Source of the DNA: Atopobiaceae bacterium
GTDB taxonomy: Bacteria; Actinomycetota; Coriobacteriia; Coriobacteriales; Atopobiaceae
Direction of reading: 5' to 3'
NCBI GenBank assembly: GCA_017941705.1
Contig: JAGAVX010000039.1
Coordinates: 1-37,912, forward strand
DNA: 37,912 bases
Shown here: in pieces, positions 1 through 37,912 of the stretch
Position numbering within the stretch: position 1 is the stretch's first letter
Layout: each line of letters opens with the position of its first letter
Notes under the pieces: model-generated
Databases searched by the model: none
Told to the model about the DNA's origin: nothing
What the model saw: the letters and a program-made list of their open reading frames with translations, nothing else
Program-made: the position numbers and the translations under genes

Positions 1-387
1 CAGGTACTTCTCGGCGTCGGCCTTCATCTTGGAGAGCACCATGGTGCTGATCTGCTCGGGGGTAAAGTCCTCGCCGTCGATCTCGACGACAGCGCGGTTG
101 CCCGTGCCGGCCTTGACCTTGTACGGGACGGTCTTGAGCTCAGAGGAGACCTCGTCGTAGCGACGACCCATGAAGCGCTTGATCGAGAAGACGGTGTTGG
201 TGGGGTTGGTGACGGCCTGGTTCTTTGCAGCCTTGCCAACGATGCGGTCGCCATCGGCGCGGAAGCCGACGACGGACGGGGTGGTACGATCGCCCTCGGC
301 GTTGACGATGATCGTGGGCTCGCCGCCCTCGAGGACCGCCATTGCGGAGTTGGTCGTGCCAAGGTCGATACCAAGGATCTTAGCCAT
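1..387 (-). CDS. dnaK: Molecular chaperone DnaK (Hsp70), N-terminal part, cut by window edge
   Basis: This is the start of the Hsp70 ATPase domain; the rest lies beyond position 1. The first residues read [20 protein letters not shown], the phosphate-1 loop of Hsp70, followed by [11 protein letters not shown] and [15 protein letters not shown], both standard DnaK signatures. DnaK binds exposed hydrophobic segments and cycles with DnaJ and GrpE in the cytoplasm. The ATG at 387 is preceded by AAAGGA at a normal distance. The 258-bp gap to the divergent gene at 646 should hold its promoter. I looked there for CIRCE (TTAGCACTC-N9-GAGTGCTAA) and HAIR (CTTGAGT-N7-ACTCAAG) and found neither, so the heat-shock control cannot be named. 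The identity is certain for the visible 129 codons. Confidence 0.97.
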
Positions 388-645
388 TGTTGTTCCTTTC
401 GCTTTGAGACTCTGGGCCGCAGCCCCTGAGTTGGTTCCTTTGTTTGTCAGGGTTAGTTGTTCCCCATGCGTTTGAATCCTATACATAATCTAAGTGCGCA
501 TGCATGAGATTTTTTTACTCTTCACATGTAACGCATGGAAGCATGCCCTCAGACGTTGTCTTGGGTGAGTTGTACCCTTCTTACGCCCAGCCAAAGTCCA
601 GTAACTCATAATAAGAAGGCAACGACACGCAGCGAGGAGACCATC

Positions 646-1188
646 ATGAAGCTACTCATCGCCTCTGACATTCATGGCGCCGCCAGCTGGTGCGCGCGAC
701 TCATGGGCGCGATCGACGACCACCAGCCGGACCGCGTCATTTTGCTGGGGGACCTGCTCTACCACGGACCCCGAAACGACCTTCCCGCAGACTATGCCCC
801 CAAGCAGGTCATATCGATGCTCAACGCGATCGCCGACAGGGTCCTTGCCGTACGAGGCAACTGCGAGGCGGAGGTCGATCAGATGGTGCTCGACTTTCCC
901 TGCATGGCCGACTACGCTCTCGTCAGCGACCCCATGACGGGCCATGACCTGTTCTTGACGCATGGACACGTGTACGGCGCCGGCGTTCACAACAGCATCG
1001 ACCGCATGCCCTCTCTGCGCGTGGGTGATGCCCTGGTGTATGGACACACCCACATCAAGGTCAACCAGGAAGGGCCAGGCGGCACCTGGCTCTTCAATCC
1101 GGGCAGCGTAGGCATTCCCAAGGATGGCAGCCACAGCTACGGACTGTACGAGGATGGTCGGTTTACGCACGTTATCCTGGAGTCGTAG
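646..1188 (+). CDS. yfcE: YfcE/MJ0936-type metallophosphodiesterase
   Basis: This is a 180-residue calcineurin-like phosphoesterase of the YfcE family. Metal-ligand motifs are visible in order: SDIHG near residue 7, LGDLLYHGP near 38, RGNCEAEV near 71, THGHVYG near 107, and YGHTH followed by NPGSVGIPKDG near the C-terminus. The family hydrolyses small phosphodiesters with Mn2+; the natural substrate is usually unknown. The length matches E. coli YfcE (about 184). The start is the ATG at 646, preceded by CGAGGAGACC; the frame is open farther upstream but that extension has no family similarity. A pentapeptide-repeat gene follows 5 bp after the stop, so the two are probably co-transcribed. Confidence 0.93.
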   Translation: MKLLIASDIHGAASWCARLMGAIDDHQPDRVILLGDLLYHGPRNDLPADYAPKQVISMLNAIADRVLAVRGNCEAEVDQMVLDFPCMADYALVSDPMTGHDLFLTHGHVYGAGVHNSIDRMPSLRVGDALVYGHTHIKVNQEGPGGTWLFNPGSVGIPKDGSHSYGLYEDGRFTHVILES

Positions 1189-1193
1189 CGCCT

Positions 1194-1793
1194 ATGGAAG
1201 ATCTGCTCACGCTCATTTCCCAGGTCGATGGCGACGTACGGGGCCAGACCTTCGTATGCGAGGATCTCTCCTCCGTCGAACTTGGCCATGTCGAGTTCGA
1301 GGACTGCGTATTTGAGAGCTGTGCATTTTCCGGCATGGTCGCCGAGCGCATCTCGTTCGACCGCTGCACCTTTGATAGCTGCGACTTTTCGAACGCGCGC
1401 ATGCCCAAGAGCTACTGGCGCGACTGCACCGTCCGTGCATCGCGGCTTGTGGGATGCGACCTTCACCAGAGCTACTTTGTACGTGACTCGTTTTCCGAGT
1501 GCGCCTGCTCATATGCAAACTTTACCGAAGGCAAGCTTGAGCAAGTCTCATTTGTGGGATGTGATCTGCGCGAGACGTCCCTCGCGCAGCTAAAGCTCAA
1601 GCGGTTCAGGATGGAGGCCTGTGACCTGACAAGGGCGGAGCTCTTTGGATCGCGCCTGCGTGGGGTCGACCTCTCGACCTGCAACATTCAGGGAATCAGG
1701 GTATCAAACACATTCTTTGAGCTGCGCGATGCGAGGATTGGCCTTGACCAGGCACCTGATCTCGTAAGCCTGCTCGGTGTCAAGCTCATCTAG
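1194..1793 (+). CDS. Pentapeptide-repeat protein
   Basis: This 199-residue protein is built of repeated A(D/N)LXX-like pentapeptides with phenylalanine or leucine at the central position, such as LSSVELGHVEFEDCVFESC, FDRCTFDSCDFSNA, ANFTEGKLEQVSFVGCDL and LRGVDLSTCNI. Such repeats fold as a right-handed quadrilateral beta-helix. Some members mimic DNA and protect DNA gyrase (Qnr, MfpA), but most have no known role. It is unusually rich in cysteine, mostly in the repeat positions. It starts 5 bp after the yfcE stop with no strong ribosome site of its own, which suggests translational coupling. The fold is clear; the function is unknown, and gyrase protection is only one possibility. Confidence 0.85.
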   Translation: MEDLLTLISQVDGDVRGQTFVCEDLSSVELGHVEFEDCVFESCAFSGMVAERISFDRCTFDSCDFSNARMPKSYWRDCTVRASRLVGCDLHQSYFVRDSFSECACSYANFTEGKLEQVSFVGCDLRETSLAQLKLKRFRMEACDLTRAELFGSRLRGVDLSTCNIQGIRVSNTFFELRDARIGLDQAPDLVSLLGVKLI

Positions 1794-1825
1794 TGCATCG
1801 GGGCGTGCATCAAGGACAAGCACCC

Positions 1826-1907
1826 TGTCCCCAATGCACGCCGCCGTGCAGCGGTGCCTGTCCCCAATGCACGCCGCCGTGCAGCGGTGCCTGTCCCCAA
1901 TGCACGC
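1826..1907. repeat. 33-bp tandem repeat, 2.5 copies
   Basis: Two identical 33-bp units start at 1826 and 1859, and a third partial unit of 16 bp starts at 1892. Each unit begins TGTCCCCAATGCACG and holds GC-rich imperfect inverted sequence (GCACGCCGC / GCAGCGGTGC) that can form a hairpin. The array sits exactly between two convergent genes (stop at 1793 on plus, stop at 1913 on minus), so it may serve as a bidirectional transcription end. There are no unique spacers, so it is not a CRISPR. Confidence 0.85.
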
Positions 1908-1912
1908 AAGAG

Positions 1913-2494
1913 CTAGCTGATGTGAATGGTCGTGTATGCCAGCAGGTCATCGTTCCAGCTAAAGAGCGGGGCGACCTCGACCTCAACGTCATCGGTCGTG
2001 TTCTGGAGCTTGTACACGCGCGTGACATTGACGGACACGCCCGACTTCACCTTGTTCGTGTACCCATCGCTATTGTCGTCCGCAAGCCAAGCGTCCTCGC
2101 ACTCAACGCCGCTCTGGTACACCGTGATGCTGCTGGCCATCTGCATGGAGGTGGGATTGTCATCCGAGACGTTGGTGAACGTGTAGTCGATGGCAATGCA
2201 CGGCGAACCGTCGTAATTCTCGGTCAGCCTCCAGTTGTCGATCGACACCTCGTACTTCGAGTCCTTGACAAAGGTCGGGCCGTCGTCGGCCTCCTCGGCA
2301 GGCTCTTCCTCCGCAGGCGCCTCTTCCTTCTTCTCTTTCTCCTTGGAAGCCTGCTCCGTCTGCTCGGTGGACTCTTTCTCGGTCTTGCTCGAAGACTTGT
2401 CGCTCGAGCCGCCACCGCCTGCAAACATGGCAATCACGACAAGAACCACGAGCACCAAAGCAACGTTCTTAGCCATGTCAAGAATCTTCTTCAT
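1913..2494 (-). CDS. Membrane-anchored DUF5067-like extracellular protein
   Basis: The 193-residue product has an N-terminal membrane segment (about residues 8-25, VALVLVVLVVIAMFAG), then a charged Ser/Lys/Glu-rich linker to about residue 70, then a beta-rich domain starting KYEVSIDNWRL. The C-terminal domain, with CIAIDYTFTNVSDDNPTSM and a following YQSGVECEDA, matches the DUF5067/DUF4352-type immunoglobulin-like domain of surface proteins. There is no lipobox cysteine after the glycine run, so it is probably an uncleaved anchor. The start at 2494 is chosen because GGTGAGGAG lies upstream at good spacing; an upstream in-frame ATG at 2527 lacks this. The role is unknown. It lies 122 bp downstream of an HTH gene on the same strand. 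Confidence 0.75.
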   Translation of the reverse strand: MKKILDMAKNVALVLVVLVVIAMFAGGGGSSDKSSSKTEKESTEQTEQASKEKEKKEEAPAEEEPAEEADDGPTFVKDSKYEVSIDNWRLTENYDGSPCIAIDYTFTNVSDDNPTSMQMASSITVYQSGVECEDAWLADDNSDGYTNKVKSGVSVNVTRVYKLQNTTDDVEVEVAPLFSWNDDLLAYTTIHIS

Positions 2495-2616
2495 GCGTAT
2501 CTCCTCACCCAAAAGCCGGTATGGCATAGTGGGTTGATGCTACAAAGCATGAAAAAGTAATTCCTCAGCTGTCAGCTCAGTTTCTGTGAGCGGTGAGCGA
2601 CCGGCAAGGCCTTCGA

Positions 2617-3048
2617 CTATCTCGCGACGTTTCCGCTCATGCCGGTAAAGGTCTCCTCCCCAAAGCCCCACAGCAGATCGTCGCAGGCAGAGACCTCGAG
2701 GTGACGGTTCAGGCAAAAGGCCACGATGACATCGCGACGATCATAGGGCCGCAGGGCGCTTGCCCCGCCGCGCTCGAGCAGCTCGCTTGCCTCGACCTCG
2801 CCGAGCATCATGCCAAAGCACAGTTGGATGAGCTTGTCTCGGGAAGGGTGGCGCATACCCGCCATGATCTGGTAGGCAAAGGTCTGGTTGAGACGAGAGC
2901 GCCGCACCACGACGTTCTTCTTGAGCCCACGCTTTGCGAGCTCATCGGTTATCCACGCAGCGAACGGCCTGTCGTCTATATCCGTAGCATCAAGAACCTC
3001 TTGAAGAGTCTTGTTGCCCTGCCGCATTGCCTGCCACCCGTCAACCAT
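2617..3048 (-). CDS. HTH regulator B of a kinase-linked pair
   Basis: The 143-residue protein contains a helix-turn-helix region (about residues 46-85, with VVRRSRLNQTFAYQIMAG and RHPSRDKLIQL) and a conserved C-terminal box with RRDVIVAFC and ACDDLLWGFGEET. The same layout occurs in the protein encoded at 4464-4931, so the two are paralogs flanking a Ser/Thr kinase gene. The start at 3048 is set by a strong GAGGAGG site; an upstream in-frame ATG at 3105 has none. It probably binds DNA and may receive a signal from the kinase, but that is inference. The 111-bp AT-rich gap behind the kinase gene could carry its own promoter. Confidence 0.7.
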   Translation of the reverse strand: MVDGWQAMRQGNKTLQEVLDATDIDDRPFAAWITDELAKRGLKKNVVVRRSRLNQTFAYQIMAGMRHPSRDKLIQLCFGMMLGEVEASELLERGGASALRPYDRRDVIVAFCLNRHLEVSACDDLLWGFGEETFTGMSGNVAR

Positions 3049-3077
3049 GAACCCTCCTCGTTGCCAACTGCTACCGA

Positions 3078-3142
3078 TATTGGATTGAGAAGGGGGCGCT
3101 TTCATTAGCTACGTGCTAAATCCACGATATTCATATCCAATA
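3078..3142 (-). promoter_or_regulatory. AT-rich spacer with inverted TATTGGAT / ATCCAATA pair
   Basis: Upstream of HTH gene B, TATTGGAT at 3078-3085 is matched by its exact reverse complement ATCCAATA at 3135-3142. The stretch from 3106 to 3216 is much richer in A and T than its neighbours. A promoter and an autoregulatory site are plausible, but I cannot assign a firm -35/-10 pair. Confidence 0.35.
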
Positions 3143-3216
3143 CATAAGGGATTTTTAAACTAATCTTTACCACACCAAAGAGTTGGCAACATAAAGCTAT
3201 CAACTAATAGTATGTG

Positions 3217-4461
3217 TTAAAAGGCTGTACTTACCACAGTATACAGCACAACAACGGCTCCTAAGCACATGCATATTTTTGCAATTATAATGCATTCTTT
3301 AATGAGAAAAGACCCTATTGGACGCACCGCATTCGCATAGGCGCCCGTTCCGGAAACCATAAGCCACGCCTCGCGCATCATCATACCCATGCCAGCTGCA
3401 AGGACAATCGCCATGGTGTCCTGCGACCAGTCCCATGGCGGATCATGCCTGGTCAGCGCCGTGCACAAGGCCCAGAGGTCTATCGCCGCCAAAAAGGAGC
3501 AGGCTACCCATACCAAAAGCGCCAGGATGCGCCGCACAAGCGGAGCTTTGGCAAAGACAAGCATTGCGCTGTCGGCGGGAGCCTCCCTTGTCACTGGCTG
3601 GGACGCTGACACGGAGGCACGGCTGGCCTCTTGGGCCTTCCCCGCATCATGCACGGGCTCCTGCGCCCAGAAGGAGCCGTCCCGCAGCTCCCCACTTTCT
3701 GTGTCGAGCGCTTCGCAGACAGCTTTTGAGAGCTCCGCCGCGCTCTGGTAGCGGGCGCTCGGCTCGAACGCCGTCGCGTGATGCACCACCTCAGCCAGCT
3801 CCGTTGGCACACGCAAAGGGTCGGCGAGGCGCGCCTCGTACTCGTCGGAGTCGGGCTGTGCTCCCGTCAGGGCATACCCCAGCAGCCTCCCCAGCGAGTA
3901 GACGTCGGAACGGGCATCGGTCTGTGCAAACCCGTACTGCTCGGGTGCCGCAAAGCCCCACGTACCCAATGTTGTAGTGTCGCGCCGCCTGCCCTCGGTT
4001 CGCTGCCGCGCTATGCCAAGGTCCACTAGGTGAGCACCATCCTGCGCAACGATAACATTGCCGGGTGTGATGTCGCGATGTACCACCCCTCGCTCGTGCA
4101 GCGCCGCCACGGCACGACAGACGTCGCGCACGATGCTCATGGCGCTGTCGGCAGGCAGCGGCCCCCGTTCCTCGACCAACGACGACAGGGACTCTCCCTG
4201 CACGTACTCATAGACGACCACAAGCTCATCCGGCATGCGATACAGCGACTCGATGCGCGGGAGCAGCGGTTCGTCCGCCTCCATGGCAACTGCCCACGCC
4301 GACGCGTTGGCAAGCCCGGCGGGAATGTGCTTGCGCACCAACGGGCCCTCACCATCGAACGTCACCAGCTCAGTTCGCCCGGACGGGCCGTCGGACAGGA
4401 CGCGCACCACGTGATACGCATCATCTCGAACCATCGAGCGCAATGTCTGGTTGTCGTCCAT
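3217..4461 (-). CDS. Membrane-anchored Ser/Thr protein kinase (Hanks type)
   Basis: The protein has 414 residues. The N-terminal kinase domain shows a lysine in VRKHIP (residue 44), the catalytic loop HRDITPGN (129-136), DLG in place of DFG (147-149), the activation region TLGTWGFAAPEQYG and the DARSDVYSLG helix. The glycine-rich loop is degenerate. A polar linker with Ser/Ala/Glu follows (about 255-300), then three hydrophobic segments (about 311-335, 345-365, 385-410), so the catalytic domain should face the cytoplasm. No PASTA or other sensor domain is present. The ATG lies 2 bp after the stop of HTH gene A, so the two are translated as one unit. Substrates are unknown; the flanking HTH proteins are the natural candidates. 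Confidence 0.9.
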   Translation of the reverse strand: MDDNQTLRSMVRDDAYHVVRVLSDGPSGRTELVTFDGEGPLVRKHIPAGLANASAWAVAMEADEPLLPRIESLYRMPDELVVVYEYVQGESLSSLVEERGPLPADSAMSIVRDVCRAVAALHERGVVHRDITPGNVIVAQDGAHLVDLGIARQRTEGRRRDTTTLGTWGFAAPEQYGFAQTDARSDVYSLGRLLGYALTGAQPDSDEYEARLADPLRVPTELAEVVHHATAFEPSARYQSAAELSKAVCEALDTESGELRDGSFWAQEPVHDAGKAQEASRASVSASQPVTREAPADSAMLVFAKAPLVRRILALLVWVACSFLAAIDLWALCTALTRHDPPWDWSQDTMAIVLAAGMGMMMREAWLMVSGTGAYANAVRPIGSFLIKECIIIAKICMCLGAVVVLYTVVSTAF

Positions 4462-4463
4462 CG

Positions 4464-4931
4464 CTAGCCCTCCCTAGGCACCAGCGTCTGCTCCCCCAGT
4501 CTGAACAGCTCGTCATCGCACTCGGCAAGGCTGTAACCATGGTCGATGCAAAACATGATGATGGCATCGCGCCGGTTCTTGCACCAAAGCTCCGAGACGC
4601 CCGCGTGACGCAGCAGCCGCTGAGTCTCGCGCAGCGTACAGCCGATGCCGAGCGCCATCTTGATGGCGTTATCGCGGCCGATGTGGCGCGAGCCGTTAAA
4701 GACCTGGTAGACGAAGGTCGAGTTGACCGTGGAGCGCCGCACGACGTCGGCACGAGATATGCCGCGCGCATCGATGAGGTCGAGGAGATAGTCCGAGAGG
4801 CTTCGGTCGTCGGTCTGCGACTGCTCAAGATATGCCTCCGGCGTAGCGCTCGCCAAGAGCCGCTGCAGCAGCTCCTCGGTCAGCTCCTCGCGGCGAACCT
4901 CGCCTGTAGACTTGTCATCCATGTGCGTCAT
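4464..4931 (-). CDS. HTH regulator A of a kinase-linked pair
   Basis: The 155-residue product has an acidic N-terminus, then SLSDYLLDLIDARGISRADV, the HTH core VVRRSTVNSTFVYQVFNGSR, RHIGRDNAIKMALGIGCTL, and the C-terminal box KNRRDAIIMFCIDHGYSLAE followed by CDDELFRLGEQT. It aligns over its length with the protein at 2617-3048. Its helix-turn-helix resembles XRE/Cro-like domains, but the C-terminal RDxIxxFC...CDDxL box is an extra conserved part. It starts at 4931 behind a GGGAGGGG site and ends 2 bp before the kinase start. Binding to its own promoter and phosphorylation by the kinase are hypotheses. Confidence 0.75.
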   Translation of the reverse strand: MTHMDDKSTGEVRREELTEELLQRLLASATPEAYLEQSQTDDRSLSDYLLDLIDARGISRADVVRRSTVNSTFVYQVFNGSRHIGRDNAIKMALGIGCTLRETQRLLRHAGVSELWCKNRRDAIIMFCIDHGYSLAECDDELFRLGEQTLVPREG

Positions 4932-4963
4932 AGCCCCTCCCAAACACGGCCGCAATTGATAAA

Positions 4964-4993
4964 GAGGATGCCCCATTATGGTAGGGCATCCTC
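4964..4993 (-). terminator. Hairpin terminator after iorB
   Basis: GAGGATGCCC at 4964-4973 and GGGCATCCTC at 4984-4993 form a perfect 10-bp stem with a 10-nt loop. On the minus strand the stem is followed by TTTATC. It lies downstream of the iorB stop at 5075 and just upstream of HTH gene A, so it should separate the two minus-strand units. Confidence 0.7.
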
Positions 4994-5074
4994 GCGACAA
5001 TAATCTATTCGCAGTTCGTTTTGACGCCTGGGCAGTCGGACGGATAGGCTCCTGGGCCGCCAGCACGTGACGCG

Positions 5075-5710
5075 CTAACCCTGCGCGGCCTCCCGGCCCT
5101 TGGCAAACGCCTCGAGGTTCGCCTCGATGGTCTTAGGCGGCACACGCCTGCGGATGGCGTCCTCCCACTCGGCCACCTCAAAGGGCAGCGCCGTGGAGAG
5201 GGCTCCGACCAGTACGACATTGGTCGAGCGCGGGCTGCCAACCTCGCGCGCAATGCCGCCGGCGTCGATGACCGTCGCCCCGATCTCGGCGAGCTTCTCG
5301 TGGACGCCCTCGGGCATCTTGAAGGTTCCGATATTCACCGGAACTGGCGTGATCTGCTCGTCGTTAACAAAAAGACGGCCGCCCTCGCGCACGAACTGCT
5401 GCGCACGGAGCGCCTCGATTGCCTCGAAGGCCACGACGATGTCGGCGCAGCCCGGATCGGCGATCATGCTCTCGACCTTCTCGCCCACACGCACGATGGT
5501 CGAGACCGACCCTCCGCGCTGGCTCATGCCGTGAATCTCGGAGACCTTGACGTCGAGGCCGGCGTCAGCCGCCACCATGGCGAGCAGCTGACCGGCAAGA
5601 ATGGTTCCCTGGCCGCCAACGCCCACCAGGAGGATGGTCTTGGTTCCGTCAAGCTTGACGGATGCGCCGCCCTCAGCGACGCCATAGTTTGTTGAGGTAT
5701 CGTGCGGCAT
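5075..5710 (-). CDS. iorB: Indolepyruvate ferredoxin oxidoreductase, beta subunit
   Basis: The 211-residue protein is the gamma-domain subunit of the 2-oxoacid:ferredoxin oxidoreductase family. It shows the Rossmann-like start TILLVGVGGQGTILAGQLLA, then EIHGMSQRGGSVSTIVRVG, the usual IorB signature. With IorA it oxidatively decarboxylates aryl pyruvates (from Trp, Tyr or Phe) to aryl-acetyl-CoA and reduces ferredoxin. The ATG at 5710 lies 2 bp after the iorA stop, so translation is coupled. The first 17 residues before KLDGTKT are variable; a GTG nearer the core is possible as an alternative start. Confidence 0.93.
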   Translation of the reverse strand: MPHDTSTNYGVAEGGASVKLDGTKTILLVGVGGQGTILAGQLLAMVAADAGLDVKVSEIHGMSQRGGSVSTIVRVGEKVESMIADPGCADIVVAFEAIEALRAQQFVREGGRLFVNDEQITPVPVNIGTFKMPEGVHEKLAEIGATVIDAGGIAREVGSPRSTNVVLVGALSTALPFEVAEWEDAIRRRVPPKTIEANLEAFAKGREAAQG

Positions 5711-5712
5711 GG

Positions 5713-7482
5713 TTACTCCTGTTCAATGCAGCCAAAGGGACACGACTGGACGCACTGGTTGCAACCAATGCACTGGTTGGGGTCGATGACGGCATGGCCG
5801 GTCTCGTCGCGGCCGAGCGCGGGGCAGCCAATCTGGATGCAGCGTCCGCAGCGGCGGCAGTCGTGGATGGTCGGCATCTTGCCACGGCTGCGGTCGATGA
5901 GGCGGCAGGGCGCCTTGAAGATGATGACCGAGAGCATGTCGGTATGGCTCGTTGCCTCCTTGAGCGCCTGACGGATGGCGGCGGCGTTCTGCGCGTCGAC
6001 GACCTGCACCTCGTCCACGCCGATGGCCTCGCACAGCTTGACCAGGTCGAGCTGCTTGCCCGCAGGCACGTCGAGCGGGTTCACGCGGGCGGCCTGATCG
6101 GTGAGGGTCACGCCGTTCACGGGGTTGCCCTGCGTGCCCGTCATGGCCGTCGTGCGGTTGTCGAGGATGCAGAGCGTCCCCTTGCCACCGTTGTACACCG
6201 TGCCAAGCAGGCTGGTGATACCGCTGTGCGCGAAGGTCGAGTCACCGATGACGCCCACAACGGGGCGCCCGGTGCGCTCGGACGCGCCGGCAAGCTCCAT
6301 GCCGTGAGCCATCGAGAGCGAGGCTCCCATGTCGATGACGGAGTCGACGGAGCGGAAGGGCGCCACGGCACCCAGCGTGTAGCAGCCAATGTCACCGGTC
6401 ACGATGGCCTTGATGCGACGAAGCTCCACATACACCAGGCGGTGCGGGCAACCGGCGCAGAACGCAGGCGGACGCGGGGGCAGGCCCTCGGCGGCAGGCA
6501 GATGCGCCGGGTCGGCCACGCCAAAGGCCGCACGGATGTGGGCGGGAGTGATCTCGCCCGAGCGGGGCAGGCGGCCGCCGGGGAACTCGGCAAGCTGCAC
6601 GCCCATGGCGCGAACCCGCGTCTCGAGATAGGGATTGGCCTCCTCCACCACGTAGACCTCGTCGACCAACGCCGCAAAAGCGGCGATCTTTGCCGGCGGC
6701 AGCGGCCAGGTGACACCCAGCTTGAGCACCGACGCGTCGGGCATGGCCTCGCGTACGTGCACGTACAAGGCGCCTGCGCAGATGATGCCGACCTTTGTGT
6801 CGCGCATCTCGACGCGGTTGAGCGGGGTCTCCTCCGCCCAGGCGATCAGCTCGTCCTCGCGGTCGTTGGCCGCGAGCGTACGACGCACTGCGTTTGCCGG
6901 CATCATGACGAACTTCTCGGGACGGCTCTCGTAGGGGCGCGGTTCGATGTCGGTGCGAGTTCCCACCACGTTGACCAGCGTCTTTGTATGCGCGATGCGC
7001 ATGGTCTCGTGCAGCATGACCACGGTGTCAAACTGCTCGGAGACGTCAAAGGCCTGCTGCGCCATCTCGTATGCCTCTTGGCTGTCACTGGGGTCAAGGC
7101 ACGGGATGCGCCCGAAGGCGGCATAATAGCGGCTGTCCTGCTCGTTCTGCGAGCTGTAGCAGCTGGGGTCGTCCGCCGCCAGCAGCACGAGGCCCGCGTT
7201 GACGCCAGTGTTCGCCGCGCTCATGAACGGGTCGGCAGCCACGTTGACGCCCACATGCTTCATGGTGACCAGCGAACGCACGCCGCCCATGGCGGAGCCA
7301 AGGCCGACCTCGAGGGCAACCTTCTCGTTGGGAGCCCACTCGCAGTAGACGTCGGGCTTCTTGACCAGGTTCTCGAGCGTCTCGGTCGACGGGGTGCCCG
7401 GATAGGCGGCACCAACCGCAACGCCGGCCTCCCACGCCCCCTGCGCGATGGCCTCGTTGCCGGATAGCAGTTGTTTGCTCAT
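5713..7482 (-). CDS. iorA: Indolepyruvate ferredoxin oxidoreductase, alpha subunit
   Basis: The 589-residue protein begins with SGNEAIAQGAWEAGVAVGAA, the pyrimidine-binding domain, and continues with the CoA/linking region. FCAGCPHR and GDIGCYTLGA mark the thiamine diphosphate domain, and GDSTFAHSG its Mg2+ site. The C-terminus has two ferredoxin-type 4Fe-4S motifs, CRRCGRCIQIGCPALG and CIGCNQCVQSCPFGC. Length and domain order match IorA. The start at 7482 is set by GAGAGGATT; the open frame farther upstream has no family similarity. In anaerobes the product arylacetyl-CoA can yield ATP or arylacetates. The 271-bp gap to the divergent gene at 7754 should hold both promoters. Confidence 0.96.
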   Translation of the reverse strand: MSKQLLSGNEAIAQGAWEAGVAVGAAYPGTPSTETLENLVKKPDVYCEWAPNEKVALEVGLGSAMGGVRSLVTMKHVGVNVAADPFMSAANTGVNAGLVLLAADDPSCYSSQNEQDSRYYAAFGRIPCLDPSDSQEAYEMAQQAFDVSEQFDTVVMLHETMRIAHTKTLVNVVGTRTDIEPRPYESRPEKFVMMPANAVRRTLAANDREDELIAWAEETPLNRVEMRDTKVGIICAGALYVHVREAMPDASVLKLGVTWPLPPAKIAAFAALVDEVYVVEEANPYLETRVRAMGVQLAEFPGGRLPRSGEITPAHIRAAFGVADPAHLPAAEGLPPRPPAFCAGCPHRLVYVELRRIKAIVTGDIGCYTLGAVAPFRSVDSVIDMGASLSMAHGMELAGASERTGRPVVGVIGDSTFAHSGITSLLGTVYNGGKGTLCILDNRTTAMTGTQGNPVNGVTLTDQAARVNPLDVPAGKQLDLVKLCEAIGVDEVQVVDAQNAAAIRQALKEATSHTDMLSVIIFKAPCRLIDRSRGKMPTIHDCRRCGRCIQIGCPALGRDETGHAVIDPNQCIGCNQCVQSCPFGCIEQE

Positions 7483-7644
7483 AACAATCCTCTCACTCCC
7501 GGACTGCATCAGGGGTGACACAAATTCCGTAAAGAGCATCATACGCCCAGATTGCGATACTCGCCGATTGTGCACATGAGTCGTAACCGGCACGGGGCCG
7601 CCACCGTGAATACGGCATGGATTCGCTCCTGTTTTGGGACGGTT

Positions 7645-7673
7645 TTGCACCCCGTGCGTACCAAGAGCATTAG
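7645..7673 (+). promoter_or_regulatory. Possible sigma-70-type promoter of the DUF975 gene
   Basis: TTGCAC at 7645-7650 and CATTAG at 7668-7673 are separated by 17 bp. This is a fair housekeeping-type pair 80 bp ahead of the start codon at 7754. It is a guess from sequence only. Confidence 0.35.
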
Positions 7674-7753
7674 CATACCGACACCGATGGCGGGCCAAGA
7701 CCCACAGCCCGCAGACAAAAGCATCGCACGATCCTACGATCAAGGAGATAGAC

Positions 7754-8461
7754 ATGTTTGACAGGAAGGCAATCAAGGAGCGCGGCAAGGCCGCCTTCAA
7801 GAAGAACTACTGGATGAGCGTGGCCGTCGCATTCGTCATGGGCCTCTTTGTGTCCGGCACCGCCGGCGTCACGTTCAACAGCCGCACGACGTTCAACGGC
7901 ACGACGACCGAAGTGACGGTCGACTCGAACATGACCCTCACGGACGAGCAGACGGCTGCCCTCGCCGCCATTGTCATTGGCGGACTCGCGACCATCGGCA
8001 TCATTGCCTTTGTGGCCCACACGCTGATCGCCAACCCGATCGAGGTGGGTGGTCGCCGCTTCTTCAGGAAGAACGCCACCGATCAGGCCACGCCGTTCGC
8101 TGTCATGGCTGAGGGCTTCCAGAACTATGGTCACGTCGTCGTGACGATGCTTCTGAGGGACGTCTTCGTCATGCTCTGGTCGCTCCTGTTTGTTATCCCC
8201 GGCGTCATGAAGGCATACTCGTACCGCATGGTTCCCTACATCGTCAAGGACAACCCCGAGATCGCTCCCATGGACGCGCTCGCCCTGTCCACCAAGATGA
8301 TGAAGGGCAGCCGCTGGCAGACGTTTGTGATGGACCTTTCGTTCCTTGGCTGGATGATCCTGGGAACCATCACCTTCAATCTGGGCAACATCTTCTGGAC
8401 GTCGCCTTACATGAACGCCGCCGACGCCGAGCTCTACCTGGAGCTGAAGAACCGGGCGTAA
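7754..8461 (+). CDS. DUF975 family integral membrane protein
   Basis: The 235-residue protein begins MFDRKAIKERGKAAFKKNYW, the hallmark opening of DUF975 proteins. Hydrophobic segments follow at about residues 21-40, 75-98, 130-160 and 195-220. The motif NPIEVGGRRFF and the later MKAYSYRMVPYIVKDNPEIA and ALALSTKMMKG are conserved in the family. It is a multi-pass membrane protein of unknown function. An AAGGAG site 6 nt upstream fixes the ATG at 7754. A strong terminator follows at 8523, so it appears to be a single-gene transcript. Confidence 0.85.
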   Translation: MFDRKAIKERGKAAFKKNYWMSVAVAFVMGLFVSGTAGVTFNSRTTFNGTTTEVTVDSNMTLTDEQTAALAAIVIGGLATIGIIAFVAHTLIANPIEVGGRRFFRKNATDQATPFAVMAEGFQNYGHVVVTMLLRDVFVMLWSLLFVIPGVMKAYSYRMVPYIVKDNPEIAPMDALALSTKMMKGSRWQTFVMDLSFLGWMILGTITFNLGNIFWTSPYMNAADAELYLELKNRA

Positions 8462-8522
8462 CGACCGCGAGTCAGGCCGACGACACGCCAATGTTGCCGT
8501 TTGGCAAAGACCGTACGTTAGA

Positions 8523-8566
8523 CGTGCCGTTTCGAGTGTGAATCTCATCTCGAAACGGCACGTTTT
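8523..8566 (+). terminator. Strong rho-independent terminator
   Basis: CGTGCCGTTTCGAG (8523-8536) and CTCGAAACGGCACG (8549-8562) make a perfect 14-bp stem with a 12-nt loop, followed by TTTT. It closes the DUF975 transcription unit. Confidence 0.9.
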
Positions 8567-8600
8567 GCGTTGCGTCGCGTTCAAATCGCAAGTTGAACGT

Positions 8601-8909
8601 CTATTTGTCCCTCAGCACATCAATGAAAACGCTGACTAGCATGTCGAACAGCATGAAGAGAGGGCACAAGGGCAGGTATAGAAGCAGAGCAGCCCAAAAG
8701 CTCCCCGTCATCATGGACATGACCATAATGAATATCAGGCTGATCATCTTGCTGACCCCCCGCTCAAGCCGACTGAGGCCACGGCGCGCCCCACCAGCGG
8801 CTAGATGATAAGTCGAGGCTATTGTGGCAAGAGGGTCAGACAATAATTGTGCGGCTACCTTTGCCGCCCCCCGTTTTTGCACCAGGGATCCAACCTCGGG
8901 GATCTCCAT
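8601..8909 (-). CDS. Small hypothetical membrane protein
   Basis: A minus-strand frame of up to 102 codons ends with MISLIFIMVMSMMTGSFWAA and a second hydrophobic run LLYLPLCPLFMLFDMLVSVF, giving one or two membrane helices and a short charged tail. The best ribosome site (GGGGG about 10 nt upstream) precedes the internal ATG at the MISLIF segment, which would give a 48-residue protein; the ATG at 8909 has no good site. I do not recognise a family. The stretch is not covered by any other gene and follows a terminator at 8940-8979. It may be a real small protein or chance. Confidence 0.4.
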   Translation of the reverse strand: MEIPEVGSLVQKRGAAKVAAQLLSDPLATIASTYHLAAGGARRGLSRLERGVSKMISLIFIMVMSMMTGSFWAALLLYLPLCPLFMLFDMLVSVFIDVLRDK

Positions 8910-8939
8910 GCCACAACAGCCTGTCGCATCGACGGCAAA

Positions 8940-8979
8940 CGAGCATGCCGTCACACCCCAAAGCGTGACGGCATGCTCG
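8940..8979 (-). terminator. Hairpin terminator after the acyl-CoA synthetase gene
   Basis: A perfect 15-bp stem, CGAGCATGCCGTCAC (8940-8954) with GTGACGGCATGCTCG (8965-8979), has a 10-nt loop. It stands 36 bp past the acyl-CoA synthetase stop. Minus-strand reading gives TTTG after the stem and plus-strand reading gives CATTTT, so it may act in both directions. Confidence 0.8.
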
Positions 8980-9015
8980 CATTTTCTGCTGGACCGTATG
9001 CTAGCGGAGGCTCTC

Positions 9016-10653
9016 TTATCCCTGGTTCTCCTGATCCACCAGGTTCGCTGCGCCATAGCGCTCGCGCAGCAGCGGCTTCTCGATCTTGCCCGTGGCGTTG
9101 CGCGGCACGTCGGCAAAGATGATCTTGCGCGGACGCTTGTAGCGCGGAAGGTCGAGGCAGAACCGGTTGATGTCCTCCTCGGTCGTGTCGGTGTGATCGG
9201 GTTTGAGCTGCACGATAGCCGCAGCAATCTCGCCCAGGCGCTCGTCGGGCAGTCCGATAACCGCCACGTCCTGAATGGCCGGGCAGGCACTCATGAAGTC
9301 CTCGATCTGCACGGGGTAGAGGTTCTCGCCACCGGTGATGATGACGTCCTTCTTGCGGTCGACCAGCCAGATGAAGCCCTCGTCGTCCTGGCGAGCCATG
9401 TCGCCGGTGTGCAGCCAGCCGTTGATGAGCGTCTCCTGCGTGGCCTCGGGGTCATTGTAGTAGCAGGTCATGAGACCGGGGCCCTTCACACACAGCTCGC
9501 CGACCTCGCCCTGCTCCACGCGATGCCCGTCCTCGCCCACGATCTTCGCGCGCCAGCGATAGCCCGGCACGCCGATTGCGCCAACATGGTCAATGTTCTC
9601 GACGCCCAAGTGCACGCAGCCGGGGCCGGTGGACTCGGACAGGCCGTAGTTGGTGTCGTAGTCGTGGTGCGGGAACACCTGCTTCCAGCGCTTGATGAGG
9701 CTCTTGGGCACGGGCTGTGCGCCCACGTGCATCAGGCGCCACTGGTCGAGCTCGTAGTCCTCGAGCTTGAGTTCGCCACGCTCGATGGCCGCCAGGATGT
9801 CCTGCACCCAAGGCACCAGCAGCCACACCACGGTGCAGTGCTCGCGGCTCACCGTCTCGAAGATGTACTGGGGGCTCACGCCACGCAGCAGCACGGCCTT
9901 TGCGCCGCAGGTGAGGCAGCCCATCCAGTGGAACTTTGCGCCGGTGTGGTAAAGGGGCGGGATGCAGAGGAAGTTGTCGCCGTGCTGGATGGAGTGATGG
10001 TACGCCTCCATCTCGGCCGCCTGGGTCAGGCTCTCGTGATTGTGCAGGATGGCCTTGGGGAAGCCCGTCGTGCCACTGGAGAAGTAGATGGCCGCGTCGT
10101 CGTACTCAAAGAGCGGGATCTGCGGGTCGTGGCTGGAGCACAGGGCCTCCAGCTCGCGGAAGCTCTCGGCCCAGGTGGGGCAGTCGTCGCCAACGTAGAA
10201 CAGCAGGCGACCCGTCTGCAGCTTGCTGACGATGGACTCCATGCGGCCTATGAACTCGGGGCCAAAGAGCACCACGTCGGAGTCGGACTTCTCGATGCAG
10301 TACAGGATCTCGTCGGCAGCGTAACGGAAGTTGAGCGGCACGGCCGTTGCGCCGGTCTTGAGGATGCCAAAGTAGATGGGCAGCCACTCGATGCAGTTGT
10401 ACAGAAGGATGGCCACCTTGTCGCCCTTGCCGACGCCGCGGCTGATGAGCAGGTTGGCCAGACGGTTGGAACGCTCGTCAAAGACCGACCACGTGATCTC
10501 GCGACGATAGGGCTCGTCATCGGTGGTCTCGACCAGGTCATACTCGCGCCACGTGATGTGGCGGTCCTCCGGCATCGCAGGGTTGATCTCGACAAGAGCG
10601 ATCTCGTCAGGGTACTTGGCGGCATTGAGCCGTAGCATGTCTGGAACGATCAC
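9016..10653 (-). CDS. AMP-forming acyl-CoA synthetase (ANL superfamily)
   Basis: The product activates a carboxylic acid via acyl-AMP to acyl-CoA. Motifs run in order: the P-loop-like IYFSSGTTGFPKAILHNHES, PPLYHTGAKFHWMG, TNYGLSESTGPG, the hinge region GWLHTGDMARQDDEGF, DRKKDVIITGGENLYPVQIE, and the C-terminal catalytic lysine in PRNATGKIEKPLLRERYG. The length (about 545) is normal. I place the start at the GTG at 10653 because AAAGGA precedes it by 6 nt; an ATG at 10680 would add nine residues. The substrate is unknown: a medium/long-chain fatty acid or an aryl acid are both possible. A terminator at 8940 closes the unit, and no partner gene is coupled to it. Confidence 0.9.
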   Translation of the reverse strand: MIVPDMLRLNAAKYPDEIALVEINPAMPEDRHITWREYDLVETTDDEPYRREITWSVFDERSNRLANLLISRGVGKGDKVAILLYNCIEWLPIYFGILKTGATAVPLNFRYAADEILYCIEKSDSDVVLFGPEFIGRMESIVSKLQTGRLLFYVGDDCPTWAESFRELEALCSSHDPQIPLFEYDDAAIYFSSGTTGFPKAILHNHESLTQAAEMEAYHHSIQHGDNFLCIPPLYHTGAKFHWMGCLTCGAKAVLLRGVSPQYIFETVSREHCTVVWLLVPWVQDILAAIERGELKLEDYELDQWRLMHVGAQPVPKSLIKRWKQVFPHHDYDTNYGLSESTGPGCVHLGVENIDHVGAIGVPGYRWRAKIVGEDGHRVEQGEVGELCVKGPGLMTCYYNDPEATQETLINGWLHTGDMARQDDEGFIWLVDRKKDVIITGGENLYPVQIEDFMSACPAIQDVAVIGLPDERLGEIAAAIVQLKPDHTDTTEEDINRFCLDLPRYKRPRKIIFADVPRNATGKIEKPLLRERYGAANLVDQENQG

Positions 10654-10742
10654 GTGGGTTCCTTTCACGAAGGTTGGCATGCGGCCATCGCCGCAGTTCT
10701 ATAGGATAGCGCCTCGGATTTGCTGCGCACGCGCATCATCAA

Positions 10743-11291
10743 TCACGAAAGCGGAATGTTACCTAGCCAGCCCCATCGGACCTCCCCCATCACGCCATAC
10801 GTGTCGAGCCACAACAAAAGCGGCACCGTACGCACCCTGGCGTCGACGCAGTCCATGACTTTCTCGTCACCGGCATATAGCCCCACGTGGCCGTGTACCC
10901 TTCCACCCATGGCCCATGGGTGCGATGACACGGCGAGCACCATGCCCACCTTGAGGTCCGCGAGGTCGGTGCGCCTGCAGCATGTCGCAAAGATGTGCGC
11001 GGCGTCACCTCGCACCACGCCCAGGCCCAAACGCGAGAAAGCCTGCTCTACCCAGCTGGCGCATAGCCCAGTGCCAGGTGCGGGCGTAGCATGTGCGCAG
11101 GCAATGAGGCGCTTTTGCAGCGCCGTTGCCTCCATGCGACCCTCAGGCTCGTGACCTGCGGGAATGCTGTGGCGTGCTGGTTGTCCGTAGATGGTGAGCC
11201 CGTCCTCACGCAGCATGCCCCGCACGCGAAGCTCCTCCTGCAGGCGATCCTGCGCAGACAGCTGGCGCGATACAGGTGGCTGCTGTTTCAT
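10743..11291 (-). CDS. NlpC/P60- or CHAP-like cysteine peptidase domain protein
   Basis: The 182-residue protein has the pattern of papain-like NlpC/P60 or CHAP domains: a nucleophile candidate in GLCASWVEQAFSRLG (Cys77), then DLADLKVGMVLAV, and RVHGHVGLYAGDEKVMDC with the likely catalytic His135. No signal peptide or transmembrane segment is visible, which is unusual for a cell-wall hydrolase. The N-terminal 60 residues (LSAQDRLQEELRVRGMLRED) are charged and of unknown role. The start lies 27 bp after the metA stop with only a weak ribosome site, so it may be coupled to metA. It could act on peptidoglycan or be a regulatory cysteine hydrolase. Confidence 0.65.
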   Translation of the reverse strand: MKQQPPVSRQLSAQDRLQEELRVRGMLREDGLTIYGQPARHSIPAGHEPEGRMEATALQKRLIACAHATPAPGTGLCASWVEQAFSRLGLGVVRGDAAHIFATCCRRTDLADLKVGMVLAVSSHPWAMGGRVHGHVGLYAGDEKVMDCVDARVRTVPLLLWLDTYGVMGEVRWGWLGNIPLS

Positions 11292-11318
11292 GAGGTTGCC
11301 CCGACGCCGCGCGGATGC

Positions 11319-12290
11319 CTAGCGCTCGAACTTGTCGGCAAGGGCCCATGCGTCGTGGCTCATCTGCTCGATTGCTTCCGGGATCTCGTCCAGCTTGTAC
11401 GGGGTCATCTGGTAGACCCAGTTGAGCCAGTTGCGATAGAGCAGGTTGGCATGGCTGCGCCAGGTAAAGATGGGCTGGTTCTCGGGGTTGTCGTCGGGGA
11501 AGTAGTTCTCGGGCAGGCGGATGGGCAGGCCCTTGTGGAAGTCGCGCCAGTACTCGTCGGCCAGCGTGTCGCGCCCGTACTCGAAGTGGCCGGTGACATA
11601 GATCTCGTGGAAGTCCTCGGTGGCGATGAGCGCCGGTCCACTCGAAAAGCCCTCGGACAGCACCTTGAGCTCGGGATGCTTGGCGAGCTCGGATGCGTCG
11701 AGCATCGCGTGACGCGAATGCGGCATGTTATGCATCTCGTCGAAGCCGTTGGTCAAGAAGCTGTACTCGTCGCACAGGCGCTGGGGAAAGACGCCAAAGA
11801 GCTTGGCCGGAAGCTGGCGCTTGGGGATGCCGTAGTAGTGATACAGCCCTGCCATGGCACCCCAGCACAGGAACATGGTAGAGAACACGTGCTTGCGGCT
11901 CCAGTCCATGATCGTGCAGAGCTCGTCCCAGTAGTCGACCTCCTCAAAGGGCAGGTGCTCGACCGGAGCGCCCGTCACGATGAGACCGTCGTAATTCTGG
12001 TCGTGGTACGCCTCGAAGGTGTCATAGAACTTGACGAGGTGGTCGGCAGAGGTGTTCTTTGATTCGTGGCTGCTCACGCGCATGAAGTCGCAGCTCACCT
12101 GTAGCGGTGACTTCGAAATGAGGCGCAGGATTTGGGTCTCGGTCTCGATCTTGGTGGGCATGAGGTTGAGAATGGCGAGGCGCAGCGGGCGAATGCGCTG
12201 ATGGCTGGCCACCTCCTCCTCGAGGGCAAAGATGCGCTCTTGCTGCAGGATGGTCTTTGCGGGCAGGCCGTCGGGAATGTTGATGGGCAT
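11319..12290 (-). CDS. metA: Homoserine O-acyltransferase, probably acetyl-CoA specific
   Basis: The 323-residue MetA-family enzyme acylates homoserine in methionine synthesis. It shows LRLAILNLMPTKIETETQIL, the catalytic cysteine in FLCWGAMAGLYHYYGIPK (Cys142), and the catalytic histidine in YVTGHFEYGRD. Counting from the ATG, residue 111 is glutamate (VTGAPVEHLPFEEV). In studied MetA proteins Gly111 gives succinyl-CoA use and Glu111 gives acetyl-CoA use, so this is probably a homoserine O-acetyltransferase despite the MetA fold. The start is preceded by TAGGAG. About 130 nt of untranslated leader lie upstream. The product would feed O-acetylhomoserine sulfhydrylation. Confidence 0.95.
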   Translation of the reverse strand: MPINIPDGLPAKTILQQERIFALEEEVASHQRIRPLRLAILNLMPTKIETETQILRLISKSPLQVSCDFMRVSSHESKNTSADHLVKFYDTFEAYHDQNYDGLIVTGAPVEHLPFEEVDYWDELCTIMDWSRKHVFSTMFLCWGAMAGLYHYYGIPKRQLPAKLFGVFPQRLCDEYSFLTNGFDEMHNMPHSRHAMLDASELAKHPELKVLSEGFSSGPALIATEDFHEIYVTGHFEYGRDTLADEYWRDFHKGLPIRLPENYFPDDNPENQPIFTWRSHANLLYRNWLNWVYQMTPYKLDEIPEAIEQMSHDAWALADKFER

Positions 12291-12429
12291 GAGAACTCCT
12301 AAACAGAGACAGGTGACAGGGATGAGGGCAGTGCGGCTATCCGCACCTGCGCATTCGTCCTGCCAGCGTCTCTGGGGTCCGCATCATGCCGTCCTTTGGT
12401 CATGTGGTGTTAGCCGTACTAGCATAGCA
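12291..12429 (-). promoter_or_regulatory. metA leader with extended -10 and hairpin
   Basis: On the minus strand, TGCTATGCT (12421-12429) reads as an extended -10 element. From there a leader of roughly 120 nt runs to the metA start. It contains the perfect hairpin GTGCGG-ATAG-CCGCAC at 12331-12346 and a nearby repeat of CCTGTC (in CCCTGTCACCTGTC). I could not match it to SAM-I, SAM-II or SAM-IV riboswitch cores, so no ligand is claimed. Confidence 0.4.
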
Positions 12430-12546
12430 GGTTCTTGCGATGGCTGCGTGAGGTGGTGTGTTGTGAGGCCTCCTTAAGCCCTCGCGAAACGCGCTATGCA
12501 GGGTTCAAACTCCCCCATCAGAAGGTAGTCGATGCTCTCTTGCGTT

Positions 12547-12940
12547 TTGTCAGCGCTTTTTTCAGAGCTGCATCAAATATGCACCTACAAGTCGCTTTGT
12601 AGGCGCGTTTTCGCGGCGAAAAACGATGGCTACTTTTTTGCAAGGCTCAAATCTGCAAACAAATCGTCGCAGCCCCGCGATAATCGCCTTTCCGGCACCT
12701 ACAAAACAAATCGTATGTAGCAGCTATAAAGCAGGCCGGCGTGACTCGCCGCAGGCCAAAACAGCAGTACCTACAAATCAACTTGTAAGTGTGCCATCAC
12801 ACCAAAATGAATACGTTTTTGATCTTGTGTGTAACTTTGGGAACCCCCATTTTCCAACCAGGCATTTAGACCCCAAAAACGCACTGACAACATGTGTTGT
12901 AGGTGCATTATTGAAAGACGTCCAGAAAAAACGCTGACAA
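12547..12940. repeat. Symmetric array of four 26-bp palindromes bounded by inverted repeats
   Basis: Four copies of a palindrome of the form GCACCTACAA-N6-TTGTAGGTGC occur at 12581-12606, 12695-12720, 12767-12792 and 12881-12906, all with the same 10-6-10 spacing. Copies 1, 3 and 4 keep both arms; copy 2 has a decayed right arm. The outer ends carry an inverted repeat, TTGTCAGCGCTTTTTTC (12547-12563) and GAAAAAACGCTGACAA (12925-12940). All pairs share one centre at 12743.5, so the whole 394-bp block is symmetric. The outer arms align for about 65 bp; the inner parts do not. The block lies between the metA promoter region and the helicase gene and holds no convincing gene. It may be a mobile repeat, a multi-site operator or a cruciform-forming element. 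Confidence 0.8.
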
Positions 12941-13059
12941 GCCACTTCGCCAATAAACAAGCAGCAGACTCGATCCGGCTCCTCCAAATTGTCGGCACGA
13001 GACCCTGTAGTTTTTGCGCTCTTGCACCAGATGGGCAAAGTTACGGCATACTTACACCC

Positions 13060-14481
13060 ATGAGTACTACATTTGCCGAGCTCGGGCTAAACGAGCAGAT
13101 ACTTGCCGGGGTAGAAGCCCTCGGCTTCACCCAACCGACCCCCGTTCAAAGCCAGGCCATCCCCTTGGTGCTCGAGGGACGCGACCTCGTCGCCTCTGCC
13201 CAAACAGGCACGGGCAAGACCGCGGCGTTCGCCCTTCCCGCGTTGCAGCGTATTATGGGGCTGTCTACGGACGACCCAACGCCCGAAGTCGCCACATCGC
13301 CGGCAACCGCAGACACCACCGACGCCCCCGAGCAGGACGAAGCTGCACCCAAGCGTCGACGCAGGCGGCGGCGCAAGAAGGGCACCCAAGACACCGCCTC
13401 GCCCCAAGCGGCGGCACCAGCTCGCCCGCTTGCGCTGGTCGTAACGCCCACGCGCGAGCTCGCACAGCAGATCGAGCGCGTCGTGACCACAGTGTGCGAG
13501 CACACCAACCAGCGCTCGGTCATCGTCATGGGTGGCACGCGCTTCGACCGTCAGCTCAAGCAGCTCTCGCGTGGCTGCGATCTGCTCGTCGCCACGCCGG
13601 GACGCCTCATCGACTTGATGGAGCACAATCACGTCGACCTCGGGCGTGTGCACGTGTTCGTGCTCGACGAAGCCGATCGGATGCTTGACATGGGCTTTTG
13701 GCCCAGCGTGAGGCGCATCATACAGGCTCTGCCCGCAAAGCGGCAAAACCTGCTGTTCTCCGCCACCATCCCGCCCAGCATCAAGGGCACCATCGACGCG
13801 ATGCTCACCAATCCCGCAACTGTCGAGATCGCACGGGTTGGCGAGACGGCCGACACGGTCGAGGAGCACCTGTGCCCCGTCACCCAGGGCCAGAAGACTC
13901 AGCTGCTGCAGGAGCTGGTGAAAACCGGCGGCGCAGAGCCCGACACGAAACCCGAGCGCGTCCTGGTCTTCTGCCGCACCAAGAACCGTGTGGATGACGT
14001 ATCGAAGACCCTAAAGAGCGCGGGCTTCAAAACCGAGGTCATGCATGCCGACCGCCCGCAAAAGGCGCGCGACAAGGCGCTCGAGCGATTCCGCGAGGGT
14101 GCGGTCCAGCTTTTGGTCGCAACCGATGTCATGAGCCGCGGCATCGACGTGAGCGGCATTGACGCAGTCGTCAACTTTGACGTCCCGATGGATCCCGAGG
14201 ACTACGTGCACCGCATCGGCCGCACGGGCCGCGCAGGCGCGACGGGCCATGCGTACACATTCGTAGCCCCCGACGAGATCAGTCCCCTGCGCGAGATCGA
14301 GTACTTCACCAAGAAGCTCATCCCCGTCTGGGACCTGGAGGGATTCGATTACGACAGCGGACGTATCGTGCCCAACCCCACCAGATCCACCTCCAAGCCC
14401 ATGCGCACCATGTTCAGCGGCAGCAAGTCTCGCCGCGGCTTTGGCGGCCCCAGCGGCGGCAGGTTCGGCCGGCACTACTAA
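13060..14481 (+). CDS. DEAD-box RNA helicase (RhlE/CshA type) with Arg-rich insert
   Basis: The 473-residue ATP-dependent RNA helicase shows all core motifs: Q-motif GFTQPTPVQSQAIP (22-35), motif I AQTGTGKTAAF (47-57), Ia PTRELAQQ (130-137), VATPGR (177-182), DEAD (203-206), SAT (234-236), VFCRTKNRVDDV, ATDVMSRGIDVSG and HRIGRTGR (384-391). Between motifs I and Ia it carries an insert of about 50 residues (71-120), Thr/Ala/Glu rich, with PKRRRRRRRKKG in the middle; ordinary DEAD-box proteins have only a short loop there. The C-terminus ends in a short Gly/Arg/Ser tail (RRGFGGPSGGRFGRHY), likely an RNA contact. The ATG at 13060 fits the family start but has no clear ribosome site. It lies 120 bp downstream of the palindrome array and ends at a terminator. 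Confidence 0.95.
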   Translation: MSTTFAELGLNEQILAGVEALGFTQPTPVQSQAIPLVLEGRDLVASAQTGTGKTAAFALPALQRIMGLSTDDPTPEVATSPATADTTDAPEQDEAAPKRRRRRRRKKGTQDTASPQAAAPARPLALVVTPTRELAQQIERVVTTVCEHTNQRSVIVMGGTRFDRQLKQLSRGCDLLVATPGRLIDLMEHNHVDLGRVHVFVLDEADRMLDMGFWPSVRRIIQALPAKRQNLLFSATIPPSIKGTIDAMLTNPATVEIARVGETADTVEEHLCPVTQGQKTQLLQELVKTGGAEPDTKPERVLVFCRTKNRVDDVSKTLKSAGFKTEVMHADRPQKARDKALERFREGAVQLLVATDVMSRGIDVSGIDAVVNFDVPMDPEDYVHRIGRTGRAGATGHAYTFVAPDEISPLREIEYFTKKLIPVWDLEGFDYDSGRIVPNPTRSTSKPMRTMFSGSKSRRGFGGPSGGRFGRHY

Positions 14482-14507
14482 CCAGGTCCAAAGGTCCAAA
14501 GAGCACG

Positions 14508-14566
14508 AAGCCCCGCAACCTTCGCACCACCAACCACGGTGGCATGGAGTTGCGGGGCTTTGCTTT
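14508..14566 (+). terminator. Bidirectional hairpin terminator
   Basis: AAGCCCCGCAAC (14508-14519) pairs perfectly with GTTGCGGGGCTT (14549-14560), with TGCTTT after it on the plus strand; an inner CCACC/GGTGG pair adds to the stem-loop. It stands between the convergent helicase and symporter genes and may end both. Confidence 0.8.
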
Positions 14567-14579
14567 ACCGACGTGGCGG

Positions 14580-16064
14580 CTACCGCTCGCCCTCGATGCT
14601 CACGTCAAAGGGCACTGCCGGCGTGATGAGACTCACGAGCGGAACCACCGCCAGCGAGAGCACCATCGCAATAGCGCCGCAGTTAACAGGCGAGCTTATG
14701 AAGCCGATGAACATATTGGCGGTCGTCAGGCCAACACCAAGGGCGAAGCTCGCCCAAACCGCCTGGACCGACACGCGGTCGCTGTAAAGGCCCCACAGGA
14801 AGGGGCCCAGGAAGGCGCCGGCGAGCGCACCCCAGCTGATGCCCATGAGCTGCGCGATGAAATTGACCGGTGAGTTGTACTGGAACAGCGCGATGCCCGC
14901 AGACAGGGCAACGAAGACGACCAGCAGGATGCGCATGCACAGCAGCTGCTTCTTCTCGTCCATGTCGCGCACGACATGGCCCTTGATCAGGTCGAGGGTC
15001 AGTGTCGAGCTGGAGGTAAGCACCAGCGAGCTGAGCGTCGACATCGAAGCCGAAAGCACCAGAACGATCACAATGCCGATCAGCATGTCGGGCAACGTGG
15101 ACAGCATGGAGGGAACGATGCTGTCAAAGACGGGCTGGCCGGTCTCGGGGTTAAAGGTCACCTGATCGGCGTACAGACGCCCAAAGCCACCCAGGAAGTA
15201 GCTGCCACCGGCAACGATAAAGGCGAAGATTGTCGATATGATGGCGCCCTGCTTGGCCGCCTCGGCGCTCTTGATGGCATAGAACTTGCCCACCATCTGC
15301 GGAAGGCCCCACGTGCCCAGCGACGTGAGCACGATGACGCCGATGAGGTTGGGCAGGTCGGGGCCAAAGAACGAGACGAGCGCGCCGTTGATGTCGGAAC
15401 CCTCGACGGGAATCTGCGACAGGCTGGCGATGGCCGCATGCGCACCGCCGTTGGCAGACAGGACCGATAGGATGACGGCGACGATGCCAAACAGCATCAC
15501 GATGCCCTGCACAAAGTCGTTCACAACCGTTGCCATGTATCCGCCAAGCACCACGTAAACACAGGTCACCACAGCCATTCCAATGATGCACACATCGTAG
15601 GGCACGCCAAACGCCATCTCAAACAGGCGCGAGAGGCCATTGTAGACCGAGGCGGTATAGGGAATCAGGAACACGAAGATGATGATGGCCGCAGCGATAC
15701 GCAGGCCCTCGGACCCGTAGCGCTTGCCAAAGAACTGTGGCATGGTCGACGCCCCAAGGCGCTGGGTGATGATGCGCGTCCGAGGGCCCATGACCTGCCA
15801 GGCAAGCAGGCTGCCGATGATGGCATTGCCCAGGCCAATCCACGTGGCAGCGATGCCGTACTTCCAGCCAAACTGACCGGCATAGCCCACGAAGATGACC
15901 GCACTAAAGTAGCTGGTGCCATAGGCAAAGGCCGAAAGCCACGGACCGACGTTGCGTCCGCCCAGCACAAAGCCGTCCACACTGCCCGCATGACTTCGCG
16001 TGTAGACGCCAATACCGATGACCATCGCAATGAAGACGATCATCATGAGCAGTTTCACAAACAT
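14580..16064 (-). CDS. Sodium/solute symporter (SSS family)
   Basis: The 494-residue membrane transporter has about 13 hydrophobic segments and the SSS family features: FVLGGRNVGPWLSAFAYGTS, YFSAVIFVGYAGQFGWKYGI, RLGASTMPQFFGKRYGSEGL, VVLGGYMATVVNDFVQGIVM and GTWGLPQMVGKFYAIKSAE. It should couple Na+ entry to uptake of an organic solute. PutP (proline) and PanF (pantothenate) belong to the family, but I cannot assign the substrate. The start at 16064 is preceded by GAGGGGAG. It is divergent from the methyltransferase gene across 168 bp and shares a terminator with the helicase gene. Confidence 0.88.
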   Translation of the reverse strand: MFVKLLMMIVFIAMVIGIGVYTRSHAGSVDGFVLGGRNVGPWLSAFAYGTSYFSAVIFVGYAGQFGWKYGIAATWIGLGNAIIGSLLAWQVMGPRTRIITQRLGASTMPQFFGKRYGSEGLRIAAAIIIFVFLIPYTASVYNGLSRLFEMAFGVPYDVCIIGMAVVTCVYVVLGGYMATVVNDFVQGIVMLFGIVAVILSVLSANGGAHAAIASLSQIPVEGSDINGALVSFFGPDLPNLIGVIVLTSLGTWGLPQMVGKFYAIKSAEAAKQGAIISTIFAFIVAGGSYFLGGFGRLYADQVTFNPETGQPVFDSIVPSMLSTLPDMLIGIVIVLVLSASMSTLSSLVLTSSSTLTLDLIKGHVVRDMDEKKQLLCMRILLVVFVALSAGIALFQYNSPVNFIAQLMGISWGALAGAFLGPFLWGLYSDRVSVQAVWASFALGVGLTTANMFIGFISSPVNCGAIAMVLSLAVVPLVSLITPAVPFDVSIEGER

Positions 16065-16232
16065 GAGCTGCTCCCCTCTGGTTGTAGGTGTGCATGCGCT
16101 CCTTGGCGCACGACTGCGCCGCAGTATGACATCATCACATGTCCTAGCCATTTCGCATGTGAGTCAGAATGCCAACATATAGCCCCTCCGCTCGTGCAAG
16201 AATGGAAATCGCAAAAGACGTCGGAGGTCACC

Positions 16233-17510
16233 ATGAAGCAGCTAAGGCCCTACCCACAGGCAATCGTTACGAAGAAAGCGGCTCGCTCGCTTGCCCAAGG
16301 TCATCCTTGGGTCTTTGAGGGCGAGGTCATACGCATGGAGCCGTCGCCCGACGGACGGGAGGCGACCAACGGATGCCTGGTCGACGTGGTCGAGCAGAAC
16401 GGCACGTGGCAGGGGACGGGACTTCTGTCACAGCAGAGCAAGATTCGCGTCAGGCTGGTGTCACGCAACGCAAACGACCACTTTGACGAGGCATTTTGGC
16501 GCAGACGCATCGAGTGGGCCTGGAAGCATCGCAAGACCGCCATGGGGGCACGCTCGTTGCCAGGCACTCATTCGGACCTCGAGGCCTGCCGCGTGGTCTT
16601 CTCGGAAGCTGACGGACTGCCCGGGCTGACGGTCGACCGCTATGGGGAGGTGCTGGTCGCTCAGATTGGCACCGTGGGAATGGATGCGCTGCGAGACCAG
16701 CTGTACCCGATCCTGCTCGACGTGCTGCAGGCCGACGGGCAAAACGTCTACGCCATCTACGAGCGCTGCGACTCGCCGCTGCGCCAGAAGGAGGGACTGC
16801 CCCTGCACAAGGGCTGGTGGGCAGGCTCGCAGCCGCGCGACACGCACATAGTCGTGCATGAGAACGGACTCGCCTTTGACCTTGACCTCGAGAACTCGCA
16901 AAAGACAGGGTTCTTCCTCGACCAAAAGTACAACCGGCGTGCGGTCCGCGAGCTTTCGCGCGGTCGCCGGGTGCTCGACTGCTTTTGTCACGTGGGGCCC
17001 TTTGGGCTCAACGCCGCAGCCGGTGGCGCCGACTTCGTGCGCTGCGTTGACGTAAGCCAGACGGCTCTCGACCTCGCGGCCTCGAACGCCAAGCTCAATG
17101 CGCTTGGCGATCGCATCTCATTTACCTGCGCAAATGTGCTTGAATACCTTCCACAGCTCAGAGCTGACCGCACACGCCTACGCGAGGAGGGTGGCCCCTT
17201 TGACCTGATCGTCCTCGATCCGCCCGCGTTCACCAAGAGCTCGTCGACGGTCCGCAACGCCGCGCGAGGCTACCGAGAGATCAATTACGAGGCCCTGCGG
17301 CTCCTCCCCCGCGGAGGCTACCTGGCCACGTGCAGTTGCTCGCAGCATATGACGCGCGACCTGCTCGCGCAAGCCGTGCTCGATGCAGCCCATCAGGCAA
17401 ACGTGCAGCTCAAACAGGTTGAGGAACGTCAGCAGGCGCCTGACCACCCCATCCTGTGGGGGTTCCCGCCAAGCCACTACCTCGACTTCTTCATCTTCCA
17501 AGTCGTGTAG
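16233..17510 (+). CDS. Class I rRNA methyltransferase, RlmI/RlmK-like
   Basis: The 425-residue protein begins with a PUA-like RNA-binding domain (SLAQGHPWVFEGEV), then a central domain (EADGLPGLTVDRYGEVLVAQ), then an SAM-dependent methyltransferase domain with FFLDQKYNRRAV, the SAM loop DCFCHVGPFGLNAA (about 249), and the catalytic motif VLDPPAFTKSS (about 326). These features match the RlmI family of 23S rRNA cytosine-C5 methyltransferases. The final part has TCSCSQHMTRDL, the usual cysteine motif of this group. A GGAGG site precedes the ATG at 16233. The exact rRNA position modified cannot be read from sequence. Confidence 0.9.
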   Translation: MKQLRPYPQAIVTKKAARSLAQGHPWVFEGEVIRMEPSPDGREATNGCLVDVVEQNGTWQGTGLLSQQSKIRVRLVSRNANDHFDEAFWRRRIEWAWKHRKTAMGARSLPGTHSDLEACRVVFSEADGLPGLTVDRYGEVLVAQIGTVGMDALRDQLYPILLDVLQADGQNVYAIYERCDSPLRQKEGLPLHKGWWAGSQPRDTHIVVHENGLAFDLDLENSQKTGFFLDQKYNRRAVRELSRGRRVLDCFCHVGPFGLNAAAGGADFVRCVDVSQTALDLAASNAKLNALGDRISFTCANVLEYLPQLRADRTRLREEGGPFDLIVLDPPAFTKSSSTVRNAARGYREINYEALRLLPRGGYLATCSCSQHMTRDLLAQAVLDAAHQANVQLKQVEERQQAPDHPILWGFPPSHYLDFFIFQVV

Positions 17511-17524
17511 GCGGAAGGCTGCCC

Positions 17525-18511
17525 CTAGATGTCGAGGCTGTCATCGGCCTCGTTGAGCACTGACGCCAGGCGCTTCCCGTCGGCGTTGCCCCCGCTGACG
17601 ACGATGGCGACACTCGAGCCACCAACCCGCTCGGGATATTCGCGCACTGCCGCAACAGCCATGGCGCTGGCGCCCTCGAGCAAGATGCGCTCCTCCATCA
17701 CCATGAAGCGCACGGCACTGCGCACCTCCGGTTCGTCGACCACAATCCACTCGTCCACCAGGCCGGGAAGCATCTCGTAGGCCAGGATGCCGATACCGCC
17801 TGCCACAGAGTCGCAGACCGTCTCCCCCGTCAGGGGATATGTGGTGTAGCAGAACTGGTCATTGAGCGACTGGTAGACCGAGGGGCATGCCGATGGCTGC
17901 ACGCCCACGATGCGCATGTCGGGACGCAGAGCCCGCGCACCGACCGCAACGCCGGTGATGAGACCGCCGCCGCCAACAGGCACCACGATCGTGTCGACAG
18001 AGGGGTGCAGCAGGGCAATCTCATAGCCCACTGTCCCATGGCCCGCGCACGACACGGGATCGTTCTTGCCCGGATCCACGTAGACCAACTCGTTGCAGTC
18101 GATGTAGTTGCGGCCGAGGACCAGGGCTTCGTCGTAGCTGCCTCCCATAGTCATGATGCGAGCGCCATACAGGCGCATGCGGTCAAGCTTGGTCCTGGAC
18201 GTTCCCACGGGGACTATGACAACGCACTCGATGCCCAGCTGCTTTGCCGCATATGCGAGCGCAATGGCATGGTTGCCCGTAGACACGGTACCCACACCGC
18301 GCTCCAGCTGCGCCGGCGCCAGCTGCAGGAGGACGTTGAGCACGCCGCGGATCTTGAAGCTCCGCCCGAGCTGCTGGCTCTCGAGCTTGAAGCGGTAGCG
18401 GCACTCCTCGGTCCCAAGGTAGAGCGAATCATCAAGCGGGGTTCGCCGCACATGGTCCTTTATGCGCTCGTACGCTGCCCGGACGTCCTCTCCGGTAAAG
18501 TGGCATGCCAT
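17525..18511 (-). CDS. PLP-dependent threonine ammonia-lyase-like dehydratase, no ACT domain
   Basis: The 328-residue protein is a fold-type II PLP enzyme. It shows SFKIRGVLNVLLQL with Schiff-base Lys53, STGNHAIALAYAA, the phosphate-binding glycine loop VPVGGGGLITGVA, and ILLEGASAMAVAA. It lacks the C-terminal ACT regulatory domain of biosynthetic IlvA, so it resembles catabolic TdcB, serine racemase or 3-hydroxyaspartate dehydratase. The segment before the lysine is QQLGRSFKIRG rather than the common QxTGSFKxRGA, so substrate preference may differ. The start at 18511 follows AGGGGGAAAGCA; an upstream GTG would add seven residues. It lies behind a hairpin from the aminotransferase operon and is convergent with the methyltransferase gene. 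Confidence 0.85.
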   Translation of the reverse strand: MACHFTGEDVRAAYERIKDHVRRTPLDDSLYLGTEECRYRFKLESQQLGRSFKIRGVLNVLLQLAPAQLERGVGTVSTGNHAIALAYAAKQLGIECVVIVPVGTSRTKLDRMRLYGARIMTMGGSYDEALVLGRNYIDCNELVYVDPGKNDPVSCAGHGTVGYEIALLHPSVDTIVVPVGGGGLITGVAVGARALRPDMRIVGVQPSACPSVYQSLNDQFCYTTYPLTGETVCDSVAGGIGILAYEMLPGLVDEWIVVDEPEVRSAVRFMVMEERILLEGASAMAVAAVREYPERVGGSSVAIVVSGGNADGKRLASVLNEADDSLDI

Positions 18512-18609
18512 TGCTTTCCCCCTGTCAGGCACAACTGCTTCAGTTAGCTTACCTTTAGCGGTCGCGTTGTCATGCCGAAACCATCACTTGTATCAAAAGG
18601 GTAACGGTA

Positions 18610-18660
18610 CGCCCAGGCGGTGCACCTAAGGGACTGTCCCCTGGGCGCATCGCCTGGGCG
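18610..18660 (-). terminator. Nested hairpin behind the aminotransferase gene
   Basis: CGCCCAGGCG (18610-18619) and CGCCTGGGCG (18651-18660) are exact reverse complements, and between them GGGACTGTCCC is itself palindromic. It lies 25 bp past the aminotransferase stop. Minus-strand reading after the stem reaches CCCTTTT about 15 nt later. It is a possible terminator or an interspersed palindromic repeat; it shares the GGGGACAG word with the array at 1826. Confidence 0.6.
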
Positions 18661-18684
18661 GAAGTTCGGGACGGGGTCGTGTGG

Positions 18685-19818
18685 CTACTCCAGCGTGCGG
18701 AGGAACCTGCTGATGGCCGCGAGGCCCTCCTTCAGGTCGTCAACGTTGTCGCTGTAGGCGTAGCCGATGCGCATGGACTTGGGCTCCTCGAAGGCATCGC
18801 CCGGCGTGACCAGCGCGCCCTCGGTCTCCATCATGCGCACGCAGAAGTCGTACGAGTCGATGTCGTAGTCGTAGTAGACGAGCGCCGTCGTGCCGGCCTC
18901 GGGCTTGACGAACGACAGGTGCGGCTCGCTGTCGACCCACTCCTCGAGCACGGCAAGGTTCTCGCGCACGATGCGGCGGCTGCGAGCAAGGATCTTGTCG
19001 TAGTGCGCCAGCGCGTAGGCAGCCACCGCCTCGTCGAACATGCCGCAGGAGATGAGATCGTAGTCACGATGGGAGAGCAGGTCGTGACGCAGCTCCTCGT
19101 TCTTGGTGATGCACCAGCCCAGACGGATGCCAGCCAAGCTCCAGACCTTGGACATCGAGCTGGTGACCACAGCCTTGTCGTACAGGTCGATGGGGCTGGT
19201 GGTGAAGGCGTCGTCGTCCTGGACCAGCAGGCGGTACACCTCGTCGCACATCAGCCAGGCGTCATACTTCTTGGCGATGTCGACGATCACCTGCAGCTCC
19301 TCGGCGGAGAGCAGGGCGCCTGTCGGGTTGTCGGGGTTGTTGATGCAGATGAGCTTGGTGTTCTCGTCGCACAGCGCCTCGAGCTTGGCGGGGTCAACGT
19401 GGTAGTGGTCCTCCTTCTCGAGGTGCAGGAGCTTGAGCTCGGCACCGCACATCTCGGGAATGGAGTAGAGCTGCTGGTAGGTCGGCATGATCGAGACCAC
19501 GTGGTCGCCGGGGTTGACCAGCGTCGACAGCACCAGGTAATTGGCGCCGGCCGCGCCGTGGGTCGGGATGATGTGCTCGGGCCTGACGGTCTCGTACAGG
19601 CCGCAGACGCCCTTGAGGAAGTCGGGATTGCCCTCGATGTCGCCGTAGGTCAGGCGGCGCGCGGCAAACTCCCGGACGAACTCGTCGCGGCTGCCGCCGC
19701 AGATGTCAAACAGCTGGTCCAGCGTCACCGAGTAGGTGCAGGTCTCTGCCACGTTGTAGCGGCACTTGGTCTCCCACTCGTTCATCCACTGCTCGACCTT
19801 GAAGTCCTTGATTTGCAT
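18685..19818 (-). CDS. Class I/II PLP-dependent aminotransferase
   Basis: The 377-residue fold-type I aminotransferase shows THGAAGANYLVLSTLVNPGD, the NNPDNPTG motif (160-167), CDEVYR (191-196) and the PLP lysine in SSMSKVWSLAGIRLGW (Lys224), plus a C-terminal arginine region (MRIGYAY). Such enzymes move an amino group between amino acids and 2-oxo acids. The substrate is not clear. The ATG at 19818 follows AAGGAGAG. It lies 55 bp downstream of the SDR gene on the same strand, so they are probably co-transcribed with the upstream ornithine-cyclodeaminase-family gene. Confidence 0.88.
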   Translation of the reverse strand: MQIKDFKVEQWMNEWETKCRYNVAETCTYSVTLDQLFDICGGSRDEFVREFAARRLTYGDIEGNPDFLKGVCGLYETVRPEHIIPTHGAAGANYLVLSTLVNPGDHVVSIMPTYQQLYSIPEMCGAELKLLHLEKEDHYHVDPAKLEALCDENTKLICINNPDNPTGALLSAEELQVIVDIAKKYDAWLMCDEVYRLLVQDDDAFTTSPIDLYDKAVVTSSMSKVWSLAGIRLGWCITKNEELRHDLLSHRDYDLISCGMFDEAVAAYALAHYDKILARSRRIVRENLAVLEEWVDSEPHLSFVKPEAGTTALVYYDYDIDSYDFCVRMMETEGALVTPGDAFEEPKSMRIGYAYSDNVDDLKEGLAAISRFLRTLE

Positions 19819-19873
19819 GGCATGCTCTCCTTATTCACACGTACCACTCGTATTGAAGCGGTATCCGTCTACC

Positions 19874-20650
19874 TTACATGCAGGTGTATCCGCCGTCCAC
19901 CGGCAGCTGAACGCCATTGACGTAGCTCGAGGCCGGACTGGCCAGGAAGATAGCGGCGGTGTCAAGCTCGCCCTCGTTGCCGTAGCGTTCCTCGGGGATC
20001 ATGGTGCGGGCGTTGGCCTGGAAGAAGTCGCTGTCCAGCGTCTCACGCGTGAGCGGAGTGTAGAAGTAACCCGGGCAGATGGAGTTGACGGTGATGCCGT
20101 ACTTGCCCCACTCGGCAGCGAGCGCGCGGGTCAGGTTGACGACGCCGCCCTTGGCCGCGTGGTACGGGGCGCTGCCAGCGATCTTGTTGCCCACGAGCCC
20201 GTACATGCTCGCGATGTTGATGATGCGGCCGTACTTTGCGGGAATCATAGCCTGCTTTGCCACCGCGCGTGCCACCTTGAAGGTTCCGAAGAGGTCGATC
20301 TGCATCTCACCGTTGAACTGGTCGTCGGTGATGTCCTCGGCGGGGGCGACCGCGCCGGTGCCGGCGTTGTTGATCAGCACGTCGATGCGGCCGAAGCGCT
20401 CGAGGACCTGGGCCACGGCGGCGTCGACGCCCTCGGTGTCGGTGATGTCGCAGCGGATGGCGAGTGTCTCCACGCCGAACTCCTCAGCGATCTGGGAAGC
20501 GACCTCCTCGATCTGCTGCTGGCGGCGGGCCATCACGACGATGTTGCAACCCTGGTTGGCGAGCGCCTTGGCCATCTGCACGCCCAGGCCACCCGAGGCT
20601 CCGGTGACGATGGCGACACGTCCGGTGAGGTCGAAGTAGTTGCGATTCAT
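19874..20650 (-). CDS. Short-chain dehydrogenase/reductase (SDR), gluconate-5-dehydrogenase-like
   Basis: The 258-residue classical SDR shows the NAD(P) loop TGASGGLG (16-23), NNAG (94-97), the catalytic Ser148 in NIASMYG, and Tyr163/Lys167 in YHAAKGG, then PGYFYTPLTRETLD and the C-terminal VNGVQLPVDGGYTCM. It oxidises or reduces a hydroxy/keto group; the closest named group by pattern is gluconate 5-dehydrogenase, which is not proof of substrate. It sits between the aminotransferase and the OCD-family gene. The 123-bp gap upstream holds an unusual inverted repeat (20676-20742), so it may be separately controlled. Confidence 0.9.
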   Translation of the reverse strand: MNRNYFDLTGRVAIVTGASGGLGVQMAKALANQGCNIVVMARRQQQIEEVASQIAEEFGVETLAIRCDITDTEGVDAAVAQVLERFGRIDVLINNAGTGAVAPAEDITDDQFNGEMQIDLFGTFKVARAVAKQAMIPAKYGRIINIASMYGLVGNKIAGSAPYHAAKGGVVNLTRALAAEWGKYGITVNSICPGYFYTPLTRETLDSDFFQANARTMIPEERYGNEGELDTAAIFLASPASSYVNGVQLPVDGGYTCM

Positions 20651-20675
20651 GATGCTCCCTTTCTACTTTTGCAGG

Positions 20676-20742
20676 CACCTAAATCTCATTCGAGCAATCA
20701 CGTTTTCCCTGCATTTGTTCATTCTCGATCGAGATTTAGGTG
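20676..20742. promoter_or_regulatory. Inverted repeat with two CTCGANNGAG cores upstream of the SDR gene
   Basis: CACCTAAATCTC at 20676-20687 is exactly mirrored by GAGATTTAGGTG at 20731-20742. Including the adjoining CGAG and CTCG the arms are 19 bp with two mismatches and a 29-bp spacer. Each arm also has its own core, CTCGAATGAG or CTCGATCGAG, the latter fully palindromic. There is no U-run, so paired operator sites fit better than a terminator. The PucR-type regulator at 22020 is one candidate ligand-responsive binder. Confidence 0.5.
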
Positions 20743-20773
20743 ACCAGCCTTCTATTACCACTCTCGAGCAGCC

Positions 20774-21796
20774 TTACAGCTCTACCGTGACACCTAAGCC
20801 AGCCTCAACAGCACGCTCGTAGGCCACCTTAGAGCTGGCCAGATCCTGGACGGCGATACCCGACGTGTCAAAAACGGTGATCTGATCGTCAGAGGTGCGA
20901 CCTTCCGCCTTGCCTGCAATGACCTCGCCCAGCTCGGCCACGATGTCGTCCGCGGAGATAGCGCCGTCCTTGACCGCAACCTCGAGCTCGCCAGAGGTCA
21001 CCGACTGGGCGCAATCGTCCACATACAAGCGCGCGGCAGCTGCAAGCTCGGACTCAATCTCCTGCTTGCCCTCCATATCGGCACCCGCACAGCTAATGTG
21101 AGTGCCTGGGCGCACCCAAGAGCGCTTGATGATTGGCGTGGTAGCAGGCGTAATGGTGATGATGGCATCCGCGCGACCGCAAGCTGCCTCACCGTCAGCT
21201 ACAGCCACAATCTCGTAGTCGAGTTCGATGCCAGCCGCCGCCAGCATCTTGGCGACCTCGTCACGCATGAGCGCCACGCGAGCCTCGGGCGCCTCGGCCT
21301 TGCGCGGATTCCATACCTCCACATGCGTGATACCCGGACAGGCCGCAAGCACGGCAGCCACCTGATATGCGCTTTGATGGCCCGAACCCGCCACAAGCAA
21401 ATTCTGCGCATCCTTGCGGGCGAGCCACTTGATGCCCAATGCACCCGCGGCACCAGTGCGAAGCCCCGTGATGGCCGAGGCGTTGAGCAGGGCCAGCGGC
21501 GCACCCGTCGCGTTGTCGCAGATGAGCGTGGTTCCGTAGATCTCGGGCAGTCCCTGAGCGGGATTGTTCGAGAACCAGGCCGTCAGCTTCAGGCCAAACA
21601 GGCCGGACGCCGAGAGCTCGCCGGAGCGAATGTCCATGTCAGCCACGCCAGGCTCGAAGGCCGCATAGACCATCGGCCACGCAACTCCCGCACCCTCCGC
21701 CTTCTGGCGATACGCATCCTCGACCGCCTCGAGCGCATCGGCAATGGTGAAGACCTTCTCGATATCGGCTGCGGACAACACGGTAATTGCTGCCAT
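20774..21796 (-). CDS. Ornithine cyclodeaminase / mu-crystallin family protein
   Basis: The 340-residue protein shows the OCD family features: SGLFGLKLTAWF with the substrate-binding lysine, ASAITGLRTGAAGALGIKWL, the dinucleotide loop LLVAGSGHQSAYQVAA, and HISCAGADMEGKQEI, where the aspartate is the family's catalytic acid. Members act as ornithine cyclodeaminase, alanine dehydrogenase, ketimine reductase or iminosuccinate reductase, all forming or reducing an imine with NAD(P). The glycine loop has GSGHQS instead of the more usual GAGxQA. GAGGGGAG precedes the ATG. It is the first gene of the minus-strand cluster and is divergent from the PucR-type regulator across 223 bp. Confidence 0.88.
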   Translation of the reverse strand: MAAITVLSAADIEKVFTIADALEAVEDAYRQKAEGAGVAWPMVYAAFEPGVADMDIRSGELSASGLFGLKLTAWFSNNPAQGLPEIYGTTLICDNATGAPLALLNASAITGLRTGAAGALGIKWLARKDAQNLLVAGSGHQSAYQVAAVLAACPGITHVEVWNPRKAEAPEARVALMRDEVAKMLAAAGIELDYEIVAVADGEAACGRADAIITITPATTPIIKRSWVRPGTHISCAGADMEGKQEIESELAAAARLYVDDCAQSVTSGELEVAVKDGAISADDIVAELGEVIAGKAEGRTSDDQITVFDTSGIAVQDLASSKVAYERAVEAGLGVTVEL

Positions 21797-22019
21797 CGTT
21801 GACTCCCCTCGTTTGACCAGCTTGCATGTTCAAGTTGAGATTACAAATTTGGGCCAATGGTTCCCAGTACCTAATGCGGTGGGCACCAACCATTCGATTG
21901 CGCTTGTTGGTACGTGTATCTCACGTCTTTCTCAAAACGGCACGTTTATCCGAGTTCTCAGTGCAATTTACCCGCATTTTGCGCATACTCAATGGTGAAA
22001 TCCCACCAGGAGGTACCAC

Positions 22020-23228
22020 ATGGCTTATACGATTTCCGACGTATTCAAAACCTATGAGCACAACCTTCGCCTGATTGCCGGCGAGAACGGACTCGCCCGA
22101 CTCGTGCGAGAGGTGGGCATCCTCGACTACGAGCTGCTTCCCGAGGTCAAGAGCCGCTTTCAGCGCGTCAACTTCTACGAGGGGCAGCTGGTGCTCTCGA
22201 CGTTCCTCTACGCCAAAGACAACCCCTTCCTCATCACCGAGGCCATCAAGTACCTCGTGTCAAAGGGATCGAGCGGGCTGGTCATCAAGAACGTCTTTCA
22301 CCTGCAGATTCCTGACGGTGCCATCCGCTATGCCAACGCCCGCAGCTTTCCCGTGTTCGTGACCACTGGCGATGGATTCTTGTTCGACGAGGTGATCACG
22401 CGCGTGGACCATGCGCGTCAGGACGCCGAGCTGCTCGAGAACGTGCAGCGCCACATCGACCGCCTGCTGCTCGACCGAGAGGACCGCGACGAGGTGGTCC
22501 GCGACGCACACACGCTCAACCCTTCGCTCAAAAACGAGCATCGAGCTATCTATGTGCTCTTTTGCAAGGACGAAGGGGCTCAGCCGTCCGATACCGCCCA
22601 TCGATTCGAGGTGCTCCAGCAACGACTGAACACCACCGAGCTGGCTGCGTACACCAATCTCTTTGCCCCCTACGACGACGGCGTGCTGCTCGTGGTCTCG
22701 GGGGAACGCATGATTGGCGATGGCGGACGCTCCATGGGAGACAAAGTCGCCAACCTGCTACGCGCGGACGTGCTCGAGAACGAGGCCAGCACGGCTGTGG
22801 GCGTCGGCGATGCGCACTTTGAGCTTTACGAGCTTGCCGACGCCATTACCGAGGCCGTGAGCGCTGCACGCTTCGCCCTGCATCAGGGAGGTGGGCTCAT
22901 GCGCTTTGGCGACCTTGGCGTCTATCGCATGCTCCTGCCACACCTGCAGTCATCGGCCCTGCAGGCGTTCTCCCGCCAAACGCTCGAACCCATACGCGTC
23001 TATGACGCCGAAACGGGGTCCCACCTGCTCGACACCCTTCGCGCATACTGTGACGCCGGGCAGAGCCTTGCCGGCACGTCCGAGCTGATCGGCCAGCATG
23101 AGAACACCGTCCGCAGGCGCCTTGAGCGCATCGCGGTCGTGACGGGACTCTCGTATCGCAGCGCGGATCAGATGGAGCAACTATCGCTCGCACGCAAGGT
23201 CGAGCTGTGCCAGGAGGTCATGGGGTAG
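22020..23228 (+). CDS. PucR/CdaR-type transcriptional regulator
   Basis: The 402-residue protein has an N-terminal PucR-like domain (about residues 5-120: ISDVFKTYEHNLRLIAGENG, VLSTFLYAKDNP, YLVSKGSSGLVIK), a middle region with a degenerate GGDEF-like fold, and a C-terminal helix-turn-helix (about 337-375: YCDAGQSLAGTSELIGQHEN then TVRRRLERIAVVTGL), the HTH_30 domain. Such regulators control purine, amino-acid or sugar-acid catabolism genes. AGGAGG stands 6 nt before the ATG. It is divergent from the OCD/SDR/aminotransferase genes, so these are its likely targets. Candidate sites are the CACCAAC...GTTGGTA pair near 21890-21915 and the inverted repeat at 20676-20742. Confidence 0.85.
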   Translation: MAYTISDVFKTYEHNLRLIAGENGLARLVREVGILDYELLPEVKSRFQRVNFYEGQLVLSTFLYAKDNPFLITEAIKYLVSKGSSGLVIKNVFHLQIPDGAIRYANARSFPVFVTTGDGFLFDEVITRVDHARQDAELLENVQRHIDRLLLDREDRDEVVRDAHTLNPSLKNEHRAIYVLFCKDEGAQPSDTAHRFEVLQQRLNTTELAAYTNLFAPYDDGVLLVVSGERMIGDGGRSMGDKVANLLRADVLENEASTAVGVGDAHFELYELADAITEAVSAARFALHQGGGLMRFGDLGVYRMLLPHLQSSALQAFSRQTLEPIRVYDAETGSHLLDTLRAYCDAGQSLAGTSELIGQHENTVRRRLERIAVVTGLSYRSADQMEQLSLARKVELCQEVMG

Positions 23229-23249
23229 GAGGCCGAGCTAGTCGGCCTC
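23229..23249. terminator. Short convergent hairpin terminator
   Basis: GAGGCCGA (23229-23236) and TCGGCCTC (23242-23249) form a perfect 8-bp stem with a 5-nt loop that contains the tadA stop codon. It lies at the very end of both the PucR-type gene and tadA and may end both transcripts. No clear U-run is present. Confidence 0.5.
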
Positions 23250-23753
23250 TCCTGCCGTCTGTTCAAAAGCAGCCCTCTGCGCCTTGCGCGCCGCCCTGCG
23301 CGCACGGAAGAACTCGCGCATGACCTCGGCGCATTCATCTGCGCACACCCCGGGCGTCACAACGAACTCGTGGTTGAGACGAGGGTCATGGCTGACATCA
23401 TAAAGCGTGCCCAACGCTCCGCCCTTTGGGTCTGGCGCCCCGTACACGCAGCGGTCGATGCGGCTGTTGACCATGAGGCCCGCGCACATGAGGCATGGCT
23501 CCACCGTGACGTACACCGTGCACCCCGTGAGGCGCCAACGCTCAAGGGCCTGCGACGCCTGAACCATCGCGGCAAACTCGGCATGGGCCGACGGGTCATG
23601 GTCCAGCTCGCGCCTGTTGTGAGCCCGCGCAACCACCTGCCCGTCGCATACGACCACGGCACCGATGGGAACCTCGCCCTCACACGCAGCCTCTCTGGCC
23701 TCCGCCAGCGCGTAACGCATGTATGTCTCGTCGTCTGAAAGCATGGCTCCCAT
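23238..23753 (-). CDS. tadA: tRNA-specific adenosine deaminase
   Basis: The 171-residue zinc deaminase converts A34 to inosine in tRNA-Arg(ACG). It shows PIGAVVVCDGQVVARAHNRRE, the catalytic HAE (57-59) in PSAHAEFAAM, and EPCLMCAGLM (PCxxC, 86-90), then the TadA-type SRIDRCVYGAPDPKGGALGT. I use the ATG at 23753; an ATG at 23744 is equally possible, and an open extension to 23831 is rejected since it reads into a palindromic repeat. The tail (FFRARRAARKAQRAAFEQ) is basic. It is convergent with the PucR-type gene. Confidence 0.93.
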   Translation of the reverse strand: MGAMLSDDETYMRYALAEAREAACEGEVPIGAVVVCDGQVVARAHNRRELDHDPSAHAEFAAMVQASQALERWRLTGCTVYVTVEPCLMCAGLMVNSRIDRCVYGAPDPKGGALGTLYDVSHDPRLNHEFVVTPGVCADECAEVMREFFRARRAARKAQRAAFEQTAGEAD

Positions 23754-23769
23754 GGTAGCAGTCCCAGTC

Positions 23770-23914
23770 TGGCGCTGCAGCCCCTCGGCCGCCGCCGCCT
23801 CACCTCCCTCGGGCTCACGCTTTCGCCGCAAGTCGTTCAGGGCTGAGGGACTTTTCGGCTACAGAGGTCGCCCGAAGGAGGAGGGGCGACGGCGGCCGAG
23901 GGGCTGCAGCGCCA
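23770..23914. repeat. 145-bp near-palindrome between tadA and the PfkB gene
   Basis: The first 30 bases from 23770 (TGGCGCTGCAGCCCCTCGGC, then CGCCGCCGCC) match the reverse complement of 23885-23914 at 29 of 30 positions. Similarity continues inward with a few mismatches and gaps (CTCC, TCGGGC, GCCG, AAGTC) to a centre near 23842. RNA from either strand would fold into a very long hairpin. It starts only 17 bp before the tadA start codon. There is no transposase and no clear target duplication. It may be a MITE/REP-type element or a regulatory hairpin. Confidence 0.85.
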
Positions 23915-24022
23915 CACCGCTAGCCCTTGCGCATGTGCGACTCACTGAAACCACCTCTATATATGTTGCGGCAAGAAGCATACTATTGGATTATCCGAAA
24001 GCACACTGACGAAGGGGACCCC

Positions 24023-24952
24023 ATGATTCGCACCGTCTGCCTCAACCCCGCCATTGACAAGACCATCCAAGTGCCCAACTTCAAGCTCGACTCTGTCAAT
24101 CGCGTGACCGAGCTTCGTGCTGATGCCGGCGGTAAGGGCATCAATGTCTCCAAGGTCGTCAAAGAGCTTGGCGGCCAGTCCGTAGCCTACGCCATTCTCG
24201 CAGGTGATGCGGGACGCACGATCAAGAGCATGGTCGAGGCCATGGGCATCGAGGTCAAGGCCGTCGAGGTCGAGGGCGAGACCCGCACCAACACCAAGAT
24301 CGTCGACCAGGAGCTCCATACCAACACCGATGTCAACGAGCCTGGCCCTGCGACTACCGAAGCCGACTTCAAGGCCCTCCTCGACATCCTCGTCGCCGAC
24401 ATCGAAGAGGGCGATACGGTTATTCTCGCTGGCTCCATTCCCGCTGGCGCCGCCGTCGACACCTATGCCACATGGGTCAAGGCCTGCAAGGATGCCGGTG
24501 CAAAGGTGTTCCTCGACGCCGACGGCAAGGTGCTTGACCACGGCATTAGCGCTGGCCCCACAATGATCAAACCCAACGACATCGAGCTTTCTGGCATGGT
24601 CGGCCGCGACCTCGACACGCTCGAGAAGATTGACGCCGCAGCACGCGAGATCATGGATCGTGGCGTCGAATGGGTCACGGTCTCGATGGGCGGCGAGGGC
24701 GCCCTGTTTGTGACTCCCGAGAAGACCTACAAGGCCAGCTCGCCCAAGGTCAAGGTTGGTTCGACCGTCGGTGCCGGCGACTCGGTCGTGGCTGCAATTG
24801 CCTATGCGCAGGACCAGAAGCTCGGCATCATCGACACCATCAAGCTTGCCGTGGCAACAGGGTCTGCCAACGTAAGCATGGAGGGCACGCAGGCAGCCCC
24901 GCGCGACCTCGTCGACTCGCTCATCGACCAGGTGGGCATCGAAGAGCTGTAG
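24023..24952 (+). CDS. PfkB-family hexose kinase, 1-phosphofructokinase-like
   Basis: The 309-residue protein opens with IRTVCLNPAIDKTIQVPNF, typical of 1-phosphofructokinase (FruK) and tagatose-6-phosphate kinase (LacC). It has the PfkB signature 1 (ADAGGKGINVSKVVKELGG, 34-51), LAGSIPAG, IKPNDIELSG, and signature 2 with the catalytic aspartate in VGAGDSVVAA (Asp253). It phosphorylates a sugar phosphate in the cytoplasm. No PTS gene is adjacent, so the precise substrate (fructose-1-P, tagatose-6-P or other) is open. A GAAGGGG site precedes the ATG. A terminator follows 25 bp after the stop. Confidence 0.88.
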   Translation: MIRTVCLNPAIDKTIQVPNFKLDSVNRVTELRADAGGKGINVSKVVKELGGQSVAYAILAGDAGRTIKSMVEAMGIEVKAVEVEGETRTNTKIVDQELHTNTDVNEPGPATTEADFKALLDILVADIEEGDTVILAGSIPAGAAVDTYATWVKACKDAGAKVFLDADGKVLDHGISAGPTMIKPNDIELSGMVGRDLDTLEKIDAAAREIMDRGVEWVTVSMGGEGALFVTPEKTYKASSPKVKVGSTVGAGDSVVAAIAYAQDQKLGIIDTIKLAVATGSANVSMEGTQAAPRDLVDSLIDQVGIEEL

Positions 24953-24977
24953 CATCAGTCACATCGGATGTCCAAAG

Positions 24978-25006
24978 GGCCGCTGGAATTTCCAGCGGCC
25001 TTTTTT
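24978..25006 (+). terminator. Rho-independent terminator of the PfkB gene
   Basis: GGCCGCTGGAA (24978-24988) pairs with TTCCAGCGGCC (ending 25000), followed by six T residues. This is a textbook terminator. Confidence 0.93.
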
Positions 25007-25056
25007 GCTGACCAGCGAAAGTAATCGCGCGACTGGGGTATGATAGAGGTTACTGC

Positions 25057-25144
25057 GGAGGGGTGGCAGAGTGGTTGAATGCAGCGGTCTTGAAAACCGC
25101 CGGGCCGAAAGGTCTCGAGGGTTCGAATCCCTCCCCCTCCGCCA
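25057..25144 (+). tRNA. tRNA-Ser (anticodon UGA)
   Basis: The 88-nt sequence folds as a class II tRNA with an encoded CCA end. The acceptor stem is GGAGGGG/CCCCTCC with discriminator G. The anticodon stem-loop is GCGGT-CTTGAAA-ACCGC, giving anticodon TGA (reads UCA serine codons). A long variable arm (CGGGCCGAAAGGTCTCG) and a T-arm GAGGG-TTCGAAT-CCCTC follow. The length and variable arm are as expected for tRNA-Ser. Confidence 0.97.
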
Positions 25145-25155
25145 GATAGAAAGGC

Positions 25156-25180
25156 CTAGTCAGTGAGGGCTGCTGACTAG
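25156..25180 (+). terminator. Hairpin after tRNA-Ser
   Basis: CTAGTCAG (25156-25163) and CTGACTAG (25173-25180) form a perfect 8-bp stem with a 9-nt loop 12 nt past the tRNA, followed by TTAGCGTT. It is a probable transcription end, though the T-run is weak. Confidence 0.6.
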
Positions 25181-25198
25181 TTAGCGTTACCGGCGGTT

Positions 25199-25243
25199 CG
25201 GAGGGTCGTCGATCCGCTCGTGGGCATCGCGACGAATCCCTCC
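25199..25243 (+). other. Stem-loop in the spacer before lemA
   Basis: GGAGGGTCGTCG (starting 25199) pairs with CGACGA and CCCTCC (25230-25243) around an AT bulge. It ends 46 bp before the lemA start and would form a stable hairpin in the lemA leader. Its GGAGGG...CCCTCC arms resemble the tRNA-Ser acceptor and T-arm sequence just upstream, so it might be a decayed partial tRNA duplication. Confidence 0.35.
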
Positions 25244-25289
25244 CCGTCGGACAATCGCAATTTGCATGTACGGAGAAAGGAGCTCCCAC

Positions 25290-25841
25290 ATGAACATCGC
25301 TATCATCTTTATCGTCATTCTTGTAGCTCTCGTAATCTGGTATGTCCAGATTCGCAACGGCATCGTCGTCAAGGACAACCGCTGCGACAACGCATGGCAG
25401 ACCATTGACGCACAGCTTCAGCGCCGTAACGACCTCATCCCGAACCTGGTCGAGACGGTCAAGGGCTACATGAAGCACGAGGCAGACACCCTGCAGGCTG
25501 TCACTGAGGCCCGCGCGGCAGTTGCCGGTGCAAGCACCCCTGAGGCAAAGATGGAGGCCTCTGGTCAGCTCTCCAACGCACTTGGTCACCTCTTCGCGGT
25601 TGCAGAGGCCTATCCCGACCTCAAGGCCAACAGCAACTTTGCGCAGCTGCAGGCTGACCTTACCGACACCGAGAACAAGATCAGCTACGCTCGCATGAGC
25701 TTCAACGACTGCGTGCTCGAGTACAACAACGCCATCGAGACGTTCCCCGGCAACATCGTGGCTGGATCCAAGTTCAAGACGCGTCAGGGCTTTGTCGTCG
25801 AGGACGCCAGCGTGCGCCAGAACCCGACCGTTCAGTTCTAA
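25290..25841 (+). CDS. lemA: LemA family membrane protein
   Basis: The 183-residue protein has an N-terminal membrane helix (IAIIFIVILVALVIWYVQIR), then the long alpha-helical LemA domain with NRCDNAWQTIDAQLQRRNDL, IPNLVETVKGYMKHE, TEARAAVAGA and YPDLKANSNFAQLQADLTDT, ending with NNAIETFPGNIVAG. LemA proteins are anchored with a short outer end and a coiled helical bundle; the biochemical role is unclear. It begins at 25290 behind AAAGGAG. A terminator follows, and no HtpX or TPM-domain partner gene is adjacent, unlike many LemA loci. Confidence 0.93.
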   Translation: MNIAIIFIVILVALVIWYVQIRNGIVVKDNRCDNAWQTIDAQLQRRNDLIPNLVETVKGYMKHEADTLQAVTEARAAVAGASTPEAKMEASGQLSNALGHLFAVAEAYPDLKANSNFAQLQADLTDTENKISYARMSFNDCVLEYNNAIETFPGNIVAGSKFKTRQGFVVEDASVRQNPTVQF

Positions 25842-25867
25842 CGTCCCTACTCAGTTTGCTGAATATT

Positions 25868-25899
25868 GCACCTCCTCGTCACGAGGGGGTGCTTCTTTT
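25868..25899 (+). terminator. Terminator of lemA
   Basis: GCACCTCCTCG and CGAGGGGGTGC form a stem with one mismatch around a TCA loop (25868-25892), followed by TTCTTTT. Confidence 0.85.
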
Positions 25900-26038
25900 A
25901 TCTTGTGGGATTTGTTGTGTACTTATGCAAATTAGCAGATATACATGCTTTTTTGTACTAGGTCAGTGAATGTGGTTCCTCGCTGTTTTTCGTATATTCA
26001 TGTTTGGGTTATTCGTTACTATAGATTAATCTTCACGC

Positions 26039-26305
26039 ATGGATATCGAGCGCAACAGAGTAACAGGCAACTGCCTTCGCAAGCTTCGCAGAGACGCGGG
26101 GTTGACTCAAACACAGCTAGCTGCGCGGCTCCATAAAACACAATCCTTTGTCAGCAAGGTCGAGAATGCCGAGCGGGAGCTCTCTCTCGTCGAATCGTTC
26201 TCATATGCGCAGGCGCTCAGGACCAGTTACAAGACGCTCATCACCATGGTGTACACAGACCTCATGGATGCGGACCTATACGCAGACCTGAACGACAGCC
26301 TGTAG
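26039..26305 (+). CDS. Small XRE-family HTH protein
   Basis: The 88-residue protein is a single Cro/C1-type helix-turn-helix: LRKLRRDAGLTQTQLAARLH with KTQSFVSKVENAERELS following, then a short helical tail (YTDLMDADLYADLNDSL). It is probably a DNA-binding regulator or the antitoxin-like half of a decayed module; no toxin partner is adjacent. No ribosome site is visible. TATAGAT at about 26020 could be a -10 element so close to the ATG that the transcript would be nearly leaderless. The 140 bp upstream are much richer in A and T than neighbouring DNA, which suggests acquired sequence. Confidence 0.75.
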   Translation: MDIERNRVTGNCLRKLRRDAGLTQTQLAARLHKTQSFVSKVENAERELSLVESFSYAQALRTSYKTLITMVYTDLMDADLYADLNDSL

Positions 26306-26422
26306 GGTCCAAAGCGCCCTTCTGGCGGCAAGGCCCGTGCGACAGGCTTTGAAAGTATCCGCTTACGCCTCACGCCACTATCACAGATAGCAGTCTGTTC
26401 GGTTTCACCATCATTACCGACC

Positions 26423-26450
26423 TTGCATATTCCCACCAATACACTAGACT
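26423..26450 (+). promoter_or_regulatory. Possible promoter of the pyridoxamine kinase gene
   Basis: TTGCAT (26423-26428) and TAGACT (26445-26450) are 16 bp apart and lie 46 bp upstream of the start at 26496. The pair is close to a housekeeping promoter. Confidence 0.45.
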
Positions 26451-26495
26451 CAGGCAAAGCATTGGTCCATCAGTCCGTGCAGAGAGGAAAGTCCC

Positions 26496-27371
26496 ATGAA
26501 CAATGCTAGAGGTATGTACCTGTACAGACGCGACGGCGCCTATATTCCGCGTATCGCCGCAGTCCACGACCTGTGTGGCTACGGCAAGTGCTCGCTCGGC
26601 GTGGCAATCCCCGTGCTGAGCGCCGCAGGATGCGACGTATGCCCGCTCCCCACGTCGCTGTTCTCCGCTCACACGCGCTTCCCGGTCTTTCACATGCATG
26701 ACACGACCGACATGCTGACGCCCTATCTTGATGCCTGGGCAGCCGAAGGCATCGAGCTCGATGCGATCTACTCGGGATTCCTTGGCGCGGCCGAGCAGGT
26801 CGGCGCCATCAAGAGGCTCTATCGCGAGCATCCCCAAGCCCTGCGCATCGTCGATCCCGTCATGGGCGATGGCGGCAAGCAGTATCCCACCTATACCGAC
26901 GAGCTGTGCGCTGCGATGGGCGAGCTGGTCGATGGTGCGGACATCCTCACCCCCAACCTCACCGAGGCATCGATTCTCACTGGTATCCCCTATCAGGGCC
27001 AGGACGTCGACGAGGCATACGTGCACACCGTCATTGACGCCCTCGTCGATCAAGGGGCCAAGTGCGTCGTGCTCAAGGGAATCGTCCATGAGGGAGAGGC
27101 GATCATTCGCAACTATGTTGCCGGCTCTGACCTCGAATTCGAGGAGATAAGCGGGGAGCTGCTGCCGTTCATGCTGCATGGCACTGGCGACCTGTTCGCA
27201 AGCTCGCTGCTGGCTGCCATTATGGCTGGTAAGCCTCTGCACGATGCCGTCGCCTTCGCCAGCTCGTTTGTCTGCGACGCCATGCGCATCACGTGCAAGC
27301 AACCTGACTATGAGGTTCGCGGCGTAAGCTTCGAGTCGCTTTTGGGTGACGTTGCCGCCCTGCTCGGCTAG
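26496..27371 (+). CDS. Pyridoxamine/pyridoxal kinase (PdxK/PdxY-type)
   Basis: The 291-residue ribokinase-fold enzyme shows AAVHDLCGYGKCSLGVAIPV, LPTSLFSAHTRFPVF, IYSGFLGAAEQV, IVDPVMGDGGKQY (118-130), DILTPNLTEASILTG and the catalytic HGTGDLFASS (228-237). These are characteristic of pyridoxamine kinases that salvage vitamin B6 to PLP. Several PLP enzymes are encoded nearby, but co-regulation is not shown. AGAGGAAAG precedes the ATG. A terminator lies 34 bp past the stop. Confidence 0.9.
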   Translation: MNNARGMYLYRRDGAYIPRIAAVHDLCGYGKCSLGVAIPVLSAAGCDVCPLPTSLFSAHTRFPVFHMHDTTDMLTPYLDAWAAEGIELDAIYSGFLGAAEQVGAIKRLYREHPQALRIVDPVMGDGGKQYPTYTDELCAAMGELVDGADILTPNLTEASILTGIPYQGQDVDEAYVHTVIDALVDQGAKCVVLKGIVHEGEAIIRNYVAGSDLEFEEISGELLPFMLHGTGDLFASSLLAAIMAGKPLHDAVAFASSFVCDAMRITCKQPDYEVRGVSFESLLGDVAALLG

Positions 27372-27404
27372 CAGTCTAAGCAGACAGCCAATCGTTCATA
27401 CGCG

Positions 27405-27433
27405 AGGCGGCCCCTCATGGGGCCGCCTTTTTC
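27405..27433. terminator. Bidirectional terminator between the B6 kinase and TetR genes
   Basis: AGGCGGCCCC and GGGGCCGCCT form a perfect 10-bp stem with a TCAT loop, followed by TTTTC on the plus strand. It stands between convergent genes and should end the kinase transcript; on the minus strand the downstream T-run is weak. Confidence 0.9.
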
Positions 27434-27456
27434 ATAACTAGAGGAGAGTGTGCCGC

Positions 27457-28101
27457 CTAGTCGTTCTCTGTCTGAGCCGCATCCTGCGAAGAGCGGCGCT
27501 TGCGGTACCTCAGCGCAGCACAAGCGGCATCGCCAACCCTGCAGATGGGCACATCGGGTTGCAGTCGAAGCTCGCCGAGGATGCCGAGCGCCACGAAGCG
27601 CGCATGCTCGCGCAGGGAGTCGTCGTCTCCCCTGCCGTACTTTGCAAGCAGGCCATGATTCACGATAAAGCCTGCCAACTCGTTTGACGCCTTGACGTTG
27701 AGGAAGTCCTGCAGACCGGTCTCGTCAAGAACATGCCACTGGGGACGCTTGGTCCCATCCTCTTCGTACAGCCAGTCGTGGACACACTCCACGATGGTAC
27801 GAACAGAAGCCTCTCTATCGTCAAACGAGGTACAGCGCTGGCCGATGATCGCCATGAGATCGTCAACGTACGACAAGACGATAGACTCGTTGAGCTCTTC
27901 CTTGCCACCAAAGTAATAGTAGAACAGGCCGCGTGTGATGCCCATTGCTGTAGTGACGTCGGTCACAGAGACCTTGGCTGCGTTTCCACGTTCTGCCAAG
28001 TCGCGTGCGCACCGAACCAAGCGATCGCGCTTTGCATCATACCTGTTGGATTCGTCGGCAAAGTTCCGACGCGTCCTTTCCACTCTCATCATTGATGTCA
28101 C
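27457..28101 (-). CDS. TetR-family transcriptional regulator
   Basis: The 214-residue protein has the TetR N-terminal DNA-binding domain: LVRCARDLAERGNAAKVSVT, then the recognition helix region TDVTTAMGITRGLFYYYFGG with KEELNESIV. The ligand-binding half is not recognised. I start it at the GTG at 28101 because AAAGGG precedes it by 5 nt; a TTG at 28119 would add six residues. A palindrome at 28141-28155 in its promoter region suggests autoregulation. It has no adjacent divergent target with an obvious efflux or metabolic role, so the regulon is unknown. Confidence 0.82.
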   Translation of the reverse strand: MTSMMRVERTRRNFADESNRYDAKRDRLVRCARDLAERGNAAKVSVTDVTTAMGITRGLFYYYFGGKEELNESIVLSYVDDLMAIIGQRCTSFDDREASVRTIVECVHDWLYEEDGTKRPQWHVLDETGLQDFLNVKASNELAGFIVNHGLLAKYGRGDDDSLREHARFVALGILGELRLQPDVPICRVGDAACAALRYRKRRSSQDAAQTEND

Positions 28102-28140
28102 GGTGACCCTTTCTTGCAACGCCTAGAAAAGAAGAGGGGT

Positions 28141-28155
28141 TTGACAGCCTGTCAA
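28141..28155. promoter_or_regulatory. TetR operator candidate
   Basis: TTGACAG-C-CTGTCAA is a perfect 7-1-7 palindrome 40 bp upstream of the TetR start codon. AGCCT-TGAC-AGGCT overlaps it on the minus strand, giving an extended symmetric site. TTGACA also looks like a -35 element, so repressor binding would block the promoter. The next 190 bp to 28349 are AT-rich and show no gene. Confidence 0.5.
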
Positions 28156-28349
28156 GGCTGACACCAAGTGCACCATAAGGCGCATCTCTCTCAACTTGTT
28201 CATATAATATGTTATCGCAATATCGAGTAACTTAAATATAGATTGTTATTAATCACTTTTCTTGCAATTTTTATGTCAGTGGCGAGACTCTTTGCGTCCT
28301 GGCAAAATGGCCTTCTTTGGAAGGCGCGAAATACTGAGGGGATAGACGC

Positions 28350-29372
28350 CTACTGCCTTGCTTGGGAATCGGTCTCCGTCGACCCGTCCTCACCGATGGT
28401 GCCGCGCTCTGCCTGTTCCTGCTCAGTACGCTCCTGCTCCAGGCGCTCCTGCTCGGCACGCTCCTGGGCCAACTGCTCTGCCTCGGCAAGCATGCTGCTT
28501 ACCGTACTGGGAAGAGTCTCCTTGTCCTCGGTCGCTGCCAAGACGTTCTTGGCAACCAGCGCGCCGTTGTCACCGATGACATAGCTGATAATCGTGGCTG
28601 GCGTCGACTTGGAGGTGATGGCGTCGTGGAGGCGCTCCTGCGTCACGCTGTCGACGCCCGTGATCGAGCAGTCAAATCGCACGCCGTCACCCGCCGCCGA
28701 CTTGGTCCAGACAAAGGTCATGAAAGGCGCCGCCGCATCCGTAGGACGAAGGAACCCAAAGAAACGCGACTTCTGAAAGTGCCCTGCCTCGTCGCGACGG
28801 ACGCGCACGTGATAGACGACCGTGTCGACGTTGGGGTTGAGCAGCGCGTTGACCGCAAGCGCCGACGCCTGCACCTGAGCCGTCGCAAAGGCCTCGAGTT
28901 CGCTCGAAGATGCGCTGTCGGTCACGGTGACCTCGATGCGATGCGTGTGCTCATCGGCTTCCTGCACCGAGAACTCCGAAGGATACTGCGTGAATCCGCC
29001 ACCCCACTCGACGCCCATGTTGAGTGCCGAGACCACCGAGCGCATGCTCGCATCCTCGGCAAGCGTCGTGGTCGTCACGCGGCGCACGTAACCCCAGCCG
29101 ACCTGCATGATCACGACCGCGGCCAAGAAGACCGCGATGAATGCGATGGCTGAGCGCGTGATGAGCTGGTCTGTGTTGGCACCCGAGGGGTCTTCGCCGG
29201 CGAGCGGGTCGACGTCGACGCTCGCGCCCTTCTCCTTGCGGCGCGAATGCTGCACTTGTGCCAGGTCCTCGTTGGTGTGCCCCGTCTCGTCGACGATCGA
29301 GAAGAGCTCCTCGGCCTCATCGCCCGAAAGCGCACCACGCGTGGTACGTTTGACCTCAACGCTCTTGGCCAT
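28350..29372 (-). CDS. Single-pass membrane protein of unknown function with charged C-terminal coiled coil
   Basis: The 340-residue product has a charged N-terminal cytoplasmic part (1-70), one membrane helix (about 74-95, SAIAFIAVFLAAVVIMQVGW), a mixed alpha/beta outer domain with RRVTTTTLAEDASMRSVVSA, FSVQEADEHTHRIEVTVTD and VWTKSAAGDGVRFDCSITGV, and a Glu/Gln/Arg-rich coiled coil near the C-terminus (about 293-325). I do not recognise a family. The start at 29372 follows GAAAGAGAG; TATACT on the minus strand at 29423-29428 could be its -10. No neighbour suggests a role. Confidence 0.6.
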   Translation of the reverse strand: MAKSVEVKRTTRGALSGDEAEELFSIVDETGHTNEDLAQVQHSRRKEKGASVDVDPLAGEDPSGANTDQLITRSAIAFIAVFLAAVVIMQVGWGYVRRVTTTTLAEDASMRSVVSALNMGVEWGGGFTQYPSEFSVQEADEHTHRIEVTVTDSASSSELEAFATAQVQASALAVNALLNPNVDTVVYHVRVRRDEAGHFQKSRFFGFLRPTDAAAPFMTFVWTKSAAGDGVRFDCSITGVDSVTQERLHDAITSKSTPATIISYVIGDNGALVAKNVLAATEDKETLPSTVSSMLAEAEQLAQERAEQERLEQERTEQEQAERGTIGEDGSTETDSQARQ

Positions 29373-29644
29373 GCACTCTCTTTCTCCATGGGCGGCGTGC
29401 CCGATTGGCACCTAGTTGTAAAAGTATACGCACTTGTCGGTGCTGCGAGGACAAGGGCACCAGCTCTTCATGCCTTGAGCAGAGCGAGGCTGGGTTTACG
29501 GCGTACTTCCCTGATGCGGCAAACCTAGCCTCACCATCTCCAGAGCGAGCATATACCGACGTCAACAAACAACGGATACAACAGCCCTTGTCGCCCTGAC
29601 GTGACACGATGACATGCGTAGAACAGTGAGAAAGGATCCTGCGC

Positions 29645-29911
29645 ATGTCCCAGCGAGCCAATGCCCCATGTGACAGGGCGACTGTCCGCCGCACCCTCAG
29701 TTGGTTTTGGTGGGTTACCAAGAAGAAGCCTTCCGCGACCTTCATGGCGGTATTTACCAGCGTAGCCTACACCGCACTGCTCAACTACGCCAACACCTTT
29801 GTGATGGGCCGCATCGTGGAGGACGGCACCTACGCCGAGCTCAGCAAGGCCAGCGGCACCTACGAGAGCCTCTGGGACCGCCAGACGGGAGCGTTCCTGG
29901 AGGCGGAGTGA
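29645..29911 (+). pseudogene. Internally deleted ABC exporter (88 codons left)
   Basis: The open frame joins the N-terminal membrane part of an ABC exporter (TLSWFWWVTKKKPSATFMAV through TALLNYANTFVMG) directly to the extreme C-terminus of the nucleotide-binding domain (RIVEDGTYAELSKASGTYES and LWDRQTGAFLEAE). Walker A, Walker B and the signature motif are missing. The junction falls at MGRIV, a word expected both in the first membrane helix and in the C-terminal GRIVEDG segment, so deletion between short repeats is likely. The ATG and its AAAGGA site are intact, so a small membrane peptide could still be made. A related C-terminal fragment is at 37199-37360. Confidence 0.8.
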
Positions 29912-30079
29912 GTGTACCCGTCGCATGTTCCTCCTTACTTGATCGACCGGGAACATGAGCCAGTATCTACTGGTTGAAGATATGTCAGTTGTAAGCCACT
30001 AAAAACATGCCCCCGGAGGACAACGGCATTGAAGTATCCCTAGGTATCGCTAGCCATCCATTTCACGGGAACTGCACAG

Positions 30080-30754
30080 ATGCTCTGGTTCTTCGAGGGG
30101 ACGCCTGACGAGTACGCCATCGAGGCACACATGCCACGCCGCTACCGCAACACCACGCTCGTCACCGCCATGACCGAGCTCAACATGATCGACCACCTGG
30201 GCTGCGGCATAGAGCGCATGAGCCGTTCTCAGGCAAGCCGTTACCTTTCGCTCCCCGAGTACGACCTCTCAAACCCAGGCGAGGTGAGGCTCACCATCTG
30301 GGGCAGCGTCGTCGACGAGGCTTACACGGCAATGCTCATGCAGCGCTCTGACCTACCCTTCGACGAGGTCATGGCACTCGACCGGATCCAGAAGGGTCGC
30401 CCCATAGCCGATGACATGCTCTGCAGGCTCAGGCGCAAGGGGCTCGTAGAGGGACGGAAGGGCCAACTACGAGTCGCGGCATCGGTAGCAGAGTCAACGG
30501 GCACAAAGGTGCCATACCTCGGGCTCCGCGGCCATAGCGACGAGTACTGCATGGGCGTCATCAATGACCTGCTCCACTCCAGCGGGCCATTGACCCGCCA
30601 CGACGTGGACGCAGCGGTGTTCCCGCTCCTCTCCGTGTCGCTTACGCACGAGCAGAAGACAAATCGAGTTGACTACCTCCTCAAGAAGATGAGACGAGAG
30701 GGGAAGATTCAGTCCGTCTGGGCTGACGGACGCAGGGTTTGGGAGCTCACGTAG
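30080..30754 (+). pseudogene. 5'-truncated AlbA_2/RecG-like transcriptional regulator remnant
   Basis: The 224-codon frame matches the C-terminal half of 'divergent AAA / ATP-binding' regulators: MPRRYRNTTLVTAMTELNMI, GCGIERM, then a polar stretch and a winged-helix-like end (GPLTRHDVDAAVFPLLSVSL, VDYLLKKMRREGKIQSVW). The AlbA_2 domain and most of the ATPase region are missing, and the same frame is closed by a stop 37 bp upstream. Full members have about 450-550 residues. It is probably a decayed gene; expression of the winged-helix part cannot be excluded. Confidence 0.7.
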
Positions 30755-30762
30755 ACCCAGGT

Positions 30763-31002
30763 TTTCCGTGAGATTCCGTGAGTCTAATCCGTGTTTTCGC
30801 AGGTAGAGGACTCGTAAAGCCCGTCTGTTTTCCGTGACGTTCCGTGAAGTTCACGACAACAGAAGGCAGCTGGGTCAGTTGAATTTCGAAGTGCAACACT
30901 ATTGCAGGTAGTCATGCAAGCGAAGCTTACAGCCGAGGGCCGGTGCAGTTCATCGCAGTTGGGGCCTTGGGCTATCCACCGTTTTCCGTGACCTTCCGTG
31001 AG
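30763..31002. repeat. Three pairs of TTCCGTGA direct repeats
   Basis: TTCCGTGA occurs in pairs exactly 10 bp apart at 30763/30773, 30829/30839 and 30984/30994, each pair led by TT and followed by AG or an A. One helical turn between copies suggests side-by-side protein binding. The array lies in the 380-bp gap between the AlbA_2-type remnant and the gshA stop, which otherwise holds a 16-bp palindrome CTTTCTTATAAGAAAG at 31047-31062 and no gene that I accept. Confidence 0.75.
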
Positions 31003-31134
31003 ACTTGCGGCAACTAGGTTGAGATGAAGCTGTTGTTCATCAAAGCCTTTCTTATAAGAAAGTGTTAAAAGCAAGTCATGGTTATCCTGTAACTATTTCG
31101 TATTAGAAACAAGGGCATCGAGGCCAGGCCACAC

Positions 31135-32454
31135 CTAGGAAGGCCTGGGCTCAACCCACCACCAAGGCTTCTCCTGGGCAAAGGCCTCGAGTGCGTCGAG
31201 GTAGTGTCGCTCCTCGACAGGCAGGGCAGTGCGAGCCAGCGAGAAGAGCAGTGCCTCCCAGTCCCTCAGCTCTTTGCCATATACAAGACCGCCCAGACCA
31301 TGCGTTTGAATCTGCGCAATACCCTCGTCTACGCACCCCTTCGAGAGGGGCCAAGCGCTTCGCGTGGAAGCGGCTTCTGGGCTAACGCCCAGAGCCTCCT
31401 CAATGGCACCGAGCGACTCGTCTGAGTAGAAGAGCCCCTTGATGAGAGCCGTGTAGCCCAAGATACACTTCTCGGGCAGGCTGTCGGCGGGCCTGATCTC
31501 CACAAAGAGCTTCAGGCGCACATCGGGCCAGAACATCGAGGTGACATGCTCGACATCGTCGCGGGACATCGGCGCATCGGCATATACCTCTGAGGCAGCC
31601 GTGTCAAAGAACGGACGCAGCCGCTCGCCTTCCGGGTCGTCTGCCGCAGGGCGCGTGACAAAGATGGGAGGCGTGCGCAGCAGCCAGTCCGCATATGTGC
31701 CAAAGCCGAATCCGTCGTCAAAGATGCCCGGAATGGTACCGCACCGCAGGTTGTCCACCTCGCGCCAGAGCTGCAGCCGGCGGATGGGGATGTGGTTCTC
31801 CTCGAACTCGAAGACCTGCGTGTTGTCGGCAATGGCAGCGAGGATGGGTGAGAGAGCGGACGCAACGCGCATCTTGCGGACCGCATCTGCCTCGGAGGCA
31901 AAGTCGATGGACACCTGGGTGGACGACGAAGCGCGCATCATGCGGTCGCCGTCGCTCTTGATGTGGGCGAAGTAGGCGTCCATGAAGTCGTAGCGTCTCT
32001 TGGGAATGAGCGTCAGGTCTTTGGCGCAACGCGTAGTGTGGTATCCGTGAGCCTCCAGATGGGCATCGCGCTTGGCAAGGATGGAGTCAGCGAGAGACCT
32101 GAAGTGCCGGTACGCACGCTCCACGTCGTGCACGTGAGCATAGGGAGCGATGCTGATCTCCAGCTGTGCGGCCGGCTCAAGCGTGACGGATCCGTCATCT
32201 CCCGCCAAGCCCAAAAGGTCGTTCCGTTCGTTGTACGTCGCCTGAGGATAGTCCATTTCAAGCTGGGACAGCACCTCTCGCACGCCAATACGGCCATCCA
32301 CGGGTTCATACGAGATGGGATTGCCATCGTCGGCAAGAACGAAGTGCTCCACCTCCACACCCAGAAGGCTCGTATTGCCCGAGCCCTTCTCCCCGCCGTG
32401 GAAGTACTCTATGAGCTGTGCGCGATTCTGCGCGGCGAAGTCTGACGATGTCAT
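31135..32454 (-). CDS. gshA: Glutamate-cysteine ligase (GCS2 type)
   Basis: The 439-residue enzyme makes gamma-glutamylcysteine from Glu and Cys with ATP. It shows SLLGVEVEHFVLADDGNPIS, the substrate loop GSVTLEPAAQLEISIAPYA, the STQVSIDFASEADA region, PIFVTRPAADDPEGERLRPF and LKLFVEIRPADSLPEKCILG. These features place it in the plant/proteobacterial-like GCS2 or EgtA-like group. No separate glutathione synthetase lies next to it, so the end product may be gamma-glutamylcysteine itself. It lies 35 bp after the B3/4-domain gene on the same strand. A GGCCTGG/CCAGGCC hairpin overlaps its stop codon. Confidence 0.85.
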   Translation of the reverse strand: MTSSDFAAQNRAQLIEYFHGGEKGSGNTSLLGVEVEHFVLADDGNPISYEPVDGRIGVREVLSQLEMDYPQATYNERNDLLGLAGDDGSVTLEPAAQLEISIAPYAHVHDVERAYRHFRSLADSILAKRDAHLEAHGYHTTRCAKDLTLIPKRRYDFMDAYFAHIKSDGDRMMRASSSTQVSIDFASEADAVRKMRVASALSPILAAIADNTQVFEFEENHIPIRRLQLWREVDNLRCGTIPGIFDDGFGFGTYADWLLRTPPIFVTRPAADDPEGERLRPFFDTAASEVYADAPMSRDDVEHVTSMFWPDVRLKLFVEIRPADSLPEKCILGYTALIKGLFYSDESLGAIEEALGVSPEAASTRSAWPLSKGCVDEGIAQIQTHGLGGLVYGKELRDWEALLFSLARTALPVEERHYLDALEAFAQEKPWWWVEPRPS

Positions 32455-32489
32455 TGCCTCAGTCCTCCCCTAGTGCTGTTGGAGTAGGG

Positions 32490-33167
32490 CTACTTCATTT
32501 GCGGTATGACCACGCGGCCGCTTCCTCCCGCATAGCGCGTGATCTCCTCGACCAGGCGCTGTGCAGCGTCCGCGACATAGCTTTCGGACGTCGCGTCGTT
32601 GCCCTGCACGATGAAGAAGGCCCTTGTGGTCTTCGGCGTGGTCGCGGTCTTGTTCACCTGGCGAACCTCGAGGCGGCAGAGTACCTCGTTGGAGTCGTCG
32701 CAGTACGAATACTCTCCGGCGGCCACAGGTATGGGCTGGGACTCCCCCAGTGGGACATAGCGCTCCGATCCGTCGGTGATGCGCAGCGTGACATCGCCCT
32801 CCACGTGGTCGAGGTCATGCGCGCCAAGTGCAAGACGCGTCTCCATGGAAACCATGTTGTAGATGTCGACCACCTTGTTGATGTAGGGGGCGTCACCGCG
32901 CTTGACCAGCAGTTTTATGAGCGTCACAGGGGCAGGCACATTGTGCTTGCGCCGGATGTGCGCATGGTCGTGCAGGATGTGGAAGCCCTCGAGCACGGGG
33001 TCTTCGTGCAGGTCCTTACCAGTCCAACGATCGACCAACTTGGCCAGCCGCTCCGACCGCCGACCATCCCACGCGGGACTGTCTGTCTGGTTGTCAAACC
33101 CTTCGACCTCGGCAAAGACGATCTTCACCCCAAGGTCGCGCACGGCCTGTTCCACGTAATACGTCAT
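32490..33167 (-). CDS. B3/4 domain protein (PheRS beta-related)
   Basis: The 225-residue protein matches the B3/4 tRNA-binding/editing domain found alone in many bacteria: NVPAPVTLIKLLVKRGDAPY, INKVVDIYNMVSMETRLALG, AHDLDHVEGDVTLRITDGSE and DDSNEVLCRLEVRQVNK. Free B3/4 proteins are proposed to edit mischarged tRNA or act on an amino-acid derivative; the role is not settled. The ATG is preceded by GGATGGAG. It probably forms an operon with gshA. The divergent gap at 33168-33636 contains a 21-bp palindrome shared with the neighbouring transporter genes. Confidence 0.82.
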   Translation of the reverse strand: MTYYVEQAVRDLGVKIVFAEVEGFDNQTDSPAWDGRRSERLAKLVDRWTGKDLHEDPVLEGFHILHDHAHIRRKHNVPAPVTLIKLLVKRGDAPYINKVVDIYNMVSMETRLALGAHDLDHVEGDVTLRITDGSERYVPLGESQPIPVAAGEYSYCDDSNEVLCRLEVRQVNKTATTPKTTRAFFIVQGNDATSESYVADAAQRLVEEITRYAGGSGRVVIPQMK

Positions 33168-33353
33168 GGTGACTCCATCCTCGTGAGCAAAGGAAAGGGC
33201 TCGCTGAGAGAGCGGGCCCAGACAAAGGAAAGATGCGAGGCCCGGAGCCGTCCGAGCCCAATGCTTCTAGAAACATGCAGGGAGGGAGCGGCTTGCTGAA
33301 AAGCGCATACACATCATGTTGCGAGCTGCCCTCATCTGACACTCCCGTCATAT

Positions 33354-33374
33354 TTCCTAGTAATTTGCTAGGAA
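33354..33374. promoter_or_regulatory. 21-bp palindromic operator, copy 1
   Basis: TTCCTAG-N7-CTAGGAA is a perfect 7-7-7 palindrome in the 469-bp gap between the B3/4 gene and the permease operon. Two related sites lie in front of the binding-protein gene (35773, 35824). Its size and sequence resemble Rrf2-family sites (IscR/CymR type), but the binder is not encoded in the window. The rest of the gap holds a possible attenuator hairpin at 33197-33219 (GGGCTCGCT/AGCGGGCCC) and the promoter at 33566-33595. Confidence 0.75.
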
Positions 33375-33565
33375 TATTAGCCGTGGGCGTGGACTGCGTC
33401 AATGCGTCGTCAAATCCATTTCGGAGTCGGAAACAATGCGGCGTAGACCAGCGGGCCGAAATCACCTGCGGTCAGCCTCAAGGAGGGGCGAAGCCCATTG
33501 GCCACCCGACGACACCAGGCCAGCGCCCGTGACCGTTGCAGCCCCATTTCCGCATGCTGCAATGC

Positions 33566-33595
33566 TTGGACAATATCCCATCCGTTGGCTAGGAT
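33566..33595 (+). promoter_or_regulatory. Possible promoter of the ABC permease operon
   Basis: TTGGAC (33566-33571) and TAGGAT (33590-33595) are 18 bp apart, 42 bp upstream of the TTG start at 33637. ATATCC and GGATAT inside the same stretch are inverted. The pair is plausible, not proven; a promoter nearer the palindrome at 33354 would also fit. Confidence 0.4.
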
Positions 33596-33636
33596 ATACC
33601 GCAGCCCATTCATCGCTCGTCGGAGAGGGGGGGACC

Positions 33637-34287
33637 TTGGACTGGGGTCTTGTCCATGCGTACACGCCGTTGTTTGTGACGGCACTGCGCGTGACGCTGA
33701 TGGTATCGGCAGGTGGCGTGGCAGCCGCCCTCGTGGTGGGCCTGCTCGTGGCAATCGTGCGCCTCTGGCATGTGCCCGTGCTCGATCAGTTGTCCATCGC
33801 CTACGTCGAAGTGGCACGCAACACGCCTTCGCTGGTGCAGCTATTCTTCCTCTACTTTGGTCTTCCCAAGCTGGGCATCCTGCTCTCGCAAGAAACCTGC
33901 GCCATCGTCTGCCTCGCCTTCTTGGGCGGCGGTTACATGGCCGAAGCGTTCCGTGCTGCCCTCGTGGCGGTGCCGCCCATCCAGCACGAGAGCGCACAGG
34001 TCCTCGGCCTCACCCGCCGGCAGGCCATGCGCCACGTGGTCCTTCCCCAGGCCATGGCGCAGGCGACTCCCGCCCTCGTGGCAAACGTGGTCTTCTTGGT
34101 CAAGGAGTCGTCAGTGGTATCGGGCATTGCCCTCGCCGACCTGATGTATGTGGCAAAGGACATCATCGGCCAGAGCTACGACACCGTCGAAGCGCTCTTT
34201 TTGCTGGTAGTGGCCTATGCCATCATTCTCCTTCCCATCAGCGCGGTGGGAAGCGCGATCGAGAGGAGGTTTGCCTATGGGCGCTGA
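33637..34287 (+). CDS. Polar amino-acid ABC transporter permease, subunit 1
   Basis: The 216-residue membrane protein is a HisM/GlnP-type permease: ALRVTLMVSAGGVAAALVVG, YVEVARNTPSLVQLFFLYFG, GGGYMAEAFRAALVAVPPIQ, and the EAA loop with HESAQVLGLTRRQAMRHVVL and PQAMAQATPALVANVVFLVK. It has five or six membrane spans. I choose the TTG at 33637, since GGAGAGGGGGG lies just before it and the length then matches the family; the open frame farther upstream has no similarity. It overlaps the next permease by 11 bp. Confidence 0.88.
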   Translation: MDWGLVHAYTPLFVTALRVTLMVSAGGVAAALVVGLLVAIVRLWHVPVLDQLSIAYVEVARNTPSLVQLFFLYFGLPKLGILLSQETCAIVCLAFLGGGYMAEAFRAALVAVPPIQHESAQVLGLTRRQAMRHVVLPQAMAQATPALVANVVFLVKESSVVSGIALADLMYVAKDIIGQSYDTVEALFLLVVAYAIILLPISAVGSAIERRFAYGR

Positions 34288-34945
34288 GTTCCTCCTGCAG
34301 GGGGCAACCATCAAGCGACTGCTCGTGGGGCTGGGCGTCACGCTGCGCATCAGCCTTGTCTCGGTCGCCCTCTCGATACCGTTTGGCGTGCTCATGGGCG
34401 TGCTCTTCACCCGCAAGAACCGCATGCTGCAGGTGGTCTTGCGCGCATATCTCAACTTCATTCGCGTAATGCCTCAGTTGGTGCTGCTGTATGTCGTATT
34501 CTTCGGCTCGGCGACCACACTGGGCCTCAACTTCTCGGGAGAGGTCGCCAGCATCATCGTCTTCACGCTCTGGGGGGCAGCCGAGCTGGGCGATCTCGTG
34601 CGCGCGGCGCTCGAGTCAATCCCGCGCTCGCAGTACGACAGCTCCTATGTGCTCGGCCTTACGCAGCGGCAGACCTTTCTGCGCGTGATACTCCCCCAGG
34701 CCCTAAGCCGTCTGCTGCCGCCCAGCGTCAACCTCGTCACCCGCATCGTAAAGACGACCAGCCTCTGCATGCTCATTGGTGTCGTGGAGGTCGTGCGCGT
34801 GGGTCAGCAAATCATAGACTACTACCGCTTCGACTATCCGCAGGGAGCCTTGTGGACCTATGCCACGCTCGCCTTGCTGTACTTCTGCATCTGCTGGCCA
34901 CTCTCCATGCTCTCAAAGTGGCTTGAAGGGAGAAACACCCGATGA
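34277..34945 (+). CDS. Polar amino-acid ABC transporter permease, subunit 2
   Basis: The 222-residue permease shows TLRISLVSVALSIPFGVLMG, LNFIRVMPQLVLLYVVFFG, GAAELGDLVRAALESIPRSQ, and its EAA loop YDSSYVLGLTQRQTFLRVIL followed by PQALSRLLPPSVNLVTRIVK. It should pair with subunit 1 to form the membrane channel. Its ATG at 34277 lies inside the end of subunit 1 behind GAGGAGG. Its stop overlaps the ATPase start (ATGA). Confidence 0.9.
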   Translation: MGAEFLLQGATIKRLLVGLGVTLRISLVSVALSIPFGVLMGVLFTRKNRMLQVVLRAYLNFIRVMPQLVLLYVVFFGSATTLGLNFSGEVASIIVFTLWGAAELGDLVRAALESIPRSQYDSSYVLGLTQRQTFLRVILPQALSRLLPPSVNLVTRIVKTTSLCMLIGVVEVVRVGQQIIDYYRFDYPQGALWTYATLALLYFCICWPLSMLSKWLEGRNTR

Positions 34946-35772
34946 GTGACAGGACACGCGCCTCGATTCCAGCCAACTCCACCTCCGCGCCCACCGCGCA
35001 ATCCTCCGCTCCCCTCTCGGGTCGTCAGCCGGTCCTTGAGCTGCGCAACGTCACCAAGCGGTTTGGTCCGCTCACCGTGCTTGATGGCATCGATCTCTCG
35101 GTTGCCCAGGGCGAGGTGGTGGTGCTCGTCGGACCGAGCGGCTGTGGCAAGTCGACCCTGCTGCGCTGCACCGTGGGCCTAGAGCAGATCGACGGTGGTG
35201 AGGTGTTGCTCGACGGCGAGGTGGTTAGCGGTCGAGAGCGCACGCAGCAGGACCGCTCGCGCATGGGCATGGTCTTCCAGAGCTACGATCTCTTCCCCAA
35301 CATGAGCGTCATAGACAACGTGACGCTGGCGCCTACCATCGTCCGCGGACAGAGCCAAAAGGATGCGCGCGAGAAGGCCAAGGCGCTGCTCGCACGTGTA
35401 GGACTGGCCGACAGAGCCGATGCCCGCCCCTCCACGCTGTCTGGTGGCCAGCAACAGCGTGTGGCCATCTGCCGAGCGCTGGCCATGGAGCCCGAGGTGC
35501 TGCTGCTCGACGAGGTGACGGCTGCCCTCGATCCCGAGATGGTCCACGAGGTGCTTCAGGTGGTGCTGGAGCTTGCAGACGACGGCCTCACCATGCTGAT
35601 CGTCACACACGAGATGAGCTTTGCCCAAGCCATCGCCGATCGCGTGGTCATGCTCGATGCAGGCCACATCGTGGAGGAAGGCGGACCGGAGTTCTTCACC
35701 AACCCCAAGACCGAGCGTGCCAAGGCCTTTCTACGCACCTTCGAGTTTCACCGCTCTGGACGTGACTCATAA
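34942..35772 (+). CDS. Amino-acid ABC transporter ATP-binding protein
   Basis: The 276-residue ATPase has Walker A GPSGCGKST (64-72), the Q-loop in MVFQSYDLFPNMSVIDNV, the signature LSGGQQQR (166-173), Walker B VLLLDEVTAALDPE with Asp190/Glu191, and the switch histidine in IVTHEMSFA. The YDLFPNMSVIDNVTLAP segment is typical of the polar amino-acid family (GlnQ, HisP, TcyN-like). An unusual 28-residue Ser/Ala/Pro-rich N-terminal extension precedes the domain. The ATG overlaps the preceding stop. The first of two palindromes starts directly after its own stop. Confidence 0.94.
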   Translation: MSDRTRASIPANSTSAPTAQSSAPLSGRQPVLELRNVTKRFGPLTVLDGIDLSVAQGEVVVLVGPSGCGKSTLLRCTVGLEQIDGGEVLLDGEVVSGRERTQQDRSRMGMVFQSYDLFPNMSVIDNVTLAPTIVRGQSQKDAREKAKALLARVGLADRADARPSTLSGGQQQRVAICRALAMEPEVLLLDEVTAALDPEMVHEVLQVVLELADDGLTMLIVTHEMSFAQAIADRVVMLDAGHIVEEGGPEFFTNPKTERAKAFLRTFEFHRSGRDS

Positions 35773-35844
35773 TTCCTAGCGTATTACTAGGATTATTTCC
35801 ATCGTGAAACGCATCCTCATTTATTCCTAGTAATTCAGTAGGAT
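35773..35844. promoter_or_regulatory. Two 21-bp palindromic operators, copies 2 and 3
   Basis: Copy 2 (35773-35793) is TTCCTAG-N7-CTAGGAT and copy 3 (35824-35844) is TTCCTAG-N7-GTAGGAT. Both share the 7-7-7 layout of the site at 33354. Their starts are 51 bp apart, about five helical turns, so bound proteins would sit on the same face. They lie upstream of the binding-protein gene (35979), suggesting it has its own regulated promoter although it is downstream of the permease operon. Confidence 0.75.
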
Positions 35845-35978
35845 ATTCACACGCCAGCGGAGGCACCAAGACCGTCAAGCACGAAGGGTCCGTTCGGACA
35901 ACTGAAATGCAAGGAAGGCATCACGCATCCGTTGGTACGCACACGAGAGGCTACCAGGACACGACGTAAGGAGAGACC

Positions 35979-36863
35979 ATGAGCACCATTTCTCGTCGCA
36001 CATTCGTCAAGCTTTTCGGCTCGTCCGTCATGACCATGGCGAGCCTCGGTATGGCAGGCTGCGGTGGGTCGTCAGAAGACGCTGCCGCGACAGACATCGC
36101 ATCCGATGCCGAGGGGTTCCGCACGCTTGACCAAATCAAGGAGAGCGGCACCGTCATCATCGGCGTCTTCTCGGACAAGGCCCCCTTCGGCTACGTGGAT
36201 GACGCGGGCGAGTACCAGGGCTACGACGTCGAGTTTGCCAATCGCCTCGTAACAGACCTTGGCACCCAGGTGGAGTGGGTGGCCACCGACCCGGCCAACC
36301 GCGTTCCCTTCCTCGAATCCAATAAGGTCGACATCATCCTGGCCAACTTCACGGTCACCGACGAGCGCGCCGAGAAGGTCGACTTCTCCCTCCCCTATAT
36401 GAAGGTTCAGCTCGGTGTGGTCTCGCCCGACTCGGCGCTCGTCAAGAGCGTGGACGACCTCGCCGGCAAGACCCTCATCGTGGTGAAGGGCACCACTGCC
36501 GAGACCTTCTTCGAGCAGGAGTATCCCGACGTCGAGCTGCAGAAATACGACCAGTACGCCGATGCCTACAACGCCCTGCTCGACGGACGCGGTGACGCCT
36601 TCTCGACCGACAACACCGAGGTCTTGGCTTGGGCAAAGGAGAACCCGGGCTTTACCGTGGGCATCGACGCGCTGGGCAACGAGGACACCATCGCCGCAGC
36701 CGTTGCCAAGGGCAACGACACGCTCCTTGGCTTCATTGACGACGAGATCAAAGCCTTGGCAGACGAGAACTTCTTCCACAATGCCTATGACAAGACGCTG
36801 GCCCCGGTATACGGCACCGATGTCGACCCCGACACGCTCGTCGTTGAGGGAGGCGCTATTTAG
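35979..36863 (+). CDS. Amino-acid ABC transporter substrate-binding lipoprotein with Tat-like signal
   Basis: The 294-residue protein has the Tat-type motif SRRTFVKLF (residues 5-13), a hydrophobic stretch, and a lipobox LGMAGC with the lipidated Cys28. Thus it would be exported folded and then anchored as a lipoprotein. The mature part is a type II binding fold of the polar amino-acid family: GTVIIGVFSDKAPFGYVDDA, GYDVEFANRLV, NRVPFLESNKVDIILANFTV, TDERAEKVDFSLPYM and GKTLIVVKGTTAETFF. The ligand is an amino acid; cystine is favoured by context only. The start follows AAGGAGAG. A strong terminator ends the operon. Confidence 0.92.
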   Translation: MSTISRRTFVKLFGSSVMTMASLGMAGCGGSSEDAAATDIASDAEGFRTLDQIKESGTVIIGVFSDKAPFGYVDDAGEYQGYDVEFANRLVTDLGTQVEWVATDPANRVPFLESNKVDIILANFTVTDERAEKVDFSLPYMKVQLGVVSPDSALVKSVDDLAGKTLIVVKGTTAETFFEQEYPDVELQKYDQYADAYNALLDGRGDAFSTDNTEVLAWAKENPGFTVGIDALGNEDTIAAAVAKGNDTLLGFIDDEIKALADENFFHNAYDKTLAPVYGTDVDPDTLVVEGGAI

Positions 36864-36923
36864 TTCCCGTTGGAGAGTGGCTCGTATCCCCCATACCGAG
36901 TTGCTCCCGTATCCTCTCCTGCG

Positions 36924-36960
36924 ATGGCGGACCTTCTGGCCGGAGGTCCGCCATTGTTTT
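36924..36960 (+). terminator. Terminator of the transporter locus
   Basis: ATGGCGGACCT (36924-36934) and AGGTCCGCCAT (36944-36954) form a perfect 11-bp stem, followed by TGTTTT. The next 240 bp, to 37198, show no gene that I accept. Confidence 0.9.
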
Positions 36961-37198
36961 GCCTGCTCCTCTTCGAGCACCAGGAAGCCCAGAGAGACCA
37001 AGGGCTGGTCCGATGCCTTCCACCAGGCACGAAACCCCTTCCCCCGCCTCAGCTGAAAGCGGCCCGCTCGGGCATGCCGACCGCCATCCACGTGGTTCGC
37101 CCCGTGCGGCGCTCAGTTCGCAGGGTGGCGCAGTCCACTAGCACGCCCGCCGGGCGGCCTGCCACTCGCCGATTCCGCGGGGTGCCGCCACGGACTTG

Positions 37199-37360
37199 GT
37201 GGCGCACCGCCTCTCCACCATGGCCGCACTCGACCGCATCGTCGTGCTGGAGGACGGAGCCGTCGTGGAGGACGGCACCCACGCCGAGCTCAGCCATGCC
37301 GGCGGCACCTACGAGAGCCTCTGGGACCGCCAGACGGGAGCGTTTCTGGAGGCGGAGTGA
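37199..37360 (+). pseudogene. C-terminal fragment of an ABC exporter
   Basis: The frame reads VAHRLSTMAALDRIVVLEDG, the H-loop region of ABC exporters, then EDGTHAELSHAGGTYESLWD and RQTGAFLEAE before the stop. Nothing upstream encodes the rest of the transporter. The last 97 bp match 29815-29911 with five differences, so both fragments come from the same or closely related exporter gene. It ends 1 bp before the stop of the convergent DUF234 gene. Confidence 0.8.
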
Positions 37361-37361
37361 G

Positions 37362-37912
37362 CTAGGCAAACAGGTCGTCTGCCGTCACGACCGACTGGAA
37401 CGTCCCCGCATGCGCGTTCTGCCTGAGCCCGTATGGCGTCACGAGGGTGACGTGCATCGCGCTTCTCGTGCTCGTGAGCACCTGGAAGTCGTGCACCTTG
37501 TGACGTATGGCCTCCTCCCCCGCTTTGGACAACGCGTAGAGGTCTGTGGCGAACTTCATCTCGCAGACGTTAATGACCTGGTCCTTTCTGTCGATGAGCA
37601 GGTCTATCTGGCATCCGTTGATTCCGCGTTCCTCGTCTGCGCGGCAAGACCACGAGCACACGCTTGTCTGGACCCCCGCAATTCCCAGGGCCCTCTTGAT
37701 CTGGGGAACGTGCTCGAGGCAGACCCGCTCGAACGCAAGCCCGCACCACGCGTTGCGGCGAAGGGAGTTCGTGAGGTTCGTCCAGAACCGCTCGTCGCCC
37801 TTCGCCTCCTGCACGAACTTACGGTGGAACAGCACGAAGTTGTCCACGAGCTGATACAGGGCACCGTGGCTCTTCTTGCCGTACGCGGCGTATCTCCGCA
37901 CAAAGCCGCAAC
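37362..37912 (-). CDS. DUF234-type ATPase, C-terminal part, cut by window edge
   Basis: The visible 183 codons match the C-terminal part of AAA-type ATPases with a DUF234 domain: GFVRRYAAYGKKSHGALYQL, VDNFVLFHRKFVQE, NAWCGLAFERVCLEHVPQIK, and CQIDLLIDRKDQVINVCEMK. The last has the Asp...Glu-x-Lys layout of PD-(D/E)XK-like nuclease folds. The N-terminal P-loop ATPase domain would lie beyond position 37912. These proteins are common in anaerobes, often mobile, and of unclear role. An internal GTG near the edge is not the start, because the conserved frame runs on. Confidence 0.8.
   Translation of the reverse strand, partial: CGFVRRYAAYGKKSHGALYQLVDNFVLFHRKFVQEAKGDERFWTNLTNSLRRNAWCGLAFERVCLEHVPQIKRALGIAGVQTSVCSWSCRADEERGINGCQIDLLIDRKDQVINVCEMKFATDLYALSKAGEEAIRHKVHDFQVLTSTRSAMHVTLVTPYGLRQNAHAGTFQSVVTADDLFA

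Follow-up and report, generated by a model that had tools for sequence, protein, structure and literature searches.

Sites such as parS, matS and those of SlmA and Noc place tens of protein-bound palindromes over one chromosome; they are single short sites, and their motifs are broadly conserved. The REP/BIME and REPIN sequences of enterobacteria and pseudomonads are dispersed intergenic palindromic units, often at 3′ ends, which occur as inverted pairs and are long maintained; they are hairpins moved by RAYT. The ends of phage Mu, Tn7 and IS21 carry several sites (PMC10122671). Each of these has two ends, inverted to one another, in which the recombinase sites form an array. Lastly, the internal eliminated sequences (IESs) of Paramecium are short elements whose lengths show a ~10-bp helical periodicity because their two ends must meet (PMC3408717).

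The element described here lies in the window (the whole stretch of 37,912 nucleotides that was analysed) from an Atopobiaceae genome, hereafter the source genome. It is spread over its genome in tens of copies, as parS, matS, SlmA and Noc sites are, but has 12 half-sites per element, a strict geometry and a species-specific motif. It resembles REP/BIME and REPIN in being dispersed, intergenic and palindromic, in its inverted pairing, its frequent place at 3′ ends and its long maintenance, but its unit is 178 bp long with six half-sites, its centre is quantised by the helical turn, its arms show no covariation and no link to a RAYT was found. Like the ends of Mu, Tn7 and IS21, each of its inverted halves holds an array of sites; in contrast to them, it contains no transposase gene, has no target duplication, carries dyadic inward-facing sites and brings its two ends within only about 45-140 bp of each other in the source genome. 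With the IESs it shares the helical periodicity of length, although those are eukaryotic, TA-bounded, excised in development and without fixed multi-site arrays. No described match for the element was found in the literature, and the statement of the sequence-only reading that no element of this form had been described stands after the searches made here. What is new is the combination of features; dyad sites, helical phasing and dispersed repeats are each already known.

Direct reading of the sequence confirmed the four dyads (Table 1). They are spaced by 114, 72 and 114 bp, which is symmetric rather than "identically spaced" as the sequence-only reading had worded it, its positions being correct. 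The outer inverted repeat that it had centred on 12743.5 was also borne out: the outer arms at 12547 and 12940 have this common centre, and a repeat search paired the arms 12547-12616 and 12871-12940 with 70% complementarity across 70 nt. All dyads but the second, which is weaker, come within 3 mismatches of a perfect 10-6-10 palindrome, against 0 expected (100 shuffles). A half-site of the dyad motif (TTGTCAGCGC) forms the outer arm, and one extra half-site lies between the dyads of each half. The start of the DEAD-box gene was set as in Table 1 because the start of its open reading frame at 12892 falls inside the element and matches in congeners begin at residue 38 or later.

Table 1. Parts of the element and flanking genes (window coordinates), and sites of a second repeat in the congener G016 (locus coordinates).
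Feature	Position	Strand
Whole element (class n=0), with a unique centre between two inverted half-elements	12547..12940	.
Outer half-site, left, TTGTCAGCGC then T-tract; distance to dyad 1 is 34 bp in every measured half of the source genome	12547..12556	+
Dyad 1, GCACCTACAA-N6-TTGTAGGCGC	12581..12606	.
Inner half-site, left, CTGCAAACAA	12653..12662	-
Dyad 2, weaker right arm TCGTATGTAG	12695..12720	.
Centre, without homology to centres of other copies in the source genome	12721..12766	.
Dyad 3	12767..12792	.
Inner half-site, right, TTGTGTGTAA	12825..12834	+
Dyad 4	12881..12906	.
Outer half-site, right, ACGCTGACAA	12931..12940	-
Homoserine O-succinyltransferase (HTS), flanking gene, outside element	11319..12290	-
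DEAD-box helicase, flanking gene	13060..14481	+
Second repeat of G016	L152 1040-1107, 4241-4298; L154 826-892; L179 just after first gene	

The block belongs to a family with about 39 members, dispersed between the genes of the 2.81-Mb draft source genome, where blastn with the block gave matches on dozens of contigs. As about 39 copies repeat it, the geometry is not a product of chance. A profile (R1) built from 54 half-elements, whose E-values are approximate, recovered 60 half-elements at E<1e-20, in about 39 places in all; several copies are solo halves or lie at contig ends, and none among those fetched are near-identical. The dyad matrix counts 118 sites in the fetched loci. Complete elements have four dyads at 114 - X - 114 (occasionally 113 or 115), each copy being two inverted half-elements of about 178 bp, with six half-sites per half and an unrelated centre between them. 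The half-sites are of the type TTGTnnGyr and stand at fixed distances in the order outer >, dyad 1 <>, inner <, dyad 2 <>; the outer one has the consensus TTGTMDGCGC followed by a T-tract. In 51 aligned halves the core TTGTnnG is nearly invariant, and the conserved stretch runs from ~36 bp before dyad 1 to ~143 bp past its start, with zero conservation beyond. Conservation reaches 2 bits in the half-sites and is zero in the centre and outside the element. Mean identity between copies is 82% in sites, 35% in linkers and about 26%, equal to random, in centres and outer flanks. Of the two origins offered by the sequence-only reading, a repeat duplicated head to head was thus right in essence, this being a dispersed family of two inverted half-elements in which solo halves exist; a large decayed palindrome was wrong, as outer and inner sites are conserved across copies and linkers are not.

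Contig ends hold at least seven elements, seemingly a larger number than their share of the genome would give. Two contigs overlap by ~141 bp inside one element (the end of L055, C152:12653, and the start of L044, C136), and the assembly branching at such ends may mean strain variation within elements.

A dyad with a 6-bp centre plus accessory half-sites resembles core-and-arm layouts, which would fit a site-specific recombination or attachment site with a 10-6-10 core and arm sites. The 6-bp centres, though, differ between sites and between copies, there are about 39 copies and no gene family recurs beside them, and we consider this reading very improbable.

In the source genome the distance between dyads 2 and 3 (X) is 70-72, 82, 94, 103, 113-115, 124, 134, 144-145, 155 or 165-166 bp; the 72 bp of the block belongs to the shortest of these classes, which lie one helical turn apart. 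X fits 71.5 + 10.46n bp (25 elements, R=0.92, p<5e-5). With the centres of the congeners G008 and G016 included, the period is 10.4 (43 elements, 21 distinct lengths, p<5e-5), and the phase of the centre is alike across species (0.51, 0.51 and 0.61 turn for the source genome, G008 and G016). Moreover, the linkers carry a phase-coherent A/T wave of about 10-11 bp, in segments too short to fix the period sharply.

No covariation was found between the arms within dyads, the palindrome arms varying independently; RNAalifold returned essentially no shared RNA structure, Rfam gave no match over the element, and the dyads of G008 persist though their hairpin pairing is weak. Without arm covariation or a conserved RNA structure, the sites look like protein dyads and not hairpins. 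Fixed distances in the halves, whole-turn spacing between them, no hairpin conservation and phased A/T tracts are, as read from sequence, signs of a probable protein assembly on one face of the DNA.

Two readings that depend on hairpins are weakened by the same data. Bidirectional transcription terminators, or a structured RNA, would suit dyad 1 of the source genome, which can form a stem with AAAAAC/GTTTTT flanks and gave a terminator-like match, and would suit the favoured placement between convergent genes. With no conserved fold or Rfam match, with dyad 2 and the G008 dyads folding poorly, and with single half-sites and helical phasing left unexplained by termination, we regard this as improbable. 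A REP/REPIN-type element moved through hairpins by a single-strand Y1 (RAYT) transposase would be dispersed, intergenic and palindromic as these copies are, and the source genome and G008 have one Y1_Tnp match each (open frames of 262 and 277 codons). Y1 proteins, however, occur in carriers and non-carriers alike and are absent from the congeners G014 and G006; the Y1 gene of the source genome and the other Y1 genes inspected have no flanking element. Together with the independent arms and the weak G008 hairpins, this leaves little room for such an origin.

The distribution of the family depends on how it is sought. BLAST in relatives found no family match, suggesting a family unique to the source genome, a view that was overturned by profile R1. 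The exact motif pattern occurs only in the source genome among 140 family genomes; across 84,980 species it matched five stretches, all from distant organisms and taken to be unrelated or chance matches, and it matched nothing in viral contigs. The motif-free geometry had one match in viral contigs, judged a coincidence from its sequence, and blastn of the block against a plasmid collection gave no match. With R1 the architecture was recovered in G008, at 38 halves with E<1e-5, and there were weak matches in G006, G014 and G016. The half-sites are species-specific, being TTGTAGGTGC in the source genome, TTGTCTGTAC/TTGTCTGCA in G008, TTGTCTGCGG in G016 and TTGTCGGTGC in G006, and the geometry >43-45< 7 >65< 42 <(7>) recurs in other species with other motifs. 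G008 and G016 keep it within 1-2 bp of the source genome, with different half-site sequences; G014, G006 and G003 have weaker or decayed versions. Among 18 congeners, each represented by one genome, the full architecture is present in 3, weak or decayed in 3 and was not found in 12. In G016 there are eleven complete elements with one geometry, whose split central dyad measures 27 or 58-59 bp. When 397 genomes of the order were scanned with a motif-free geometry pattern, there were 55 matches in the source genome, 68 in G008 and 24 in G016. G003 and G014 gave a single match apiece, the other genomes between 0 and 2, and the control nearly none; the architecture was found in none of the remaining ~390 genomes.

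An extra half-site lies 26 bp from dyad 1 in G008 (L138-L145) and G006 (L155-L156); its counterpart in the source genome is a weak GGCCCCAAAT, possibly a decayed site. Contig C4 of G008 (235 kb, about 11% of the genome) holds about 10 of 31 element loci, which hints at regional clustering. At L147 of G008 several near-copies of GGAAAGGGAAAGCCCGAGTTGTGCGGA, an unrelated repeat, adjoin the element at 2025-2204. G016 has a second repeat (Table 1), a short, near-perfect, terminator-like palindrome, seen around GGGACACGCCC...GGGCGTGTCCC in L179, and G006 (L187) has a similar palindrome around GGGACGGTCCC.

The elements are intergenic and their neighbours are mixed housekeeping genes (HisS, PurL, GuaA, UvrD, DnaX, ComF and others), with no gene family recurring beside them and no shared function found. 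Gene calls came from a home-made codon-usage caller and placement was classed by hand: 13 of the 26 elements of the source genome with two clear neighbours lie in convergent-gene gaps, compared with 12 of 68 ordinary gaps of at least 60 bp. The sequence-only reading had suggested a four-site operator for the DEAD-box gene, and the element does end 119 bp before its start codon. Since copies flank unrelated genes and the HTS-DEAD gap has no element in seven congeners, this is effectively refuted as a specific function. The same reading had held the palindromes unlikely to be operators or a repeat family if found nowhere else in related genomes nor upstream of helicase orthologues; the geometry recurs in congeners, and those seven gaps are empty.

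In G016 whole elements, centres included, are related by descent, and left and right halves can be told apart. Five near-equidistant copies there differ by 17-27% in their linkers; the figure is 3-8% for sites and 0-2% for cores. The nearest copies of the source genome share a mean linker identity of 51%, and their cores deviate by 3.9% against about 24-30% expected if neutral, a comparison in which decayed copies are harder to detect and the search favours copies with intact sites. As site cores stay nearly intact while linkers diverge freely, the sequences argue for probable purifying selection in place after whole-element duplication.

The comF gap has an element at the same position in the source genome, G016, G008, G003 and, in decayed form, G014, and every species has its own motif there. 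A raiA RNA (RF03072) lies downstream of comF near the conserved element in G016 (L153 3093-3351); upstream of comF (L163, L165, L159) a conserved gene of ~350-400 codons with no family assigned adjoins the element, and its shape suggested an AbiEi-like protein, as a candidate only. Only 3 of 22 fetched G008 loci are shared between species, from which element positions appear to turn over. The L039 gap has an element in the source genome and G008 and none seen in G016 or G015; in other congeners the gap between the two genes is short, with no room for a full element. At azlCD in G008, paired solo halves on either side have the appearance of one long element, but the genes between them are ordinary.

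Gain and loss between species, dispersed copies and terminal inverted repeats (the outer half-sites are inverted in complete elements) would all suit a miniature non-autonomous mobile element, whose halves would be multi-site transposon ends of the Mu, Tn7 or IS21 type and whose whole-turn centres would record synapsis across very short DNA. The descent of whole G016 elements with distinguishable halves fits this too, and the IESs offer a precedent for helical length periodicity. But no excess of flanking direct repeats marks a target-site duplication in the source genome or G016 (the age of the copies limits the test), no partner transposase or recurring gene was found beside the elements, near-identical copies are lacking among those fetched, sites are conserved in place far longer than linkers, and dyads with inward-facing halves are unusual for such ends. 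We consider a mobile element, the chief alternative to a chromosome-structural site, on balance unlikely. An architectural site kept in place is favoured over it by the selection result, and the two can be combined, the element being mobile in origin and kept in place afterwards.

We hold it an even call that the block is an assembly site for a putative sequence-specific, probably dimeric DNA-binding protein, probably with a chromosome-structural role. Each half-element, its AT-rich stretches in helical phase, would be about 178 bp wrapped or bent on one protein scaffold, and two such complexes would sit head to head. As centre length varies only in whole helical turns and centre sequence is free, they would have to contact each other across the centre. 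Copies would have arisen by rare whole-element duplication and then been kept in place by selection. Protein binding and DNA wrapping would have a structural output, a chromosome-organising or insulating site often between convergent genes, as opposed to regulation of one gene. The copies are dispersed and their sites under selection, as looked for in chromosome-organising sites. Against a chromosome-structural role speak the patchy distribution, unusual for a core function of the chromosome (the full form is in 3 of the 18 congeners), the few loci shared between species, and the fact that convergent gaps also tolerate insertions best. More tentatively, and some way short of even, the copies may form a hitherto undescribed chromosome-architecture system in which a dedicated protein wraps ~178-bp arrays, paired head to head on one helix face at ~39 intergenic places, protein and sites co-evolving into species dialects on an unchanged geometry.

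Bacteria seldom offer natural evidence, on the scale of a genome, that large multi-site DNA-protein assemblies are strictly phased to the helix; here the phasing recurs in three species whose recognition sequences differ. Should a binding protein be found, one could examine with this family how the specificity of a protein and that of several hundred half-sites shift in concert, and whether dispersed repeats serve bacteria as material for insulator-like or loop-anchoring sites. Should the copies prove to be a mobile element instead, they would give bacteria a counterpart of the ciliates' eliminated sequences, which are likewise phased to the helix.
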